DNA from: Thermus thermophilus
Lineage (GTDB): Bacteria; Deinococcota; Deinococci; Deinococcales; Thermaceae
Length of the DNA stretch: 64,000 nt
Reading direction: 5' to 3'
Assembly: GCF_019974155.1 (NCBI RefSeq)
Contig: NZ_AP025158.1
Span: forward strand, 496,001 to 560,000
The position numbers and the translations under genes are program-made. A model generated the notes under the pieces. It saw only the letters and a program-made list of their open reading frames with translations, made no database searches and was not told where the DNA came from. Positions 1 to 64,000 of the stretch are shown here, piece after piece. Within the stretch, counting starts at the first letter, position 1; each line of letters opens with the position of its first letter.

Positions 1-9
1 AGAAGTAGG

Positions 10-750
10 CTATTCGGCCTCCTTCTCGGCTTCCCAAAGCAGGTCCCTGAGGAGCCACCCCCGTCCTGGGGGGGTTAGCTCTTCCTGGGCCAGGGCCCGG
101 ATGAGGTAGCGGCGCACCAGGCCGAGGGGGACCCCTTCGGCCACGATCTCCCCCAGGTTACGGGAGCCGTCCAGGAGGGCGGCGAGGTGGCCGAACTCCT
201 CCAGGGTCTTGGGCTTCTTCCCCACGTGCCGGATGCGGAGGGCGAACCAGCTGTAGCGGCGAAGGGGGTAGAGGTCGCCTTCCCGCACCCCCATGTAGGC
301 CCGCTCCATGGCGATGATGAGGGGGACGCCCCAGGCCTTGGCCGCCCCCCGCACGCTCTTTCCCCCCTGGAAGACCTCCAGGGGAGGCTTGGGGCGGATG
401 GCTTCCAGCACCCGGCTCGGGGAGTCTAGGAGGGTGCGGAACCGGTCCCACTCGTCGTTCACCCGGGCCCACTCCCCGAGGAGGACGGAAAAGGGCATCA
501 GGGCCTGGGCTGCCTCCGGAGGCCTCGTGGGCACGAAGCGGAAGGTTCCCTCCTCCGGGTGGAGGGGGAAGGTGAAGAGGGCGTCCAGCCCTTCCCAGTC
601 CAGGATGCTCGCCCCCACCACCTCCCCCAGGGCGAAGCGGAGGGTGAGGGGAAGGGCTCCGGCGCGCACCTCCAGGACCCCGGAGCGCCTGTGGGCGTGG
701 ACCAGCTCCAGAACCTCGGTCAGGGGGATGGCCTTCAGGTCTCCTTCCAA
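10..750 (-). CDS. DUF4388 (PatA-like N-terminal) domain protein
   Basis: A 246-residue soluble protein. Residues 1-75 (Asp-Leu-Lys-Ala-Ile-Pro-Leu-Thr-Glu-Val-Leu-Glu-Leu-Val, then Ser-Gly-Val-Leu-Glu-Val) match the DUF4388/PatA N-terminal pattern found in regulatory and gliding-associated proteins of Thermus, Deinococcus and myxobacteria. The rest shows no recognisable catalytic motif. The start is probably TTG at 750: a GGAGG lies 7 nt upstream inside the end of thrB, and the two genes overlap by 16 nt, so translation is probably coupled. The role is unknown; a link to homoserine kinase rests only on co-transcription. Confidence 0.75.
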   Translation of the reverse strand: MEGDLKAIPLTEVLELVHAHRRSGVLEVRAGALPLTLRFALGEVVGASILDWEGLDALFTFPLHPEEGTFRFVPTRPPEAAQALMPFSVLLGEWARVNDEWDRFRTLLDSPSRVLEAIRPKPPLEVFQGGKSVRGAAKAWGVPLIIAMERAYMGVREGDLYPLRRYSWFALRIRHVGKKPKTLEEFGHLAALLDGSRNLGEIVAEGVPLGLVRRYLIRALAQEELTPPGRGWLLRDLLWEAEKEAE

Positions 751-1616
751 AAGTATCCCTCCCCTATGCCCAATACTAGCGTGCGCCCTTCCGGACCCCG
801 GTAAGCGGAAAGGGCCCGGATCACGGGGGCCTCCTCCCCGGCGCGCGCCAGGGCGGCCAGGGTGGGGCCCGCCCCGCCCACGAAGGCCGCCAGGGCCCCG
901 GCTTTTAGCGCCCTTTCAATCGCCTCCAGGACCCCGGGCATCAGGGGGGCCCGGTGGGGCTGGTGGAGCCGGTCGCGGCAGGCCTCCCTTAGGGCCTCGA
1001 GCCTTCCCGAGGAAAGCGCCGCGGGCCAGAGGGCGCTTCGGGCCAGGTTGTAGACCGCGTCTTCCAGGGGCACCTTCCGAGGCAGGGCCTCCCGGGCGAG
1101 GGGGGTGGGGACCTCGTAGGGGGGGACGGCGAGGACGAAGCGCACCCCTTCGGGCCTCGGCAGGGGGATGGCCAGGGGAGGGGTGCTCAGGGCCGCCACG
1201 AACCCCCCGTAGACCGCCGGGGCCACGTTGTCGGGGTGGCCCTCGAGCCCCGCCGCCACCCGGAAGACCCCCTCCCGCCCAAGCCTTCCCCCGGAGAACC
1301 GGTCCGCCAGGGCCACCCCGGCCACTAAGGCGGCGGAGGAGCTCCCCATGCCCCGGGCCAGGGGGATGGGGTTGAAGGCCCGCACCCACAGGGGCCGGGG
1401 CTCAAGCCCCAGGGCCCGCATGCCCGCGCGGTACCCCTCGTGGATGAGGTTGTCCGTGCCCTCCACGTGGCCTTCCCCCTCGTAGAGGAAGGCGTCCTCC
1501 GGGGCGGGGTGGGCCTCCACCTCGAGGTAGAGGTCCAGGGCCACGCCCAAGGCGTCAAAGCCCGAGCCCAGGTTGGCCAGGGTGGCGGGGACATAGAGGC
1601 GGAAAAGGGGCTCCAT
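735..1616 (-). CDS. thrB: Homoserine kinase
   Basis: Phosphorylates L-homoserine with ATP in threonine biosynthesis; cytosolic GHMP-family kinase. The N-terminus has the family signature Pro-Ala-Thr-Leu-Ala-Asn-Leu-Gly-Ser-Gly-Phe-Asp (residues 10-21), and the ATP-binding glycine/serine loop PLARGMGSSSAA is at residues 85-96. The open frame extends 15 codons upstream to 1661, but the ATG at 1616 aligns with the usual start and gives 293 residues, the normal family length. A TATGCT hexamer at 1629-1634 lies 12 nt upstream of this start and could be its -10 element. The downstream DUF4388 gene overlaps its stop. Confidence 0.93.
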   Translation of the reverse strand: MEPLFRLYVPATLANLGSGFDALGVALDLYLEVEAHPAPEDAFLYEGEGHVEGTDNLIHEGYRAGMRALGLEPRPLWVRAFNPIPLARGMGSSSAALVAGVALADRFSGGRLGREGVFRVAAGLEGHPDNVAPAVYGGFVAALSTPPLAIPLPRPEGVRFVLAVPPYEVPTPLAREALPRKVPLEDAVYNLARSALWPAALSSGRLEALREACRDRLHQPHRAPLMPGVLEAIERALKAGALAAFVGGAGPTLAALARAGEEAPVIRALSAYRGPEGRTLVLGIGEGYFWKET

Positions 1617-1695
1617 AGGTCCCGCCCTAGCATACCAGGACTTTCCCTGGGGCCTTGACAAGAAGAAGCCCTATTTTAGGGGTGGAGGTGGTACA

Positions 1696-1869
1696 ATGAA
1701 GCTGGCTACGCCGGGAGGGCTTGTGTTTATGGTCTTGGGTTTGCCGGTGGCCATGGCTCAGGCCGTGCCCTTCCCTCAAGAAGGGCCTTCTTGCCCATTG
1801 CCGGCCGATGCTTGTAGTGTTGTCGTCTTCAACGAGTGCAAAAAGCAGTGCGAGCCAGTATGTCGGTAA
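1696..1869 (+). CDS. Small secreted cysteine-rich peptide (57 aa), unknown function
   Basis: A 57-codon frame starting ATG at 1696. Residues 1-23 form a typical Sec signal peptide: Met-Lys start, hydrophobic core, and Ala-Met-Ala/Ala-Gln-Ala before the mature part. The mature 34-36 residues have five cysteines (33, 40, 48, 52, 56; C-x6-C-x7-C-x3-C-x3-C) and end Pro-Val-Cys-Arg. The stop at 1869 lies 15 nt before the ATG of a four-helix membrane protein, so the two look like one unit. GC content is visibly lower than in neighbours (a 60-base sample at 1921-1980 is 53%), suggesting acquisition. I recognise no family; a secreted structural or bacteriocin-like peptide is a guess. Confidence 0.55.
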   Translation: MKLATPGGLVFMVLGLPVAMAQAVPFPQEGPSCPLPADACSVVVFNECKKQCEPVCR

Positions 1870-1884
1870 AGGGAGGATGTGGCC

Positions 1885-2271
1885 ATGCTCCTTTTAAACA
1901 GAGAAGTTCTGAGAAAAGCCCTGAAAGGCCTGTTCTCGCTTGGCGCGTTCCTGGTTTTTGCGGTTCTTGCCTACCTCTTTGAGCAGTGGAGCCTATGGAG
2001 TGGGATTCAGTTCCTACTGGGCTTGGGTGCGGTGTTGGTTTCCCACTTGGCCTGGGGTAAGGGTGTTACCCTTAATCCGCCCAAGGCGTTGGCTGTTTCT
2101 CTCCTTGGCTTAGCCCTTTTTTACGTTGTTCTAAATGGTGTTTTTCCCGGGGCTTTAGCCCAACGGGTAAGCGACTTGGCCGTAGAGCCCTTCACCGCTG
2201 GTGTTCTATTGGGCTTGTTTCTCTTTAGCCCGATACCTCAGCTAGAAGCCGAGGGCAAGGCTATTCGCTGA
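1885..2271 (+). CDS. Small integral membrane protein, partner of the Cys-rich peptide
   Basis: About 128 residues with roughly four hydrophobic segments separated by short polar turns and a short basic/acidic tail (Glu-Ala-Glu-Gly-Lys). A GTG at 1879 is possible, but GGAGG at 1872-1876 sits 8 nt before the ATG at 1885, which I prefer. Codon use (many TTT, CTT and GTT codons) and lower GC match the preceding peptide gene and differ from the chromosome. No family recognised. Location directly after a secreted peptide gene would suit an export or self-protection role, but nothing in the sequence proves it. It converges on the NAD(P)HX repair gene 20 bp away. Confidence 0.7.
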   Translation: MLLLNREVLRKALKGLFSLGAFLVFAVLAYLFEQWSLWSGIQFLLGLGAVLVSHLAWGKGVTLNPPKALAVSLLGLALFYVVLNGVFPGALAQRVSDLAVEPFTAGVLLGLFLFSPIPQLEAEGKAIR

Positions 2272-2291
2272 ATGGGGGTAGGAAGGGGTGC

Positions 2292-3740
2292 TCATACCCG
2301 GGAAAAGGGCCAGGGGGTCCGCCCCTCCGCCAAAAGCTTCCTTGCCCGGGGCAAAGCCTCCGCCACCTCCCGGGCGAGGAGCCCCACCCCCTTCTCCTCC
2401 GCCAGGAGGTCCCCGGCGAGGCCGTGGAGATAGACCCCAAGCCTGGCCGCGTCAAAAGGCCTAAGGCCCGCCGCGAGAAGGGCGGCGATGGCCCCTGCGA
2501 GGACGTCCCCCGTCCCCCCGGTGGCCAGGGCGGGGTTTCCCGTGGGGTTCACGGAAAGCCTCTCCCCTTCGGCCACCACCGTGGGGTTCCCCTTGAGGAC
2601 CACGGCGAGGCCCGTCCGCTCGGCGAGGGCGCGGGCCGCCCCTAAGGGGTCTTCGGCCACCTCCTCGGGGGAAGCCCCAAGGAGCCTCCCCGCCTCCCCC
2701 GCGTGGGGGGTGAGGACGGCGGGGACGCCCGCCTTCCGGTAGGCCTCGGCCACCTCCGGGTGGAGGGCGTCCGCGTCCAAGACGGTGGGAAGCCGGGCCT
2801 CCAGGGCCTTGAGGGCCCACTCCTTCCCCCACGGCCCCCCGCCCATTCCCACGGCCAGGGCCTCCGCCTTGAGGGGGGGAAGGGCGGGGTGGGGGACGGG
2901 GTGGAAGACGGCCTCGAGGGGCTCAAGGGGTGTGCCCTCCGGGACCACCAGGTGCACAAGCCCCGCCCCCATGCGGTAGGCCCCGAGGGCGGCGAGGAGG
3001 GGCGCCCCGGCGTAGCGGAGGCCCTCCCCCCGGTACCCCCCCAGGACCCCCACCCTCCCCACGCTTCCCTTGTGGGCGGTGAGGGGGCGCTTGGGGAGGA
3101 GGGGCCTTAGGGCCTCGGGCGCCGCCACCTCGGGGAGGTCCTCCCTTTCCAGAAGGGCCTTGGGCAGGCCGATCTCCGCCAGGTAGAGCTTTCCACAGGC
3201 CTCCCTCTGGAGGAGGTGAGGGGTCTTGAGGGCGGCGAAGGCCACGGTGGCCGTGGCCCGCACGTGGGGGCTGTAGGGAAGGCCCGAGGGAAGGTCCAGG
3301 GCGAGGACGGGAAGGCCCGCCCGGTTCACCCGCTCCACGAGTTCGGCGTAAAAGTCCGTGAGGGGCCCTTTAAGGCCGGTGCCGAAGAGGGCGTCCACCA
3401 CCACCTCCCCCTCCCGGAAGGAGGCCTCCTCCAGGGGACGCACCTCCACCCCGTGGGCGAGGAGGGCCCGGAGGGCGAGGAGGGCGTCCCCGGTTTGGCC
3501 CTCCGCGGCATAAACCCGCACCCCTACCCCCTCCAGGAGGAGGTGCCGGGCGAGGACCAGGCCGTCCCCGCCGTTATTCCCCTTGCCCGCGAGGACGAGG
3601 GCGGGGGCCTTGCCGAAAAGCTCCAGGTAGACCCTTGCCGCCTTCATGCCCGCCCACTCCATGAGGAGGAGGCTCGGGTAGCCCCGCTCCACGGCCTTCC
3701 GGTCCGCTTCCCGCATGGCCTCGGGGGTGAAGAGCCTCAT
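2292..3740 (-). CDS. nnr: Bifunctional NAD(P)H-hydrate epimerase / ADP-dependent NAD(P)H-hydrate dehydratase
   Basis: Repairs hydrated (damaged) NADH and NADPH. The N-terminal YjeF_N epimerase domain (about 1-200) carries AGKGNNGGDG at residues 51-60. The C-terminal ribokinase-like dehydratase domain (about 215-480) carries VLTPHAGEAGRLLG and, near the end, NPALATGGTGDVLAGA, the phosphate/ADP-binding and catalytic-Asp motif. At 482 residues it has the normal length of the fused bacterial enzyme. It is transcribed divergently from the sirtuin gene with only 22 bp between the starts; a TATCCT hexamer (3748-3753) lies 7 nt before the ATG, so the transcript is probably leaderless. Confidence 0.95.
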   Translation of the reverse strand: MRLFTPEAMREADRKAVERGYPSLLLMEWAGMKAARVYLELFGKAPALVLAGKGNNGGDGLVLARHLLLEGVGVRVYAAEGQTGDALLALRALLAHGVEVRPLEEASFREGEVVVDALFGTGLKGPLTDFYAELVERVNRAGLPVLALDLPSGLPYSPHVRATATVAFAALKTPHLLQREACGKLYLAEIGLPKALLEREDLPEVAAPEALRPLLPKRPLTAHKGSVGRVGVLGGYRGEGLRYAGAPLLAALGAYRMGAGLVHLVVPEGTPLEPLEAVFHPVPHPALPPLKAEALAVGMGGGPWGKEWALKALEARLPTVLDADALHPEVAEAYRKAGVPAVLTPHAGEAGRLLGASPEEVAEDPLGAARALAERTGLAVVLKGNPTVVAEGERLSVNPTGNPALATGGTGDVLAGAIAALLAAGLRPFDAARLGVYLHGLAGDLLAEEKGVGLLAREVAEALPRARKLLAEGRTPWPFSRV

Positions 3741-3747
3741 GGGTTAA

Positions 3748-3756
3748 GGATACGAT
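3748..3756. promoter_or_regulatory. Overlapping divergent -10 elements between nnr and the sirtuin gene
   Basis: The 22-bp gap 3741-3762 holds two overlapping -10-like hexamers. TATCCT on the minus strand (3748-3753) is 7 nt before the nnr ATG. TACGAT on the plus strand (3751-3756) is 6 nt before the sirtuin ATG. The spacing fits leaderless transcripts. No convincing -35 is visible; any would lie in the opposite coding region. Inference from pattern only. Confidence 0.45.
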
Positions 3757-3762
3757 GGGGCC

Positions 3763-4527
3763 ATGGAGCGCTTGGAGGAAGCCCGGAAGCGCCTAGAGGA
3801 GGCGAGGCGGGTGGCGGTCCTCACGGGGGCGGGCATCTCCAAGCCCTCCGGCATCCCCACCTTCCGGGACGCCGAGGGCCTTTGGAAGAACTTCAACCCC
3901 TTGGACTACGCCACCCCCGAGGCCTACGCCCGGGACCCGGAGGGGGTCTGGGCCTGGTACGCCTGGCGCATCCAGAAAGTGCGGGAGGCCAAGCCCAACC
4001 CGGCCCACCACGCCCTCGTGGAGCTGGAGAGGCGCATCCTCTCCCGGGGGGGAAGCTTCCTCCTCGTCACCCAGAACGTGGACGGCCTCCACGCCCTCGC
4101 GGGAAGCCAGAACCTGGTGGAGCTCCACGGCAACCTCCTCAGGGCCCGGTGCGAGGCCTGCGGGAAGCGGTTTCCCTTGCCGGAGGCCTTCGCCCCGCCC
4201 CCCTTCTGTCCCCTTTGCGGCCACCGGGCCCGGCCCGACGTGGTCTGGTTCGGGGAGCTTCTGCCGGAAGGGGCTTGGGAGAGGGCGGAAAGGGCCTTCG
4301 CCGAGGCCGACTTCGCCCTGGTCATCGGCACCAGCGCCGAGGTGGAGCCCGCGGCCTCCTTAGGCCGGATCGCCTTCGCCTCGGGGGCCTACCTGGTGGA
4401 GGTGAACCCCGAGCCCACCCCCCTTACCCCCCTGGCCCACCTCTCTTTGCGAACGGGGGCGGTGGAGGGGATGGCGCTACTCCTCCCGCCTGCCCCGGAA
4501 GACCAGGCGGAAGGGGACCTCCCTTAG
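3763..4527 (+). CDS. cobB: NAD-dependent protein deacylase, sirtuin (Sir2/CobB) family
   Basis: Removes acyl groups from lysines using NAD+, giving nicotinamide and O-acyl-ADP-ribose. Visible motifs are the NAD-binding GAGISKPSGIPTFRD (residues 22-36), the catalytic-region Thr-Gln-Asn-Val-Asp-Gly-Leu-His, a zinc ribbon with two Cys pairs (CEAC and CPLC), and later GTSAEVEPA and EVNPEPTPL. At 254 residues it is a standard class III bacterial sirtuin without a long extension. Its last 51 bases overlap the convergent der gene on the other strand, so neither end has room for a separate terminator. Confidence 0.93.
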   Translation: MERLEEARKRLEEARRVAVLTGAGISKPSGIPTFRDAEGLWKNFNPLDYATPEAYARDPEGVWAWYAWRIQKVREAKPNPAHHALVELERRILSRGGSFLLVTQNVDGLHALAGSQNLVELHGNLLRARCEACGKRFPLPEAFAPPPFCPLCGHRARPDVVWFGELLPEGAWERAERAFAEADFALVIGTSAEVEPAASLGRIAFASGAYLVEVNPEPTPLTPLAHLSLRTGAVEGMALLLPPAPEDQAEGDLP

Positions 4528-5772
4528 GCCCAGGTCCTCCCCGATGCGGTTTTTCAGGTAGTTCTCAAAGGCCCGGGTGACGAACTCCGGGTGGTTCACG
4601 AAGAAGACGAAGGTGGGCGGGGCCACCTCGGGCTGGGTGGCGTAGAGGATCTTGAGGGGCTTGCCCTTGAAGTTCGGCGTCTGCACGCGGCTCGTCCAGA
4701 CGGCCACCCAACGGTTGAGCTCCGAGGTGGGGACGCGGGTGTGGTTGAGCTCGTGAAGGCGCACCGCCTCCCGGAAGATCCGGTCCAGGTTCTGCCGCGT
4801 CAGGGCGGAGGTGAAGACCCGGGGGAGGTGGTCCAGGTGGGCGAGCTTTTCCCGGAGGAGGCGCCGCATCTTGGGGGCGTCCTCCTTGCCCACCAGGTCC
4901 CACTTGGTGATGACCAGGAGGACGGGCTTGCCCCGTTCCAGGGCCTCGTTGGCGAGCTTGAGCTCCCGGTCCCCCACCTGGAAGGGGTCCACCACGAGGA
5001 GGACCACGTCCGCCTCGTCCATGGCCTTAAGGCTCCGCCGGATGGCGAGCTCCTCCACGAGGCTTTCCGGCCGCTTGCGGATCCCGGCGGTGTCCACCAG
5101 GACGAAGCGCTGGCCGCCGAAGAAGAACTCCACGTCAATGGCGTCCCGGGTGGTGCCCGGCTCCTCGGAGACGATGACCCGCTCCTCCCCCAGGATGGCG
5201 TTCAAGAGGCTAGACTTCCCGGCGTTGGGCCGGCCCACGATGGCGAGCCGGATGCCCGCCACCTCGGGCTCGGTCTCTATCTGGCGTACGGGAAGCCTCT
5301 CCCAGATGGCCTCCACGAGCTCCTCCAGCCCCCTCGCGTGCTCGCTGGAGGTGGGGATGGGGTCGCCGAAGCCCAAGGCGTAGAGGGGGCCCAGGTAGAG
5401 CTCGTGCTTGGGGTCGTCCACCTTGGTGGCCACGAGGATCACGGGCTTGCCCTTCTTGCGCAGGTACTCGGCCACCTCGTAGTCCGCCTGGGTGAGCTCG
5501 GCCCGCCCGTCCACGGCGAAGAGCACCACCTCGGCGTCCTCCAGGGCCCGGTCCACCTTCTCCTGGATCTTCTTCTCCCACTTGTCCCCGGACCAGAGCC
5601 CCCCCGTGTCCACCAGGAGGAACCGGCCCCGGTCGGTTTCCACCACGCCTTCTTTAAGGTCGCGGGTGACCCCGGGCACGTCCGCCACCACCGCGCTCCG
5701 CTTCTTGAGGAGGCGGTTGAAGAGGCTGGATTTGCCCACGTTGGGCCTGCCCACGATGACCACCTTGTGCAT
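4477..5772 (-). CDS. der: Ribosome-associated GTPase Der (EngA)
   Basis: Double-GTPase needed for 50S ribosomal subunit assembly. Two tandem G domains are visible: the first starts with GRPNVGKSS at residues 8-16 and contains DTGG and TKVD; the second starts with GRPNAGKSS (about 180) and contains DTAG and TKWD. A KH-like C-terminal domain follows (about 345-431) with the family-typical TPNFKGKPLKI-LYATQ stretch. The 431-residue length is normal. The 5' leader (5773-5820) contains an 8-bp hairpin (5790-5797 with 5802-5809), and a possible -10 TACACT lies at 5823-5828, close to the divergent acyltransferase promoter. Confidence 0.97.
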   Translation of the reverse strand: MHKVVIVGRPNVGKSSLFNRLLKKRSAVVADVPGVTRDLKEGVVETDRGRFLLVDTGGLWSGDKWEKKIQEKVDRALEDAEVVLFAVDGRAELTQADYEVAEYLRKKGKPVILVATKVDDPKHELYLGPLYALGFGDPIPTSSEHARGLEELVEAIWERLPVRQIETEPEVAGIRLAIVGRPNAGKSSLLNAILGEERVIVSEEPGTTRDAIDVEFFFGGQRFVLVDTAGIRKRPESLVEELAIRRSLKAMDEADVVLLVVDPFQVGDRELKLANEALERGKPVLLVITKWDLVGKEDAPKMRRLLREKLAHLDHLPRVFTSALTRQNLDRIFREAVRLHELNHTRVPTSELNRWVAVWTSRVQTPNFKGKPLKILYATQPEVAPPTFVFFVNHPEFVTRAFENYLKNRIGEDLGLREVPFRLVFRGRREE

Positions 5773-5838
5773 GCGCCCTCCATGAAAAGGGGTGGGGAAG
5801 GCCCCACCCGGCGTTACCCTTTAGTGTACCACACGCGG

Positions 5839-5844
5839 TATACT
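5839..5844 (+). promoter_or_regulatory. -10 element for the acyltransferase gene
   Basis: TATACT at 5839-5844 lies 10 nt before the ATG at 5855, with AGGAGG (5848-5853) in between. A strong -35 is not visible at 17 bp. The opposite strand has TACACT at 5823-5828 facing der, so the 82-bp gap probably drives both genes. Confidence 0.4.
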
Positions 5845-5854
5845 CCCAGGAGGC

Positions 5855-6427
5855 ATGCAGAAGTTCGCCCGCTTTCTCCTAAGGCTTTTCGGCTGGGAGC
5901 TTAAGGTCGCGCCCCCTCCCTCGCGGAAATACGTCCTCATCGGCGCCCCCCACACCTCCAACTGGGACTTCGTGGTGGGCCTTCTGGCCCTTTGGGCGGC
6001 GCGCATCCCCGCCCGGTGGCTCGGCAAGAAGGAGCTCTTCAAGCCCCCCTTGGGCTTCCTCATGCGGGCCTTGGGGGGCATCCCCGTGGACCGTTCCCGG
6101 CGGGAGGGCCTCGTGGACCAGGTGGCGGAGATCTTCCGCCGGGAGGAGGAGATCGCCATCCTCATCACCCCGGAGGGGACCCGGGGCAAGGCCCCCTACT
6201 GGCGCACCGGGTTTTACTACATGGCCCTGAAGGCGGGGGTACCCATCGCCTTGGGCTACGTGGACTTTCCTCGCAAGGAGGTGGGCATCGGGGGCTACCT
6301 CTACCCGACCGGGGACCTCCGCCAAGACTTCGCCGCCATCCGGGCCTTCTACCAGGACAAGGTGGGCCTGAGGCCGGAGAAGCAGGGGCCCATCCGTATC
6401 CGGGAGGAAGCGGAAGAGGTGGCCTAG
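5855..6427 (+). CDS. 1-acylglycerol-3-phosphate acyltransferase-like protein
   Basis: A PlsC-superfamily acyltransferase of 190 residues. The catalytic block is the variant His-Thr-Ser-Asn-Trp-Asp (around 34-39) rather than the classical Asn-His-x4-Asp. It is followed by a G-G-I-P-V-D-R block and an acceptor-site ITPEGTR block. This variant is common in a clade annotated as acyl-phosphate/lysophospholipid acyltransferases in Thermus and cyanobacteria. It probably acts at the inner face of the membrane in phospholipid or glycolipid synthesis; the acyl donor cannot be read from the sequence. A second, classical PlsC lies at 43.5 kb. Confidence 0.85.
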   Translation: MQKFARFLLRLFGWELKVAPPPSRKYVLIGAPHTSNWDFVVGLLALWAARIPARWLGKKELFKPPLGFLMRALGGIPVDRSRREGLVDQVAEIFRREEEIAILITPEGTRGKAPYWRTGFYYMALKAGVPIALGYVDFPRKEVGIGGYLYPTGDLRQDFAAIRAFYQDKVGLRPEKQGPIRIREEAEEVA

Positions 6428-6512
6428 AGCCAGGCTTCCCTTCCTAGGCCCCACCTGATACGCTCGTGGCAGCCCTCTCGCGGACGCGGAGCGGACCTGG
6501 GCGGCGGAGGTT

Positions 6513-6887
6513 TCATCCGCCTCGTGCCCTAGCCTCGAGGACCACCACCGCCAGGGCCATCCCCCGCTCGTGGCTTAGGGAGAGGTGGGCGAAAAGCCCT
6601 TCCTCCGCCATGCGGGCCCCTATCCGGGGGGCGAAGCGAAGGGCGGGCCTTTTCCCTTCCATCCCCACCCAGACCTCCTTCCAGGAGAAGCTTTCCGGCC
6701 AGCACTTCTGGAAGGCCTCCTTGGCCGCGAGGCGGGCGGCGAGGCTCGGGAAAGGGTTTTGGCGGGCGAGGGCGTAGGCCACCTCCTCCTCGTGAAAAAG
6801 CCTCTTTAAAGCCCTCTCCCCGTGGCGGAAAAGAAGCCTTTCCACGCGGGCGATCTCCACCAAATCGGCCCCGAGGGCGACGATCAT
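6513..6887 (-). CDS. acpS: Holo-[acyl-carrier-protein] synthase
   Basis: Transfers 4'-phosphopantetheine from CoA to a serine of acyl carrier protein. The N-terminal Gly-Ala-Asp-Leu-Val-Glu-Ile (with the Mg-binding Asp8) and the central RLAAKEAFQK block (with the second acidic ligand) are the AcpS signature. The C-terminus has LSLSHERGMALA, which places the conserved SxSH motif. The 124-residue length is typical. It is divergent from rsmF, whose GTG start is 52 bp away. Confidence 0.95.
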   Translation of the reverse strand: MIVALGADLVEIARVERLLFRHGERALKRLFHEEEVAYALARQNPFPSLAARLAAKEAFQKCWPESFSWKEVWVGMEGKRPALRFAPRIGARMAEEGLFAHLSLSHERGMALAVVVLEARARGG

Positions 6888-6930
6888 GGGCCCATGGTAT
6901 CCCTTGAGGCCTTCGGGCCTTCCGTGCTAG

Positions 6931-8310
<1,380 letters not shown>

Positions 8311-8311
8311 G

Positions 8312-8336
8312 GCTGGCCCAAGCCAGCATGGGGGCC
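8312..8336. repeat. 25-bp hairpin repeat, copy 1, between convergent rsmF and aroB
   Basis: The block starts GCTGGCCCAAGCCAGC (5-bp stem, 6-nt loop) and ends ATGGGGGCC. The same 25 bases occur at 63034-63058, again just after the stop of a plus-strand gene facing a minus-strand gene. It fills the entire space between the two stop codons here. The position suggests a bidirectional terminator or RNA-end stabiliser; there is no T tract. Confidence 0.6.
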
Positions 8337-9382
8337 TAGCGGAGGAGGCCAAGCCCCTTGAGCTCCTCCCGCCAGGCGCTGTAGGCCTCCCGAAGGAGGC
8401 CTTCGGGTAAGGGGCGCACCACAAGCCTCCCCGGGGCCAGAGGCACCACCCAGTGGAGGCTTTCCGAGACCTTCTTCTTGTCCCGGAGGAGGTAGGGGAG
8501 GAGGTCTTCAAAGGCGAAAGGCGGCAGGGGAGGGGGGGAGAGCCAAAGGAGGAGGCGGCGCACGAGGGGCAAAAGGTCCTCGCCCCCGAGGGCCCTTCCC
8601 AGAAGGGCGGCGTAGAGGAGGCCGTAGGCCACGGCCATCCCGTGGGGGAGGGCGTGGCGGGTTTGGGCCTCCAGGGCGTGGCCCAGGGTGTGGCCGAGGT
8701 TTAAAAGGCGCCTTTGCCCCTTCTCCAGGGGGTCTTCCTCGGTAACCCGCACCTTCACCGCCACCGCCCTGGCCAAGAAGGCCTCGAGGCGGGGGCTTTG
8801 CGGCGTGAGATCCTCCACCTTGAGAAGGGCCTCGTCCCCGGCGATGAGCCCGTGCTTGAAGGCCTCCACCAGGCCCTCCTTGAAAGTGGGGAGGGGAAGG
8901 GTCCTGAGCGCCCTAAGCTCGGCGTAGACCCCCTGGGGGAAGTGGAAGGCCCCCACCAGGTTCTTCCCCTCGGGGAGGTTGATCCCGGTCTTCCCTCCCA
9001 CGCTTGCGTCCACGATGGCCAAGGTGGTGGTGGGGAAGGCGAGGTAAGCCACCCCCCGGAGGTAGGTGGCGGCCACGAAGCCCCCCAGGTCCGTGAGGGT
9101 CCCGCCCCCCACCACGAGGAGGGTGGTGTTCCGGGGAAGCCCCCTTTCCGCAAGCCAGGAGAGGACCTTCCCGTAGACCTCCAAGGACTTCGCCGCCTCT
9201 CCCCCGGGAAGCCCCAGGAGGTGGCGCACGCCCAGGGCCTTCGCCACCTCCTGGGCGAAGCCCTCCACCTTCTCGTCAAAGAGAAGGGCGGCGGGGCCCG
9301 CAGGCGGGGGGACCTCCTTCAGGACCCCTTCCCCCACGAGGATGGGGTAGGGGACGGGTTCACGTACCTCTAGCCTCTGCAT
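8336..9382 (-). CDS. aroB: 3-dehydroquinate synthase
   Basis: Second step of the shikimate pathway: NAD- and metal-dependent cyclisation of DAHP to 3-dehydroquinate. The NAD-binding VVGGGTLTDLGGFVAATYLRG block (around 90-110), TTTLAIVDASVGGKTGIN and the zinc-site block NLGHTLGHALE with the nearby His-Gly-Met are all present. The 348 residues are normal length. It overlaps aroK by 23 nt, so aroC-aroK-aroB form one minus-strand cluster and translation is likely coupled. Confidence 0.96.
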   Translation of the reverse strand: MQRLEVREPVPYPILVGEGVLKEVPPPAGPAALLFDEKVEGFAQEVAKALGVRHLLGLPGGEAAKSLEVYGKVLSWLAERGLPRNTTLLVVGGGTLTDLGGFVAATYLRGVAYLAFPTTTLAIVDASVGGKTGINLPEGKNLVGAFHFPQGVYAELRALRTLPLPTFKEGLVEAFKHGLIAGDEALLKVEDLTPQSPRLEAFLARAVAVKVRVTEEDPLEKGQRRLLNLGHTLGHALEAQTRHALPHGMAVAYGLLYAALLGRALGGEDLLPLVRRLLLWLSPPPLPPFAFEDLLPYLLRDKKKVSESLHWVVPLAPGRLVVRPLPEGLLREAYSAWREELKGLGLLR

Positions 9383-9914
9383 GGCGCCAGAGCTTCTCCA
9401 CGATCTCCTCCACCACGTCCTCCACGCGACGCCCGTCGGTGGAGACGTGGATGTGGGCCTTGCGGTAGACGGGGGCCCGGACCTCGAGGAGGGTCCGGAT
9501 CCTCTCCAGGGGGTTTTCCACCTGGAGGAGGGGCCTTTCCCCGGGCTTGCGCAGGGTCCTTTCCAGGATGGTCTCCGGGCTTGCCCATAGGGCCACCACG
9601 GGCCCGCGGCTGAGGAGGGCCTTTTGGCTTTCCGGGTCCATGAAGGTCCCCCCGCCCAGGGAGAGGACCAGGTAGTCCTTTCCCACGAGCTCCCGCACCG
9701 CCTCCTTCTCCATCCTGCGGAAGGCCTCCTCCCCCAGGTGGCGGAAGATGTCGGGGATGGAGATCCCGGTGCGCCGCTCTATGTAGCGGTCCAGGTCAAT
9801 GAAGTGGAGCATGAGCGCCCGGGCGAGCTCCCGCCCGATGCGGCTTTTCCCCACCCCCATGAACCCGGTGAGGCTCACGAAGGTGGCGGGGCGGGGGACC
9901 TCGAGGCGGGCCAT
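9360..9914 (-). CDS. aroK: Shikimate kinase
   Basis: Phosphorylates shikimate at the 3-hydroxyl using ATP. The P-loop GFMGVGKS lies near residue 17, the shikimate-binding DLDRYIERRTG follows, then the FR-x-x-E block and a SLGGGTF motif. It is 184 residues, a normal single-domain enzyme. It lies between aroC (19 nt upstream) and aroB (overlapping), consistent with a common mRNA for chorismate synthesis. Confidence 0.96.
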   Translation of the reverse strand: MARLEVPRPATFVSLTGFMGVGKSRIGRELARALMLHFIDLDRYIERRTGISIPDIFRHLGEEAFRRMEKEAVRELVGKDYLVLSLGGGTFMDPESQKALLSRGPVVALWASPETILERTLRKPGERPLLQVENPLERIRTLLEVRAPVYRKAHIHVSTDGRRVEDVVEEIVEKLWRHAEARGT

Positions 9915-9933
9915 CCTCCTATCCTACCCGGGC

Positions 9934-11085
9934 TCAGTAGGCCCGCACCCGCTCCCGGTAGCGCTCCACCCGCTCCTGGACTTCCTCCAGGGTGTCCCCC
10001 CCGAACTTCTCCAGGTAGGCCTGGGCCAGGACGATGGCCGAGAGGGCGCAGAGGATGACGCTCGCCGCGGGCACCGCCGTGGTGTCGCTTCTCTCCCTGG
10101 CGGCGTCCTTGGGCTCGTGGGTCACCACGTCCACGGTGGGGAGGGGCTTCATCAGGGTGGCGATGGGTTTTAAGGCGGCCCGGATCACGAGCTCCTCCCC
10201 CGTGGTCATGCCCCCTTCCAGCCCCCCTGCCCGGTTGGTCTTCCGGTAGAAGCCCCGCTCCGGGCTCCAGTAGATGGCGTCGTGCACCTCGGAGCCCCGC
10301 TTCATGGCGTTTTCAAAGGCGGGGCCGATCTCCACTCCCTTTACCGCGGGAATGGAGAGGGCCATCTGGGCGAGCCTTCCGTCCAGCTTCCGGTCCCAGT
10401 GGACGTGGCTTCCCAGGCCCGGCACGAGCCCCCGGAAGCGGGCCTCAATGACCCCGCCCAGGGTGTCCCCCTCGGCCTTGGCCTGGTCAATGCGGCGGAT
10501 GGCCTCGGCCTCGGCCTCGGGGTCGGTCATGCGCAAGGGGCTTTCCTCAATGCGGGGCAAAAGGTCCCAGGAGAAGGGCACCTGGGACCACACCCCCGCC
10601 ATCCCCGGCACATACCCCACCCCCTCCACCCCGAGGAGGGAGAGGAGCTTCATGGCCACGGCCCCCACGGCCACCCGCATGGCCGTCTCCCGGGCGCTGG
10701 CCCTTTCCAGCACGTCCCTCAGGTCCTTGTGCCCGTACTTCATGCCCCCGACGAGGTCGGCGTGGCCCGGCCTGGCCGCGGTCAGGGCCCGTTTCCTGGG
10801 CCAGTTCCCCGGGGCGGGGTCCATGATCTCGGCCCAGTTCTTGAAGTCGGCGTTCTTGATGGCCAAGGCCACGGGGGCGCCCGTGGTGCGGCCCGCCCTC
10901 ACCCCGGCGCGAAACTCCACCCGGTCGCGCTCAATGACCATGCGCCGGCCCCGGCCGTAGCCCTTCTGCCGCTTCTCCAGCCAGGGGTTGATGTCCTCCT
11001 CGCTAAGGGGAAGCCCGGCGGGAAGCCCTTCAATGATGGCGAGAAGCTCGGGCCCGTGGGACTCGCCTGCCGTGAGAAACCGCAT
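9934..11085 (-). CDS. aroC: Chorismate synthase
   Basis: Makes chorismate from EPSP, using reduced FMN. The N-terminal FLTAGESHGPELLAIIEG and the later GRGRRM, RPGHADL and ERASARETAMRVAVGA blocks are the AroC signatures; the C-terminal DVVTHEPKDAARERSDTTAVPAA segment is also diagnostic (quoted as separate blocks). The frame opens at 11133, but the ATG at 11085 starts the conserved sequence and gives 383 residues. A TACAAT hexamer 6 nt upstream suggests a leaderless transcript. The chorismate pathway gene aroQ is separate at 37.9 kb. Confidence 0.96.
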   Translation of the reverse strand: MRFLTAGESHGPELLAIIEGLPAGLPLSEEDINPWLEKRQKGYGRGRRMVIERDRVEFRAGVRAGRTTGAPVALAIKNADFKNWAEIMDPAPGNWPRKRALTAARPGHADLVGGMKYGHKDLRDVLERASARETAMRVAVGAVAMKLLSLLGVEGVGYVPGMAGVWSQVPFSWDLLPRIEESPLRMTDPEAEAEAIRRIDQAKAEGDTLGGVIEARFRGLVPGLGSHVHWDRKLDGRLAQMALSIPAVKGVEIGPAFENAMKRGSEVHDAIYWSPERGFYRKTNRAGGLEGGMTTGEELVIRAALKPIATLMKPLPTVDVVTHEPKDAARERSDTTAVPAASVILCALSAIVLAQAYLEKFGGDTLEEVQERVERYRERVRAY

Positions 11086-11091
11086 GGGGAC

Positions 11092-11097
11092 ATTGTA
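11092..11097 (-). promoter_or_regulatory. -10 element of a probable leaderless aroC promoter
   Basis: TACAAT on the minus strand ends 6 nt before the aroC ATG (11085). Any -35 would fall in the GC-rich terminator hairpin of pilQ just upstream; none matches TTGACA well. Confidence 0.5.
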
Positions 11098-11102
11098 GGC
11101 CA

Positions 11103-11126
11103 AAGGGGGGCCTGTGGGCCCCCCTT
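11103..11126 (-). terminator. Terminator hairpin after pilQ
   Basis: A perfect 10-bp stem (11103-11112 with 11117-11126) and a 4-nt loop, followed on the minus strand by TTT. It lies 18 bp past the pilQ stop, and the aroC -10 lies directly after it, so it separates the pil and aro units. Confidence 0.65.
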
Positions 11127-11143
11127 GCGGCACGCCCGGCCTC

Positions 11144-13417
11144 TTAGGGGTTCGCCGAGGCCGTCTCCTTGAGGATGTCGGCGGTGATGACCACCAGAAG
11201 CTCCCGGTCCGTGGTCTCGTTGGTCCGTTGCTTGAAGAGCTCCCCGATGAGGGGGATGTCCATGAGGAGGGGCACCCCCTGCTGGGTCTGGTTGTTCTCC
11301 TGGGAGGTGAGGCCCCCGAGGACCACGGTCTCCCCGTCCCTCACCCGGAGGGTGGTGGTCACCACCTGCTTGGTGAAGCGGTCCACGTCCCCGTCCACGG
11401 GGTTGCGTTGGACGTTCCCCGAGACCTCGGCCTTGATGTTGAGGAGGATCTGGCCGTCGGCGGTGATCTGCGGGGTGACCTCCACGATGATGCCGATGTC
11501 AAAGGGCACCCGCTCCACCCGGTCCCCCACCACCCGGCGGATGAGGAAGGTTTCGCCGGACTGGAGCCGGGCGGTCTGGTTGTTGAGCACCGTCTGGTTC
11601 ACATCCCGGAGGGCCCGGGAAAGGCCCTGGCGCTGGAGGGCCTCGAGGGTGGCCAGGATGTTGAGGGCGGCGAGGCTACGGGTGGAGTCAAAGATGAGGG
11701 AAAGCCCCGAGTCCAAAACGCTCGCCACCACGTTCCCCCCGGCCACGGTGTTCCACTTGAGGCCGAGGTTGCGGGTGAGGTTGGACTGCACCTCTTGGAT
11801 GCGCACCCGGAGGTTCACCTGGGGCACCGCCTGGTCCAGCCTGGGGATGAGGCCCTCCACCAGGGCGAGGTCCTCCTGGGTGCCGGTGACGATGAGGGTG
11901 TTGGTCCTGGGGTCGGCCACCACCGTGGCCTCCCGGGTGGGGAGGGCCTGGTTCTGCTGGCCCTGGTTCTGGGCCTGCCGGGCCTTGAGCGCCTCCTGGA
12001 GCACCTGGGCGAGCTCCACCGCCTTGGCGTTGGAGAGCTGGTAGGCCCGCTGGAAGACGGGGGGGCCCTGCTCGGGGGCCCGGTCAATCTGGGCGAGGAG
12101 GCTTTCCACCTCGGCAAGCTGCTTCTCCGTGCCCCGCACCGAGAGAACGGGTTGGCCGGGGACGGTCTGGACCACGATCCCCGGCACCTCCCGGGCGAGG
12201 AAGGGGGCCACCTGCTCGGCGTTGGCGTAGCGCAGGGGGTAGAGGCGCCTTAAGGTGGCCTCCTGGGGGGCTTCGGGGGCCTGGGGGGGGACGTCCAGGG
12301 CCTTCAGGATCTCGGCGAAGAGGGCGTGCTCCGCCTCGGGGGCCTCGAGGAGGAGGGCCTTGGGGTTGCCGGGGAGACCCTCCAGGCGGGCCCCCTTGAG
12401 CTCCTTTTCCAGGAGGGGCTTTAGGCGTTCCTGGGCCTCCCTGAAGGTGAGGTTCTGCAAGGCGTAGACCTTCCGGACGGTCTTGGGGACGTCGGCGGCC
12501 TTCAGGAGCTCGCTCAAGCGGGCGTGGTCCTCCTCGGTGGCGAGGACGATGGCCCTTTGGGGGTTGGTGGGCACCACGCTGATCTGGGCCTCGGGGAGGC
12601 GGGACTGAAGGAAGGCGAGGAGGTCGGGGAAGGTGGCGTAGGTGAGGGTGTAGGTCCTCTCCACCCGGGGCTTGGGCTGGGCCAGGGCGGGGAGGGGGCG
12701 GAAGTCAATCCCCGCCCGTTGCAGGATGTCGGCGAAGCGGGCGTGCTGCTCGGGGGTGGCGAGGACGGAGAGGACGGCCTTGAGCCTCCCGCCCTCCTCC
12801 ACCACGATCCAGTTCGCGTTGAGCCCTGCGGCCTCCCGGGAGAGGAAGGGGAGGAGGTCGTTTTGCACCCAGGTCTTGGCGCCCTCAATGTTGACCACGG
12901 TGCGGGTCTGGCCCTGGGCGTCCGTCTCCGTGCGCTCGTAGGCGATCTCGGGGATGCCCACGATGTAGGGCCTGCGCTCCGTGGTCCCCGCGCGGCTTGG
13001 GGCGTCCACCAGGGCGGTGATCACCTGGGTGGGGGCCACCACCACCACGTCGGGGGGCAGGAAGAGGTAGTCCAGGCCGTACTGGACCCCGTAGGTGGCG
13101 AAGAGGAGGTCCCACACCTCCCGGAAGGGCTTGCCCTGGAAGTCCAGCTTGATGTTGGGCAGGGGGGGCTGAGCCTTGGCGGGGTCTCCGCTTGTATCGT
13201 AGGCCCGGTAGATGAGGGGCTGGAGGCCCACGCTCCTCGCCAGGGCCTCGAGGACCACGTCCAAGGGCAGGGTCTGGCCCGCCTTGACCTGGGATTCCGA
13301 GACCTTGAGGTTCACCGGGGCCTGGAAGCGGGGCTCCTCGGGAAAGCTCCCCGCAAGGCCAAAGGCCCCTAGCCCTGCGAGGGCGATCACGGCCGCACGG
13401 ATCCACGCGCTCTTCAT
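11144..13417 (-). CDS. pilQ: Type IV pilus/DNA-uptake secretin PilQ
   Basis: Outer-membrane secretin for pilus extrusion and DNA uptake. 757 residues: N-terminal signal (Ala-Gly-Leu-Gly-Ala-Phe-Gly-Leu-Ala-Gly-Ser), a series of N-domains with repeated short alpha/beta motifs (about 40-480), and the C-terminal secretin domain (about 510-750) with VPFDIGIIVEVTPQI, VVLGGLTSQENN and GVPLLMDIPLIGELFK. The long N-terminal domain chain is a known trait of the Thermus secretin. Its start overlaps the pilW stop by 4 nt. Last gene of the pilM-N-O-W-Q operon. Confidence 0.95.
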   Translation of the reverse strand: MKSAWIRAAVIALAGLGAFGLAGSFPEEPRFQAPVNLKVSESQVKAGQTLPLDVVLEALARSVGLQPLIYRAYDTSGDPAKAQPPLPNIKLDFQGKPFREVWDLLFATYGVQYGLDYLFLPPDVVVVAPTQVITALVDAPSRAGTTERRPYIVGIPEIAYERTETDAQGQTRTVVNIEGAKTWVQNDLLPFLSREAAGLNANWIVVEEGGRLKAVLSVLATPEQHARFADILQRAGIDFRPLPALAQPKPRVERTYTLTYATFPDLLAFLQSRLPEAQISVVPTNPQRAIVLATEEDHARLSELLKAADVPKTVRKVYALQNLTFREAQERLKPLLEKELKGARLEGLPGNPKALLLEAPEAEHALFAEILKALDVPPQAPEAPQEATLRRLYPLRYANAEQVAPFLAREVPGIVVQTVPGQPVLSVRGTEKQLAEVESLLAQIDRAPEQGPPVFQRAYQLSNAKAVELAQVLQEALKARQAQNQGQQNQALPTREATVVADPRTNTLIVTGTQEDLALVEGLIPRLDQAVPQVNLRVRIQEVQSNLTRNLGLKWNTVAGGNVVASVLDSGLSLIFDSTRSLAALNILATLEALQRQGLSRALRDVNQTVLNNQTARLQSGETFLIRRVVGDRVERVPFDIGIIVEVTPQITADGQILLNIKAEVSGNVQRNPVDGDVDRFTKQVVTTTLRVRDGETVVLGGLTSQENNQTQQGVPLLMDIPLIGELFKQRTNETTDRELLVVITADILKETASANP

Positions 13418-14292
13418 TGGCCACCTCCAGCTTGGACGAGGGACAAGTTCAAGGTTTCCTCCTTCAAGGCCAGGGTCACGCTTCCTTCCTCCACCTGGCG
13501 CACCACGGCCTCCGTGCCGGGGATGGGGCTTCCCACCGGGACGACGAGGTAGCCCTCCTTGCTCTCCAGGATGGCCACGCTCACGGGGCCGAGGAGGGTC
13601 CCCGAGAGGCGGAGCCCCTTTTCCGCCACCAGGCGCTCCAGCGGCGAGGCCGGGGTGGGGGGCTCCTCCGCCCCTCTTTCCTCGGGCCCGGGGAGGGGGG
13701 CCTCCACGAGCGCCGTGGGCAGGGCGACCTTAGGCGGCGTTTCCTTGGGCTCGGGCAGGGGGGCGGCCAGGGCGGGGGAGAGGACCTTGGGCGCCGGGAG
13801 GGCGCCGGAGGTCCCGGGAATGGGCCGGGTGGCGGGGGCCGCCCGGGGGGCCGGGGCGGGGGGCTGGACCCGGACGGGGGGTCCCTCGGGGACGGGCGCC
13901 GGGCGGGAGGCGGGGGCCGGAGGTGGGGGTGGGGTTTCCACCACCAGGGGGACGAAGGGGTTCGGGGGCGGAGGCTCGGCCCGGGCCACGGGGGCAGGCG
14001 GGGGCGCCTGGGCCTCCTCTTGGGGAGAAGTGGGCGCCTGGCCCTCCCCTTGGGCCGGGGCTTCGGCCTGTGGCTTGGCCTCTTCCTGGGGGGCGAGGGG
14101 CGGGATTGGCGGGGCCTCAATGACCTGCGTGGAGGGGGCTGGGGTGGGCGCTTCCGTCACCTGGGCCGGGAGGTAGAGGCCCACGTACCAAAGGGCCACG
14201 TTCCCCACGAGAAGGAGGGCCGCCAGGAGGATCTTGGTGGACCTGGGCAGGTTTTCCCAGGCTTCCTTCAGGCGTTGCCAGGCGTTCTTCAT
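13414..14292 (-). CDS. pilW: Type IV pilus assembly/competence protein PilW
   Basis: 292 residues: a short cytoplasmic N-terminus, one membrane helix (about 20-40), a long Pro/Ala/Glu-rich periplasmic linker (about 45-215) and a C-terminal globular part with RLSGTLLGPVSVAILESKEG and VPVGSPIPGTEAVVRQ, which resembles PilP/GspC-type HR domains. In T. thermophilus this position (pilM-N-O-W-Q) is held by PilW, required for transformation and piliation. The Pro-rich segment would span the periplasm toward PilQ. Overlaps pilO and pilQ by 4 nt each. Confidence 0.88.
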   Translation of the reverse strand: MKNAWQRLKEAWENLPRSTKILLAALLLVGNVALWYVGLYLPAQVTEAPTPAPSTQVIEAPPIPPLAPQEEAKPQAEAPAQGEGQAPTSPQEEAQAPPPAPVARAEPPPPNPFVPLVVETPPPPPAPASRPAPVPEGPPVRVQPPAPAPRAAPATRPIPGTSGALPAPKVLSPALAAPLPEPKETPPKVALPTALVEAPLPGPEERGAEEPPTPASPLERLVAEKGLRLSGTLLGPVSVAILESKEGYLVVPVGSPIPGTEAVVRQVEEGSVTLALKEETLNLSLVQAGGGQ

Positions 14293-14879
14293 GGGGTGCC
14301 CCCTCCCGTTTCCGCCTCCACCCCCTGGGCCAGCACGTAGACGGTCAAGGTGAGGCTGGTGGCGAGGGTGGGGTTCGCTTCCTGGCTCTGGACGCTCAGG
14401 TTGAGGCCGGAAAGGGTGCTGAAGCGGGAGAGGTCCTCCAGGCGCCGCAGGTAGGCGTAGGTCTCGGGGAAGGGGGCCTCGAGGGCCAAGGCCAGGTTCA
14501 CGGCCCGCACCTCGGGCACCGGGGCCGAGGCGCGGCTTCGGGTGAAGCTTCGGACCACCACCCCGTTCGCCTCCGCGTCCTGGAGCACCTCGGAGAGGAC
14601 CTCGGCGAGCCTTTCTTCCCGGGGCAGGGCCCGGAGGAAGGCGAGCCTTTGGGCCTGAAGGGCGGCGATGGTGGCGCGGAGCTCGGGAAGGGCCCGCCGG
14701 GCCTGGAGCCCGCGGTTGCGCTCTATGGTGAGGCGGTCAATCTCCTGCCGGACGGTCGCGATCTCCTGCCTCGTGGGCACGATGAGCAGGTAGTACCAGA
14801 GGAGCCCCAGGAGGGCGGTGAGGACCATGGCCAGGAGGGCCCACTCCCGCTGTCCCAGCCTAGCGAGCACCGCTTTCAC
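14289..14879 (-). CDS. pilO: Type IV pilus inner-membrane assembly protein PilO
   Basis: 196 residues: N-terminal membrane helix (about 15-35), a coiled-coil region rich in Arg/Glu/Gln (about 38-80), and a ferredoxin-like C-terminal domain. Forms the inner-membrane platform complex with PilN and PilM in type IV pilus machines. Overlaps the pilN end by 20 nt and the pilW start by 4 nt. Confidence 0.92.
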   Translation of the reverse strand: MKAVLARLGQREWALLAMVLTALLGLLWYYLLIVPTRQEIATVRQEIDRLTIERNRGLQARRALPELRATIAALQAQRLAFLRALPREERLAEVLSEVLQDAEANGVVVRSFTRSRASAPVPEVRAVNLALALEAPFPETYAYLRRLEDLSRFSTLSGLNLSVQSQEANPTLATSLTLTVYVLAQGVEAETGGGTP

Positions 14880-15483
14880 CCCCCGTCACGCCCACGCGGG
14901 CGCTGAAGGTGTAAAGCCCCCGGCCCTCGTCCAGGGAGGCCCCTTGGAACTCAATGCCGAACCGGGGAGAGGTCTCAAAGGCCCGGATGAACCGGACCAA
15001 GGCCTCCCGGCTCAGGGCCTCCCCCTGGAGGGCGAACTCCACCCGGATCCGCTTGCCGTCGTAGGTGCCCTCCTGGGCCACGCGGGCGGCCTCCTCTTCC
15101 GAGAGGGCGCGGGCGCTCACCGAGCGGAGGGCCACCTCGAGGCGCCCCCCCGCCCTGGGGATCTGGTTGATGAAGGCGGCCAGGTACTGGGACCAGGGCA
15201 CGGCGTTTTTCTCCAGGCCTTCCCGGATGGCGAGGAGGGCCTCGAGGGCCTTACGCTCCTCCTGCAGGCGGCCGAGCTCGGCGATGAAGGGCCTCAGGGC
15301 CTCCACCTCCGCCTGGAGCTGGTCCCGCTCCGCCTTGGCCAGGGAAAGCTCGGTGTAGGCGGTGTAGTGAACGAGCCCCAAGACCCCGAGGACGACCAGG
15401 GCGAAGAGGAAGGCGAGAAGGCGCCACCAGCCCGGTTCCACCCGGCGCCGGAGGTTCTTGGGGAGGAGGTTCAGCCTAATCAA
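14860..15483 (-). CDS. pilN: Type IV pilus inner-membrane assembly protein PilN
   Basis: 207 residues. The N-terminus MIRLNLLPKN is the classical PilN motif that binds a groove of PilM. A membrane helix follows (about 22-44), then a coiled coil (about 48-85) and a ferredoxin-like domain. The first codons overlap the pilM end by 8 nt, as expected for tightly coupled PilM-PilN production. Confidence 0.94.
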   Translation of the reverse strand: MIRLNLLPKNLRRRVEPGWWRLLAFLFALVVLGVLGLVHYTAYTELSLAKAERDQLQAEVEALRPFIAELGRLQEERKALEALLAIREGLEKNAVPWSQYLAAFINQIPRAGGRLEVALRSVSARALSEEEAARVAQEGTYDGKRIRVEFALQGEALSREALVRFIRAFETSPRFGIEFQGASLDEGRGLYTFSARVGVTGGESGAR

Positions 15484-16609
15484 GGGGCTCCACCCCCCTC
15501 AACGCCAAGCCCAGGGCCACGGCGAACTCCGGCCCCATCTCCTGGAGTTGCTCCGCCTCAAAGCGCTTGGGGTCCACCGCCACCGCCTCCCAGGGGTTCA
15601 CGGGCTCAAAGTTCACCCCCAGGGTGTCGGTGAGGAGGGAGGCAAGCCCCCTGAGCTTGCTCCCCCCGCCCAGGAGGTAGCCCACCTCGGGCGAGGCCTC
15701 CTCCAGCTGGATGCGGAAGAACTCCAGGCTACGGCGGAGCTCCTGGGTGAGCTCCACCAGCACCGGGCGGATGGCGTCGTAGATGCGCCCCGGGCTGTAG
15801 CGCTCCCGTTCGGCGTCAAAGTCCAGGAGGAGCTCCTCGTCCTCGGTGGGGATGGTGGCCATCCCGTAGGTCCGCTTCACCTCTTCGGCGGCGAGGAGGT
15901 CCAGGTTGAAGCTTCGGGCGATGGCCTCGGTGAAGTCCTTGCCCGAGAGGGTGAGGACGCGCACTGCCAGGGGCTTGTCCCCCCGGAGCAGGACGAGGCT
16001 CGTGCTCTCGGCCCCGATGTCCAGGACGAGGAAGACCCGGTGGGGTTCCTCCGCAAGCCTGGCCTCCAGAGGGTAAAGCCCGGCGAAGGGCTTCACGTCC
16101 AGCACCACGGGGACGAGCCCCGCCCCCCTCAGGGCCTCGAGGACCCCCGCCACCGCCTCCTGCCGCGCCGCCGCCACCATCACCTGGACCTGCTCCCCCT
16201 CCTGCACCTCGGAGAGGGGGGTCAGGGGGGCGAAGTCCAGGACCACTTCGTCAATGGGGAAGGGAATGTAGCGCTCCGCCTCCCAGCGCACCGCCTCTTC
16301 CATCTCCTTGAGGGGCATCTTGGGGACCTGGATGGGGCGGAGGATCACCGACAGGTTGGAGAGGGCGGTGATCACGTAGCGCTTGCGGGTGCGGGCCTCG
16401 AGGAGAAGCTCCTTGATCTCCTGGGCCAACGCGGTAGGCTCGGCCACCATCCCTTCCACCAGGAGGCCGGGCGGGGTGGGGCGGGAGGCCAGGGCTTTGA
16501 GGGCAGGGGGGTTCCCGGACACCTCCACGAGCTTCAGGGCGGAGGCCCCGATCTCCAACCCCAGGGCCTCAACCCTGGGTCGGAAGAGCTGGCTAAGGCT
16601 TTTGAACAC
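15476..16609 (-). CDS. pilM: Type IV pilus actin-like assembly ATPase PilM
   Basis: Cytoplasmic actin/FtsA-like protein of 377 residues, first gene of pilM-N-O-W-Q. Visible are LGLEIGASALKLVEV near the N-terminus (phosphate-1), VLDIGAESTSLVLL (phosphate-2) and GYLLGGGSKLRGLASLL (adenosine motif). It starts with GTG at 16609, preceded by a run AGGAGGGGG. The promoter TTGTCA-17-TATGCT lies 56-84 nt upstream, leaving an untranslated leader of about 50 nt, unlike the leaderless genes elsewhere in the window. Confidence 0.95.
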   Translation of the reverse strand: MFKSLSQLFRPRVEALGLEIGASALKLVEVSGNPPALKALASRPTPPGLLVEGMVAEPTALAQEIKELLLEARTRKRYVITALSNLSVILRPIQVPKMPLKEMEEAVRWEAERYIPFPIDEVVLDFAPLTPLSEVQEGEQVQVMVAAARQEAVAGVLEALRGAGLVPVVLDVKPFAGLYPLEARLAEEPHRVFLVLDIGAESTSLVLLRGDKPLAVRVLTLSGKDFTEAIARSFNLDLLAAEEVKRTYGMATIPTEDEELLLDFDAERERYSPGRIYDAIRPVLVELTQELRRSLEFFRIQLEEASPEVGYLLGGGSKLRGLASLLTDTLGVNFEPVNPWEAVAVDPKRFEAEQLQEMGPEFAVALGLALRGVEPLD

Positions 16610-16664
16610 ACCCCCTCCTCATACCGGCGCCTTCGGGAAGGCCAACCGCGAATCCCTAGCGCTT

Positions 16665-16693
16665 AGCATAACGCTTTTTCTATTACCTGACAA
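16665..16693 (-). promoter_or_regulatory. Promoter of the pilM-N-O-W-Q operon
   Basis: Minus strand: -35 TTGTCA (16688-16693), 17-bp spacer, -10 TATGCT (16665-16670). Both hexamers match the housekeeping consensus at 5/6 and 4/6. The GTG of pilM is 55 nt further on. Confidence 0.75.
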
Positions 16694-16697
16694 CCCT

Positions 16698-16730
16698 AAA
16701 AAGGAAGCCTGGCCCCCTTTGGGAGCCAGG
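16698..16730 (-). terminator. Rho-independent terminator of the hicdh transcript
   Basis: Stem 16721-16730 with 16708-16717 (10 bp with one G-T wobble), loop of 3 nt, then CTTCCTTTTT on the minus strand. It lies 14 bp beyond the hicdh stop and just upstream of the pil promoter. Confidence 0.8.
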
Positions 16731-16743
16731 AAGCCTTTCCCGC

Positions 16744-17748
16744 CTACAGGTTCTTGAGCGCCTCCACCACGGCCTCGGTGAAGGCTTCCGTAGTGGCGTC
16801 CCCGCCCAGGTCGGGGGTCCTGGGCCCCCGCTCCAGCACCAGGTCCACCGCCTTCTCCACCCGCTTGGCCGCCTCCTTCTCCCCCAGGTAGTCCAGCATC
16901 ATGGCCGCGGAGAGGATGGCCGCCGTGGGGTTGGCGATGCCCTTGCCCGCGATGTCGGGGGCGGAGCCGTGGACGGGCTCAAAGACCGCGGTGGTGTCCC
17001 CGATGTTGCCCGAGGGGGCGAGGCCCAACCCCCCCACGAGCCCCGCGACGAGGTCGGAGAGGATGTCCCCCAGGAGGTTGGTGGTGACGATGACGTCAAA
17101 GCGCTCGGGACGCATGACGAGCTGCATGGCGCAGTTGTCCACGATGATGTCCTGCACGTTCACCAGGGGGAAGTCCTTGGCCACTTCCTTGACCGTGTCC
17201 AGGAAGAGCCCCTGAGTGAGGGGGAGGACGTTGGCCTTGTGGGCGATGTGAAGGGTTTTGCGGGGCCGGCTCTCCGCGATCCTTAAGGCGGCCCGGCCGA
17301 TGCGCTCGCTGGCCTTCTTGGAGATGACGGCGTCGGCGATGGCCACGTCCAGGTAGCGCCTTTCCTGCTCCACGTAAAGCCCTTCGGTGTTCTCCCGGAC
17401 GATGACCAGGTCCACGCCGGGGCGGCTTCCCGGGATGGGGCGGCTTTTGGCGGGGCGGACGTTGGCGTAGAGGTCCAGCCTGCGCCTGAGGTAGCGGATG
17501 GCCCCAAAGAAGCCCGGCACTTTACGGGTGGGGCTGGTGGCGGCCCCGAAGAGGGTGGCGTGGCAGGAGAGGATCTTCTCCACCGTCTCCTCGGGGACGG
17601 AGGTCCCTCTTCTCTCAAAGGTCTCCCAGCCCGCCTCCGCCTCCACGAACTCCAGGGGGAGGCCCGTGGCCTCCAGCACCCTCCGCGCCGCGGGAATGAC
17701 CTCGTGCCCGATGCCGTCGCCCTCAATCAAGCAGATCCGGTACGCCAT
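16744..17748 (-). CDS. hicdh: Homoisocitrate dehydrogenase (lysine biosynthesis, AAA pathway)
   Basis: NAD-dependent beta-decarboxylating dehydrogenase that converts homoisocitrate (and isocitrate) to 2-oxoadipate in the Thermus alpha-aminoadipate lysine route. It has [17 protein letters not shown] at the N-terminus, the substrate-specificity segment [15 protein letters not shown] with the extra arginines that distinguish this enzyme from isopropylmalate dehydrogenase, VRENTEGLY, and the metal-binding [18 protein letters not shown] block. The 334-residue length matches the characterised T. thermophilus enzyme. A TATATT hexamer lies about 50 nt upstream. Terminated by the hairpin at 16698-16730. 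Confidence 0.95.
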
Positions 17749-17802
17749 GCTTCCTCCCGGTCAGGGGTATGGCCCCTTGGGGAATATACACTACACCCCG
17801 CC

Positions 17803-18492
17803 TTACCCGCGCAGGGTGAGGAGGGCGAGGACAAAGGCGAGGTAGAGGAGGAGGCGGAGGGCGAGCGCCCTCCGCCCTAGGCGGATCCCGCCCTTAAGGG
17901 CCCCCTCCACCACCACGCCGACGATCCCCAGGAGGATGAAGAGGTCCCCCGGGCTCACCACCTTGCGCAAGGGGGGCAGGGGGATCACGTCCCCTAAGAA
18001 GGGCAGGCGCGTGGTCTCGTCCAGAAGGGCGTGGACCGCGTCCCCTTTGGTGCGCAGGAGGCCTGCAAACTCCGCGATGCCCGCCCGCTCCAGAGCGGCG
18101 AGGCTTACCGGCATGTGCCCCCCGTTGGCGAAGATCACCAGGGTGTTGAGGAAAAGGCCCAGGAGCACCAGGTAGAGGCTTTTCAGGTGGCGGTTCTGGT
18201 AAAGGCCGTAGCCCACCAGGAGGAGGACCAGAAGCTTGGCCAAGGGGCCGGCCACCTCCGGGGGGAAGAGGCCCCGGTAAGTCCCGTAGGCCAGCCCCCC
18301 TTCCAGGAGGGCGGCCAGGAAAAAGGCCCAGGCCGCCTTGAGCTCTATTCCTCCGAGGTCCTTGAGCCGGGCTCCGAGGGCAAGGGCGAGGCCGAGGCCG
18401 AAGAGGGCTGCGAAAAGGTAGAGCGTGATACCGATCCCTCCTTTGCCGCCAGGTAGGCGTGGCGGTCGCGCCAGATGGGGTTCTGCGCCCAA
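17803..18492 (-). CDS. DUF5317 family integral membrane protein
   Basis: About 209-229 residues with five to six hydrophobic segments. The central VIFANGGHMPVS and the LPFLGDVIPLP...VSPGDLFILLGI blocks are typical of DUF5317, a family often beside HD-GYP genes. The start is unclear. The first ATG in frame (18492) would overlap the HD-GYP gene by 148 nt and add a non-conserved Pro/Arg-rich leader. A strong AAAGGAGGG (18436-18444) lies 7 nt before an ATC codon (18429), where the hydrophobic part begins; no ATG, GTG or TTG is near. Function unknown. Confidence 0.75.
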   Translation of the reverse strand: MGAEPHLARPPRLPGGKGGIGITLYLFAALFGLGLALALGARLKDLGGIELKAAWAFFLAALLEGGLAYGTYRGLFPPEVAGPLAKLLVLLLVGYGLYQNRHLKSLYLVLLGLFLNTLVIFANGGHMPVSLAALERAGIAEFAGLLRTKGDAVHALLDETTRLPFLGDVIPLPPLRKVVSPGDLFILLGIVGVVVEGALKGGIRLGRRALALRLLLYLAFVLALLTLRG

Positions 18493-19526
18493 AGCTCGGT
18501 GAAGGCTTCCACCAACCGGGGGTCAAACTGGTGGCCGGAGAACTCCTGGACCTCCCTTAGCGCTTCCTCGGGGGTCTTGGCCTCGCGGTAGGGGCGGCCC
18601 GCGGTCATGGCCTCGTAAGCGTCCGCCAGGCCCACGATGCGGGCTTCCTCGGGGATCTCGTGCCCGGCGAGCCGTTTTGGGTAGCCCCGCCCGTCCCAGC
18701 GCTCGTGGTGGTAGAGGATGACGTTGTAGACGAGCTGGTCAAAGGCCACCTTCCGCGCCGGGGAGAGGAGCTCGGCCCCCTTGGTGGTGTGGCTTTGGAT
18801 GAGGGCGAACTCTTGGGGGGTGAGGGTTCCGGGCTTGAGGAGGACGGCCTCGGGGATGGCGATCTTGCCGATGTCGTGGAGCCGGGCCGCCCGGTAGATG
18901 GCCTGGGCGTAGGCCTCGTCCCCGTTTTTTATCTTCCGGGCCAGGTCGCGGGAGATGTCCGCCACGCGCTCGGAGTGGAGGCGGGTCATGGGGTCCTTGG
19001 CCTCCAGGGCGTTCATGAGAAGCTCCAGGGTGGTGTCAAAGGCCTGCTCCAGGCGCACCTTCTCGTCCCAGTAGAAGCGGCTGTAGTAGAGGGGGATGAG
19101 GAAGAAGAGCACCGTCCACCCGCCCCAGCCCGCGAGAAGGGGCGTCTCGTAGGCCCGGGCCAGGAGGAGGGCGATGGGGGAGAGGAGGAGGTAGCTGGCA
19201 GCAATCCACGCGGAGTTTTTGCGCCAAACCTCTCGCCATGGGACGTTGTTGGCCAGGTGGATGGCGGTGGTCACCAGGGTGGTGTTGGCGAGAAAAAAGG
19301 CCAGGGAGGCCGCGGCGATGCCCACCCCTGCGGATAGGTTCCAGGAACCGAGGTAAAGGGGGTTCTGCTGGAAAAACTGCCAGGCCAGGGCCGCCAGGGC
19401 GGTGGCCAGGCCGTCCTGGGAGCGGTTGAAGAGCTCCTTGTACCAGACCTTACGGCTCCATTGAAAGAGGAAGCTGAAAAGAGGGGGAATCCATGGAGGC
19501 GTTAAAACTACCAGCGCAAGAGCAAA
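18345..19526 (-). pseudogene. HD-GYP domain protein, 3' fragment (split by an IS)
   Basis: The larger, downstream part of a gene cut by the IS at 19531-20445. It encodes further membrane helices (about 19200-19500) and a full HD-GYP domain with LHDIGKIAIPEAVLLKPG, SHTTKGAELL, YHHERWDGRGYP and LADAYEAMTAGRPYR, motifs of cyclic-di-GMP phosphodiesterases. Removing the IS and one 4-bp duplicate joins this frame exactly to the fragment at 20446-20670, giving a 468-residue protein. The remaining frame stays open into the IS to 19586, so a truncated protein could still be made if transcribed. The 3' end overlaps the DUF5317 gene. Confidence 0.88.
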
Positions 19527-19530
19527 AATA

Positions 19531-19544
19531 CCTTCGTGTGCTAC
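19531..19544 (+). repeat. Left terminal inverted repeat of the IS
   Basis: CCTTCGTGTGCTAC, perfectly complementary to 20432-20445. The preceding AATA (19527-19530) is the target-site duplicate. Confidence 0.92.
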
Positions 19545-19584
19545 TTGATCTGGACCCCCGGGGTGTGAAAAAAGAGGGGGTGCC

Positions 19585-20430
19585 ATGCGGCAAGATCGTG
19601 AGCACCCCCTTTACCATCTTGACGCAGAGACCCTTCTCGTGGCTATCTACGTCTGGGTAGATGACGAACTGAAAGCCCTGCAGGCCCAAGGATTCAAGCT
19701 CCCCCCAAAGCAAAAGCACCAGAAGGCCACCCTGGCCGAGCTCTTGACCCTCGCCATCTTCGTCCTGTTGCAAGGCCAGGACCTCGCCAAAGGCTACCTG
19801 GCCGCCAAGACCACCCTCAAGGCCTACTTCCCCTCCCTCCCCCACCTCTCCCGCTTCTACCGGGTCCTTCAGAAGGCTCAGGGGTTGTTGGCTCACCTGG
19901 CCATAAGGCTCTCCGGAGGGCAAGGTCTTCTGCAGGTGGTGGACCTCAAACCCATCCCCCTGGCCCACGGCCACCGGATTCACGGCTTGGACCTTCCTGA
20001 GGCCGCTGTGGGGGTGGGCCCCCTGGGGGCTTTCGCGGGCTACGTTCTCATGCCGGTGATGAACGAGCGCGGCCTCTTTTTTCGTTGGGCTATCCTCCCC
20101 GGGAATGCCCGGGAGACCTGGGGGAGGGACCTGCTGGACGGTCTGCCCGCGGTCTTGGGGGACCGGGGCTTTCGCTGGGTCCAGGGGGTCAAGACGCCAC
20201 CCTATCGGGTCAGGGGAGGAACGGTGGTGGAGACGGGATGGAAAGAGTGGATGGGGAGGGTACGGAACTGGATTGAGACGCGGTTTAGCGTGATGGTGCG
20301 GTCTTTGGGGCTTCATCGGATAGAAGCGCGGTCCTACTGGGGGCTGGTGGCCCGGGTGAATCTCATCCTGCTCGTTCACAACCTCATACGTAGCCGGGTG
20401 CTTCTCAGGATGGCCGGGGTGGAGCTATGA
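19585..20430 (+). CDS. IS982-family-like transposase
   Basis: 281 residues, DDE-type. The N-terminal IYVWVDDELKAL, the central LLQVVDLKPIPL with a catalytic Asp, and the C-terminal RNWIETRFSVMVRSLGLHR / RSYWGLVARVNLILLVHNL segments resemble the IS982 group; the Glu of IETRFS is the probable third catalytic residue. One intact frame nearly fills the element, and its stop lies 1 nt before the right inverted repeat. No frameshift is seen, so the element is probably active. Family assignment is from memory of motifs, so a related IS4/IS5-superfamily group is possible. Confidence 0.85.
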   Translation: MRQDREHPLYHLDAETLLVAIYVWVDDELKALQAQGFKLPPKQKHQKATLAELLTLAIFVLLQGQDLAKGYLAAKTTLKAYFPSLPHLSRFYRVLQKAQGLLAHLAIRLSGGQGLLQVVDLKPIPLAHGHRIHGLDLPEAAVGVGPLGAFAGYVLMPVMNERGLFFRWAILPGNARETWGRDLLDGLPAVLGDRGFRWVQGVKTPPYRVRGGTVVETGWKEWMGRVRNWIETRFSVMVRSLGLHRIEARSYWGLVARVNLILLVHNLIRSRVLLRMAGVEL

Positions 20431-20431
20431 G

Positions 20432-20445
20432 GTAGCACACGAAGG
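20432..20445 (-). repeat. Right terminal inverted repeat of the IS
   Basis: Exact inverse of 19531-19544, followed by the second AATA duplicate at 20446-20449. Confidence 0.92.
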
Positions 20446-20670
20446 AATAAAAAGTTGGCTCATGCTGGCGCTCAGGGGAAGAGGTACACGAACAAAGACG
20501 CTCCACAGTATGAGTCCGCCCCAGAAAAGCAAGTCCAAAAGGCCCCAACGTATAGGTGTATCTCTATAACCCCAGAGTAAAAAGCCCTCAAGGGTCAGAA
20601 AGGTCAGAAAGGCCGAAAGAACCAAAAAGAGCACCCGCGGCGGGGGAAGCTCCAGGCGTCTAAAGGCCAT
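20446..20670 (-). pseudogene. HD-GYP domain protein, 5' fragment (membrane N-terminus)
   Basis: The first 75 codons of the split gene, from ATG at 20670. They encode two or three hydrophobic segments (PPRVLFLVLSAFLTFLTLEG and the following WGLLDLLFWGGLILWSVFV). The codon ATT in the AATA duplicate is followed by TTT on the far side (19526), so the original protein continued Ser-Gln-Leu-Phe-Ile-Phe-Ala-Leu-Ala-Leu. In the present state, translation ends six codons into the IS. A TACACT hexamer 9 nt before the ATG suggests a leaderless transcript. Confidence 0.85.
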
Positions 20671-20679
20671 GGTGGCTTG

Positions 20680-20708
20680 AGTGTAGCAAATTCCTCTCCT
20701 CCAGGCAA
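20680..20708 (-). promoter_or_regulatory. Promoter of the HD-GYP gene
   Basis: Minus strand: TTGCCT (20703-20708), 17-bp spacer, TACACT (20680-20685); ATG follows 9 nt later. It begins immediately past the terminator of the small peptide gene. Confidence 0.55.
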
Positions 20709-20734
20709 GAAAAAAGGGCCAGCTTCACTGGCCC
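20708..20734 (-). terminator. Rho-independent terminator of the 29-residue peptide gene
   Basis: GGGCCAG stem (20728-20734 with 20716-20722) with a 5-nt loop and TTTTTT on the minus strand (20710-20715). It starts only 5 bp after the peptide stop codon, so the peptide mRNA is short and monocistronic. Confidence 0.85.
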
Positions 20735-20739
20735 TGTCT

Positions 20740-20829
20740 TTACTCCCAGTGCATAGAAGCCCCAGCCGCGAGCCCGAGAGCGATCAAGCTGCCGAGAAGA
20801 ACCAACACGCGCGCGATCAGCTTCTTCAT
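20740..20829 (-). CDS. Small hydrophobic single-helix peptide (29 aa)
   Basis: A 29-residue frame: Met-Lys-Lys-Leu-Ile-Ala-Arg, a continuous hydrophobic stretch of about 18 residues, then Ala-Ser-Met-His-Trp-Glu. GGAGG at 20837-20841 lies 7 nt before the ATG at 20829 (an in-frame ATG at 20835 is too close to it). It has its own strong promoter (20886-20914) and terminator (20708-20734), which is much better evidence than the frame alone. It could be a membrane micropeptide, a signalling peptide or a type I toxin-like peptide; no homologue is recognised. The HD-GYP gene starts 70 bp downstream. Confidence 0.7.
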   Translation of the reverse strand: MKKLIARVLVLLGSLIALGLAAGASMHWE

Positions 20830-20885
20830 CTTCATCCCTCCTTTTCTTCCGCTTCCGGGGGGTCGGCCCCGTCTGCTTGTCTTTC

Positions 20886-20914
20886 ACTTTAGGGGGGGTC
20901 GTCAATACTGTCAA
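20886..20914 (-). promoter_or_regulatory. Promoter of the 29-residue peptide gene
   Basis: Minus strand: perfect -35 TTGACA (20909-20914), 17-bp spacer ending in seven C, -10 TAAAGT (20886-20891). It leaves a leader of about 50 nt before the ATG. Confidence 0.8.
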
Positions 20915-20992
20915 GAGGGGAAGAATAGGTATCAGCACGCAATAGATTGCTTTACTCCTCACATAATCCTGGAATGGTTAGTATCTTGCTTT

Positions 20993-21090
20993 AGCCTAGC
21001 ACAGACCGGCGCCGCTAGGCTTGGTGGGTAAACCCGGGGGTAGGGCCTGGGGTCCTTGCGGACGTCCAGGCCCCGGCGAACCCCTACCGC
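20993..21090. other. Structured non-coding stretch, possible small RNA
   Basis: The gene-free interval 20915-21178 contains nested inverted repeats. Stem A is 20993-21000 with 21014-21021 (8 bp). Stem B is 21039-21045 with 21082-21088 (7 bp), enclosing 21046-21050 with 21066-21070 (5 bp) and 21052-21055 with 21060-21063 (4 bp, TTGC loop). An alternative 8-bp pairing joins 21043-21050 with 21066-21073. The series of aligned stems is more than random GC content would suggest, but the strand and promoter are unclear, and it fits no RNA family I recognise. The rest of the interval (21091-21178) holds a G-run and nothing else notable. Confidence 0.35.
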
Positions 21091-21178
21091 CTCATACCCT
21101 CGCCTCCAAGGGGGGGGAGGGAAGCGTAGGCGTGACGCGCGTCGCCCCCTTCTCGCCCAGTTTAACAACCCACCAAAG

Positions 21179-21207
21179 CAAAACGCCCGCTCCAAGGTGA
21201 GCGGGCG
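21179..21207 (-). terminator. Terminator of the tRNA-Asp/tRNA-Phe transcript
   Basis: Stem GCCCGCTC (21199-21206 with 21085-type partner at 21185-21192), loop of 6 nt, followed by TTTTGCTTT on the minus strand. It lies 14 bp after tRNA-Phe. Confidence 0.85.
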
Positions 21208-21220
21208 CCAGGCTCGTCCT

Positions 21221-21296
21221 TGGTGCCGAGGGGCGGAATCGAACCGCCGACACTGCGATTTTCAGTCGCATGCTCTACCAACTGAGCTACCTCGGC
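21221..21296 (-). tRNA. tRNA-Phe (anticodon GAA)
   Basis: 76 nt, cloverleaf complete with encoded CCA. Acceptor GCCGAGG pairs with the 3' end, D-arm GCTC..GAGC, anticodon arm GCGACTGAAAATCGC with GAA, and T-arm GGTTCGATTCC. It lies one base after tRNA-Asp in a single transcription unit. Confidence 0.97.
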
Positions 21297-21297
21297 G

Positions 21298-21374
21298 TGG
21301 CGGCCCCGACGGGACTCGAACCCGCGATCTCCCACGTGACAGGCGGGTGTGTTAACCAACTACACCACGGGGCC
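21298..21374 (-). tRNA. tRNA-Asp (anticodon GTC)
   Basis: 77 nt with encoded CCA. Acceptor GGCCCCG, D-arm with TAGTTGGTTAACAC, anticodon arm CCGCCTGTCACGTGG with GTC, T-arm GGGTTCGAGTCCC. First gene of the tRNA pair, transcribed from the promoter at 21418-21446. Confidence 0.97.
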
Positions 21375-21417
21375 TTGGGTTGTCGCCGGGTCGGGGGCGT
21401 CCGACCGGGCACTTAGG

Positions 21418-21446
21418 ATGATAATCGGGCGTGCGGCGAGTGTCAA
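21418..21446 (-). promoter_or_regulatory. Promoter of the tRNA-Asp/tRNA-Phe unit
   Basis: Minus strand: -35 TTGACA (21441-21446), 17-bp spacer, -10 TATCAT (21418-21423). Near-consensus, as expected for stable RNA. On the plus strand a GATAAT at 21420-21425 overlaps it and could serve the divergent gene starting GTG at 21431. Confidence 0.85.
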
Positions 21447-21805
21447 GCTTGACCTGGAGCGAGGTTCTTGGCTACCACCGGACGCGAAAGGGGATCGGGA
21501 GGCGGAGCCTTTTGGTGGACCGGGGGGAGTCGGGCTACCGCAACCGCTTCCTCCCGGACGGCCGCATCCTCTATATGGGCGAGGGAAAGCGGGGGGACCA
21601 GGAGCCCGTGGGGGGGAACCTGCGCCTTCTCCTCGCCCACCGGGAGGGTACGCCCTTAAGGGTCTTCCTCCGGGAGAGGCCCGGGGTCTGGCGCGACCTG
21701 GGGTGCTACCGGGTGGAGGGGTGGCGGTACGCCCTCTTGGAGGAGGAGGGGAGGTGGGTCTACTGGTTCACCCTCGCCCCAGGTGGATGCGAAGGAGCCC
21801 CTTGA
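21431..21805 (+). CDS. Uncharacterised 124-aa protein, possible SRA-like (ScoMcrA-type) domain
   Basis: A basic 124-residue protein. The central segment RNRFLPDGRILYMGEGKRGDQ followed by Gly-Gly-Asn-Leu-Arg, and later Gly-Cys-Tyr-Arg-Val-Glu-Gly-Trp, resembles the GEGxxGDQxxxxGN pattern of SRA-like heads attached to HNH/McrA-type endonucleases. Here no nuclease domain follows. GTG 21431 fits a leaderless start 5 nt after GATAAT; GTG 21440 or TTG 21449 are alternatives. Its 3' end overlaps coaX by 38 nt on the other strand. Domain assignment is from memory of motif shape and is tentative; it could be a remnant or a stand-alone modified-base reader. Confidence 0.6.
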   Translation: MRRVSSLTWSEVLGYHRTRKGIGRRSLLVDRGESGYRNRFLPDGRILYMGEGKRGDQEPVGGNLRLLLAHREGTPLRVFLRERPGVWRDLGCYRVEGWRYALLEEEGRWVYWFTLAPGGCEGAP

Positions 21806-22526
21806 GGGTGAGGTCCTCGTCCACCACGTCAAAGCAGGGGCAGAGGGGCCTAAGGGTCTCGGCGAAGCCCCCCGTGGCGATCACCAGGGCCTCCCCGGCC
21901 TCCTCCTTGAAGCGGCGCACCATCCCCTCCACCAGGGCGGCGTACCCCAGGACGAGGCCGGAGCGGAGGGCCTCGAGGGTGTTCTTGCCCACCACGCCCT
22001 TGGGCGGGGTGAGGTCTATGCGGGGGAGCTTGGCGGTCCGTTGGGCCAGGGCGTCCGCCGCGGTCTGGGGGCCGATGGCGATGGCCCCGCCCAGGTAGCG
22101 GTTGGGCGCCTCCACCAGGTCAAAGGTGGTGGCGGTGCCGAAGTCCACCACGATGTAGCGCCCCGTGGGGCTCGGGTAGGCCAGGGCGCCCACGGCGTTC
22201 ACCAGGCGGTCGGCTCCGGCCTCCCTGGGGTTGTCTATGAGGACCTCGAGGCCCGTGTCCGCCGCCTCCACCACCCGGGCCTCCACCCCGAAGAGCCTTT
22301 CAATGGCCCGCTTCATCTCCCGCTCCACGGGGGGGACCACGCTGGAGAGGAGGGCGACCTTGGGGGGCGGGAGGTCCTCCAGGGCGAAGAGGTTTTTCAG
22401 GATGACCCGGTACTCGCTTTCCATCCGCATCCGGTCCGTGTGGATGCGGAAGTGGGCGATGAGTTCTTCCCCGGAGAAGAGCCCTAAGGCGGTGGAGGTG
22501 TTGCCGATGTCCACCGCGAGGAGCAT
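21768..22526 (-). CDS. coaX: Type III pantothenate kinase
   Basis: First step of CoA biosynthesis: ATP-dependent phosphorylation of pantothenate, in the ASKHA fold. N-terminal LLAVDIGNTSTALGLF, central PREAGADRLVNAVGA, VDFGTATTFDLV and C-terminal VIATGGFAETL blocks are CoaX signatures. 252 residues is normal. The ATG overlaps the upstream osmC-type stop by one base, so both genes are probably on one mRNA. Confidence 0.96.
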   Translation of the reverse strand: MLLAVDIGNTSTALGLFSGEELIAHFRIHTDRMRMESEYRVILKNLFALEDLPPPKVALLSSVVPPVEREMKRAIERLFGVEARVVEAADTGLEVLIDNPREAGADRLVNAVGALAYPSPTGRYIVVDFGTATTFDLVEAPNRYLGGAIAIGPQTAADALAQRTAKLPRIDLTPPKGVVGKNTLEALRSGLVLGYAALVEGMVRRFKEEAGEALVIATGGFAETLRPLCPCFDVVDEDLTLKGLLRIHLGRG

Positions 22527-22951
22527 CAGCCCTCTCCTTCCTCCCCCTCCCAGGGCTCCAGGACGACCCGGGTGGTGATCTCGGCGTTGAGGGTGGCGGA
22601 GACGGAGCAGTACTTGGTGTGGGAGAGGTGGACGGCCCGCTCCAGGGCCTCGAGGGTCACCCCCGGCCCCGAGGCGATGTGGGTCACGGTGATGCGGGTG
22701 TAGCGCTTGGGGTGGGTCTCGGCCCTTTCCCCCTCCACCTCCACCCGGTAGCGGGCGAGGGGCTGCTTCTTCTTGCGCATGATGTCCACCACGTCGTAGG
22801 CGGTGCAGGCCCCGAGGGCCATGAGGAGGAGTTCCATGGGGCGGGGCCCGGTGGAGGGCTCGTCCCCGTCAATCATCACCTTGTCCCCCTTTTCGTTCAC
22901 GCCCAGGAAGCGGTGCCCCACGATCTGGTGGACCACGACCTTCTTCGTCAT
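22526..22951 (-). CDS. OsmC/Ohr family protein
   Basis: A 141-residue OsmC-fold protein; the family reduces organic hydroperoxides through a pair of cysteines. Visible are the glycine-rich PRPMELLLMALGACTAYDVVDIMRKK block with the first cysteine (about 49) and the later HLSHTKYCSVSATLN block with the second. It resembles the general OsmC (YhfA-like) branch rather than Ohr. It shares a short divergent intergenic region with the amidase gene; TAAAAT (22959-22964) lies 7 nt before the ATG. Confidence 0.9.
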   Translation of the reverse strand: MTKKVVVHQIVGHRFLGVNEKGDKVMIDGDEPSTGPRPMELLLMALGACTAYDVVDIMRKKKQPLARYRVEVEGERAETHPKRYTRITVTHIASGPGVTLEALERAVHLSHTKYCSVSATLNAEITTRVVLEPWEGEEGEG

Positions 22952-22958
22952 GAGCCGG

Positions 22959-22964
22959 ATTTTA
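22959..22964 (-). promoter_or_regulatory. -10 element of the osmC-type gene
   Basis: TAAAAT on the minus strand, 7 nt before the ATG at 22951; probable leaderless transcript. Confidence 0.5.
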
Positions 22965-22985
22965 CCAGGCCCTCATCCGGAGGGC

Positions 22986-22991
22986 TAGAAT
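22986..22991 (+). promoter_or_regulatory. -10 element of the amidase gene
   Basis: TAGAAT on the plus strand, 9 nt before the ATG at 23001; probable leaderless transcript. It is back to back with the osmC -10 element, 21 bp away. Confidence 0.5.
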
Positions 22992-23000
22992 GGGGCGTAG

Positions 23001-24083
23001 ATGCGCTTCCTTCTCCTCTTCCTCTGGCTTTGGGCCTGGGCTTGGGCCTTTCCCCGGGTGGGGGTCCACGAGGGCTACACCCGGGTCGTCTTTGACCTGC
23101 CCTCGGAGGAGGCGCGCTACACCCTGGAACGGCGGGAGAACCTCCTTGTGGTGGTGCTCTTGGGCCTAAAGGCCCCGCCCAAGGAGGAGGTGGTGAACTC
23201 CAAGGAGGTGGCCTCGGTCCAAACCCTTCCGGAGGGGGAAGGGGTCCGGGTCCTCATTCGCACCCAGGGGCCGGTGGAGGTGACCGTCTCCCGCTACAAG
23301 GCCCCCGAGCGCCTGGTTTTGGACCTGAGCCTCGCGCAAAAGGCCACCGCCCCCCCTCCGCCGCCGAAGCCCAAGCCCCCCGACCCCCCTAAGCCCGTGG
23401 TCCTCCTGGACCCGGGGCACGGCGGGGTGGACCCGGGGATGGTGGGGCACGTGGTGGAAAAGGAAGTGGTCCTGGACGTGGCCCTCCGCCTCAAGCGCCT
23501 CCTGGAGAAGGAGGGGATTGAGGTCCGCCTTACCCGGGACAAGGACGTGCACCTCTCCCCCGACAAGCGGGAGGACCTTTCCCGGCGGGCGGCCATGGCG
23601 GACAGCTCCCGGGTGAACCTCTTCGTCTCCATCCACGTGAACGCCTCCCCCACCCACACCGCCCAAGGGGTGGAGGCCTACTACTTCGGCCGGGCCCAGG
23701 ACCCGAGGGTCCTCGCCCAGGTGATCCGGGAAAACGGCGGCGGGGATCTGGGTCGGCGCCTCACCGAGGAGGCCAAGAGCGTGGCGGAGCGGATCCTCAC
23801 GGACATCGTGGCCCAGGCGAACCAGCGCTACAGCCAGCGCCTGGCGGAAACCCTGGGCCGGAAGCTCTCCCAGGCCACGGGGAGCCCCTACCGGGGGAGT
23901 TTCCCCGGCGACTTCTTCGTCCTCCGCTACGCCAAGGTGCCGGCGGTCCTGGTGGAGATCGGTTTCGGGGACCACCCCGCCGAGGGGCGGAGGCTCGCCG
24001 AGGCGGCCTACCGGGAACGGGTGGCCCAGGGCCTGGCGGAGGGGATCCTCGCCTTCCTCGCCCAGGGGGCCTTTGCCCGCTAG
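23001..24083 (+). CDS. N-acetylmuramoyl-L-alanine amidase (AMIN plus Amidase_3)
   Basis: Cleaves the lactyl-peptide bond of peptidoglycan during septum splitting or remodelling. 360 residues: signal peptide (1-18), AMIN domain (about 20-115), Pro/Lys-rich linker (about 116-132), then the zinc amidase domain (about 135-355) with VVLLDPGHGGVDPG, FVSIHVNASP, the YYF segment and VLVEIGFGDHPAEG, which carries the catalytic glutamate. Resembles AmiC/AmiB. Ends overlap the convergent secreted-protein gene by 4 nt. Confidence 0.93.
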   Translation: MRFLLLFLWLWAWAWAFPRVGVHEGYTRVVFDLPSEEARYTLERRENLLVVVLLGLKAPPKEEVVNSKEVASVQTLPEGEGVRVLIRTQGPVEVTVSRYKAPERLVLDLSLAQKATAPPPPPKPKPPDPPKPVVLLDPGHGGVDPGMVGHVVEKEVVLDVALRLKRLLEKEGIEVRLTRDKDVHLSPDKREDLSRRAAMADSSRVNLFVSIHVNASPTHTAQGVEAYYFGRAQDPRVLAQVIRENGGGDLGRRLTEEAKSVAERILTDIVAQANQRYSQRLAETLGRKLSQATGSPYRGSFPGDFFVLRYAKVPAVLVEIGFGDHPAEGRRLAEAAYRERVAQGLAEGILAFLAQGAFAR

Positions 24084-25108
24084 GGCCTGGGGCAGGGCCT
24101 CTTGCCGGGCGAGGGGATCTTCCGGAAGGGGGCCGGATACCAGGAGAGGGGAAGGGGCGAGGCCTTGAGGGTCCAGGGCCTTTTGGGGAGGGTGAGGGGT
24201 TCCGTGCGGTAGGCCATGGGCTCCCCCGCCTCGGCCTCGAGGTTCAGGAAAAGCCCCTCCCCCTGGAAGAGGGCCCGGTAGGAGTACCCGTACGCCCAGG
24301 GAGGGTCCAAGGCCCGGAGGGAGGCCCAGGGGCCTCCCCCGTAGCGGGCTCCCCGGGGCCCGAGCCAGAGGCCCTGGAGGACGCCCGCCACCTCCGCCTC
24401 CCCCACGAGGTACGCCCCCTGCCAGGCCCTGAGGTAGTCAAAGCCGGGGCGGCGCAGGAGGCGGGCCTTTCCCCGAAGGAGTCCGGGCCAGTCCAGAACT
24501 AGGCCCTCCGAGTCCCCCTCCACCTCCAGGCGCCCCACCGCTCCCCGTTCCCCCAGGAAGCGGAGGTAGTCGTTTCCCGAAAAGCCGCTTTGGTAGCCCT
24601 GGGCGTAGCCGCCTTTGAGGCCGAGGAAGAAGGCGTCAAACCCCCCGGGGCCGGCCACGCGGCCCACCAGGAAGAGGACCCCCGCGCGGTAGAGCCCGCC
24701 GTAGGCGTACCCCTCCGCAGGCAGAGGGAGGCGGTAGGCCCGTGTTCCCTCCAGGACCAACGCCTGCCAGCCCTGGGGCCCCAGGTGGCCCCCCCAGGCG
24801 AAGCGGCCGTCGGTCCCCCAGAGGAGGCCTTGGCCGCCCACCAAGGCCGCGAGGGGTCGGCCCTCGGCGTCCAGGGTTACCCGGAGGAGGCGCTCCCCTA
24901 GGTGGCCCACCGCCAGGTACCCCCCGGGCCTTCGGGCCAGGCCGTAGAGGGCGGAGTTGGCCTCCCCCTCCAGGAGGTAGGCCCCCGCGGGGCCCAGGAT
25001 CAGGGCCTGGTGCCCCCCTTCCACCAGAAGCCGCCCCACCGCCACCTCGCCCAGGCCCGCGAAGAGGGCCGAGCCCAAGAGGGTGGAGAGGAGCAGGCAG
25101 GAGGGCAT
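24080..25108 (-). CDS. Secreted protein of unknown function, probable beta-propeller-like repeats
   Basis: 342 residues with an N-terminal signal (CLLLSTLLGSALFAGLGE). The body is rich in Gly, Leu and Tyr with recurring short strands such as YGLARRPGGYLAVGHLG and YAYGGLYRAGVLFLVGRV, which suggest a beta-propeller or another all-beta repeat fold; no catalytic motif. It follows the Ser/Thr kinase gene after 4 nt, so the two are co-transcribed. Possibly an extracytoplasmic partner of the kinase, which is only inferred from context. Confidence 0.75.
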   Translation of the reverse strand: MPSCLLLSTLLGSALFAGLGEVAVGRLLVEGGHQALILGPAGAYLLEGEANSALYGLARRPGGYLAVGHLGERLLRVTLDAEGRPLAALVGGQGLLWGTDGRFAWGGHLGPQGWQALVLEGTRAYRLPLPAEGYAYGGLYRAGVLFLVGRVAGPGGFDAFFLGLKGGYAQGYQSGFSGNDYLRFLGERGAVGRLEVEGDSEGLVLDWPGLLRGKARLLRRPGFDYLRAWQGAYLVGEAEVAGVLQGLWLGPRGARYGGGPWASLRALDPPWAYGYSYRALFQGEGLFLNLEAEAGEPMAYRTEPLTLPKRPWTLKASPLPLSWYPAPFRKIPSPGKRPCPRP

Positions 25109-25112
25109 GGCG

Positions 25113-25874
25113 CTAAAAGGGGAAGGCCTTCAGGGCCTCCTGGGCCGTGGGGAAGCGCGCCTTGGGGTCGGGGGCGAGGAGGCGTTCCAGGTAAAGGGCG
25201 GCCTCCTCGCCGAGCCCGGCCACGGGCGGATGGGGTCCCCTGTCGGGGTCCAGGGAGACCTGGCCCGAGGGGTCGGCGAAGGGGTGCTCCCCGGTGAGCA
25301 TCCAGTAGAGGATGATCCCGGCGGCGTAGACGTCGGCCTCGGGGCCCGAGGGCAGGCCCCGGAGGAGCTCGGGGGCGAGGTAGGCGGGGGTGCCCAGGAG
25401 AAGGGGCTTTTGGAAGCGCTCCTGGGCGGGGCCCGAGAGGTCAAAGTCCAGAAGGCGGGCCTCCCCGGCGTTCACCAGGATGTTCTCGGGCTTCACATCC
25501 CGGTGGACCAGGCCCTTTTCGTGCATGTGGGCGAGGGCGAGGAGGAGCTGGTGGAAGACCCTCATCGCCTGGGAAAGCGCGGGGCTTTTCCCCATCCAGC
25601 GGCCGAGCTCCTCCCCCGGGGCGTAGGCCAGGAGGAGGGCGGGGCCTTCCTCCAGGTCCAGGGCCTCGAGGACGGGGTTGAGGTTGGGGTGGGCGAGCCT
25701 TTGCCCCACCCAAAGCTCCCGGTCCCGGCGGGGGCGGGCCTTCGGGGGAAAGAGCTTGAGGGCGTAGGGGGTGCCGAAGGGGTCAAAGGCCAGGTAGACC
25801 CGGGCCAGGGCTCCGCGGGCCAGGGGCCGCACCACCTGGTAGCGGCCCGAGAGGGTTTTGCCCACCAGGCTCAC
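25113..25874 (-). CDS. Serine/threonine protein kinase (Hanks type), catalytic domain only
   Basis: 253 residues containing a whole eukaryotic-like kinase domain: glycine loop GRYQVVRPLARGALARVYLA (about 8-27), Lys in YALKLF, HRDVKPENIL, a DFD triad in place of DFG, GTPAYLAPELL and ADVYAAGIILYWMLTG. There is no membrane helix or sensor domain. The frame stays open to 26513 inside the patatin gene, but the GTG at 25874 lies 7 nt after TATAGT (25882-25887), a clear leaderless arrangement. Substrate unknown; the next gene encodes a secreted protein. Confidence 0.88.
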   Translation of the reverse strand: MSLVGKTLSGRYQVVRPLARGALARVYLAFDPFGTPYALKLFPPKARPRRDRELWVGQRLAHPNLNPVLEALDLEEGPALLLAYAPGEELGRWMGKSPALSQAMRVFHQLLLALAHMHEKGLVHRDVKPENILVNAGEARLLDFDLSGPAQERFQKPLLLGTPAYLAPELLRGLPSGPEADVYAAGIILYWMLTGEHPFADPSGQVSLDPDRGPHPPVAGLGEEAALYLERLLAPDPKARFPTAQEALKAFPF

Positions 25875-25881
25875 CGCCCCC

Positions 25882-25887
25882 ACTATA
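25882..25887 (-). promoter_or_regulatory. -10 element of the kinase gene
   Basis: TATAGT on the minus strand, 7 nt before GTG 25874. It supports that GTG as the start rather than the long upstream open frame. The plus-strand TACCAT (25905-25910), 6 nt before the patatin ATG, may be the divergent counterpart. Confidence 0.55.
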
Positions 25888-25916
25888 CCCTCAGAAAACC
25901 CGGGTACCATGGGCCC

Positions 25917-26672
25917 ATGCGCGGCCTCGTGCTTTCCGGAGGCGGGGCGAGGGGGTTCGCCCACATCGGCGCCCTGGAGGTCTTCGTGGAAGCGGGGCTG
26001 GACTTTGAGGTGGTGGCCGGGGCGAGCATGGGGGCCATCGTGGGGGCGTTTTTCGCCGCGGGAAAAAGCCCTCAAGAGATCCTGGAGATCGCCCGGAACA
26101 CCCCGTGGCTCGGGATCCTGGGCTTCTCCTGGCGGGAGGCCCTTTTCTCCCGGGGGCGGCTCAGGCGGTACCTCGCCGAGCACCTGCCCCAGGACTTCGC
26201 CCACCTCAAGCGCAAGCTCGTGGTTACGGCGGTGGAGGTGCGGAGCGGGCGGGTGGTCTACCTCTTCCAGGGCGACCTGGTGAGCGCGGTCTTGGCCTCG
26301 GCGGCCCACCCCCTCCTCCTGAAGCCCGTGCGGCGGGAGGGCCTCCTCCTCTTTGACGGCGGGGTCCTGGACAACCTGCCTGTGGACGCGGCCAGGTTCT
26401 TGGGGGCGGAGGAGGTCTGGGCCGTGGACGTGACCCCGGAGCGGAATGTGGAAAAGCCCCCCGAGGGGGTTTTGGGCCTCGCCCTCAGGGCGGTGGACCT
26501 GATGCAGCACCACCTCACGGCAAGCCGCATGGCCCTCTACGCCCCCGAGGTCTACCTGAGGCCCGAGCTCGGGGAGATCGCGGTGCAGGACTTCCTCCGC
26601 CTCGAGGAGGCGGTGGAGGCGGGCAGGAAGGCGGCCAAGCGCCTTTTGGAGGGTAGAGTGGGGGAGGTATGA
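25917..26672 (+). CDS. Patatin-like phospholipase/esterase (RssA type)
   Basis: 251 residues, cytosolic serine hydrolase. The oxyanion loop LVLSGGGARGFAHIGALE is at residues 4-21, the nucleophile elbow GASMGAI at about 38 and the catalytic Asp in LLFDGGVLDNLPVDAA. The frame is open far upstream (to 25083), but only the ATG at 25917 gives the expected start. It belongs to the short bacterial patatin group of unknown natural substrate. lepB starts inside its end with a 4-nt overlap, so the two are coupled. Confidence 0.93.
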   Translation: MRGLVLSGGGARGFAHIGALEVFVEAGLDFEVVAGASMGAIVGAFFAAGKSPQEILEIARNTPWLGILGFSWREALFSRGRLRRYLAEHLPQDFAHLKRKLVVTAVEVRSGRVVYLFQGDLVSAVLASAAHPLLLKPVRREGLLLFDGGVLDNLPVDAARFLGAEEVWAVDVTPERNVEKPPEGVLGLALRAVDLMQHHLTASRMALYAPEVYLRPELGEIAVQDFLRLEEAVEAGRKAAKRLLEGRVGEV

Positions 26673-27475
26673 AGGCCTTTTGGGACTACCTGTTCAAGGA
26701 GTGGTTTCGCCAGGTGGGGGAGGCCCTCCTGGTGGCCTTCTTGGTCACCACCTTCGTCTTCACCACCGTGGGGGTGGTGGGGCAGAGCATGTACCCCACC
26801 TTGAGGAACGGCGAGCGGGTCCTGGTGCCCAAGTGGGAGACCTGGCTTGTCCGCCTGGGGTTCACGGAGTGGCGGCGGGGGGAGATCGCCATCCTCAAGC
26901 CCCCGGAGGGCACCCCCTTCTCCACGGCCCGCTTCCCCGTCCTGGGCTTCTCCTTCCGGGCCTTCTTCATCAAGCGCATCGTGGCCGTCCCCGGGGACGA
27001 GGTCTACGTGGACCGCGGGGTGGTTTACGTGAACGGGAGGCCCTTGGCGGAGACCCACATCACGGACCGGATCACCCCCTGGCCCGACTCCTTCCCCGGG
27101 GTGTGCTACGAGGGGGGGCGCCTCACCCGGATCATCACCCAGCAGGGGGATTTCCCGGTGGACCTCCTGCCCGCCTACCTCCGGCCCCTCAAGGAGATGC
27201 TCCTCCCCCCCTCGCGGGAGACCCTGGCCCGAAGCGAGCTCGGGGAGGTGTGCGAGGTGGGGCGGATCAAGCTGAAGCCGGGGTACTACTTCGTCATGGG
27301 GGACAACCGCACCCTAGGGGGTTCGGAGGACTCCCGCACCTTCGGCCCCATCCCCGTGGAAAGGATCGCGGGACGGGCGAGCTTCGTCTGGTGGCCCGTG
27401 GTGGTGCGGGAGGAGGGGGGCTTTAGGCTCAACCTCCGCCCCCTCGCCATCCCCCCCGCCTACCGCCTGGAGTGA
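26669..27475 (+). CDS. lepB: Signal peptidase I
   Basis: Removes Sec and Tat signal peptides at the outer face of the membrane. One N-terminal helix (about 18-36) is followed by the catalytic GQSMYPTL (Ser about 40), FIKRIVAVPGDEVYVDRG (general-base Lys about 102) and VMGDNRTLGGSEDSRTFGPI. It has a 60-residue insertion between these last blocks. 268 residues. It converges with lutC with a 2-bp gap. Confidence 0.95.
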   Translation: MKAFWDYLFKEWFRQVGEALLVAFLVTTFVFTTVGVVGQSMYPTLRNGERVLVPKWETWLVRLGFTEWRRGEIAILKPPEGTPFSTARFPVLGFSFRAFFIKRIVAVPGDEVYVDRGVVYVNGRPLAETHITDRITPWPDSFPGVCYEGGRLTRIITQQGDFPVDLLPAYLRPLKEMLLPPSRETLARSELGEVCEVGRIKLKPGYYFVMGDNRTLGGSEDSRTFGPIPVERIAGRASFVWWPVVVREEGGFRLNLRPLAIPPAYRLE

Positions 27476-27477
27476 GC

Positions 27478-28041
27478 TCACTCCAGGACGACCACCACGA
27501 GCCTCCCGGGCCCGTGCACCCCTTTGACCATCACCTGGCCGATGTCGGCGCTCTTGGAGGGGCCGGAGTGGAGGCCGAGGGCGGCGGGAAGCTCGTTTAG
27601 GTCCTGGAGGGCCTCCAGAAGGGTCCCGTAGACCCTCTTCGCCTCCACCAGGACCAGGTGGGTGGGGGGGAGGAGCTGGGCCTTCCGGCCGTCCTCGCTG
27701 GAGAGGGCCACGCTCCCCGTCTCCGCCACGGCGAAGAGGGCCCAGGAGACCCCCAAGGGGGCCTCCTCCGGGGGCAGCTCGGGGAGGGGGGGCCTGAGGT
27801 CCTGGGGGAGGGTCTTGCCGAAGGCGGCCCCGGGAAGCCCCTCGGCGAGGCGTTGGGCGAAGGCTTTGGCCTCTTCCCGGGGAAGCCTTTGGGCCTCGGC
27901 CCCGTTTTCCCGAAGGCGCCTCAGGAGGAGGTCCACGGGGTCTTCGGCGAGGGGGGTGTGGGGGTGCTCGGGGAGGAGGGCCTTGGGGCGCCCCCTCAGG
28001 GCCCGTTGCACCCGGGCGAGGATGCGGGTTCTAGCGTCCAT
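27478..28041 (-). CDS. lutC: Lactate utilization protein LutC
   Basis: 187-residue LUD (DUF162) protein, third component of the LutABC L-lactate oxidation complex. The C-terminal block with VALSSEDGRKAQLLPPTHLVL and GPSKSADIGQVMVKGVHGPG is the family signature. It overlaps lutB by 11 nt and follows it on the minus strand, in the usual lutA-B-C order. Confidence 0.92.
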   Translation of the reverse strand: MDARTRILARVQRALRGRPKALLPEHPHTPLAEDPVDLLLRRLRENGAEAQRLPREEAKAFAQRLAEGLPGAAFGKTLPQDLRPPLPELPPEEAPLGVSWALFAVAETGSVALSSEDGRKAQLLPPTHLVLVEAKRVYGTLLEALQDLNELPAALGLHSGPSKSADIGQVMVKGVHGPGRLVVVVLE

Positions 28042-29419
28042 CCGCCACCTCCTTCCAGAGCTCGTGGAAGGGCTTGGGGCTTGGCCTTAAGGGGCCCCTT
28101 CCCTCCGTCCAGGCCCTGAGGAGGGGGAGGAGGTCCTGGGGGAGGGGAAGGCCCCTTAAGCCCTTGGAGAAGAGGCGGTAGAGGGCGGGGCTTTCCATCA
28201 CCTTGCGGAAGGCCCGCATGGCCCCGTGTTCCCACGAGGGGGTGAGGCCCTCTTCCGCCGCCCGGTGCCGCCAGGTGAGGAGGAGCCTGGGGATGGGGAT
28301 CTTCACCGGGCAGGCTTCATAACAGGCCCCGCAGAGGGTGGAGGCGTAAGGCAGGGGGTAGGCCTCCTCCAGGCCGAGAAGCCCTGGGTCCAGGACCGCC
28401 CCGATGGGGCCGGAGTAGACGTAGCCGTAGGGGTGCCCCCCGGTCTGGCGGTAGACGGGGCAGGCGTTGAGGCAGGCCCCGCAGCGGAGGCACCTCAGGG
28501 TCTCCCAGGCCTCGAGGTCGTGGAGGAGGGCGGTGCGCCCGTGGTCCACCAGGACCACGTGGACCTCCTCGGGGCCCTCCTCCCCCTCCCTGGCGGGGCC
28601 CTGGATGAGGGAGACGAAGGTGGCAAGGCGCTGCCCCGTGGCCGCCCGGGCGGTTAAGGGCAGGAAGAGGGCGAGGTCGGCAAAGCGGGGAAGGAGCTTC
28701 TCTATCCCCACGAAGGCCACGTGCACCTTGGGCAAGGAGGTGGAAAGCCTTATGTTCCCCTCGTTCTCCATCAGGGCCAGGGTGCCCGTCTCCGCCACCA
28801 GGAAGTTCGCCCCGCTTAGGCCGAGCTCGGCGGAAAGGAAGGCCTCCCTCAGCACCCTTCGGGCCACCTGGGCCAGGGCCTCCGGGGAGGCGTCCAGGGG
28901 GGTGCCGAAGCGGGCGTGGAAGAGCTTTTGGATTTCTCCCAGGGAGAGGTGGATGGCGGGGCCCACGATGTGGCTTGGGGGCTCGCCCAGAAGCTGAATC
29001 AGGTACTCCCCGAGGTCCGTCTCGTAGACCTCCACCCCCAGGGACTCCAGGAGGGGGTTCACCCCGAGCTCCTCGGTGAGCATGCTCTTGGCCTTCACCG
29101 CCCGCTTCACCCCGCGCCTATGCACCACCTCCCGGAGGACCCTATGGGCGTCCTCCGGGGTTTCGGCCCAGTGCACCTGCACCCCGTTTTCCCGAAGCCG
29201 CCTCTCGGCGAGCTCCAGGTAGTGGTCCAGGTGGGTGAGGACGTGGTCCTTCACCGCCTTGGCCCTTTCCCGCCACTCCTCAATGGGGACCTCGGCGTAG
29301 GCCTTGAGGCGGTTCCTTTCAAAGTGGAGGGTGGCCCCGGTGACCGCCTCCCGCACCCCGGGCTTCTCCCTTAAAAGCCTTGCCGCCTCCTTGGGGTAGA
29401 GCTTCGCCTTAGCCCGCAT
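28031..29419 (-). CDS. lutB: Lactate utilization iron-sulfur protein LutB
   Basis: 462 residues: a LUD domain (about 60-290) and two ferredoxin-like 4Fe-4S motifs, CLRCGACLNACPVYR and CGACYEACPVKIP (about 310-375). Shuttles electrons during L-lactate oxidation to pyruvate. The N-terminal Ala-rich part is typical. It overlaps lutA by 11 nt. Confidence 0.94.
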   Translation of the reverse strand: MRAKAKLYPKEAARLLREKPGVREAVTGATLHFERNRLKAYAEVPIEEWRERAKAVKDHVLTHLDHYLELAERRLRENGVQVHWAETPEDAHRVLREVVHRRGVKRAVKAKSMLTEELGVNPLLESLGVEVYETDLGEYLIQLLGEPPSHIVGPAIHLSLGEIQKLFHARFGTPLDASPEALAQVARRVLREAFLSAELGLSGANFLVAETGTLALMENEGNIRLSTSLPKVHVAFVGIEKLLPRFADLALFLPLTARAATGQRLATFVSLIQGPAREGEEGPEEVHVVLVDHGRTALLHDLEAWETLRCLRCGACLNACPVYRQTGGHPYGYVYSGPIGAVLDPGLLGLEEAYPLPYASTLCGACYEACPVKIPIPRLLLTWRHRAAEEGLTPSWEHGAMRAFRKVMESPALYRLFSKGLRGLPLPQDLLPLLRAWTEGRGPLRPSPKPFHELWKEVADGR

Positions 29420-30119
29420 ACGCCTCCCAAAGCAGGGTGGCGAGGGGCGCCACCCTGAGCCCCAAGCCCTTCTTGCCCATGCGCCCCGAGAGGTGGAGGA
29501 GGCAGCCCGCGTCCGTGGAGGTGAGGACCTCGGCCTCGGGCAAGGTGGCGAGCTTCCGGTCCGCCATGGCCAAGGAGACCTCGGGGAGCTTCACCGAGAA
29601 AAGCCCCCCAAAGCCGCAGCACTCCTCCCAGGCCTCCCAGGGGAGGACCTCGGCCCCGGCGTTTTGGAGGAGGAGAAGGGGCTCCTCCCGCACCCCGAGT
29701 TCCCTTAAGGCGTGGCAGCCGTGGTGGTAGGCCACCTTCCTCCCTTTAAGCCCCTCTCCGAGCTTCTCCACCCCGAGGACCCGCACCAGGAACTGGGAGA
29801 GCTCGTAGGTCTTCTCCGCCATGGCCAAAGCCTCCCGGTTTCCGGGAAGGAGCTCGGGGTAGTGGTTCTTCACCATGCTGGCGCAGCTTCCCGAGGGCAG
29901 GACCACGTACTCCGCCTCCTCAAAGACCTCCAGGGTCCTTTTGGCGAGGGGCCTTGCCTCGTCCCAGTACCCGGCGTTGAAGGCGGGCTGGCCGCAGCAG
30001 GTCTGGCCCTCGGGGAAGTCCACCTCCACCCCCAAGGCCCTTAGGAGCCTCACCGCCGCCACCCCGGCTTCGGCGTAGAACTGGTCCGCCAGGCAGGTGA
30101 TGAAGAGGGCCACGCGCAT
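29409..30119 (-). CDS. lutA: Lactate utilization protein LutA (CCG-domain oxidoreductase)
   Basis: 236 residues with two cysteine-rich CCG domains: the Thr-Cys-Cys-Gly-Gln-Pro-Ala-Phe-Asn block early and the Glu-Glu-Cys-Cys-Gly-Phe-Gly-Gly-Leu-Phe-Ser block late, which bind non-cubane iron-sulfur clusters. First gene of the operon. TATATT (30128-30133) lies 8 nt before the ATG, so the operon mRNA is probably leaderless. Confidence 0.94.
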   Translation of the reverse strand: MRVALFITCLADQFYAEAGVAAVRLLRALGVEVDFPEGQTCCGQPAFNAGYWDEARPLAKRTLEVFEEAEYVVLPSGSCASMVKNHYPELLPGNREALAMAEKTYELSQFLVRVLGVEKLGEGLKGRKVAYHHGCHALRELGVREEPLLLLQNAGAEVLPWEAWEECCGFGGLFSVKLPEVSLAMADRKLATLPEAEVLTSTDAGCLLHLSGRMGKKGLGLRVAPLATLLWEAYAG

Positions 30120-30151
30120 TTGTGCCCAATATACTCCTATGGGACCTGTAG

Positions 30152-30655
30152 TACCTGGCTTGCCTCAGGGACTTGGAGGAGTACGCCCTGGATTTGATCC
30201 GTCAACACATTGCGCGCAAGTTTAAAGGGCACCGCTTGGCTTATCTCGTGGAGGCGATTCTTCAAGCCGAGGGGTACTTCACTTACCGTTCTCCCGAGGG
30301 ACCCGATGGGGGTGTGGACATTCTGGCGGGGCGGGGCCCTCTGGGGTTTGACGAACCTAGGCTTGCTGTACAGGTGAAGTCGGGGGATGCTCCCGTGGGT
30401 GGCCCCGAGCTCAACCAGCTTCGCGGCGCCATGGGCAAGCTGAACGCCCGCGTGGGGCTTTTTGTTTCCTGGGGTGGATTTAAGGGGGCCGCCGAGAAGG
30501 AGAAGGCGCAGTCCTTCTTTGAGATAAGGCTTTGGGACGCCAACGACCTCATTCAGGCCCTACTCGCCAACTACGAAAGGCTTCCCGACGATATTCAGGC
30601 GGAAATACCCCTCAAGCGCATTTGGATCCTGCTACCTGGTGAGGAAGAAGGGTGA
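30152..30655 (+). pseudogene. Mrr-like restriction endonuclease, C-terminal fragment
   Basis: The protein is the C-terminal part of an Mrr_cat-type restriction-system protein, with the nuclease core GPDGGVDILAG (catalytic Asp), then LAVQVKSG (the Q-x-K motif) and a conserved tail LKRIWILLPGEEEG. Full-length relatives have about 150 more residues in front. Here the homologous sequence starts Tyr-Leu-Ala-Cys-Leu-Arg-Asp-Leu-Glu-Glu-Tyr right after an in-frame TAG (30149-30151), with only a TTG (30173) and no ribosome-binding site. I read it as truncated at the 5' end. It might still be made from the TTG, giving 160 residues. Confidence 0.65.
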
Positions 30656-30715
30656 CGCTTTCTTGGTGAAGGCTCTGAAACGCAGCTTCTTTCTGGACAT
30701 CCCTCCGGGCCCTCC

Positions 30716-31969
30716 TTAGGCCTCCTCCTCCAAAAGGGGCAGCCGCACCCTGAAGACCGTGCGCCCGGGGCGGCTTTCCACCTGGATCTCCCCGCCGTGG
30801 GCCTTGGCGATGGCCTGGGCGATGGCCAGGCCAAGCCCCGTGCCCCCCCCGGGCCCCCGGGCGAAGCGCTGGAAGAGGTGGGGGAGGAGGTCTTGGGGGA
30901 TGCCGGGCCCCGAGTCCTCCACCTCCAGGAGGGCGTGGTCGGCTTCCCGGCGCACCCGTACGCGCACGCCCTCCTTCCCCGCCGCCCGGACGGCGTTGGC
31001 GACGAGGTTGCGGAGGAGCTGGAGGAGGCGGTCGGGGTCCCCGAGGACCTCGGCGCTTTCCGCCTCGGCCGCCACCCCGTACTCCAGGGCCGCTTCCCGG
31101 GCCACCTCCCCCAGGTCCACGATGTGGAGGTTGAGGTTCCGCTCCACCTCCCCCCGGGCCAGGGCCAGCAGGTCCTCCACCAGGCGGCGCATCCTTTCGG
31201 CGGTGGTCCGGGCGGTGCGGAGGGCCTCGAGGTCCATGGGGTTGCGGGCCAGGCGGTCCAGGTGGCCGAGGAGGACGGTGAGGGGGGTCCTGAGCTCGTG
31301 GCTCGCCTCGGCGAGGAAGGCCCGCTCCCGCTCCTTGGCCTCCTTCAGGGCCTGGAGCAGGGCGTTCACCGCCTCCACCATGCGCCCGAACTCGTCCTGG
31401 GGCAGGCGGTGGGGCACGGGGTCCAGGCGGTCGGGGCTACGGCGCGTGATCTCCCGGGCCACGGCCTCCAGGGGCCGGGCGGCGAGGCGGGCCGTGAGGT
31501 AGACCAGGGCCAGGCCCAGGGGGAAGAGGAGGAGGAAGGCGCGGAGGAGGGCCTCCCGGAGGGCCTCGAGGGCGGCCTCAATGGGGCTCGTCTCCGCGGT
31601 GAGGACGAGGAGGCCCAGGGGCGTGGCCACGAGGGCGGCGGCGAAGCCCTGCTCCCAGAGGACCTCCGGGGTGGGCCCCGCCCGGCGCAGCCTCTCGGGG
31701 GGGAGGCGGTGGTCGGGCCGGGTAAGGGCGATGGGGGTGCCGTCTTGGGCGTAGAGGTGCAGGTAGACCCCGCCCGTGGTGAGGAGGGCGCCCGCCTGGC
31801 CCTTCCGGTAGGCCTCGGCCGCCCGGAGGGCGTCCTGGGCGAGGGTGGCCTCGAGGCGCCTTTTCAGGGCCTGGTCCACGCTGCGTCCCGCCAGGTACCA
31901 GGCCCCGCCCAGGAAAAGGAGCCACAAAAGGGCGAAGGCCAGGAAGAGCCGGGCGCGGAAGGAGAGCAC
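30716..31969 (-). CDS. Sensor histidine kinase
   Basis: 417 residues: N-terminal membrane helix (about 5-27), extracytoplasmic sensor region (about 30-140), second helix (about 148-168), HAMP (about 168-222), HisKA with EASHELRTPLTVLLGHLDRL (phospho-His about 232) and HATPase with LRNLVANAVRAAG, VEDSGPGIP and GTGLGLAIAQAIAKAHGG. The partner response-regulator gene ends exactly where this starts. Signal unknown. Confidence 0.94.
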   Translation of the reverse strand: MLSFRARLFLAFALLWLLFLGGAWYLAGRSVDQALKRRLEATLAQDALRAAEAYRKGQAGALLTTGGVYLHLYAQDGTPIALTRPDHRLPPERLRRAGPTPEVLWEQGFAAALVATPLGLLVLTAETSPIEAALEALREALLRAFLLLFPLGLALVYLTARLAARPLEAVAREITRRSPDRLDPVPHRLPQDEFGRMVEAVNALLQALKEAKERERAFLAEASHELRTPLTVLLGHLDRLARNPMDLEALRTARTTAERMRRLVEDLLALARGEVERNLNLHIVDLGEVAREAALEYGVAAEAESAEVLGDPDRLLQLLRNLVANAVRAAGKEGVRVRVRREADHALLEVEDSGPGIPQDLLPHLFQRFARGPGGGTGLGLAIAQAIAKAHGGEIQVESRPGRTVFRVRLPLLEEEA

Positions 31970-32656
31970 CTAGCCTTCCTCCTCCTCCTTTCTTCCCGGC
32001 CGCACGGCGTAGCCCACGCCCCGGACCGTGCGCAGGTACCCGTAGGCCCCCGCCTCCCGGAGCTTGGCCCGGAGGTTGGCCATGTGAACGTCCAGGACGT
32101 TGGAGTCCTTGCCCAAGGGCCTGCCCCAGACCCGTTCCTCAATCTCGGGGCGGGGGAAGACCCGTCCGGGCCGGCTCATGAGGAGGTGGAGGAGGTCAAA
32201 CTCTTTGGGGGAGAGGCGGACCTCCCGCTCCCGGAAGAAGACCTGGCGCTTCCTGGGGTAGAGCTCCAGCTGGCCCACGGCGAGGACCTCGCTCCCCTCC
32301 TTGTGCCTAAGCTGCACCTGGATGCGGGCCAGGAGCTCCGCCGGGTGGAAGGGCTTCACCAGGTAGTCGTCGGCCCCGCCCGTGAGGAGGCTCACCTTGC
32401 GGTCCACCGCATCCTGGGCCGTGAGGACGAGGATGGGGGCGTCGTCCGTGGCTCGGATCCTCCGCGCCACCTCCGCCCCGTCCAGGTCGGGGAGGCCGAG
32501 GTCCAGGACCACGAGGTCGGGCTTGCCCTCCCGGTGCCGGATCAGCCCCTCCATCCCCGTCTTGGCCCAGTCCACCTGGAAGCCCGCCTCCTTAAGCTCA
32601 GCCTCCACGAGCCGGGCCACCTCGGGGTCGTCCTCTATGAGGAGGATCCGCTTCAT
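31970..32656 (-). CDS. Two-component response regulator, OmpR family
   Basis: 228 residues: receiver domain with ILLIEDDPEVARLV (acidic pair), VVLDLGLPDLDG (phospho-Asp about 51), and the C-terminal winged helix with LSPKEFDLLHLLMSRPGRVF and YLRTVRGVGYAVRPG. The frame is open to 32986, but ATG 32656 starts the receiver and overlaps the stop of the preceding gene by 4 nt. DNA-binding target not visible. Confidence 0.95.
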   Translation of the reverse strand: MKRILLIEDDPEVARLVEAELKEAGFQVDWAKTGMEGLIRHREGKPDLVVLDLGLPDLDGAEVARRIRATDDAPILVLTAQDAVDRKVSLLTGGADDYLVKPFHPAELLARIQVQLRHKEGSEVLAVGQLELYPRKRQVFFREREVRLSPKEFDLLHLLMSRPGRVFPRPEIEERVWGRPLGKDSNVLDVHMANLRAKLREAGAYGYLRTVRGVGYAVRPGRKEEEEG

Positions 32657-33018
32657 GGCCAAAGCCTCCCCGGAAGGGCCACGCCGTAGGCCTCTTGGAG
32701 GAGCCGAACCAGGCTTACCCGCTCCTTCTCCAGAAGGAGGAGCACGTCCCCCTCCGCCGCCACGCCGGGGAGGACCTGGGGCTTCTTCCCGGGCACGGAG
32801 AGGAGGAGGCGCACCTCCGTCCCGGGGCGGGGGGCGAGGGGCGGGGAGAGGGGGAGGAGGCGGTTCCCCTCGAGGCGCCAGGCGGCGAAGAGGGTTTTGA
32901 GGTCGGGGGAGAGGAGCCTGAGCTCCGTCCCCGGGGGCAGGGCCTGGCCGAGGAGGGGCGGCAGGGCCGCGAGGGCCAGGCCGCAAAGCCCCAGGAGGAG
33001 GACGAGGTGGCGCTTCAC
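32653..33018 (-). CDS. Small secreted protein of unknown function, upstream of a two-component system
   Basis: 121 residues with a signal peptide (LVLLLGLCGLALAALPPLLG). The body contains no cysteine or catalytic motif. A conserved-looking proline-rich segment (LPLSPPLAPRPGTEVRLLLSVPGKKP) is followed by a Leu-rich tail. The 4-nt overlap with the response-regulator gene suggests a common operon and perhaps a role in the sensed process. No family recognised. Confidence 0.7.
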   Translation of the reverse strand: MKRHLVLLLGLCGLALAALPPLLGQALPPGTELRLLSPDLKTLFAAWRLEGNRLLPLSPPLAPRPGTEVRLLLSVPGKKPQVLPGVAAEGDVLLLLEKERVSLVRLLQEAYGVALPGRLWP

Positions 33019-33027
33019 GCCTTCATT

Positions 33028-33675
33028 CTAGGACGGCCGCTCCGCCCTTCGTGGGAGGGAGGTTAAGGGGCCTTGGGGTTTTTCCGGGAGGAGGAAGCCC
33101 GCGGAGACCACGTACTTGAGGGCCTCCTCCACGCTGATCTCCAGGGGGAGGACCTCCTCCGAGGGGACCAGGATCACCATGCCGCTTGCGGGCACCGGGC
33201 TTGTGGGCACGAGGACGGCGGTGTACCCCTCGGGCAGGGGGGGGAGGCGGTTTCCCACGGGCTGGACCACGAAGCAGAGGGTGTAAAGCCCACGCCTGGG
33301 GTACTCAATCACCGCCGCCCGGCTGAACTTCACCTCCTGGTGGCCGAAGAGGGTGTGGGCGATCTGCTGGACGGCCTTGTAGATGTCCCGGACGATGGGG
33401 AGGAGGAGGAGGGAGCGCTCCAGGGAGACGATGAGGCGCTTCCCCAGGTAGTTTTCCGCCAGGGTCCCCACCAAATAGACCAGGACCGCGGCGAGGACGA
33501 GGCCCACGAAGGGAAGGAAGGGCTGGTAGGCCCGGGGCACCTCGAGGCCGAAAAGGCGCAGGAAGGCCTGGATGTAGGCGCCGGAGTAGGTGTAGACCCA
33601 ACCTAAGAGGTAGAGGGTGACGAGGAGGGGAAGCAGCGTGACGAGACCGGTGATGAGGCGCTGGCGGAGCCGCAT
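33028..33675 (-). CDS. DUF502 family membrane protein
   Basis: 215 residues with two hydrophobic helices (about 8-30 and 55-80) and a cytosolic C-terminal part containing PIVRDIYKAVQQIAHTLFG and VLVPTSPVPASGMVILVPSEEV, typical of DUF502. The family is conserved in bacteria and plants (CONTINUOUS VASCULAR RING-like) without a settled function. It lies 20 nt after sdrP and 9 nt before the next gene, so the five genes from sdrP to the histidine kinase are probably one unit. Confidence 0.9.
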   Translation of the reverse strand: MRLRQRLITGLVTLLPLLVTLYLLGWVYTYSGAYIQAFLRLFGLEVPRAYQPFLPFVGLVLAAVLVYLVGTLAENYLGKRLIVSLERSLLLLPIVRDIYKAVQQIAHTLFGHQEVKFSRAAVIEYPRRGLYTLCFVVQPVGNRLPPLPEGYTAVLVPTSPVPASGMVILVPSEEVLPLEISVEEALKYVVSAGFLLPEKPQGPLTSLPRRAERPS

Positions 33676-33695
33676 CCCCTCCAGTCTATAAAGGC

Positions 33696-34304
33696 CTAGC
33701 GCCCCTGGCCCCGGCTTTCGGCGAGCTCCTTGAGCCCTTTGAGGTCCAGAAGCTGGATCTTCCCGTATCCGGAGCGGATGTACCCTTCCCGGGCGAGCTC
33801 CCCGATGACCTTGGTCACCGTTTCCCGGACGCTCCCCACCGCGGCCGCCAGCTCGTCGTGGGTGGCCTTGAGCACCACCTTGCCCTCCTCCTCGTGGGCC
33901 AAGGGGGTCTCCAAAAGCTCCAGGAGGGCCGCGGCCATGCGGTTCTTGAGGCGCTGGGTGGCGAGGCGCTCAATCCGGCGGTAGGCCTCGGCCAGGCCCT
34001 GGGAGAGGTGCTGGGCGAGGTCCTTGAGGAGCTCGGGGTCGGGGTTTTCCGGCAGGGGCTCGAGGCGGACGTCCGTGGCGGCCTCGGCGAAGTAGATGCG
34101 CTCCTGGCCGAAGAGGGCCTCTTCGCCGAAGAAGCCCCCGGGGCGGACGAGGCGCAGGGTGAGGGCGTTCCCCTCCTCGTCCACCGCCTCCAGGCGCACC
34201 AGGCCCTCGAGGACCCGGTAGGCCCGGTCCCTGGGCCCCGGCACCCCGGGGTAGAGGATGACGTCCCCCACCTTGAAGCTCACGGTCTCGCGCGCCTGGG
34301 TCAT
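33696..34304 (-). CDS. sdrP: CRP/FNR family transcription activator SdrP
   Basis: 202 residues: effector-type cyclic-nucleotide-like domain (about 1-120), dimer helix, and C-terminal winged helix with ATHDELAAAVGSVRETVTKVIGELAREG. Sequence and length match the T. thermophilus SdrP, an effector-independent activator of stationary-phase and oxidative-stress genes. The frame opens at 34367, but ATG 34304 is the known start. Just upstream a weak TTTACA with TAGCCT 18 bp away (about 34323-34353) is a possible promoter. It heads the cluster with DUF502 and the two-component genes. Confidence 0.93.
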   Translation of the reverse strand: MTQARETVSFKVGDVILYPGVPGPRDRAYRVLEGLVRLEAVDEEGNALTLRLVRPGGFFGEEALFGQERIYFAEAATDVRLEPLPENPDPELLKDLAQHLSQGLAEAYRRIERLATQRLKNRMAAALLELLETPLAHEEEGKVVLKATHDELAAAVGSVRETVTKVIGELAREGYIRSGYGKIQLLDLKGLKELAESRGQGR

Positions 34305-34381
34305 GCCAAACCTCCTTGCCCCCAGGCTAGCACGGGGGCGAGGATTTTGTAAACCTTCGGGTTGCAAAAATCTAGCCCCGG

Positions 34382-34627
34382 CTACCCTCTCCCCTTCCCG
34401 GAAGAGGCCAGGGGGCGCTTCTTCGCCACGGGGAGGAGGCGGTGGGTGGCGATCTCCGCCCTCTCCCCCCGCCCTTCCGCTTCGGCGAGCCTAAGCCGTG
34501 CCCAGAAAAGGGCCATCTCCCACACGGCGCGAAGCCTTTCCTCCAGGGGCACCTCCCGCCACTCCGCCCGGTCGTCGGGGGAGGCGTCCAGGGGGAACCT
34601 GCGGGCCACGGGCCGGATCTCCCTCAT
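34382..34627 (-). CDS. Small protein paired with nucleotidyltransferase
   Basis: 81 residues, charged (Arg/Glu-rich) and helical, with WREVPLEERLRAVWEMALFWARLRLAEAEG; no zinc or DNA-binding motif. The start overlaps the nucleotidyltransferase gene by 4 nt. Such small helical proteins next to single-domain nucleotidyltransferases are common in Thermus and Deinococcus and are often guessed to be toxin-antitoxin partners; not proven. Last gene of the gyrA cluster. Confidence 0.65.
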   Translation of the reverse strand: MREIRPVARRFPLDASPDDRAEWREVPLEERLRAVWEMALFWARLRLAEAEGRGERAEIATHRLLPVAKKRPLASSGKGRG

Positions 34628-35049
34628 TCCAGCTCCTCCAAGTCCCTGAGGTCCACGGGCCGCCCGAAGGCTCGCTTGAGGGCCTTGAAGTCCTCGGGGT
34701 GGACCACGTAGACTTGGACGCCTTCCACCTCGTGCTTCAGGGCCCGGGCGAAGGCCTCGTCAAAGGGGGGCGTTTCCAGGATCACCAGGTCAATGCGGTT
34801 GGGGGCGTAGCCCAGCTGGACCACGCCGGGGCTTGCCAGGTCCTCCACGGTGAGGCCCAGGTCATCCCCTCCGAAGAAGCGGCGGATGGCGGCGAGGACC
34901 CTCGGGGCTTCCTCCGCGTCCACCCAGAGGTCCAGGTCCTTGGTGAAGCGAGGCCGCCCAAAGAAGGCCAGGGCGTACCCGCCGATGACCAGGAACCGGG
35001 CCCCCTCTTGGTGCAGGGCCCGGAGGAAGTCCAGCATGTCCGGGGTCAT
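34624..35049 (-). CDS. Nucleotidyltransferase-fold protein (DUF6036/AbiEii-like)
   Basis: 141 residues with a minimal Pol-beta-type fold: FLVIGGYALAFFGRPRFTKDLDLWVD (residues about 19-44) holds the Gly-Gly, the Arg-x-Thr-Lys-Asp-Leu-Asp metal site, and a later LVILE strand supplies a third acidic residue. It overlaps cutA by 4 nt upstream and the 81-residue gene by 4 nt downstream. It could modify RNA or protein, as in MNT/AbiE-type toxin systems; activity inferred only. Confidence 0.8.
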   Translation of the reverse strand: MTPDMLDFLRALHQEGARFLVIGGYALAFFGRPRFTKDLDLWVDAEEAPRVLAAIRRFFGGDDLGLTVEDLASPGVVQLGYAPNRIDLVILETPPFDEAFARALKHEVEGVQVYVVHPEDFKALKRAFGRPVDLRDLEELE

Positions 35050-35357
35050 CCCGTGTTCTCCCGGAGCCAGTCCAGGTAGGGGCCATGCCCCTCGGCGATG
35101 GGCAGGGCGATGATCTCGGGCACGGTGTAGGGGTGGAGGGCCTTGACCCTCTCCTTGAGCCTAGGGAAGGCGTGGGTGGTGGTCTTGACGAGGAGGAGAA
35201 GCTCCCGGTCCTCCACCACCTCCCCTTGCCAGCGGTAGATGGAGGTGAGGCCGGGGACGATGTTCACGCAGGCGGCCAAGCGCTCCTCCACTAGGGCCTT
35301 GGCGATGCTCCTCGCCACCTCCTCGCTCGGCACCGTGATGAGCACCACCTCTTCCAT
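35046..35357 (-). CDS. cutA: Divalent-cation tolerance protein CutA1
   Basis: A 103-residue PII-like trimeric protein, with IYRWQGEVVEDRELLLLVKTTTHAFPRLKERVKALHPY, the family core. It matches the crystallised T. thermophilus CutA1 closely. The ATG (35357) overlaps the gyrA TGA by one base, so it is translated after gyrA. In vivo role debated; originally linked to copper tolerance. Confidence 0.93.
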   Translation of the reverse strand: MEEVVLITVPSEEVARSIAKALVEERLAACVNIVPGLTSIYRWQGEVVEDRELLLLVKTTTHAFPRLKERVKALHPYTVPEIIALPIAEGHGPYLDWLRENTG

Positions 35358-37774
35358 CACTTCTCCTCCTCCACCACGAAGGCGCTCGCCACCTCGTCGT
35401 CCTCCGGGAGGTTCATCACCTTGACCCCGGCGGTGGCCCGGGAGTACTGCCGGATCTCGGCCACGGGGGTGCGGATGGCGAGGCCCCTACGGGAGAGGAC
35501 CAGGAGGTCCTCCCCACCCCGGACCTTGAGGAGGGCGGCGAGGCGGCCCACCTTGGCGGAGACGGCGTAGGTGATGACCCCCATCCCGCCCCGGCCCTGG
35601 AGGGGGTACTCGGAGAGGGGGGTGCGCTTGCCGTAGCCCCGGGTGCTCACGGAGAGGAGGTCCGCCATCTCCCCGGGCTTCACCACCACCAGGGAGACCA
35701 CGCGGTCCTCGGGCTTCTTGAAGCGGAGGCCGATCACCCCTTGGGTGTCCCGGCCCGTGGCCCGCACCTCCTCCAGGGGGAAGCGGATGGCCTGGCCCTC
35801 TTGGGTGGCCAGGATGGCCTCGTCCTCGAGGTCGGAGAGGGCCACCCCCACCAGGCGGTCCCCCTCCTGGAGCCTTATGGCGATGAGGCCCGCCTGGCCC
35901 AGGTTTTGGTACTCCTTGAGGGCGGTGCGCTTGACGAGGCCCCGCTCGGTGGCGAAGACCAGGTACCCTTCCTGGTCCAGGCCCCGCACGGAGAGGAGGG
36001 CCGCCACCTCCTCGTCCTCGCTTAGGGGAAGGAGGCTTTTCACGTGGACGCCCCGGGCCTGGCGGCCCATCTCGGGAAGCTCGTAGACCTTGAGGCGGTA
36101 GACCCGGCCCCGGTTCGTGAAGAGGAGGAGGTCGTCGTGGGCGTCGGCCACGAAGACGTGGGTGGCCTCGTCTTCCTCCTTGGTCCTGCCCGCCAGAAGC
36201 CCCTTCCCCCCCCGGCCCTGGGCCCGGTAGCTCCCCAGGGGGAGGCGCTTGAGGAAGCCCTGGGCCGTGAGGGTGATGACCATGGGCTCGTCCTCAATCA
36301 GGTCCTCGGGGTTGAAGGTCTCCTCAAACTCGGTGATGAGGGTGCGCCGTTCGTCCCCGTACTTCTCCTTGACCCGGAGGAGGTCGGCCTTGACCTCGGC
36401 GAGGAGGCGGGATTCGTCCTCGAGGATCGCCTTCAGGCGGGCGATCTCCTCCATGAGCCCCCGGTACTCCTCCAAAAGCTTCTCCCGCTCCAGGGCCACG
36501 AGGCGCTGGAGGCGCATGTCCAGGATGGCCTGGGCCTGGGCCTCGCTTAGGCCAAAGCGCTCCATGAGAGCGATGCGGGCCTTGGGGGCGTCCTCGGAGC
36601 CGCGGATCAGGGCGATGACCTCGTCAATGTGGTCCAGGGCGATGAGGAGCCCTTCCAGGATGTGGGCTCTTTCCTCCGCCTTCCTCAGCTCAAAGAGGCT
36701 CTTGCGCCTTAGGACCTCCTTGCGGTGGTCCAGGTAGTGGCGCATGAGCTCCAGGAGGGAGAGGACCTTGGGCTCCCCGTCCACGATGGCGAGGAGGTTC
36801 ACCGTGAAGGAGGTCTGGAGGGCGGTGTGCTTGTAGAGCTGGTTCAGGACCACCTGGGGGTTGGCCCCCCGCTTGAGCTCAATGGCGATCCTCAGGCCTT
36901 GCCGGTCGGACTCGTCCCGGAGGCCCACGATGTCCTCAATTTTCTTGGCCTTGACCAAGGCGGCGATCTGGGCGATGAGGCTCGCCTTGTTCACCTGGTA
37001 GGGGATCTCCGTGACCACCAGGACGGGCCTCTGCCCCTTCTCCTCCACCCGCACCTTGGCCCGCACCTTGAGGCTTCCCCGCCCGGTGGCGTAGGCCTCC
37101 TTGATGCCCTTCTTGGAGAGCTTCCCCCCGGTGGGGAAGTCGGGGCCGGGGAGGTGGCGCATGACCTCTTCCAGGGTGATCCCCGGGTTCTCAATCATGG
37201 CCACCAGGGCGTCCACCACCTCGGAGAGGTTGTGGGGCGGGAGGCTCGTGGCCATGCCCACGGCGATGCCGCTCGCCCCGTTCACCAGGAGGTTGGGGAT
37301 GGCGGCGGGCAGGACCTCGGGCTCTTTCAGGGAGCCATCGTAGTTGGGGCGGAAGTCCACCGTCTCCTTGTCTATGTCCAAAAGCATCTCCGCCCCGATG
37401 GGGGAGAGCCTCGCCTCGGTGTAGCGCTGGGCCGCCGGGGGGTCGCCGTCTATGGAGCCGAAGTTCCCCTGGCCGTCCATGAGGGGGTAGCGGAGGTTCC
37501 AGGGCTGGGCCATGCGCACCAGGGCGTCGTAGATGGCGGCGTCCCCGTGGGGGTGGTACTTGCCCATGACCTCGCCCACGATCTTGGCGCTCTTCACGTG
37601 CTTGCGCCCCGGCAGGACCCCTTCTTGGTAGGCGCCGAAGAGGATCCGCCGCTGGACCGGCTTGAGCCCGTCCCGCACGTCGGGCAGGGCCCGGTCCACG
37701 ATGACGGACATGGCGTAGTTGATGAAGCTCTGCTTGAGTTCCTCGGTGATTTCTACAGGCAGTACCTGGGCCAT
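35357..37774 (-). CDS. gyrA: DNA gyrase subunit A
   Basis: ATP-dependent negative supercoiling of DNA with GyrB. 805 residues: breakage-reunion domain with catalytic Tyr118 in AQRYTEARL, quinolone-region [18 protein letters not shown] (71-88), then coiled-coil gate and a C-terminal beta-pinwheel of six repeated blades, including QGRGGKGL, the GyrA box. The normal full length and the conserved box favour gyrase over Topo IV. Promoter with extended -10 at 37809-37817, and a short hairpin (37788-37801) before the ribosome-binding site. Confidence 0.97.
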
Positions 37775-37808
37775 AGCGCTCCTAGAAGGCGTTTAGACGC
37801 CACCCTCC

Positions 37809-37817
37809 ATTATAGCA
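37809..37817 (-). promoter_or_regulatory. gyrA promoter with extended -10
   Basis: Minus strand: TG at 37816-37817, one base, then a perfect TATAAT (37809-37814). The -35 at 17 bp is poor (TTATTC), which fits an extended -10 promoter. A 9-base direct repeat GAATAAACG/GGAATAAAC lies just upstream (37832-37850 region). Confidence 0.7.
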
Positions 37818-37849
37818 CCGGGGGTCTTCGCGAATAAACGGGAATAAAC

Positions 37850-38299
37850 TCAGAAACCTTCGCCCCCTACCTCCAGGGTTTCCGCCAGGTAGACCAGGGC
37901 CAGCTTGTAGGAGAGGGGCCCGAAGCCGGAGACCACGCCCCGGCAGGCCGAGGCGGTGACGGAGTGCTGGCGGAAGGGCTCCCGGGCGTGGAGGTTGGTG
38001 AGGTGGACCTCCACCACGGGGAGGGGTTGGGCGCGGATGGCGTCCAGGAGGGCGTAGGAGTAGTGGGTGAGCGCCCCGGGGTTGAGGACGATGGCCAAAA
38101 ACCCCTCTTGGTGGGCCTGCTGCACCCACTCAATGAGCTGGCCCTCGTAGTTCGTCTGGCGGAAGACCACCCCGAGGCCGAGCTCCGCTCCCCAGGCCTC
38201 GCAGAGGGCCTCGAGCTCCTCCAAGGTGGTGCGCCCGTAGACCTCGGGTTCCCGCCTGCCCAGAAGGTTCAGGTTGGGTCCGTTCAGGATGAGGACCAT
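37850..38299 (-). CDS. aroQ: 3-dehydroquinate dehydratase, type II
   Basis: Third shikimate-pathway step by the dodecameric type II enzyme. 149 residues with VLILNGPNLNLLGRREPEVYG (residues 2-22, contains the flexible catalytic loop), NYEGQLIEWV, LNPGALTHYSYALLDA, EVHLTNLHAREPFR and SACRGVVSGFG. It is isolated from the aroBKC cluster. It faces away from the LysM gene with 29 bp between. Confidence 0.96.
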   Translation of the reverse strand: MVLILNGPNLNLLGRREPEVYGRTTLEELEALCEAWGAELGLGVVFRQTNYEGQLIEWVQQAHQEGFLAIVLNPGALTHYSYALLDAIRAQPLPVVEVHLTNLHAREPFRQHSVTASACRGVVSGFGPLSYKLALVYLAETLEVGGEGF

Positions 38300-38316
38300 A
38301 GGGGCTCCTTTCCCCC

Positions 38317-38322
38317 TAGGAT
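38317..38322 (+). promoter_or_regulatory. -10 element of the LysM-M23 gene
   Basis: TAGGAT, 6 nt before the ATG at 38329, in the 29-bp divergent gap to aroQ. Leaderless arrangement. Confidence 0.45.
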
Positions 38323-38328
38323 AAGCCC

Positions 38329-39296
38329 ATGGGACGCCTTTTGGGGTTGGTGGCCTTCCTCGCCCTCGCCTGGGCCCAGGTCCACGTGGTGGCCCCGGGG
38401 GAAACCCTCTTCGCCATCGCCAAGCGCTACGGCACCACGGTGGAAGCCCTCGCCCGGACCAACGGGCTTGAGGACCCGAATCGCATTCAGGTAGGGCAGA
38501 GGCTTTGGGTCCGCCCCTTCCTGGAGTTCCCCCTGCCCCGGGGAAAGGCCCTCGTGGCGCCTCCCGTCCAGGGAAAGGCCTTCGGCCTCAAGGTGGAGGG
38601 CTACCGGGAAGGGTACGCCGAGTTCCTGGGGGTTAGGGTGCCCCTCTTTTCCCAGGGGGGCGTCCTTTGGGGCCTCCTCCCGGTGCCCGCCCTGGCGGAG
38701 CCCAAGGCTTCTCCCTTGCGCCTTTTCCTGGACGGGGAGGACTCCTCCTCTCCCTTCCCGTCGCCCCCGGAGGGTACGGCCAGGAGGCCCTGGCCCTCTC
38801 CCCGGGCCTCAAGGCCCTCCTCCAGGACCCCGCCCTGAAGGCCGAGCGGGAGAAGGTGGTGGCGGCCTGCCCCCGGGAGGGCCCCGTGCCCTGGGGCCTT
38901 GCCTTCCGGCCCCCCCTCTCGGGGCGGACCACCAGCCCCTTCGGCGTGCGGAGGCGCTACGGGGACCTCTTCACCTCCTACCACGAGGGCCTGGACTACG
39001 CCGTACCTCCCGGTACCCCGGTGAAGGCGGTGGCGGACGGGGTGGTGGTCCTCTCGGAGAGGCTCAAGGTGCGGGGCGAGGCGGTGGTGGTGGCCCACGG
39101 GGCGGGGCTTTGCACGGGGTACTGGCACCTGGAGGCGCGGAAGGTGCGCCCAAGGGATAGGGTGCGGGCGGGGCAGGTGCTGGGGCTTTCGGGGAGCACG
39201 GGGCTTTCCACGGGGCCCCACCTGCACCTGGAGGTGCGCCTTTTCGGGGTGCCCGTGGACCCGGGTCCCTTCTTCGTTGGCCTACCCCTCCCCTAG
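38329..39296 (+). pseudogene. LysM domain / M23 peptidoglycan endopeptidase, frameshifted
   Basis: A cell-wall hydrolase: signal peptide (1-16), LysM (about 17-64, [28 protein letters not shown] read as separate parts), a linker, and an M23 zinc peptidase domain with SPFGVRRRYGDLFTSYHEGLDYAVPPGTPV and TGPHLHLEVRLFG. The two halves are in different frames: the first runs 38329 to a stop at 38838, the second continues to 39296. Adding one G to the GGGG run at 38734-38737 joins them into a 322-residue protein with no other change. It could be a true mutation or a homopolymer miscall. Confidence 0.85.
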
Positions 39297-40511
39297 GCGG
39301 AGGAGGGAGAGGACCTCCACGTGGTGGGTGAAGGGGAAGAAGTCGTAGGGGCGGGCGAAGGCCAGGCGGTAGCCCTCCCGGGCGAGCTCCCCCACGTCCC
39401 GGGCCCAGGTGGCCGGGTCGCAGGCCACGTAGAGGATCTCCCGGGGGCGGGTCTCCTTGAGGTAAGCCCGCACCTCAGGGGAAAGCCCCGCCCGGGGCGG
39501 GTCCACCACCACGAGGTCAAAGGCGCCCAGGGCCTCGGCCTTGCGGGCGTCCATGCGGAGAAAGCGGACGTTTTCTGCCCCAAGCCGCTTCCGGTCCATC
39601 TCCCCCCGCCGCACCGCCTCCTTGCTGATCTCCACCGCCACCACCTCCTCGTAGCGGGGGGAGAGGAGGAGGGAGAAGAGGCCCGATCCGGCGTAAAGCT
39701 CCAGGGCCCGCCTTCCCCCCAAGACCAGGGTGCGGGCCTCCTCCAAGAGGGCCCCCGCCGCCAGGGGGTTCACCTGGCTGAAGCTTTCCACACTCACCGT
39801 GGCCTTGAGCGGGCCGAAGGCCTCAAGAAGGGTGCGCTCCCCGGCGAGGGGCGTGACCCGGCCCCGGAAGCGCCCCTTGGGGGAGGGCTCGGCCCAGACC
39901 ACCCCGGCGAAGCCCTCTTGCACCAGGGCCTTGGCGGGGCGCTTCAGGGCCTCGAGGACCCCCCCGACGAGGCCGAGGAGGACCTTGCCCTCTAGGAGGC
40001 TTCCCCTAAGGGCCACCTCCTCCACGGGGAGGGGCCAGAGCTTTAGGACGTCAAAAGCCCAGGCCAAGGGCTCGGCGAGGAGGGGGTCCTTCTCCAGGCG
40101 GTAGAGCTCGTGGCTTTCCGGCAGGCGGTAGGCGAGCCCTCCCAGGGGGTGGCGGGCATATTGGGCGGCGGTGCGGTAGGCGAGGGGCCTGGGGGAGGGG
40201 CGGATGGGGGCCAAGGGGGCCTCCAGCTTGGCGACCCGCTCCAGGGCGTCCCTTACCAGGGCCTCCTTCAAGGGGAGTTGGGCCTCGTAGACAAGGGGGA
40301 GGTCGGCGGAAGGGGGAAGGGGCTCGGGGTAGCGGCCGGGATGGGGCTCGAGGATCTCCGGGGCCTCCAGGAAGAGGGCGCCCCTTTTCCGCTTGGGCTC
40401 CCCCCGCACCAGCTCCCCGGGGAGGGCCCCCTTCACCAGGACCACCCCCCTTTCGGTGCGGGCCAGGCCGTACCCCCCGGGCACCAGTTTCTCCACGCGA
40501 AAGGTCAGCAC
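39282..40511 (-). CDS. RNA (uracil-C5) methyltransferase, TrmA/RlmD family without iron-sulfur site
   Basis: 409 residues: N-terminal TRAM-like domain (about 1-60), then a SAM methyltransferase domain with [40 protein letters not shown] and [13 protein letters not shown], the only cysteine in the protein and the expected nucleophile. The region that holds four iron-sulfur cysteines in RlmD has none here. GTG start, with TAGGGT (40518-40523) 6 nt upstream. Converges on the LysM-M23 gene (15-nt overlap). Confidence 0.88.
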
Positions 40512-40536
40512 CCCTCTACCCTAGTCCCTTTGGCGC

Positions 40537-40542
40537 TATGAT
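40537..40542 (+). promoter_or_regulatory. -10 element of the LuxR-type regulator
   Basis: TATGAT, 6 nt before GTG 40549; probable leaderless transcript. Confidence 0.45.
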
Positions 40543-40548
40543 GGAAGG

Positions 40549-41196
40549 GTGATCCGGGTTCTTCTGGCGGACGACCACGCCCTCTTCCGTCAGGGGCTGA
40601 AAAGCCTTCTGGAGGCCGAGGGGGACTTCCGGGTGGTGGGGGAGGCCAAGGACGGATGGGAGGCCTTGCGCCACGCCCTGGAGACCAAGCCCGACGTGAT
40701 CCTCATGGACATCCAGATGCCGGGCCTGGACGGGGTGCAGGCCACCCAGGCCATCCTCAAGGAGTGGCCCCAGGCCAAGGTCATCATGCTCACCATGTAC
40801 CGCCAGGACGCCTACGTCTTTGAGGCGGTGAAGGCGGGGGCCCGGGGCTACCTTCTCAAGGACGTGGACGCGAGGGAGCTGGTGGACGCTATCCGCCGCG
40901 TCCACGCAGGGGAGGTGCTTCTGGACGCGGAGCTTGCCGGGCACATCATCCAGGACTTCCGCGCCAAGAAGGAGGCCAGCCAGCCGCTCCACGCCGAGCT
41001 TTCCGAGCGTGAGGTCCAGATTCTGAGGCTGGTGGCCCAGGGGTACACCAACCAGGAGATCGCCGCCGAGCTCCAGCTTTCCGAGAAGACGGTGCGCAAC
41101 CGCCTTTCGGAGATCTTCCAGAAGCTTCACCTCAACAACCGGACCCAGGCGGCCCTTTACGCCATCCGGGAGGGGTTGGCGAGGCCCGAAGAGTGA
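40549..41196 (+). CDS. Response regulator, NarL/FixJ (LuxR) family
   Basis: 215 residues: receiver domain with [28 protein letters not shown] (phospho-Asp about 55) and [12 protein letters not shown], then a GerE/LuxR helix-turn-helix with [40 protein letters not shown]. No cognate histidine kinase gene is nearby, so it is an orphan. Its TGA overlaps the next gene start (GTG at 41193) by 4 nt. Confidence 0.94.
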
Positions 41197-42185
41197 GGGT
41201 TGAGGACCCGCGGCGCTACCTCCTGGAGCTCGCCCCCCTTGCGGGGGAGGAGGCGAGGGGGGACTACGTGGCCTCGAGGCTCCCCGGGGCCCGGAGGGAC
41301 GGCCTCGGCAACGTCTGGGCCGGGGAGGGGAAGGTCCTCCTCCTGGCCCACCTGGACACCGTCCTCCCCCCGAAGCCCCCTAGGCAGGTGGGCGAGCGGC
41401 TCTACGCCCCGGGGGTGGGGGACAACACGAGCGGGGTGGCCGTCCTCCTCTCCCTCCCCGAGCTTCCCGGGGTGGTGCGGGGCTTCACCGTGGGGGAGGA
41501 GGGCCTCGGCAACCTCAAGGGGGCGCGGGCTTTGGTGGAGGCCCTCTCCCCCGAGGTGGTGGTGGCCGTGGACGGGTACCTCCCCGGGGTGGTGGACCGG
41601 GCCCTGGGTTCCGTGCGCCTCCGGGTCCGGCTCCAGGGGCCCGGGGGCCACGCCTGGGGGGACAGGCGGCTTCCCCACCCCGTCTTCGCCCTGGCGGAGG
41701 GGCTTTGCCGCGTCCGCGCCCTGGTGGAGGGGCGGGAGGACGCGAGCGTGAACGCGAGCGGCCTCGAGGGCGGCCAGGCGGTGAACGCCATCCCCCAGGA
41801 GGCGGCCTGCCTCCTGGAGGTCCGGGCCCTGGAGGAGGCGGCCCTGGCCGCCCTGCTCCAAGGGGTGGAGGCGGCCTTCGCCGAGGCCGCACGGGCCCAC
41901 CGGGTCGGGCTCGCCCTCGAGGTCTTGGGCAGGCGGCCTGCGGGCCGGACCGCCACGCCCCGCCTCCTTCAGGCGGCGGAGAGGGCTTTGGCGGAGGTGG
42001 GGGAAAGGCCCCAGTGGCTTCCCGGCTCCACCGACGCCAGCGCCGCCATTGAGCGGGGCATCCCCGCCTTGGGCTTCGGGGTGTACCGGGGCGGGGGGCC
42101 CACACCCCGGGGGAGTGGGTCCTGCCGAGTAGCCTCCTGGAGGGCCAGCGGGCCCTCCTCGCCCTCCTCCGCGGGCTTGGCGTAG
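41193..42185 (+). CDS. M20-family metallopeptidase/deacylase, frameshifted near the 3' end
   Basis: A two-metal amidohydrolase: [12 protein letters not shown] (metal His and Asp), [25 protein letters not shown] (catalytic Glu pair), the lid domain (about 145-260), and [19 protein letters not shown]. The normal end, which contains the last metal ligand in His-Thr-Pro-Gly-Glu-Trp-Val, is in another frame: adding one G to the G-run at 42093-42098 restores it and moves the stop to 42188-42190 (332 residues). As read, about 32 residues are replaced. Substrate unknown; related to acetylornithine/LysW-type deacylases. Confidence 0.8.
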
Positions 42186-42196
42186 GATAAGGCGGT

Positions 42197-43039
42197 ATGC
42201 GCGTCGGCTTGGTCCACGGCTTCCTCTCCCGCCGCTACCTGGACTTCTGGCGGGCCTACCTCGAGGCCCTGGGCGTGGAGGTGGTGGAGGCCGCGCCTCC
42301 TCCCTCCCACCTCCCCTTCTGCCTTCCTGTGCAGCGCCTCCTCGCCCAGGTGGAGGCCCTGAAGGAAGCGGGGGTGGACTACCTTCTCCTTCCCGACCTG
42401 CAGGGCGGGGTGGAGTCGGAGCGGGGCGGAGGGCAGTGCCCCTGGCTTTTGGACCTGGAGGCCACCCTCCTCCGCTACTTCCCCGGCCTGCCCCCGGTGC
42501 TCAAGGTTCCGGCGGAGCTCTCCGAGCGGGTTTTGGGCCGGGCAGGGGAGGTGGGCCAGCTCCTCGTCCGCAACCCCATGCTCGTGGGCCGGGCCTTGGA
42601 CCGTACCCGGAGGCTCCTCAAGCCCCCCCCGCCCCTTCCCACGCCCCAGGGGAGCGTGGGGGTCGTGGCCCAGCCCTACCTCCTGGAGGAGCCCGCCTTC
42701 CGCCGGGAGGTGGAGGCGGCCCTGAGGGCCCATGGCCTCGAGGCCTACTTCCCCGACCTTCCCCCCGAGCGGCTTCGGGAGGAAGCGGACCGGCTTCTCC
42801 CCGTGGACCTGCCCACGGACCGGGAGCTTGTGGGGGCGATCCACTACCTGGGGCGGCTCGGCCGGGTCAAGGGCCTCGCCCTGGTGGTTTCCTACGCCTG
42901 CCCCCCCATCCCGGGCCTCATGCGCAAGGCGGCCCGGCGCCTGGGCAAGCCCTACCGCCTCCTCACCCTGGGGGAGGACTGGCAGGAGCCCCTCGCCGCC
43001 CTCAAGGCGGAGATGGAAAAGGGCGACCGGGGGGGCTAG
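42197..43039 (+). CDS. 2-hydroxyacyl-CoA dehydratase component-like protein (DUF2229-like)
   Basis: 280 residues resembling the DUF2229/HgdB-related subunits: CLPVQRLLAQVEALKEAGVDYLLLPDLQGG and GGQCPWLLDLEATLLRYFPG, with cysteines at about 39 and 79 that could bind a metal cluster, and LALVVSYACPPIPGLMRKAARRLGKPYRLLTLGE, in the style of these proteins. The usual activator subunit is not nearby. Function uncertain; it follows the M20 gene by a few bases and is likely co-transcribed. Confidence 0.6.
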   Translation: MRVGLVHGFLSRRYLDFWRAYLEALGVEVVEAAPPPSHLPFCLPVQRLLAQVEALKEAGVDYLLLPDLQGGVESERGGGQCPWLLDLEATLLRYFPGLPPVLKVPAELSERVLGRAGEVGQLLVRNPMLVGRALDRTRRLLKPPPPLPTPQGSVGVVAQPYLLEEPAFRREVEAALRAHGLEAYFPDLPPERLREEADRLLPVDLPTDRELVGAIHYLGRLGRVKGLALVVSYACPPIPGLMRKAARRLGKPYRLLTLGEDWQEPLAALKAEMEKGDRGG

Positions 43040-43050
43040 CGCCCCCCCGG
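43027..43050. terminator. GC-only hairpin between convergent genes
   Basis: Perfect 10-bp stem CCGGGGGGGC (43027-43036) with 43041-43050, loop TAGC that contains the stop codon (43037-43039) of the plus-strand gene. Minus-strand hup stop is at 43063. Symmetric, so may end transcription from both sides. No T tract. Confidence 0.5.
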
Positions 43051-43062
43051 CGGAAGGGCCGC

Positions 43063-43356
43063 TTACTTCTTGACCTTCTCCTTCAGGGCCTTGCCGGGCT
43101 TGAAAGCGGGATACTGGGTGGCGGGGATCTTGATCTTCTCCTTGGTGCCCGGCTTCACCCCGGTGCGGGCCTTGCGCTTGCGCACCTCAAAGGTGCCGAA
43201 GCCCGTGAGCTGGACCTTGCTCCCGTTGGCCAAGGCCTCCTCCACCTTGGCCAGCAGGGCGTCCACCATGGCCTTCACGTCCTTCTTCTTGAGCCCGGTG
43301 GCCTGGGCCACCTGGTCCACCAGATCCGCTTTGGTCACCGTCTTCTTCGCAGCCAT
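43063..43356 (-). CDS. hup: DNA-binding protein HU
   Basis: 97 residues of a histone-like protein: ADLVDQVAQATGLKKKDVKAMVDALLAKVEEAL helices, GFGTFEVRKRKARTGVKPGTKEKIKIPA DNA-binding arm (each in parts), and FKPGKALKEKVK tail. It bends DNA and organises the nucleoid. The start carries three extra Lys-rich codons compared with common HU. Its own promoter (43392-43420) is strong. Confidence 0.96.
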   Translation of the reverse strand: MAAKKTVTKADLVDQVAQATGLKKKDVKAMVDALLAKVEEALANGSKVQLTGFGTFEVRKRKARTGVKPGTKEKIKIPATQYPAFKPGKALKEKVKK

Positions 43357-43391
43357 CGCTCACCTCCTCGCTTCTTTGCCCTTCCGGGCGG

Positions 43392-43420
43392 AATATATCA
43401 CGCTTAGGGGGTCTTCTCAA
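43392..43420 (-). promoter_or_regulatory. Promoter of hup
   Basis: Minus strand: -35 TTGAGA (43415-43420), 17-bp spacer, -10 TATATT (43392-43397); the ATG follows after about 35 nt with GAGGAGG before it. Confidence 0.85.
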
Positions 43421-43436
43421 GGCCTGGTCCCTTTTC

Positions 43437-43468
43437 TATAAAAATCCGCATCTATGTAGATCAGCGGA
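43437..43468 (-). terminator. Terminator of the plsC transcript
   Basis: Minus-strand hairpin: GCGGA/TCCGC (43464-43468 with 43445-43449) and inner AGAT/ATCT (43458-43461 with 43450-43453), followed by TTTTTAT. It lies just past the plsC stop and before the hup promoter. Confidence 0.75.
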
Positions 43469-43472
43469 AGTA

Positions 43473-44114
43473 TTAGCTCTCCCAGTACCTGGGGGGCAGA
43501 AGATCCCGTACCCGGGCCTCAATCTCCCGGGTGAGCGCTTCCAGCTCCCGGTGGGAAACCTTGGACTTCCTGGGAACCGGTATAGGGTCCCCGTAGATCA
43601 CCCGCACGGGGCGGCAGGGGCGGAAGAGCTTCTTCCCCACGGGCCAGGCTTCCTCCGTGCCCACCACGGCCACGGGGACCACGGGGCTTCCCGTGCGCAG
43701 GGCGATGGCCGCCACCCCGGTCTTGAAGGGCTGGAGCTTGCCGGTGCGGCTCCGGGTGCCTTCCGGGAAGATGCCGAAGGCCATGCCCCGCTTCAGGGCG
43801 CGGATGGCCCCCTTCACGGCGCTTAGGTCCCCGCTTCCCCGCTCCACGGGGATGGCGTAGAGCCGGGGGAGGAGCCAGGAGAGTAAGGGCAGGCGGAAGA
43901 CGTCCGCCCGGGCCATGAAGCTCACGGGGCGCCGGATCCCCGCCCCGACGACGATGGGGTCCAGGATGGAGAGGTGGTTCGCGGCCAGGATCACGGGGCC
44001 TTCGGCCGGGACCTTCTCCGCGCCTTCCACCCGGTAGTGGAAGAGAAGGCGGAGGAGAAAGCGGGCCAGAGGCCAGGAGGCCCGGTAGACGGGGTTGGGC
44101 TTGGCTGCGCTCAC
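43473..44114 (-). CDS. plsC: 1-acyl-sn-glycerol-3-phosphate acyltransferase
   Basis: 213 residues with the classical motifs Ala-Asn-His-Leu-Ser-Ile-Leu-Asp (NHx4D, about 47-54), FPEGTRSRTGKLQPFKTG and VVPVAVVGTEEAWP. Makes phosphatidic acid in membrane phospholipid synthesis. It starts with GTG/ATG at 44114, five bases before the stop of endonuclease V, so is likely co-transcribed with it. Confidence 0.93.
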   Translation of the reverse strand: MSAAKPNPVYRASWPLARFLLRLLFHYRVEGAEKVPAEGPVILAANHLSILDPIVVGAGIRRPVSFMARADVFRLPLLSWLLPRLYAIPVERGSGDLSAVKGAIRALKRGMAFGIFPEGTRSRTGKLQPFKTGVAAIALRTGSPVVPVAVVGTEEAWPVGKKLFRPCRPVRVIYGDPIPVPRKSKVSHRELEALTREIEARVRDLLPPRYWES

Positions 44115-44119
44115 GGGGC

Positions 44120-44800
44120 CTAGTCTAAGGCCTTGAGGGCCCGGCCCGCTTCCAGGTGGGCGAGGCGGAGGGGCTCGGGGAGGCGGAAGCGGGTGGGCAG
44201 GCGGCGCACGAAGCGGAGGGCCTCCTCGAGGCCCACCCGGTGCCCGGGGGAGACGTAAAGGGGCTTGACCCCCGCGCGGCTCCGGTAGACGTAGCCCAGC
44301 GGGCGGCCGTCCGGGGCGAGGAGGCGCACCGCCGCCCCTTTTTCCTCGGGCAAGGGGGCTTCGGGCCTGCCGTAGAGGAGGCGCTTGGCCACGCCCACGC
44401 TGGGGAGGTCCAGGTGGACCCCAAGGTGGCTCGCGATCCCCAGGCCCCGGGGGTGGGCCACCCCCTGGCCGTCCACCAGGAGGGCCTCCGGGGCCTCGGG
44501 AAGGGCGGCGAGGGCCTCCAGGTAGGCCGGGGCCTCGCGGAAGGAGAGGAGGCCGGGGACGTAGGGGAAGAGGGCCTCCTCGGGGAGGAGGGCGGTGGCC
44601 ACGTGGAGGGGGCCCTTTTCCAGGTCGTAGAGGAGGGCCACGGCCACGAGGGGCCGGCCCCGCTTGTGGGAGGCGTCCAGGGCGGCGATCCGCCGCACCC
44701 CCTCTAGGCTTCCCACAAGCCGCACCTTTTTCGCCAGGGCCCGTTGCAGCGCCAGGGCCTCCTCGGGGCGGGCGGGCTTGGGGAAGGGGGGCGGGCGCAC
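44120..44800 (-). CDS. nfi: Endonuclease V (deoxyinosine 3' endonuclease)
   Basis: 226 residues. Initiates repair at deoxyinosine. It carries VRRIAALDASHKRGRPLVAVALL (first metal Asp), FPYVPGLLSFREAPAYLEAL (wedge motif PYIPG) and LLVDGQGVAHPRGLGIASHLGVHLDLPSVGVAKRLLYG (second Asp). Longer than minimal family members by normal amounts. The preceding gene on the strand ends 3 nt upstream. Confidence 0.95.
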   Translation of the reverse strand: MRPPPFPKPARPEEALALQRALAKKVRLVGSLEGVRRIAALDASHKRGRPLVAVALLYDLEKGPLHVATALLPEEALFPYVPGLLSFREAPAYLEALAALPEAPEALLVDGQGVAHPRGLGIASHLGVHLDLPSVGVAKRLLYGRPEAPLPEEKGAAVRLLAPDGRPLGYVYRSRAGVKPLYVSPGHRVGLEEALRFVRRLPTRFRLPEPLRLAHLEAGRALKALD

Positions 44801-44803
44801 GGC

Positions 44804-45676
44804 CTAGGTGACCTCCCGGAGGCGCTCCAGAAGCCCGTGGTCCCCAGGGTCCACCCCGTAGAGAAGGGCGAGGTAGTAGGCGGTCCAGGCCATCCGGTAC
44901 CAGAGGGCCATGACCTGGGCGAGGCGGTTGGCCCCCGTGGCGGGGACCTCGGCCAAGGCGTCCACGCGGGACTCCAGGATCTCCTTGGCCAAGGCCGCCT
45001 CCTCCCCCGGGCCCAGGAGGACCGCCGCCAGGGGGTCCCCTTGCTCGTGGCGGGCCTCGAGGCCCACGAGGAAGAACTCCAGGGCGCTCGGGGGCGGGGT
45101 TAGGGAGAGGCTTTTGGCCACGCGGGCGAAGAGGGTCTGCACCGCCCCCTCCAGGGGCCGGAAGAGGGGGCTATAGAAGAGGGGGAGGCGCTCCAGGAGG
45201 GTGTAGGCCAGGAACTTGGCCGGGTTCTCCTCCACGGGCACCTCGGGGCCGAGGCGGCGCCTTTCCTCCAGGAGGGCCTCGTCCACGGAGCGGAGCACCT
45301 CCTCCCGGCCCGTGGCCAGGAGAAGGAAGCGGAGGTAGCGGTAGGGGGCGAGGGGGCTTGGGGGGATGTGGACCTCCACCCCGGGCCGGAAGCCCACCCG
45401 TACCACCCGGGCCCGCCCCGTCTCCGCCAGGAGGGCCATCCCCGCCGCCTCTCCCAGGTCATACCCTCCCTCGAGGAGGAAGAGGGTCCCCTCCTCCCCC
45501 CAGTCGGGGAGGCCGGAGAGGAGGGCGGCGAACTGCCCTTCCCCGTAGCCCAAGGCGGCGTGGGGCCCCGGGTAGGCCTCCCCGGGGACGGGGCCCGTGC
45601 CCACCAGGTCCCTAAGCTCCAGGGCGAGCCCCGTGCGGTCTACAAGGTAGGTCTCCTCGCGGTCTAGGTCGCGCAT
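44804..45676 (-). CDS. Phosphoglucose/phosphomannose isomerase-like protein
   Basis: 290 residues resembling the bifunctional PGI/PMI family: N-terminal region with a SIS-like pattern (about 40-110) and the C-terminal bact-PGI_C part with VEENPAKFLAYTLLERLPLFY and NRLAQVMALWYRMAWTAYYLALLYGVDPGDHGLLERLR. The open frame extends to 46714, but ATG 45676 is the sensible start. It is shorter than typical members (about 340). TAGCAT (45684-45689) lies 7 nt before the ATG. Substrate range uncertain. Confidence 0.8.
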   Translation of the reverse strand: MRDLDREETYLVDRTGLALELRDLVGTGPVPGEAYPGPHAALGYGEGQFAALLSGLPDWGEEGTLFLLEGGYDLGEAAGMALLAETGRARVVRVGFRPGVEVHIPPSPLAPYRYLRFLLLATGREEVLRSVDEALLEERRRLGPEVPVEENPAKFLAYTLLERLPLFYSPLFRPLEGAVQTLFARVAKSLSLTPPPSALEFFLVGLEARHEQGDPLAAVLLGPGEEAALAKEILESRVDALAEVPATGANRLAQVMALWYRMAWTAYYLALLYGVDPGDHGLLERLREVT

Positions 45677-45682
45677 ATCCCT

Positions 45683-45689
45683 TATGCTA
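45683..45689. promoter_or_regulatory. Shared divergent -10 elements between two sugar-isomerase genes
   Basis: Only 18 bp separate the two start codons. The sequence TATGCTA provides TATGCT on plus (45683-45688, 6 nt before GTG 45695) and TAGCAT on minus (45684-45689, 7 nt before ATG 45676). No clear -35 on either side. Both transcripts would be leaderless. Confidence 0.5.
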
Positions 45690-45694
45690 AGCCC

Positions 45695-46459
45695 GTGAGG
45701 CGGTTGGAGCCCAAGCCCGTGGCGCGGATCTGGGGGGGAAGCGGCCTCGGCTTCGGCCCCGGGATCGGGGAGGTCTGGCTCGCCGAGGCCCCCCTGCTCG
45801 TAAAGCTCCTTGACCCCGCGGACTGGCTTTCCGTCCAGGTCCACCCGCCCCACGAGTACGCCCTCCGGGTGGAGGGGAAGCCGGGGAAGTACGAGGCCTG
45901 GTACGTCCTTTCCCCGGGGGAGCTGGTCTACGGCTTGGCCCGTCCCCTGAGCCGGGAGGAGCTTCGGGAAAGGGCCTTGGCCGGGACGCTGGAGGAGGTG
46001 CTGCGCCGCGTCCGGGTGGAGCCGGGCCAGGTCCTTTACCTGCCCGCGGGGACGATCCACGCCCTGGGCCCGGGGGTCCGGGTCTACGAGGTCCAGACCC
46101 CCTCCGACCTCACCTACCGCCTCTACGACTACGGCAGGCCGCGGGAGCTCCACCTGGAGAAGGCCCTGGACGTGGCCGTCCTGGAGCCCACCCCCCTCAC
46201 CCTGCCCCCGCCCGAGCCGGTCTTGGGCGGGGAGAGGCTCCTTTCCACCCCCTTCTTTGACCTTTTGCGCTATCCCTTGGCGGGGGAGCTTAGGGTGCGG
46301 GCGGAGGGCCCCACCCTCCTCACCCTCCTCGAGGGGGAGGCCCGGCTCGGGGAGGAGGTCTTGCGGCCGCCCGCCACCCTCCTTTTGGAGCCCGGGGAGG
46401 AGGCGGTCTTCCGGGGCGAGGGGCTCTGGCTTGCCGCCCTGGCCAAGGAGGGGGCGTGA
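45695..46459 (+). CDS. manA: Mannose-6-phosphate isomerase, class I
   Basis: 254 residues, cupin-type zinc enzyme interconverting mannose-6-phosphate and fructose-6-phosphate. Motifs: WLSVQVHPPHEYA (zinc His residues), GKPGKYEAWYVL (zinc Glu), GQVLYLPAGTIHALGPGVRVYEVQTPSDLTYRLYDYGR (catalytic and zinc His). GTG at 45695. It is shorter than typical ManA, as in many thermophiles. Transcribed divergently from another phosphomannose-isomerase-type gene. Confidence 0.92.
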   Translation: MRRLEPKPVARIWGGSGLGFGPGIGEVWLAEAPLLVKLLDPADWLSVQVHPPHEYALRVEGKPGKYEAWYVLSPGELVYGLARPLSREELRERALAGTLEEVLRRVRVEPGQVLYLPAGTIHALGPGVRVYEVQTPSDLTYRLYDYGRPRELHLEKALDVAVLEPTPLTLPPPEPVLGGERLLSTPFFDLLRYPLAGELRVRAEGPTLLTLLEGEARLGEEVLRPPATLLLEPGEEAVFRGEGLWLAALAKEGA

Positions 46460-46508
46460 GGCCGCCCCATGCGGGCTTGCGCTCCTGTGGGGGTCCCGAA
46501 GGGAGGGT

Positions 46509-47324
46509 ATGCGCTGGACGAAGGAGGAGCTTGACCGGTACCACCGGCAGATGATCCTGCCCCAGGTGGGTCCCGAGGGGCAGGAGCGGCTGAAACGGGC
46601 CTCGGTGGTGGTGGTGGGGGCCGGAGGGCTCGGGGTTCCCGTCCTCCAGTACCTGGTGGCGGCCGGGGTGGGGCGGGTGGGGGTGGTGGAGATGGACCGG
46701 GTGGAGGTGTCCAACCTCCACCGCCAGGTGCTCTACACCACCGAGGACGTGGGCGAGCCCAAGGCCCTGGTGGCCCAGAAGCGGCTCCAGGCCCTGAACC
46801 CCCTGGTCCGGGTGGAGGCCTACCCGGTGCGCCTCACCTCGGAGAACGCCCTGGAGATCCTCAGGCCCTACGACCTCGTGGTGGACGCCTCGGACAACTT
46901 CCCCACCCGCTACCTGGTGAACGACGCCGCCGTCCTCCTCGGCAAGCCCCTGGTCTTTGGGGCCATCTACCAGTTTGACGGCCAGGTGGCCGTCTTCCAC
47001 CACCCCACCCCCCATGGGGAGATGGGCCCGTGCTACCGCTGCCTCTTCCCCAAGCCGCCCCCGCCCGGGGCGGTGCCCTCCTGCGCCGAGGCCGGGGTCT
47101 TCGGCGTTTTGCCGGCGGTGGTGGGGAGCCTGATGGCCGCCGAGGCCCTCAAGGTTCTTTTGGGGATCGGCAAGCCCCTGGCGGGGCACCTCCTGCTTTA
47201 CGATGCCCTCGAGGCCAGCTTCCGCAAGCTCACGGTGCGGCGTAACCCCCGTTGCCCCATATGCGGGGACGAGCCCACCCAGAGGGAACTCGTGGACTAC
47301 GAGGCCTTCTGCGGCCTGCGCTGA
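46509..47324 (+). CDS. ttuC: E1-like sulfur-carrier adenylyltransferase (TtuC/ThiF/MoeB type)
   Basis: 271 residues, the known length of T. thermophilus TtuC, which activates the sulfur carriers TtuB, ThiS and MoaD for tRNA 2-thiouridine, thiamin and molybdopterin. It has RYHRQMILPQVGPEGQERL, the nucleotide loop VVGAGGLGVPVLQYL, the catalytic DASDNFPTRYLVND, and two zinc pairs CYRC and CPIC. There is no rhodanese domain. Open frame extends upstream to 46257 but overlaps manA; ATG 46509 follows AGGGAGGG. The identification as TtuC rests on recall of length and family. Confidence 0.85.
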   Translation: MRWTKEELDRYHRQMILPQVGPEGQERLKRASVVVVGAGGLGVPVLQYLVAAGVGRVGVVEMDRVEVSNLHRQVLYTTEDVGEPKALVAQKRLQALNPLVRVEAYPVRLTSENALEILRPYDLVVDASDNFPTRYLVNDAAVLLGKPLVFGAIYQFDGQVAVFHHPTPHGEMGPCYRCLFPKPPPPGAVPSCAEAGVFGVLPAVVGSLMAAEALKVLLGIGKPLAGHLLLYDALEASFRKLTVRRNPRCPICGDEPTQRELVDYEAFCGLR

Positions 47325-48530
<1,206 letters not shown>

Positions 48531-48547
48531 CCGCCCGCGGGCTTGGG

Positions 48548-48574
48548 GAAGGGGTCGCAGGAAGCGGCCCCTTC
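48548..48574 (+). terminator. Hairpin after gltA
   Basis: GAAGGGG (48548-48554) pairs with 48568-48574; an inner CGC/GCG adds three pairs. It is followed by TTGTACACT; TACACT (48578-48583) 7 nt before ATG 48591 is the -10 of the ABC exporter genes. Confidence 0.6.
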
Positions 48575-48577
48575 TTG

Positions 48578-48583
48578 TACACT
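48578..48583 (+). promoter_or_regulatory. -10 element of the tmrB-tmrA-folC unit
   Basis: TACACT, 7 nt before the ATG at 48591; leaderless spacing; directly after the gltA hairpin. Confidence 0.5.
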
Positions 48584-48590
48584 AGAGGGC

Positions 48591-50324
48591 ATGACCGGTC
48601 GGTCAGCGGCACCCCTTCTCCGCCTTTGGCCCTACGTGGGCCGGTACCGTTGGAGGTACCTCTGGGCGGTGCTCGCGGGCCTCGCCTCCATCTTTTTCTT
48701 CGTCCTCACCCCCTACTTCCTCCGCCTGGCCGTGGACGCGGTCCAGGCGGGGAGGGGCTTCGGGGTCTACGCCCTCGCCATCCTGGCCTCCGCCGCCCTT
48801 TCCGGCCTCCTCTCCTACGTGATGCGGCGGCTCGCCGTGGTGGCGAGCCGCCAGGTGGAGTACGACCTGAGGCGGGACCTCCTCCACCACCTCCTCACCC
48901 TGGACCGGGACTTCTACCACAAGCACCGGGTGGGGGACCTGATGAACCGCCTGAACACCGACCTCTCCGCCGTGAGGGAGATGGTGGGCCCGGGGATCCT
49001 CATGGGAAGCCGCCTCTCCTTTTTGGTCCTCCTCGCCTTTCTCTCCATGTACGCCGTGAACGCCCGCCTCGCCTTCTACCTCACCCTCATCCTCCCCGGC
49101 ATCTTCCTCGCCATGGGTTTCCTCCTGCGGCTCATTGACCGTCGCTACCGGGAGGCCCAGGAGGTCTTTGACCGGATCAGCACCCTGGCCCAGGAGGCCT
49201 TCAGCGGCATCCGGGTGGTCAAGGGGTACGCCCTGGAGGGGCGGATGGTGGCCTGGTTCCAGGACCTGAACCGCCTCTACGTGGAGAAGAGCCTGGCCCT
49301 GGCCCGGGTGGAGGGCCCCCTCCACGCCCTCCTCGGCTTCTTGATGGGCTTCGCCTTCCTCACCGTCCTCTGGGCCGGGGGCGCCATGGTGGTCCGGGGG
49401 GAGCTGAGCGTGGGGGAGCTCGTCCAGTTCAACGCCTACCTGGCCCAGCTCACCTGGCCCATCCTGGGCCTCGGCTGGGTCATGGCCCTGTACCAGCGGG
49501 GGCTCACGAGCCTAAGGCGCCTCTTTGAGCTTCTGGACGAGAGGCCCGCCATCCGGGACGAGGACCCCCTGCCCCTCGCCCTCGAGGACCTCTCCGGGGA
49601 GGTGCGCTTTGAGGGGGTGGGGCTCAAGCGGGACGGGCGCTGGCTCCTTAGGGGCCTCAGCCTCACGATCCCCGAGGGGATGACCCTGGGCATCACCGGG
49701 CGCACGGGCTCGGGCAAGAGCCTCCTCGCCGCCCTCGTCCCCAGGCTTTTGGACCCCAGCGAGGGGCGGGTCTACGTGGGCGGGCATGAGGCGAGGCGTA
49801 TCCCCTTGGCCGTCCTCCGCAAGGCCGTGGGGGTCGCTCCCCAGGAGCCCTTCCTTTTCAGCGAGACGATATTGGAAAACATCGCCTTCGGCCTGGACGA
49901 GGTGGACCGCGAGCGGGTGGAGTGGGCGGCCCGGCTTGCCGGGATCCACGAGGAGATCCTTGCCTTTCCCAAGGGGTACGAGACGGTCCTCGGGGAACGG
50001 GGCATCACCCTCTCCGGCGGCCAGCGGCAACGGGTGGCCCTGGCCCGGGCCTTGGCCAAAAGGCCCAAGATCCTCATCCTGGACGACGCCTTAAGCGCCG
50101 TGGACGCCGAGACGGAGGCCCGGATCCTCCAGGGGCTGAAAACGGTGCTCGGCAAGCAGACCACCCTGCTCATCTCCCACCGCACCGCGGCCCTCCGCTA
50201 CGCCGACTGGATCATCGTCCTGGACGGGGGGAGGATCGTGGAGGAGGGGACCCACGAGAGCCTCCTTCAGGCCGGGGGCCTCTACGCGGAGATGGACCGC
50301 TTGCAAAAGGAGGTGGAGGCGTGA
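48591..50324 (+). CDS. tmrB: Heterodimeric ABC exporter subunit TmrB (degenerate ATP site)
   Basis: 577 residues: six-helix permease (about 20-310) fused to an ATPase domain. Walker A GRTGSGKS at about 369-376, canonical signature LSGGQ (about 473), and Walker B ILILDD in which the usual catalytic Glu is Asp (about residue 499). This matches TmrB of T. thermophilus (578 residues, noncatalytic Asp). It pairs with TmrA (next gene), whose Walker B has Glu523. TmrAB is a TAP-like multidrug/peptide exporter. The frame opens at 48543, but ATG 48591 follows the -10 TACACT by 7 nt. Confidence 0.9.
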   Translation: MTGRSAAPLLRLWPYVGRYRWRYLWAVLAGLASIFFFVLTPYFLRLAVDAVQAGRGFGVYALAILASAALSGLLSYVMRRLAVVASRQVEYDLRRDLLHHLLTLDRDFYHKHRVGDLMNRLNTDLSAVREMVGPGILMGSRLSFLVLLAFLSMYAVNARLAFYLTLILPGIFLAMGFLLRLIDRRYREAQEVFDRISTLAQEAFSGIRVVKGYALEGRMVAWFQDLNRLYVEKSLALARVEGPLHALLGFLMGFAFLTVLWAGGAMVVRGELSVGELVQFNAYLAQLTWPILGLGWVMALYQRGLTSLRRLFELLDERPAIRDEDPLPLALEDLSGEVRFEGVGLKRDGRWLLRGLSLTIPEGMTLGITGRTGSGKSLLAALVPRLLDPSEGRVYVGGHEARRIPLAVLRKAVGVAPQEPFLFSETILENIAFGLDEVDRERVEWAARLAGIHEEILAFPKGYETVLGERGITLSGGQRQRVALARALAKRPKILILDDALSAVDAETEARILQGLKTVLGKQTTLLISHRTAALRYADWIIVLDGGRIVEEGTHESLLQAGGLYAEMDRLQKEVEA

Positions 50325-52123
50325 CGGAGGACACCTACAGCAAGGCCTTTGACCGGGCCCTCTTCGCCCGCATCCTGCGCTACCTCTGGCCCTACCGCCT
50401 CCAGGTCGCCCTTGCCCTCCTTTTTCTCCTGGTGGTGACCCTGGCCGCCGCCGCCACCCCCCTCTTCTTCAAGTGGGCCGTTGACCTGGCCTTGGTGCCC
50501 GCGGAGCCCAGGCCCATTGCCGAGCGCTTCCGCCTCCTCCTTTGGATCAGCCTGGGCTTCCTCGCTGTGCGCGCGGTCCACTTCGCCGCCGCCTACGGCG
50601 AGACCTACCTCATCCAGTGGGTGGGGCAGCGGGTCCTCTTTGACCTCAGGAGCGACCTTTTCGCCAAGCTCATGCGCCTCCACCCGGGCTTCTACGACCG
50701 AAACCCCGTGGGCCGGCTCATGACCCGGGTCACCTCCGACGTGGACGCCATCAACCAGTTCATCACCGGCGGGCTCGTGGGGGTGATCGCCGACCTCTTC
50801 ACCCTGGTGGGCCTCCTCGGCTTCATGCTGTTTTTGAGCCCCAAGCTCACCCTGGTGGTCCTCCTGGTGGCCCCGGTCCTCCTCGCCGTCACCACCTGGG
50901 TGCGGCTTGGGATGCGTTCCGCCTATCGGGAGATGCGCCTGAGGCTTGCCCGGGTCAACGCCGCCCTCCAGGAGAACCTCTCCGGGGTGGAGACGATCCA
51001 GCTTTTCGTCAAGGAAAGGGAGCGGGAGGAAAAGTTTGACCGGCTCAACCGCGACCTCTTCCGGGCTTGGGTGGAGATCGTCCGCTGGTTCGCCCTCTTC
51101 TTCCCCGTGGTGGGCTTTCTGGGGGACTTCGCCGTGGCCAGCCTGGTCTACTACGGGGGCGGGGAGGTGGTGCGGGGCGCCGTCTCCTTGGGGCTTCTCG
51201 TGGCCTTCGTGGACTACACCCGCCAGCTCTTCCAGCCTCTCCAGGACCTCTCGGACAAGTTCAACCTCTTCCAGGGGGCCATGGCGAGCGCCGAGCGGAT
51301 CTTCGGCGTCCTGGACACGGAGGAGGAGCTCAAGGACCCCGAGGACCCCACGCCCATCCGCGGCTTCCGGGGGGAGGTGGAGTTCAGGGACGTCTGGCTC
51401 GCCTACACCCCCAAGGGGGTGGAGCCCACGGAGAGGGACTGGGTGCTTAGGGGCGTTTCCTTCCGCGTCCGCCCCGGGGAGAAGGTGGCCCTGGTGGGGG
51501 CCACGGGGGCGGGGAAGACCAGCGTGGTGAGCCTCATCGCCCGCTTCTACGACCCCCAAAGGGGCCAGGTCCTCATAGACGGGGAGGACGTGCGGGCCTA
51601 CCGCCAGGAGGAGTTGCGCCGCCACATCGGCATCGTCCTCCAGGACCCCTTCCTCTTCTCCGGCACGGTCTTGGACAACCTCCGCCTCTTTGACCCCTCC
51701 ATCCCCGAGGAGAAGGTGGTGGAGGTGGCCCGCTTCTTGGGGGTGCACGAGGCCATCCTGCGCCTGCCCCAGGGGTACCACACCCCCTTGGGGGAGCGGG
51801 GGGCGGGGCTTTCCACGGGGGAGAAGCAGCTCCTCGCCCTGGTGCGGGCCCTTCTCGCGAGCCCCGACATCCTCCTCATCCTGGACGAGGCCACGGCCAG
51901 CGTGGACTCGGAGACGGAGAAGCGCCTCCAGGAGGCCCTCTACAAGGCCATGGAGGGGAGGACCTCCCTCATCATCGCCCACCGCCTCTCCACCATCCGC
52001 CACGTGGACCGCATCCTCGTCTTCCGCAAGGGGAGGCTCGTGGAGGAGGGGAGCCACGAGGAGCTTCTGGCCAAGGGCGGCTACTACGCCGCCTTGTACC
52101 GGCTCCAGTTCCAGGAGGTGTAA
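50321..52123 (+). CDS. tmrA: Heterodimeric ABC exporter subunit TmrA (catalytic Glu523)
   Basis: 600 residues from GTG 50321, overlapping tmrB by 4 nt. Permease with six helices (about 25-335) followed by ATPase: Walker A GATGAGKT (about 396-403), Walker B LLILDEA with Glu at residue 523, exactly as in the structurally known TmrA, and a degenerate signature LSTGE instead of LSGGQ. Together with TmrB this gives one canonical site (TmrA Walker B plus TmrB LSGGQ) and one degenerate site. Exports lipophilic drugs and peptides and complements TAP functionally. Confidence 0.92.
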   Translation: MTEDTYSKAFDRALFARILRYLWPYRLQVALALLFLLVVTLAAAATPLFFKWAVDLALVPAEPRPIAERFRLLLWISLGFLAVRAVHFAAAYGETYLIQWVGQRVLFDLRSDLFAKLMRLHPGFYDRNPVGRLMTRVTSDVDAINQFITGGLVGVIADLFTLVGLLGFMLFLSPKLTLVVLLVAPVLLAVTTWVRLGMRSAYREMRLRLARVNAALQENLSGVETIQLFVKEREREEKFDRLNRDLFRAWVEIVRWFALFFPVVGFLGDFAVASLVYYGGGEVVRGAVSLGLLVAFVDYTRQLFQPLQDLSDKFNLFQGAMASAERIFGVLDTEEELKDPEDPTPIRGFRGEVEFRDVWLAYTPKGVEPTERDWVLRGVSFRVRPGEKVALVGATGAGKTSVVSLIARFYDPQRGQVLIDGEDVRAYRQEELRRHIGIVLQDPFLFSGTVLDNLRLFDPSIPEEKVVEVARFLGVHEAILRLPQGYHTPLGERGAGLSTGEKQLLALVRALLASPDILLILDEATASVDSETEKRLQEALYKAMEGRTSLIIAHRLSTIRHVDRILVFRKGRLVEEGSHEELLAKGGYYAALYRLQFQEV

Positions 52124-53296
52124 GTGACCTACGAGGAGGCTTTGGCCTGGCTGTACGCGAGGCGGCGCACGGGGGAGCGGGGGACCCATAGGGTGAGGGC
52201 CCTCCTCGCCCGGCTCGGCCACCCGGAGGCGGGCTTCCTTGCGGTCCACGTCCTGGGCACCAACGGCAAGGGGAGCGTGGTGGCCTACCTCGAGGCCGCC
52301 TTCCGCGCCGCGGGCCTCGCCTACGGGGCCTACACCAGCCCCCACCTCGTGGACTTCCGGGAGAGGATCCGCACCCACCTGGGGCCCGTTCCCCGGGAGG
52401 CGGTGGTCCGGTTCGTGGCCTGGGCGAGGGAGGAGGCCTGGGAGGAGCCCCCGGGCTTCTTTGACCTGGCCACCGCCCTCGCCTTCCTCCACTTCCGGGA
52501 GAGGGGGGTGGCGCTGGCCGCGGTGGAGGCGGGGGTAGGGGGGGAGAAGGACGCGACGAACGCCCTTTCCCGCGTGGCCCTCACCGTGCTCACCAACGTG
52601 GGGGAGGACCACCTCGAGGCCCTGGGGGGTACCCTCGAGGCCGTGGCCCGGGAGAAGACGGGGGCCTTCCGCCCCGGGGTGCCGGTGGTCACGGGGGCGA
52701 GGGGGGTGGGGCTGGAGGTGGCCCGCAGGGTGGCGGAGGAACGGGGGGCGCCCCTCCACGTCCTGGACCCCGAGGACCCCCTCTTCGCCCTTCCCGCCCC
52801 GCCCGGCCTCAGGGGGGCCTACCAGGAGGAAAACGCCCGCCTGGCCGCCGCCGCCCTGAGGCTTTTGGGCTTTCCCGAGGCGGCCATTGCCCGGGGGCTT
52901 CGGGAGGCGCGGCACCCGGGGCGCATGGAGCGCTTCCTCCTTGAGGGGGTGGAGGTCTATTTGGACGGGGCCCACAACCCCCCGGCGGCGGAGGCCCTGG
53001 CCCGGGAGTTCCCCGCCTACCACCTGATCTTTGGCGCCTTTCCCCGGAAGGACGTGAAGGGCGTCCTCGCCCACCTCCTCCCCAAGGCGCGAAGCGTCCG
53101 CTACACCCGGGCGGGGGAAGGGGCCTTGGGCGGGGAGCTCGGGACCCCCTTCTTTGAGGACCCCTGGGAGGCCCTGGAGGACGCCTTAGCGGGGGCGAGG
53201 GGGGACGGGCTTCCGGTTTTGGCCACGGGCTCCCTGTACCTGGTGGGGAGGCTTAGGGAGCGTTTAGTCGCGGGCCTCGGCGAGGACCTTCCCTGA
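52124..53296 (+). CDS. folC: Folylpolyglutamate/dihydrofolate synthase
   Basis: 390 residues, Mur-ligase family, adds glutamate to folates. LAVHVLGTNGKGSVVAYLEAA is the P-loop (about 39), TSPHLVDFRERI, VEAGVGGEKDATNAL and LTNVGEDHLEALGGTLEAVAREK follow, and YLDGAHNPPAAEALA is the C-terminal ligase block. GTG at 52124 directly after the tmrA stop. Its 3' end overlaps the convergent lipoprotein gene by 33 nt. May act in both folate steps. Confidence 0.94.
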   Translation: MTYEEALAWLYARRRTGERGTHRVRALLARLGHPEAGFLAVHVLGTNGKGSVVAYLEAAFRAAGLAYGAYTSPHLVDFRERIRTHLGPVPREAVVRFVAWAREEAWEEPPGFFDLATALAFLHFRERGVALAAVEAGVGGEKDATNALSRVALTVLTNVGEDHLEALGGTLEAVAREKTGAFRPGVPVVTGARGVGLEVARRVAEERGAPLHVLDPEDPLFALPAPPGLRGAYQEENARLAAAALRLLGFPEAAIARGLREARHPGRMERFLLEGVEVYLDGAHNPPAAEALAREFPAYHLIFGAFPRKDVKGVLAHLLPKARSVRYTRAGEGALGGELGTPFFEDPWEALEDALAGARGDGLPVLATGSLYLVGRLRERLVAGLGEDLP

Positions 53297-54307
53297 GGTG
53301 TCGGCGAAGACCACGCGGCGCACCTTCTGCAGCTCCAAGACCACGTAGGGGCTGGTGAGGGCCTGGGTGGTGATGGCCCCGGGCTTGGGCGCGCTGAGGC
53401 TCAGGACCACCCGGGCCGTCTCCCCGGCGTAGGTGACCCCCACGACCTTGAGGCCGTACCCTCCCGTGGGCTTCAGCCCCCAGAAGAAGGCGGCCACGCT
53501 CCGGTTGCGGAAGTCCACCGCGGGGGCGGCGGGGCGGGGGAGCTGGTTGCCCACCGCCAGGGCCCAGAGGCGGTTGAAGCTCGTGGGGTCGTTGGCGAGG
53601 AGGGCAAGGGGGGCCTCCTCCGGGTAGGCCGCCTGGGTGCCTTGGCCGAGGACGCGGAAGATGGGGGCCGGGGGCATGACCGGCTCCAGCTTAAGCCCGT
53701 ACTGGACCTGAAGGCGGGCGATGCGGTAGGCGTCGGGGGCGGGGCTTAGGCGGAGAGGGGGTAGGGGAGGTTCCCGGAGCTCAAAGACCACCACGGGCCT
53801 CCCTCCCCTCCGGGCTAAGACCTCGCGCAGGACCACGGCGGACTCCTCCTCCGTGAGGGGGAAAAGCCTTGGGGTCTGGTAGTTCGCCGGCTGCACCAGG
53901 GTCCGCTCCTCCCCTTCCCTCAGGCTTCCCGTAAGCCGCACCCAGCCCACCCCGTCGTAAAGCCAGGTGGCGAGGAGGGGGGCTTGGGCGCGCACCTGGA
54001 GGAGGCCCCCCGAAACCCCGCGGACCGCCTCGGCCACCGGGGGCCTCGAGGGATAGGTGGTCCGCAACACCGGGCTTCCCTCCACCCAAAGCGCCCCGGG
54101 GAAGGCCCAGAGGCTCTCCCCCTGGGGGGCCTCGAGGCGGAGGGGACGCCCGTCCAGCTCCACCGCCCGGGGCTCGCCGTAGAAGTAGGTCCAGCGCTCC
54201 GTGGCCTCGGGGAAGAGGAACTGCACCTCGGTCACCCGGTAGCCCGAACCCTCCAGCACCTGGCAGCCGGAAAGGAGGAGGAGCGCCGCGAGAAGGCCTT
54301 TCCTCAT
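53264..54307 (-). CDS. PrcB_C-domain lipoprotein
   Basis: 347 residues with a lipoprotein signal (LLAALLLLSGCQ; Cys about 15). The last 110 residues have the PrcB_C pattern DFRNRSVAAFFWGLKPTGGYGLKVVGV, found with the subtilisin-like PrcA/PrcB protease of spirochaetes and widespread as a stand-alone domain. The N-terminal 200 residues have no known domain. Tethered to the membrane by lipid. No protease gene is next to it. Confidence 0.8.
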   Translation of the reverse strand: MRKGLLAALLLLSGCQVLEGSGYRVTEVQFLFPEATERWTYFYGEPRAVELDGRPLRLEAPQGESLWAFPGALWVEGSPVLRTTYPSRPPVAEAVRGVSGGLLQVRAQAPLLATWLYDGVGWVRLTGSLREGEERTLVQPANYQTPRLFPLTEEESAVVLREVLARRGGRPVVVFELREPPLPPLRLSPAPDAYRIARLQVQYGLKLEPVMPPAPIFRVLGQGTQAAYPEEAPLALLANDPTSFNRLWALAVGNQLPRPAAPAVDFRNRSVAAFFWGLKPTGGYGLKVVGVTYAGETARVVLSLSAPKPGAITTQALTSPYVVLELQKVRRVVFADTSGKVLAEARD

Positions 54308-54353
54308 GGCCCCATGATACCCCTTCGCCCCTCGCCTCCCGTTGAGGTTCCCT

Positions 54354-54641
54354 TTAGCGGCTCCTGGGGTCCAAGGCGTCCCGGAGGCCGTCTCCCAGGA
54401 GGTTGAAGGCGAGGACGGTGAGCATGATGAAAAGCCCCGGGAAGATCATGGTCCAGGGGGCGTTCATGGCGTAGCCCCCCTTGAAGCTGTCGGCGATCAT
54501 CGCGCCCCACTCCGGGGCGGGGGGCTGGGCGCCGAGGCCGAGGAAGCCCAAGGCGGCCGCCTCGAGGGTGGCCGTCCCGATGGACAGGGTGGCCTGGACC
54601 ACGAGGGGAGGCAGGGTGCCCGGGAGGATGTGCTTGAAAAA
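54354..54641 (-). pseudogene. dppC: Peptide ABC transporter permease (dppC), 3' remnant
   Basis: The last ~95 codons of a DppC-type permease: [13 protein letters not shown], then [41 protein letters not shown] and the C-terminal helix ending [15 protein letters not shown]. Full-length DppC has some 200 more residues including the first helices. The homologous stretch stops at 54641, precisely where the liv terminator begins, and the T run of the terminator supplies its Phe codons. The only nearby start (GTG 54602) would give 82 residues. I read it as a truncated relic. Confidence 0.75.
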
Positions 54642-54661
54642 GCGCCCCCCCTTGGGGGCGC
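54636..54661 (-). terminator. Rho-independent terminator of the liv operon
   Basis: Stem GCGCCCCC (54654-54661) with 54642-54649, 4-nt loop, then TTTTTC on the minus strand. It lies 22 bp after the livF stop and directly in front of the dppC remnant. Confidence 0.85.
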
Positions 54662-54682
54662 AAGCGAGGGCGCCTCGAGGGC

Positions 54683-55392
54683 CTACCCCTCCCCCAGGTA
54701 GGCCTTCTGCACCTCGGGGTTTTCCGCAAGCTCCCTGGCGGGCCCATGGAGGGTGATCTCCCCCGTGGCGAGGACGTACCCTCGGTGGGCGACCTGGAGG
54801 GCGAGGCGGGCGTTTTGCTCCACGAGGAGGATCGTCCGTCCCTCCCGGTTGAGCTTCTGGATGATCTCAAAGATGAAGTCCACCAAAACGGGGGCGAGGC
54901 CCATGGAGGGCTCGTCCATGAGGAGGATCCTCGGGTTTTGCATCAGGGCCCGGCCGATGGCGAGCATCTGCTGCTCTCCGCCCGAAAGCGTCCCCCCCTT
55001 CTGCTGGCGGCGCTCGTAGAGCCGGGGAAAGAGCTGGTAGACCTGCTCTTTCCGCTCCTGGATCACCTTGCGGTCGTTTTCCAAGTAGGCCCCGATCTCC
55101 AGATTCTCCTCCACCGTGAGCCGGGGGAAGATCCGCCGCCCCTCGGGGACGTGCCCCACCCCGAGGGCCACGATCTCGTGGGCGGGAAGGCGGTGGATGG
55201 GCCTGCCCTGGAAGAGGACCTCCCCCTGCCTCGGCTTCACCAGGCCGCTGATGGTGCGCAGGGTGGTGGTCTTCCCGGCGCCGTTGGAGCCGATGAGGGT
55301 GACGATCTCCCCCTCCTCCACCGTGAGGGAGATGCCCTTTAGGGCGTGGATGTGCCCGTAGTAGGTGTGGACGTTTTTGAGCTCCAGGAGGC

Positions 55393-55396
<4 letters not shown>
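54683..55396 (-). CDS. livF: Branched-chain amino-acid ABC transporter ATPase LivF
   Basis: 237 residues. Walker [15 protein letters not shown] (about 36-49), [16 protein letters not shown] signature, [13 protein letters not shown] Walker B and the LivF-typical C-terminal [17 protein letters not shown]. Powers uptake with LivG. Overlaps livG by 4 nt. Last gene of livK-H-M-G-F. Confidence 0.96.
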
Positions 55397-56168
<772 letters not shown>

Positions 56169-56172
<4 letters not shown>

Positions 56173-57500
56173 GCCTCCTCCTCCAGCTCGGCCCGGTGGC
56201 GGGCCTCGGGGATCAGGCCTTGGGGCCGGTAGATCATCATCAAGATGAGGATAAGCCCGAAGACCAGCCTCTCGTACTTCGCCGGGTCCACCTGGCTCGG
56301 GATCCAGGGGAGGCTGGTGCGGACGAACTCGCTAAAGGTTTTGAGGATGTCCAGGTTGAGGATGGTGAGGGCGGCCGCCCCCAGGATGGCCCCGGGGATG
56401 GAGCCCATCCCGCCCAGGATCACCATGGCCAGGATGGTGATGGAGGCCAGGAGGGTGAAGGACTCGGGGGAGACAAAGGTGCGCTGGGCCCCGTAGATCA
56501 CCCCCATCACCCCGGAGAAGGCCGCCCCGGTCATGAAGGCGAGGAGCTTGGTGGGCAGGAGGGGGATGCCCATGGCTTGGGCGGCGATCTCGTCCTCGCG
56601 GATGGCCACCCAGGCGCGGCCGAAGCGGGAGTTGGCCAGGTTGACGTTGGCCAGGACCACGAGGCCGATCATCGCCAGGACGAGGAGGTAGAAGAAGAGC
56701 TGGTAGTCCGTGGTCTCGTCCAAGCGTACCCCCAGGTGGGCTATGAGGCTGCGGAACCAGTCAATGGGGGGACGGGCCACGGGGGTGATCCCCTGGGGCC
56801 CGTTGGTGATGTTGATGGGGTGGTCCAGGTTGTTGGCCAGGATGCGCACCACCTCGCCGAGGCCTAGGGTGACGATGGCCAGATAGTCCCCCCGGAGCCT
56901 TAGGGCGGGGAGGCCGATGAGGAGGCCGGTGATGGCCGTGGTGACCACGGCGATGAACATGAAGAGGTACATGTACTCCCCGGGCAGGGGGAAGTTGCCC
57001 TGGAGGAACTTCCCCGCCTGAGGGGAGCCGAAGATGGCCCAGGTGTAAGCGCCCACGGCGAAGAAGGCGGCGTAACCCAGGTCCAGAAGCCCCGCCATCC
57101 CCACCACCACGTTGAGGCCCAGGGCCATGGCGGCGAAGATGCCGATCTGGATGCCGAGCTCAAAGATGAAGGTGTTGGTGAATCCGGCGATGGGCACGGA
57201 GAGGAGGAGGATGGCGAGGCCCAGGACCACCCGGATCCCGCGCGGGATCCGGGGAAGGGTCGTGAGGGCCACGAGGATCCCCACGAGGCCGATGAGCCCC
57301 AGGGTGTTGCCCGAGTTCCGCAGGAAGAGGGTGAAGGCCAGGGTGAGGAGGGCGAGGTTCAGTGTCCGTACCCGGGGCTCGAGCCGGGCAAAGGCGGCCA
57401 CCCCCAGGGCCCCCAGGCCCAGGAAGGCGGTGAGGGTGTGGGGGGCAAGGAAGGAGAGGACGAGGAAGACGAGGCTTAGGGCGAGGGAGAGCAGGCTCAT
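56169..57500 (-). CDS. livM: Branched-chain amino-acid ABC transporter permease LivM
   Basis: 443 residues; about ten or eleven membrane helices. The N-terminal 100 residues add helices compared with short LivM. Conserved core GLNVVVGMAGLLDLGYAAFFAVGAYTWAI and the cytoplasmic coupling helix FGRAWVAIREDEIAAQAMGI. Overlaps livG and livH by 4 nt each. Confidence 0.95.
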
Positions 57501-58465
57501 ACCTTCTCCTTAACCATCTGGCCCAGGAGGCCTTGGGGCCGGAAGAGGAGGATGAAGATGAGGATGAGGAAGGCCACCACGTCCTTGTACTCCGTCCCGA
57601 AGTTGCCGGCGGTGAGGATGGGTAGGTAGGTGCCGAAGAAGTTCTCCAGTTGCCCCAGGACGAGGCCCCCGAGCATGGCCCCGGGGATGTTCCCGATCCC
57701 GCCCAGGACCGCCGCGGTGAAGGCCTTGATGCCGGGGAGGAAGCCCACATAGGGGTTGATCGTGGTGTAGATGAGGGCGAAGAGGACCCCGGCCACCCCG
57801 CCCAAAGCGCCGCCGATGAGGAAGGTGCGGGAGATGATCTGGTCGGGGTTGATGCCCATGAGGCTCGCCGTGGAGAGGTCCTGGGCCACGGCCCGGATGG
57901 CCATCCCCAGCTTGGTGCGGTTCACCAGGTAGGTGAGCCCCAAGAGCATGAGCACGGAGACCACGACGACGATCACCGACTTGGTCTGGAGGAAGATGGC
58001 GCCCCCAAAGAGGGTGAAGGAGCCCTCGAGGTCCGGCACGGTGCGCATGCGCAGGAAGAACTCGTTGTGCCAGAGGCCCTCAATGAGCCGCACCAGGTCC
58101 TGGAGGAAGAAGCTCACCCCGATGGCCGTCACCAGGGGCACGAGGCGGTTGGTGGTGCCCCGGCGGCGGAGGGGGCGGTAGGCCATGCGCTCCACCAGGA
58201 TGGCGGTGAGGCCCGCCACCGCCGCCCCCACCACCACGGCCACCAGGAGGAGGAGGTAGCCGTTGGGGATCAAGGGGGCGAGGTAGCGGAAGACCTCCAC
58301 CCCGGTCACGGCCCCGATCATGAAGATCTCGGAGTGGGCGAAGTTGATGAGCTCCAAGACGCCGTAGACCATGGTGTACCCCAGGGCGATCATGGCGTAG
58401 ATGAAGCCCAGGATGAGGCCGTCAAAGAGCACCTGGGGTAAAAGGACCAGGATCTGCTCCAGCAA
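57497..58465 (-). CDS. livH: Branched-chain amino-acid ABC transporter permease LivH
   Basis: 322 residues with eight or so helices. LIYAMIALGYTMVYGVLELINFAHSEIFMIGA is the typical N-terminus; TKLGMAIRAVAQDLSTASLMGINPDQII is the coupling helix; later GFLPGIKAFTAAVLGGIGNIPGAMLGGLVLG. It follows livK after a 74-bp gap that contains a strong hairpin. Confidence 0.96.
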   Translation of the reverse strand: MLEQILVLLPQVLFDGLILGFIYAMIALGYTMVYGVLELINFAHSEIFMIGAVTGVEVFRYLAPLIPNGYLLLLVAVVVGAAVAGLTAILVERMAYRPLRRRGTTNRLVPLVTAIGVSFFLQDLVRLIEGLWHNEFFLRMRTVPDLEGSFTLFGGAIFLQTKSVIVVVVSVLMLLGLTYLVNRTKLGMAIRAVAQDLSTASLMGINPDQIISRTFLIGGALGGVAGVLFALIYTTINPYVGFLPGIKAFTAAVLGGIGNIPGAMLGGLVLGQLENFFGTYLPILTAGNFGTEYKDVVAFLILIFILLFRPQGLLGQMVKEKV

Positions 58466-58489
58466 GGCCGCCTCCTTTTTCCCGCCGAA

Positions 58490-58515
58490 GGGGTGGCTCC
58501 AAAAGGAGCCACCCC
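58490..58515. other. Strong hairpin between livK and livH
   Basis: An 11-bp perfect stem (58490-58500 with 58505-58515) with an AAAA/TTTT loop, in the 74-bp gap of the operon. On the minus strand it is followed by TTCGG, not a T tract, so it is probably a processing or mRNA-stabilising structure or a partial terminator that raises LivK over the membrane parts. A second small palindrome is near 58523-58540. Confidence 0.55.
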
Positions 58516-58539
58516 CTTTAGGCTTAGGCCCTTAGGGGC

Positions 58540-59703
58540 CTACTTCTGCGGCGCCGCCACCTCAATGACCCTGATGAGCTTGTTCTCGGCCCAGTTTCCG
58601 GTGCCGGCCACCTGCATCACGAAGTACTTCGCCTTCTTGATGTCGCCCTTGTCGTCAAACTCAATGGTGCCGGTGATGCCCTGGAGCCTCACCTTGCGCA
58701 CCTCCTGGGCCACCTGGGCCCGGGTGGGCTTCCTGCCCCCGTTGGCCTTGATGGCGTTCTCCAGGGCGGTGAGGATCACGCGGGCGGCGTCGTAGGCGTA
58801 GATGCCGAAGCCTTCAATGTCCTTCCCGTACTTGGCCTTGAAGCGCTCCGCCAAGGCCTTGGCCTGGGGGAAGGCGGAGACGGGGCCGGCCACCGTGGTG
58901 TAGTAGGCCCCCTTGGCGTTCTGGGAGCCCGCCAGGCGCTCAAACTCGCTGGAGTCCAGCCCGTCGCCGCCCATGAGGGGCACGCGCAGGCCCCGCTCCC
59001 GGAGCTGCTTGGTGAAGGGGCCGATCTGGCTGTAGATGCCGCCGAAGTAGACGAGCTGCGGGTTCTGGGCCCGGATCTGGTTGATGATGGGCACGAAGTT
59101 GGACTGCTCCTCGGTGCCGATGAAGGCCACCACCCGGCCGCCCAAGGCCTCAAAGCGCTTGCGGAACTCCTCGGCCAGGCCCTGGCCGTAGGCGGTCTTG
59201 TCGTGGATGACGAAGACGCGGCGGAGCTTCAGCTCGTTGTAGGCGAACTCTGCGCCGGCAGGGCCCTGGACGTCGTCCCGGCCCACGATCCGGTTCACGT
59301 TGGGCAGCTTCCGGTCCGTGACCACGGGGTTGGTGTTGGCGGGGGAGACCATGACCAGGTTCACCCGGGCGTAGACCTCGCTGGAGGGAATGGCCACGCC
59401 GGAGTTCAAGTGGCCCACCACGCCCAGGATGTCGGGGTCGTTGATGATGCGGTTGGCGTTGGCCACGCCCACGTCGGGGTTGGCTTGGTCGTCGTAGGGG
59501 ACGAGGACGAGCTCAAAGCCCAGGGCCTTGAACCGCTCCTTCGCCTCCTCCACGGCGAGCTCCGCCCCCAGCTTGATCTGCTCCCCCAAGGCCGCTTGGG
59601 GCCCGGAGAGGGGGGACTGGGTGGCGATCTTGATCACGTTGGTCTGCCCCAAGGCCATGCCCAGCGCAACCGCACCTGCTACCAGAAGCCCGATTTTCCT
59701 CAT
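58540..59703 (-). CDS. livK: Branched-chain amino-acid-binding protein (LivK/LivJ type)
   Basis: 387 residues: Sec signal peptide (1-20, ending LGMALGQ), then a periplasmic type I binding fold with IKIATQSPLSGPQAALGEQIKLGAELAVEEA, VVGHLNSGVAIPSSEVYARVNLVMVSPANTNP and RVFVIHDKTAYGQGLAEEFRKRF. Binds leucine/isoleucine/valine or related compounds and delivers them to LivHM. No lipobox cysteine. First gene of the operon; promoter TTGACA-19-TAGAAT at 59742-59772. Confidence 0.95.
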   Translation of the reverse strand: MRKIGLLVAGAVALGMALGQTNVIKIATQSPLSGPQAALGEQIKLGAELAVEEAKERFKALGFELVLVPYDDQANPDVGVANANRIINDPDILGVVGHLNSGVAIPSSEVYARVNLVMVSPANTNPVVTDRKLPNVNRIVGRDDVQGPAGAEFAYNELKLRRVFVIHDKTAYGQGLAEEFRKRFEALGGRVVAFIGTEEQSNFVPIINQIRAQNPQLVYFGGIYSQIGPFTKQLRERGLRVPLMGGDGLDSSEFERLAGSQNAKGAYYTTVAGPVSAFPQAKALAERFKAKYGKDIEGFGIYAYDAARVILTALENAIKANGGRKPTRAQVAQEVRKVRLQGITGTIEFDDKGDIKKAKYFVMQVAGTGNWAENKLIRVIEVAAPQK

Positions 59704-59741
59704 AAGAGACCTCCTTGAGCACGCGTTCGCGTTGCGGCCCT

Positions 59742-59772
59742 ATTCTAAGGGGGGGGTAGGTGGGTTTGTCAA
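59742..59772 (-). promoter_or_regulatory. Promoter of the livKHMGF operon
   Basis: Minus strand: -35 TTGACA (59767-59772), 19-bp spacer rich in C, -10 TAGAAT (59742-59747). It leaves about 35 nt of leader before the ATG with AAGGAGG in front. The spacer is longer than ideal. Confidence 0.65.
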
Positions 59773-59809
59773 TGCCCCGCGGAAAGTTTATTCCTGACCT
59801 ATGGGTCAG

Positions 59810-59840
59810 CCCCCACCCCCGCGGGAAGCGGGGGTGGGGG
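59810..59840. terminator. 13-bp hairpin after glnA
   Basis: Perfect stem CCCCCACCCCCGC (59810-59822) with 59828-59840, 5-nt loop. It lies 10 bp after the glnA stop and 38 bp before the liv promoter. There is no T tract; symmetric form suggests it can act on either strand. Confidence 0.6.
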
Positions 59841-59850
59841 ATACCCGGGG

Positions 59851-61191
59851 TCAGTATACAGCGAGGTACCGGTCCAGCTCCCACTGGTGGACCGTGACCC
59901 GGTAGTCGTCCCACTCCATCTGCTTGGCCTGGAGGAAGTGGGTGTAGACGTGTTCGCCCAGGGCCTCCTGGATCACGGGGTCCTTCTTCAGGGCCTCGAG
60001 GGCTTCCCTCAAGGTGCCCGGGAGCTCGCGGATCTTGTGCTTCCGCTTCTCGCGGACGCTCATCTGGTAGATGTTGCGCTGGATGGGCGGGGGCGGGAGG
60101 AGCTTGCGCTCAATGCCGTCCGCGCCCGCGGCGGCCATGACCGCCAGGGCCAGGTAGGGGTTGCAGGAGGGGTCGGGCATCCTGAGCTCCGCCCGGGTGC
60201 CCACGCCCCGCCGGGCCGGGATCCGGATCATGGCGGAGCGGTTGGAGGCGGACCAGGCGATGTTGGTGGGGGCCTCGTATCCCGGGGTGAGGCGCTTGTA
60301 GGAGTTCACCAGGGGGTTGGTGATGGCCACCATCCCGGCGGCGTGCTCCAGAAGCCCGGCGATGAAGTGGAGGGCGGTCTGGGAGAGCTGGTACTCGGCG
60401 TTGGGGTCATAGAAGGCGTTCTCCCCGTCCTTGAAGAGGGAGAGGTGGGTGTGCATGCCGCTGCCGTTGACCCCCCGGATGGGCTTGGGCAGGAAGGTGG
60501 CGTGGAGGCCGTGGTTCAGGGCGATGCGCTTCACCACCCACTTGAAGGTGGCGATGTTGTCGGCGGTGGTGAGGGCGTCGGCGTACTTGAAGTCAATCTC
60601 GTGTTGCCCCGGGGCCACCTCGTGGTGGGCCGCCTCAATCTCAAAGCCCATGGCCACCAGGGCGTTCACCATGTCGCGGCGGGCCTCCTCCCCCTTGTCT
60701 ATGGGGGCCAGGTCAAAGTAGCCCGCCTTGTCGTGGGTCTCCACCGTGGGCAGGCCCTCGGGGGTCCTGAGGAAAAGGAAGAACTCGGGCTCGGGGCCGG
60801 CGTACATGTTGTCAAACCCGAGCCTCTTGAGCCGCTCTATCTGCCGCTTGAGGACGTAACGGGGGTCCCCCTCAAAGGGGCGGCCGTCGGGGTAGTAGAC
60901 GTCGCAGATGAGCCGGGCCACCCGGCCCCGGCTCGGGTCTTCCACCTGGTCGGGGAGGATGACAAAGGTGTTGTAGTCGGGCCTCAGGAGCATGTCCGAC
61001 TCTTCAATCCGGGTGAAGCCCTCAATGGAGGAGCCGTCAAACATGATCTCCCCGTCCAGGGCCTTCTCAAACTGGGACTCGGGCACCTCCACGTTCTTGA
61101 CCACGCCCAGGATGTCGGTGATCTGGAGCCGCAAAAACTTGACCCCTTCCCCCTTGAGCGCCTTGAGGATCTCTGCCTTGGTGTACCCCAT
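59851..61191 (-). CDS. glnA: Glutamine synthetase, type I
   Basis: Makes glutamine from glutamate, ammonia and ATP. 446 residues, GS I-alpha length: [92 protein letters not shown] and [16 protein letters not shown]. The adenylylation motif of GS I-beta (NLYxLPxEE) is absent, so control by adenylylation is unlikely. Own promoter with a 7-bp leader hairpin. Confidence 0.97.
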
Positions 61192-61253
61192 TTTCCGCCT
61201 CCTCTTTTCCCAAAGCCGGGTTTTGCCTGAAAAGACCCGGCAGGGTTGTGCAA

Positions 61254-61283
61254 AGTGTAAAGCTTTAATGTGCCATCTGTCAA
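61254..61283 (-). promoter_or_regulatory. Promoter and leader hairpin of glnA
   Basis: Minus strand: -35 TTGACA (61278-61283), 18-bp spacer, -10 TACACT (61254-61259). The leader of about 55 nt contains a 7-bp hairpin GCCGGGT (61235-61241 with 61216-61222, loop of 12), between promoter and start; GAGGAGG precedes the ATG. Confidence 0.7.
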
Positions 61284-61366
61284 GCTTTGCCCGTACGCAA
61301 GTTTATGAAGAACCGGCTTGGCCCTCCCCTGACATGCCCCGGGTAGACTGGAGGCCGGAGGTGGCT

Positions 61367-63022
61367 ATGCTGAGGCGGCGGGAGGTATTGAAGGCGGGTT
61401 TGGCCCTGTCCCCTTTGGGGGTTTTCGGGAGGGCCCAGGAGGGCTTCACCCTCACCTTGGTCCACACCAACGACACCCACGCCCGCCTGGAGCCCGTGGA
61501 GCTCACCCTTTCCGGCAAGAAGACCCCTGTGGGGGGCGTGGCCCGGAGGATCGCCCTTTTTGATCGGCTCAGGGCCTCGAGGCGGAACCTCCTCTTCCTG
61601 GACGCGGGGGACGTCTTCCAGGGCACCCTCTACTTCAACCAGTACCGGGGCCTGGCGGACCGCTACTTCATGCACCGGGCCCTCTACCGGGTCATGGCCC
61701 TGGGGAACCACGAGTTTGACCTGGGCCCGGGCCCCTTGGCGGACTTCCTCAAGGGGGCGAGGTTCAAGGTGGTCTCCGCCAACGTGGACGTGAGCCAGGA
61801 GCCGAGGCTTAAGGGCCTCTTCGCCCCCTACGCCGTGGTCCAGGTGGGCGGGGAGAGGATTGGGGTCATCGGCCTCACCACCCCGGACACCAAGGAGATC
61901 GCCAACCCCGGGCCCACCGTGGCCTTCCTGGACCCCTACGAGACCGCCCAGAAGGCGGTGTACGAGCTCCTCGCCAAGGGGGTCAACAAGATCGTGGTCC
62001 TCTCCCACCTGGGCTACGCCGAGGACCTGAAGCTCGCCCGGAGGCTCGTGGGGGCCCAGGTGATCGTGGGCGGCCACTCCCACACCCTTTTAGGAAGCTT
62101 TCCCCACAAGGAGCTTTCCCCCATGGGGCCCTACCCCACGGTGGTGAGGAACCCCGAGGGGAAGGACGTCTTGGTGGTCCAGGCCTGGGAGTGGGGGAAG
62201 GTGGTGGGCCTTTTGGAGGTCACCTTCGGGGCCAAGGGGGAGCTTTTGGCCTACAAGGGGGAGGCCCTCCTCATGACCCCGGAGGCCGCCCCCGAGGACT
62301 TCTTCGCCAAGGAGGCCCTCCTCGCCTACGCCCAGCCGGTGATGGCCTTGATGCAGCAGGTCATCGCCGAGGCCAAGGTGGACCTGGTGGGGGAAAGGGC
62401 CATCGTGCGCAGGCGGGAGAGCAACCTGGGGAACCTCATCGCCGACGGGATGCTCTGGAAGACGAGGGGCGCCGGGACCCAGATCGCCCTGCAAAACGGC
62501 GGCGGCATCCGGGCCTCCATCCCCAAGGGGCCCATCACCGTGGGCAAGGTGTACGAGGTCCTGCCCTTCGGGAACACCCTGGTGGTCATGGACCTGAAGG
62601 GCAAGGAGATTTTGGCCGCCCTGGAGAACGGGGTCTCCCAGTGGGAGGGCCAGGCGGGCCGCTTCCTGCAGGTCTCCGGCCTCCGCTACGCCTTTGACCT
62701 CTCCCGCCCCGCGGGGAGCCGGGTGGTGCGGGTGGAGGTGAAGGGGGAGAAGGGGTACGTGCCCCTGGACCTCGAGGCCACCTACCGGGTGGTGGTGAAC
62801 AACTTCATCGCCAACGGGGGCGACGGCTTCACCGTGCTCAAGGAGGCCCAGGGCTACCGGGTGGACACGGGCTTTAGCGACGCCGAAAGCTTCATGGACT
62901 ACCTCAAGGAGCTCAAGGTGGTGGAGGCGGGCCTCGAGGGCCGGATTGAGGTCCTGAACGAGCCCAAAGGGGAAAAGCCCGCCTACTTCGCCTACCGGGT
63001 GCCGGGGCTCGTGGGGGTGTAG
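61367..63022 (+). CDS. Tat-exported 5'-nucleotidase/2',3'-cyclic phosphodiesterase (UshA family)
   Basis: 551 residues. The N-terminus LRRREVLKAGLALSPLG is a twin-arginine signal. Metallophosphatase domain (about 28-310): LVHTNDTHARLE, DAGDVFQGTLYFN, ALGNHEFDLG, ILSHLGYAEDLK-type block (VVLSHLGYA) and VGGHSHTLLG. The C-terminal nucleotidase domain (about 340-530) has RRRESNLGNLIADGMLW, QNGGGIRASIPKGPIT and NNFIANGGDGF. Releases phosphate from extracellular nucleotides. The frame is open far upstream, but GGAGG at 61357-61361 fits ATG 61367. Confidence 0.93.
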   Translation: MLRRREVLKAGLALSPLGVFGRAQEGFTLTLVHTNDTHARLEPVELTLSGKKTPVGGVARRIALFDRLRASRRNLLFLDAGDVFQGTLYFNQYRGLADRYFMHRALYRVMALGNHEFDLGPGPLADFLKGARFKVVSANVDVSQEPRLKGLFAPYAVVQVGGERIGVIGLTTPDTKEIANPGPTVAFLDPYETAQKAVYELLAKGVNKIVVLSHLGYAEDLKLARRLVGAQVIVGGHSHTLLGSFPHKELSPMGPYPTVVRNPEGKDVLVVQAWEWGKVVGLLEVTFGAKGELLAYKGEALLMTPEAAPEDFFAKEALLAYAQPVMALMQQVIAEAKVDLVGERAIVRRRESNLGNLIADGMLWKTRGAGTQIALQNGGGIRASIPKGPITVGKVYEVLPFGNTLVVMDLKGKEILAALENGVSQWEGQAGRFLQVSGLRYAFDLSRPAGSRVVRVEVKGEKGYVPLDLEATYRVVVNNFIANGGDGFTVLKEAQGYRVDTGFSDAESFMDYLKELKVVEAGLEGRIEVLNEPKGEKPAYFAYRVPGLVGV

Positions 63023-63033
63023 TGCCACCCCAC

Positions 63034-63058
63034 GCTGGCCCAAGCCAGCATGGGGGCC
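63034..63058. repeat. 25-bp hairpin repeat, copy 2, after the 5'-nucleotidase gene
   Basis: Identical over 25 bases to 8312-8336. It lies 11 bp after the stop of the plus-strand gene, facing the minus-strand MOSC gene. Confidence 0.6.
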
Positions 63059-63120
63059 CAGGCCAAAGGCCCCTGGGGAGCTTCCCTGGGCCAGTCGGGC
63101 GAAGGAAGCAAGGGTAGTAG

Positions 63121-63190
63121 CCCAAAAGGACGCCCCCCGGGGGGTTCCCCTTCTTTTGGGGCCCCCGCTCTGGCGAAAGCCAGAGCGGGG
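63121..63190. terminator. Multi-hairpin region between convergent genes
   Basis: Three stems in 70 bp: CCCAAAAG (63121-63128) with 63153-63160; CCCCCC/GGGGGG (63133-63138 with 63139-63144), nested in it; and a 12-bp perfect stem CCCCGCTCTGGC (63163-63174) with 63179-63190 and a GAAA loop. The MOSC stop is at 63194. Together with the repeat at 63034 the 171-bp gap is nearly all hairpins. Confidence 0.6.
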
Positions 63191-63193
63191 TGC

Positions 63194-63637
63194 CTAGCCC
63201 ACCGGGGCGAGGACGAGGACCGGGTCCCCCACCCGCACGGAGCCGCCCTCGAGGACCCGGGCGTACACCCCCCGGCCCCCGTAGAGGAGCTTGGGCAGCC
63301 GGAGGTCAAACTGGGAGAGGCTCTTGCAGACGGTGCACACCTGGGAAAGCTCCAAAAGGGCCTCCCCCACCCTAAGCCTCGCCCCCGGGGGAAGGGCGTG
63401 GGGGTCCAGGTCCAGGAGGAGGTTTTCCCCTAGGGCTCCGTAGGGGAGGAGGACCCCCGCCCCTCGGGCCTTCTCGTAGGCGGGAAGCCCCGCCACCAAG
63501 ACCGCCCGGTCGGGGTCTTTGCCGGCGTGCCGGTCCCCCTTGGCCCCAAAGCCCGCCACGAGCTCCAAGGCCTCCACCCGCGGCTTGGGGAGGCCGGAGC
63601 CTAGGCCGAGGTGGAGGGAGACCACCTGCCCCTTCAT
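63194..63637 (-). CDS. MOSC domain protein
   Basis: 147 residues of the MOSC fold used in molybdenum-cofactor sulfurase/reductase proteins. It has GFGAKGDRHAGKDPDRAVLVAG, GALGENLLLDLDPHALPPGARLRVG and the conserved Cys in LSQVCTVCKSL (about 97). Possibly binds or transfers sulfur or Moco; small stand-alone members are common. Overlaps the cytochrome gene by 4 nt and is downstream of it. Confidence 0.9.
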   Translation of the reverse strand: MKGQVVSLHLGLGSGLPKPRVEALELVAGFGAKGDRHAGKDPDRAVLVAGLPAYEKARGAGVLLPYGALGENLLLDLDPHALPPGARLRVGEALLELSQVCTVCKSLSQFDLRLPKLLYGGRGVYARVLEGGSVRVGDPVLVLAPVG

Positions 63638-64000
63638 GGCAGTTTGAGGCCTTGGCGGAGCTTCAGAACCTCCTCGGGGGTGAGGGGTTTGGCCTTCGCC
63701 GCCTGCACCTCCTCCGGCGTGTAGGGACGGAAGCCCTCAGGGGCGCCCCAGGCGGCCAGGTGGTTCAGCACCAGGGCCAGCTCCTCGTCGGAAAGCCAGG
63801 AGAAGCCGGGCATCACGTTGTTGTACTCCTGGCCTAGGACCTTCATGGGCCCCTGGACCCCGTAGAGTAGGACCAGAAGGAGGTACTCCCGTCCGCCTTG
63901 TGCCTTGAGGAGAGCCTCCACGTGCCCCTTCAAGGGCGGGAAGAGGGGAGGGTTGCCCTCGCCCTGAAGCCCGTGGCAGCCCTGGCAGTTGGCGTAGACC
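63634..64000 (-). CDS. c-type cytochrome, partial (5' end outside the window)
   Basis: The last 121 codons of a gene whose start lies beyond 64000. The heme-binding motif Cys-Gln-Gly-Cys-His lies near the edge (63970-63984), then GLQGEGNPPLFPPLKG and VMPGFSWLSDEELALVLNHLAAWG, which holds the methionine ligand. A class I single-heme cytochrome domain. It may be an exported electron carrier or a domain of a larger protein; not decidable here. Confidence 0.9.
   Translation of the reverse strand, partial: VYANCQGCHGLQGEGNPPLFPPLKGHVEALLKAQGGREYLLLVLLYGVQGPMKVLGQEYNNVMPGFSWLSDEELALVLNHLAAWGAPEGFRPYTPEEVQAAKAKPLTPEEVLKLRQGLKLP

What the first reader, a model, noticed from the sequence alone, without database searches (positions are those of the whole stretch)
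20708..20914. Stand-alone transcription unit for a 29-residue membrane-type peptide
TTGACA-17-TAAAGT, a 50-nt leader, GGAGG at 7 nt, a 29-codon frame with one hydrophobic helix and a textbook terminator 5 bp after the stop. Such a complete unit is strong evidence for a real micropeptide gene missed by normal annotation. It lies just before the HD-GYP gene, so a regulatory or type I toxin-like role can be considered.
Basis: partly seen in the sequence, partly recalled or inferred. Interest (0 to 1): 0.6.

Follow-up and report, generated by a model that had tools for sequence, protein, structure and literature searches.

The report
Micropeptide paired with HD-GYP membrane sensor
A 29-residue membrane peptide gene is real, is kept in nearly all Thermus, Meiothermus and related species, and always sits directly before one particular membrane enzyme of the cyclic-di-GMP signalling type, which suggests it is that sensor's dedicated small partner.

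Summary
On the minus strand there is a TTGACA-17-TAAAGT promoter, a ~50-nt leader with a hairpin, GGAGG, a 29-codon frame (MKKLIARVLVLLGSLIALGLAAGASMHWE) and an intrinsic terminator; it is the only such unit in the 64 kb. The frame encodes protein: 26 of 27 Thermus genomes, 49 of 50 Thermaceae genomes and most genomes of a sister family have it, pN/pS ~0.36, L15, A17, G23 and A24 invariant, position 28 always W/F/Y. No Pfam, NCBIfam, PHROGs or PDB family matches. Wherever the flank can be read it lies just upstream of one gene, a MASE9-HD-GYP membrane phosphodiesterase with its own leaderless promoter. The two co-occur almost perfectly, and the one Thermus lacking the peptide lost it together with half of MASE9. 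In the window itself that HD-GYP gene is cut by an IS982-type element. Two AlphaFold models of read-through fusions turn the xxxW tail into a beta-strand, apparently beside MASE9's external beta element; MASE9 resembles ECF-transporter S-components. Best reading: a dedicated transmembrane subunit or tethered ligand of this sensor. Chief rival: precursor of a secreted pentapeptide signal. Type I toxin and attenuator are not supported. No expression or binding data exist.

The parts
20909..20914 (-). -35 element TTGACA of the micropeptide gene
   Evidence: conserved in Thermus alignment
20886..20891 (-). -10 element TAAAGT
20915..20933 (-). Conserved upstream box GATACCTATTCTTCCCCTC abutting the -35; unique in this genome; possible regulator site or UP element (inferred)
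20856..20871 (-). 5' leader hairpin CGGGG-ccgacc-CCCCG; a hairpin of other sequence lies at the same place in Meiothermus
20837..20841 (-). Shine-Dalgarno GGAGG
20740..20829 (-). 29-aa micropeptide ORF incl. stop, MKKLIARVLVLLGSLIALGLAAGASMHWE; N-in, C-out single helix plus xxxW tail (topology inferred)
20709..20735 (-). Intrinsic terminator (9-bp stem, T-tract)
20680..20685 (-). -10 element TACACT of the HD-GYP gene, 9 nt before its ATG (leaderless type), downstream of the terminator
   Evidence: PMC12340547
20446..20670 (-). 5' part of the MASE9-HD-GYP gene (start ATG 20670), cut by IS
19531..20445 (+). IS982-family-like insertion sequence, 14-bp perfect terminal repeats, AATA target duplication, transposase 19585-20430
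18345..19530 (-). 3' part of the MASE9-HD-GYP gene (rest of MASE9, canonical LHDIGK and HHERWDGRGYP)

Best explanation
The unit is a genuine protein-coding micropeptide gene. Its product is a single-span (N-in, C-out) membrane peptide that serves as the dedicated partner of the MASE9-HD-GYP protein encoded next to it. It is transcribed separately, from a promoter with near-consensus elements and a good ribosome site. Inferred mechanism: the helix lies against the MASE9 transmembrane domain and the periplasmic xxxW tail adds a beta-strand to MASE9's external beta element (L-P-x-x-A-x-x-S), near what would be the ligand pocket of an ECF S-component-like fold. By occupying or closing that site it sets the sensor's state, and so the HD-GYP phosphodiesterase output (presumably c-di-GMP hydrolysis). 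Shown by sequence: gene, coding selection, synteny, co-occurrence. Predicted: tail docking. Inferred: effect on enzyme activity and its sign.
For: Coding: 26/27 Thermus, 49/50 Thermaceae, most genomes of sister family f4; pN/pS 0.36 in Thermus and 0.34 in Meiothermus, lowest in residues 11-24. Partner: the same MASE9-HD-GYP family follows on the same strand in 46 of 51 loci; the other five are contig ends or broken/mis-called frames, while genes upstream differ between genera. Co-occurrence over 111 Deinococcota genomes, counting G062's divergent copy: 58 with both, 2 peptide-only (both cut by a contig end), 2 MASE9-only, 49 neither. G018 lost the peptide in a deletion that also took half of MASE9; G043 has both twice. 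Structure: two fusion models (pTM 0.74 and 0.79) give helix ~2-20/22 and strand 25-28; MASE9 strands 119-121/125-128 and 115-117/121-124 are the equivalent element, and in the better model no other strands exist. Top Foldseek hits are ECF S-components NikM, RibU, FolT. Helix divergence tracks MASE9 more than the HD-GYP domain of the same protein (partial r 0.33, none of 2000 permutations).
Against: No expression, localisation or interaction data. The fusion linker places the peptide near MASE9 artificially. The helix-face conservation moment is not significant (p 0.17-0.27). Tail-MASE9 co-variation is weak and not site-specific. In two Thermus genomes (G000, G005) the peptide stays intact although the HD-GYP gene is broken, which may be recent or may mean another role. 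Partial Mantel tests overstate significance with related sequences.
Confidence: 0.5

Rival explanations
1. The peptide is a prepropeptide: a 24-residue Sec signal peptide (MKK..K, hydrophobic core, AAGA) cut after A24 by signal peptidase I, releasing a pentapeptide xxxWx that the adjacent MASE9 sensor detects as an autocrine or quorum signal.
For: Residues 22-24 read A/V-G-A with invariant A24, position 25 is always S/G/D/T/H/N/A/E, and the tail is the only fast-evolving part (pN/pS 0.76 and 0.62) apart from an invariant aromatic: a constant leader with a variable core next to its would-be receptor. The predicted tail strand on MASE9 fits this equally well.
Against: L15, A17, L18 and G23 are invariant or nearly so over 55 distinct sequences, stricter than a disposable signal peptide should need. 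Tail pN/pS below 1 gives no sign of diversifying selection. No processing or import evidence; cleavage was not predicted with a trained tool.
Confidence: 0.22
2. It is a small membrane protein of another complex (respiratory or translocon), beside the HD-GYP gene by inherited gene order only.
For: Strong-looking promoter, core conservation, and persistence beside two broken HD-GYP genes.
Against: Flanking genes on the other side changed between genera while this pair stayed together; genomes without MASE9 lack it.
Confidence: 0.15
3. The unit is a cis-acting leader (attenuator or arrest peptide) whose translation sets readthrough into the HD-GYP gene.
For: It always lies directly upstream with a terminator in between; the leader is 92% identical within Thermus against 69% at third codon positions.
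Against: HD-GYP has its own -10 element 6-13 nt before its start in 44 of 46 loci, after the terminator, the leaderless arrangement common in this phylum (PMC12340547). The peptide has its own conserved sequence and no repeated regulatory codons; its last codon varies.
Confidence: 0.08
4. Type I toxin of a toxin-antitoxin pair.
For: Size and a single hydrophobic helix; stand-alone unit with terminator.
Against: No opposite-strand promoter in the window scan; single copy at one core locus; sequence kept over families; only chance-level phage-family matches.
Confidence: 0.02
5. Non-coding small RNA with an accidental ORF.
For: The leader is more conserved than synonymous sites.
Against: Frame open in all copies, codon-position pattern, pN/pS ~0.36, and other frames full of stops or with higher ratios.
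Confidence: 0.02

Closest known systems
MgrB, 47-aa membrane peptide of PhoQ (PMC2789325)
   Same: Small inner-membrane peptide dedicated to a membrane sensor, with direct interaction shown there.
   Different: MgrB acts on a histidine kinase and is made under feedback control by PhoP; here the gene is always adjacent to an HD-GYP phosphodiesterase gene, and no interaction has been tested. Sequence relation was not tested.
Signal-peptide-type pheromone precursors (Phr/PapR; AgrD by arrangement)
   Same: Short precursor beside a receptor gene; constant hydrophobic N-part, variable short C-end; AxA-like motif (comparison from general knowledge).
   Different: The hydrophobic part is far more constrained; receptor type is different; no Cys thiolactone motif; no processing shown.
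MASE9 (PF20972) and HD-GYP (PF13487 HD_5) proteins
   Same: The neighbour is a clear member of both (E 3e-26 and 5e-41).
   Different: No companion peptide for them was found in the papers searched; weak MASE9 paralogues in G008 and G018 have no peptide hit nearby.
ECF transporter S-components (NikM, RibU, FolT)
   Same: Predicted MASE9 fold is closest to these in the PDB (Foldseek probability 0.99-1.00 for the best, target TM ~0.6).
   Different: Foldseek E-values are weak (0.01-0.4); fused to HD-GYP rather than working with an ECF module.
Type I toxins (Hok/Ldr/Fst kind)
   Same: Length and one hydrophobic helix.
   Different: No antisense RNA signal, not multi-copy, conserved synteny with a signalling gene.

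Membership tests
Small-membrane-protein regulator of a membrane sensor (MgrB-like in function) | Under ~50 aa with one transmembrane helix | tested here: met
   29 aa; helix predicted at 2-20/22; membrane location itself not measured
Small-membrane-protein regulator of a membrane sensor (MgrB-like in function) | Genetic linkage to one sensor | tested here: met
Small-membrane-protein regulator of a membrane sensor (MgrB-like in function) | Physical contact and change of sensor activity | not testable with these tools
   Only a predicted tail strand beside MASE9
Type I toxin | Antisense RNA or overlapping antitoxin transcript | tested here: not met
   No opposite-strand promoter in the window; consensus scan only
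Type I toxin | Growth inhibition on expression | not testable with these tools
   Bench assay needed
Secreted peptide pheromone precursor | Sec signal with signal peptidase I site | tested here: inconclusive
   A/V-G-A at 22-24 and permissive residue 25 in 55 sequences; no trained predictor available
Secreted peptide pheromone precursor | Released mature peptide that acts on the receptor | not testable with these tools
   Needs mass spectrometry and a synthetic peptide assay
Leader peptide attenuator | Downstream gene depends on readthrough of the terminator | tested here: inconclusive
   Own -10 element before HD-GYP in 44/46 loci speaks against; transcription not measured
Known protein family (Pfam, NCBIfam, PHROGs, PDB) | Significant sequence match | tested here: not met
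MASE9-HD-GYP (neighbour) | MASE9 domain plus HD-GYP catalytic motifs | tested here: met
   LHDIGK and HHERWDGRGYP in the translation

The most novel reading that the evidence does not exclude
A peptide-gated second-messenger sensor: a clade-wide 29-aa peptide, tethered or cleaved to a pentapeptide xxxWx, is the built-in ligand of an ECF S-component-like MASE9 domain that controls an HD-GYP phosphodiesterase. That would be a peptide signalling system of a type I know of nowhere in the Deinococcus-Thermus group.
Probability: 0.3. Interest if true: 0.85.

Novelty: new variant of a known kind. Interest (0 to 1): 0.62.

Why it matters
It adds a protein family that the libraries searched do not hold, present in nearly every species of a well-studied thermophile group, and gives it a specific testable partner. 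If right, it gives a ligand or subunit for the orphan MASE9 sensor domain, relates that domain to vitamin and metal uptake S-components, and shows a tiny peptide controlling cyclic-dinucleotide signalling, which in Thermus acts on the type IV pilus motor PilF (PMC11731258).

Tried and rejected
Rfam search of the region: only the two tRNAs were genuine. Type I toxin: no antisense promoter in the window. Helix-face conservation: pattern visible but not significant, so not used as evidence. Tail co-variation with MASE9 loops: small and also seen with unrelated windows, so not used. First genome-wide pattern was mis-spaced and found nothing; the corrected pattern gave 29 hits, all Thermus, Meiothermus, Calidithermus or Thermaceae MAGs, and none in viral contigs. 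Thermus leader alignment A4 mixed strands and was discarded; redone. Apparent peptide absence in G062 was a search miss. Upstream box as regulon marker: it occurs once in the genome. Plasmid search with the DNA: no match. Papers on MASE9: none relevant.

Full report
CHECK OF THE OBSERVATION. All parts described are in the sequence on the minus strand: TTGACA (20914-20909), 17 nt, TAAAGT (20891-20886), a ~50-nt leader, GGAGG (20841-20837), ATG 20829, 29 codons, TAA 20742-20740, then a 9-bp stem-loop 20735-20715 and a T-run. A scan for the full combination (promoter of 10/12 or better, SD, ORF of 15-70 codons, terminator within 30 nt) finds just this unit on both strands of the window and none in 15 shuffled strands. 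A possible earlier in-frame ATG is ATA in two Thermus species, so the 29-residue product is right.

IT IS A PROTEIN-CODING GENE. Protein search finds it in 26 of 27 Thermus genomes and 49 of 50 Thermaceae genomes. A profile finds it also in most genomes of a second family of the order (f4; taken to be Marinithermaceae from its place in the order, not named by the tool), with one more found by eye (G062). A corrected pattern scan of 84,980 species gave 29 hits, all Thermus, Meiothermus, Calidithermus or Thermaceae MAGs. Within Thermus pN/pS is 0.36, within Meiothermus 0.34; the alternative frames have stops or higher ratios. Of 55 distinct sequences, L15, A17, G23 and A24 never change, L18, A21, A22, K2 and K3 almost never, position 7 is always K/R and position 28 always W, F or Y, while 25-27 and 29 vary freely. 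No Pfam, NCBIfam, PHROGs or PDB family matches.

THE TRANSCRIPTION UNIT IS CONSERVED TOO. The leader is 92% identical within Thermus against 69% at third codon positions, and folds into a CGGGG/CCCCG hairpin; Meiothermus has a GGAAG/CTTCC hairpin at the same place. A 19-nt box abutting the -35 is conserved in Thermus and occurs once in this genome. Their roles (mRNA stability, regulation) are inferred only.

ITS NEIGHBOUR IS ALWAYS THE SAME. In 46 of 51 loci spanning Thermus, Meiothermus, Calidithermus and the second family, the next gene on the same strand is one family, MASE9 plus HD-GYP. Of the five others, L044, L069 and L075 end at or just after the peptide, and L048 and L074 have broken or mis-called frames at the same place (MASE9 is detected there by profile). 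Upstream genes differ between genera: tRNA-Asp and tRNA-Phe in Thermus, other genes elsewhere. Over 111 Deinococcota genomes the tally is 58 with both, 2 with peptide only (G047, G066, contig ends), 2 with MASE9 only (G018, G082), 49 with neither. In G018 a deletion runs from just after the tRNAs into the middle of MASE9, removing the peptide as well. In G043 both genes are present twice. HD-GYP has its own -10 element 6-13 nt before its start in 44 of 46 loci, the leaderless layout reported as common in this phylum (PMC12340547), so the two genes look to be transcribed separately.

THE WINDOW'S OWN COPY. The HD-GYP gene here starts at 20670 and is cut by an IS982-type element, 19531-20445, with 14-bp perfect ends and an AATA duplication. 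G005 carries a different insertion in its MASE9. In both the peptide frame is still open. This genome has two other HD-GYP (HD_5) and five GGDEF matches, so cyclic-dinucleotide signalling exists.

STRUCTURE. Where peptide and HD-GYP are in one frame, reading the stops as Gly gives a natural read-through fusion, which was folded. Thermus-led model: pTM 0.74. Meiothermus-led model: pTM 0.79. In both the peptide is a helix followed by a strand at 25-28. MASE9 shows strands at equivalent places (119-121 and 125-128; 115-117 and 121-124). In the Meiothermus-led model these are the only other strands, so the tail strand must pair there; in the Thermus-led model short bridges near 191-195 also exist. 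By the positive-inside rule counted back from the cytoplasmic HD-GYP domain, that loop is periplasmic, which matches an N-in, C-out peptide (inference). Top PDB fold matches in both runs are ECF S-components (probability up to 1.00, E-values weak). Caveats: peptide pLDDT about 49-68, coordinates not visible, artificial linker, no MASE9-alone control.

INTERPRETATION. Best: a dedicated transmembrane partner or tethered ligand of the MASE9-HD-GYP sensor. The main rival is a secreted pentapeptide precursor, since residues 22-24 resemble a signal-peptidase I site and only the tail evolves fast; the strict conservation of the helix argues for the intact peptide. Attenuator, toxin and sRNA readings are disfavoured for the reasons listed under the rivals. 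The partner's enzymatic effect, its sign and the signal are unknown. Whether public annotation lists the gene was not testable here.

Noticed in passing
19531-20445: IS982-family-like insertion sequence with perfect 14-bp ends and AATA target duplication interrupts the MASE9-HD-GYP gene of this genome.
   Followed up: yes
G005 locus L113; G018 locus L110: Two other Thermus genomes have also lost this HD-GYP gene, by a different insertion and by a deletion, so it seems dispensable and is lost repeatedly (3 of 27).
   Followed up: partly
18345-20670 (minus), models of L056 and L037: The MASE9 sensor domain is predicted to have the fold of ECF transporter S-components (NikM, RibU, FolT), suggesting a small-molecule or peptide binding sensor.
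   Followed up: partly
20915-20933 (minus): A 19-nt box GATACCTATTCTTCCCCTC directly upstream of the -35 is conserved across Thermus and is unique in the genome.
   Followed up: partly
about 20976-21003 (minus): A second conserved stretch, TGTGCTAGGCT(GGGTAG), lies ~150-200 nt upstream of the micropeptide in Thermus and resembles the TGCTANNCT -10 motif of leaderless genes.
   Followed up: no
G008:C1:936508-936990 and G018:C1:57668-58048: Weak MASE9 paralogues without a peptide hit beside them; the peptide goes with one orthologous group only.
   Followed up: no
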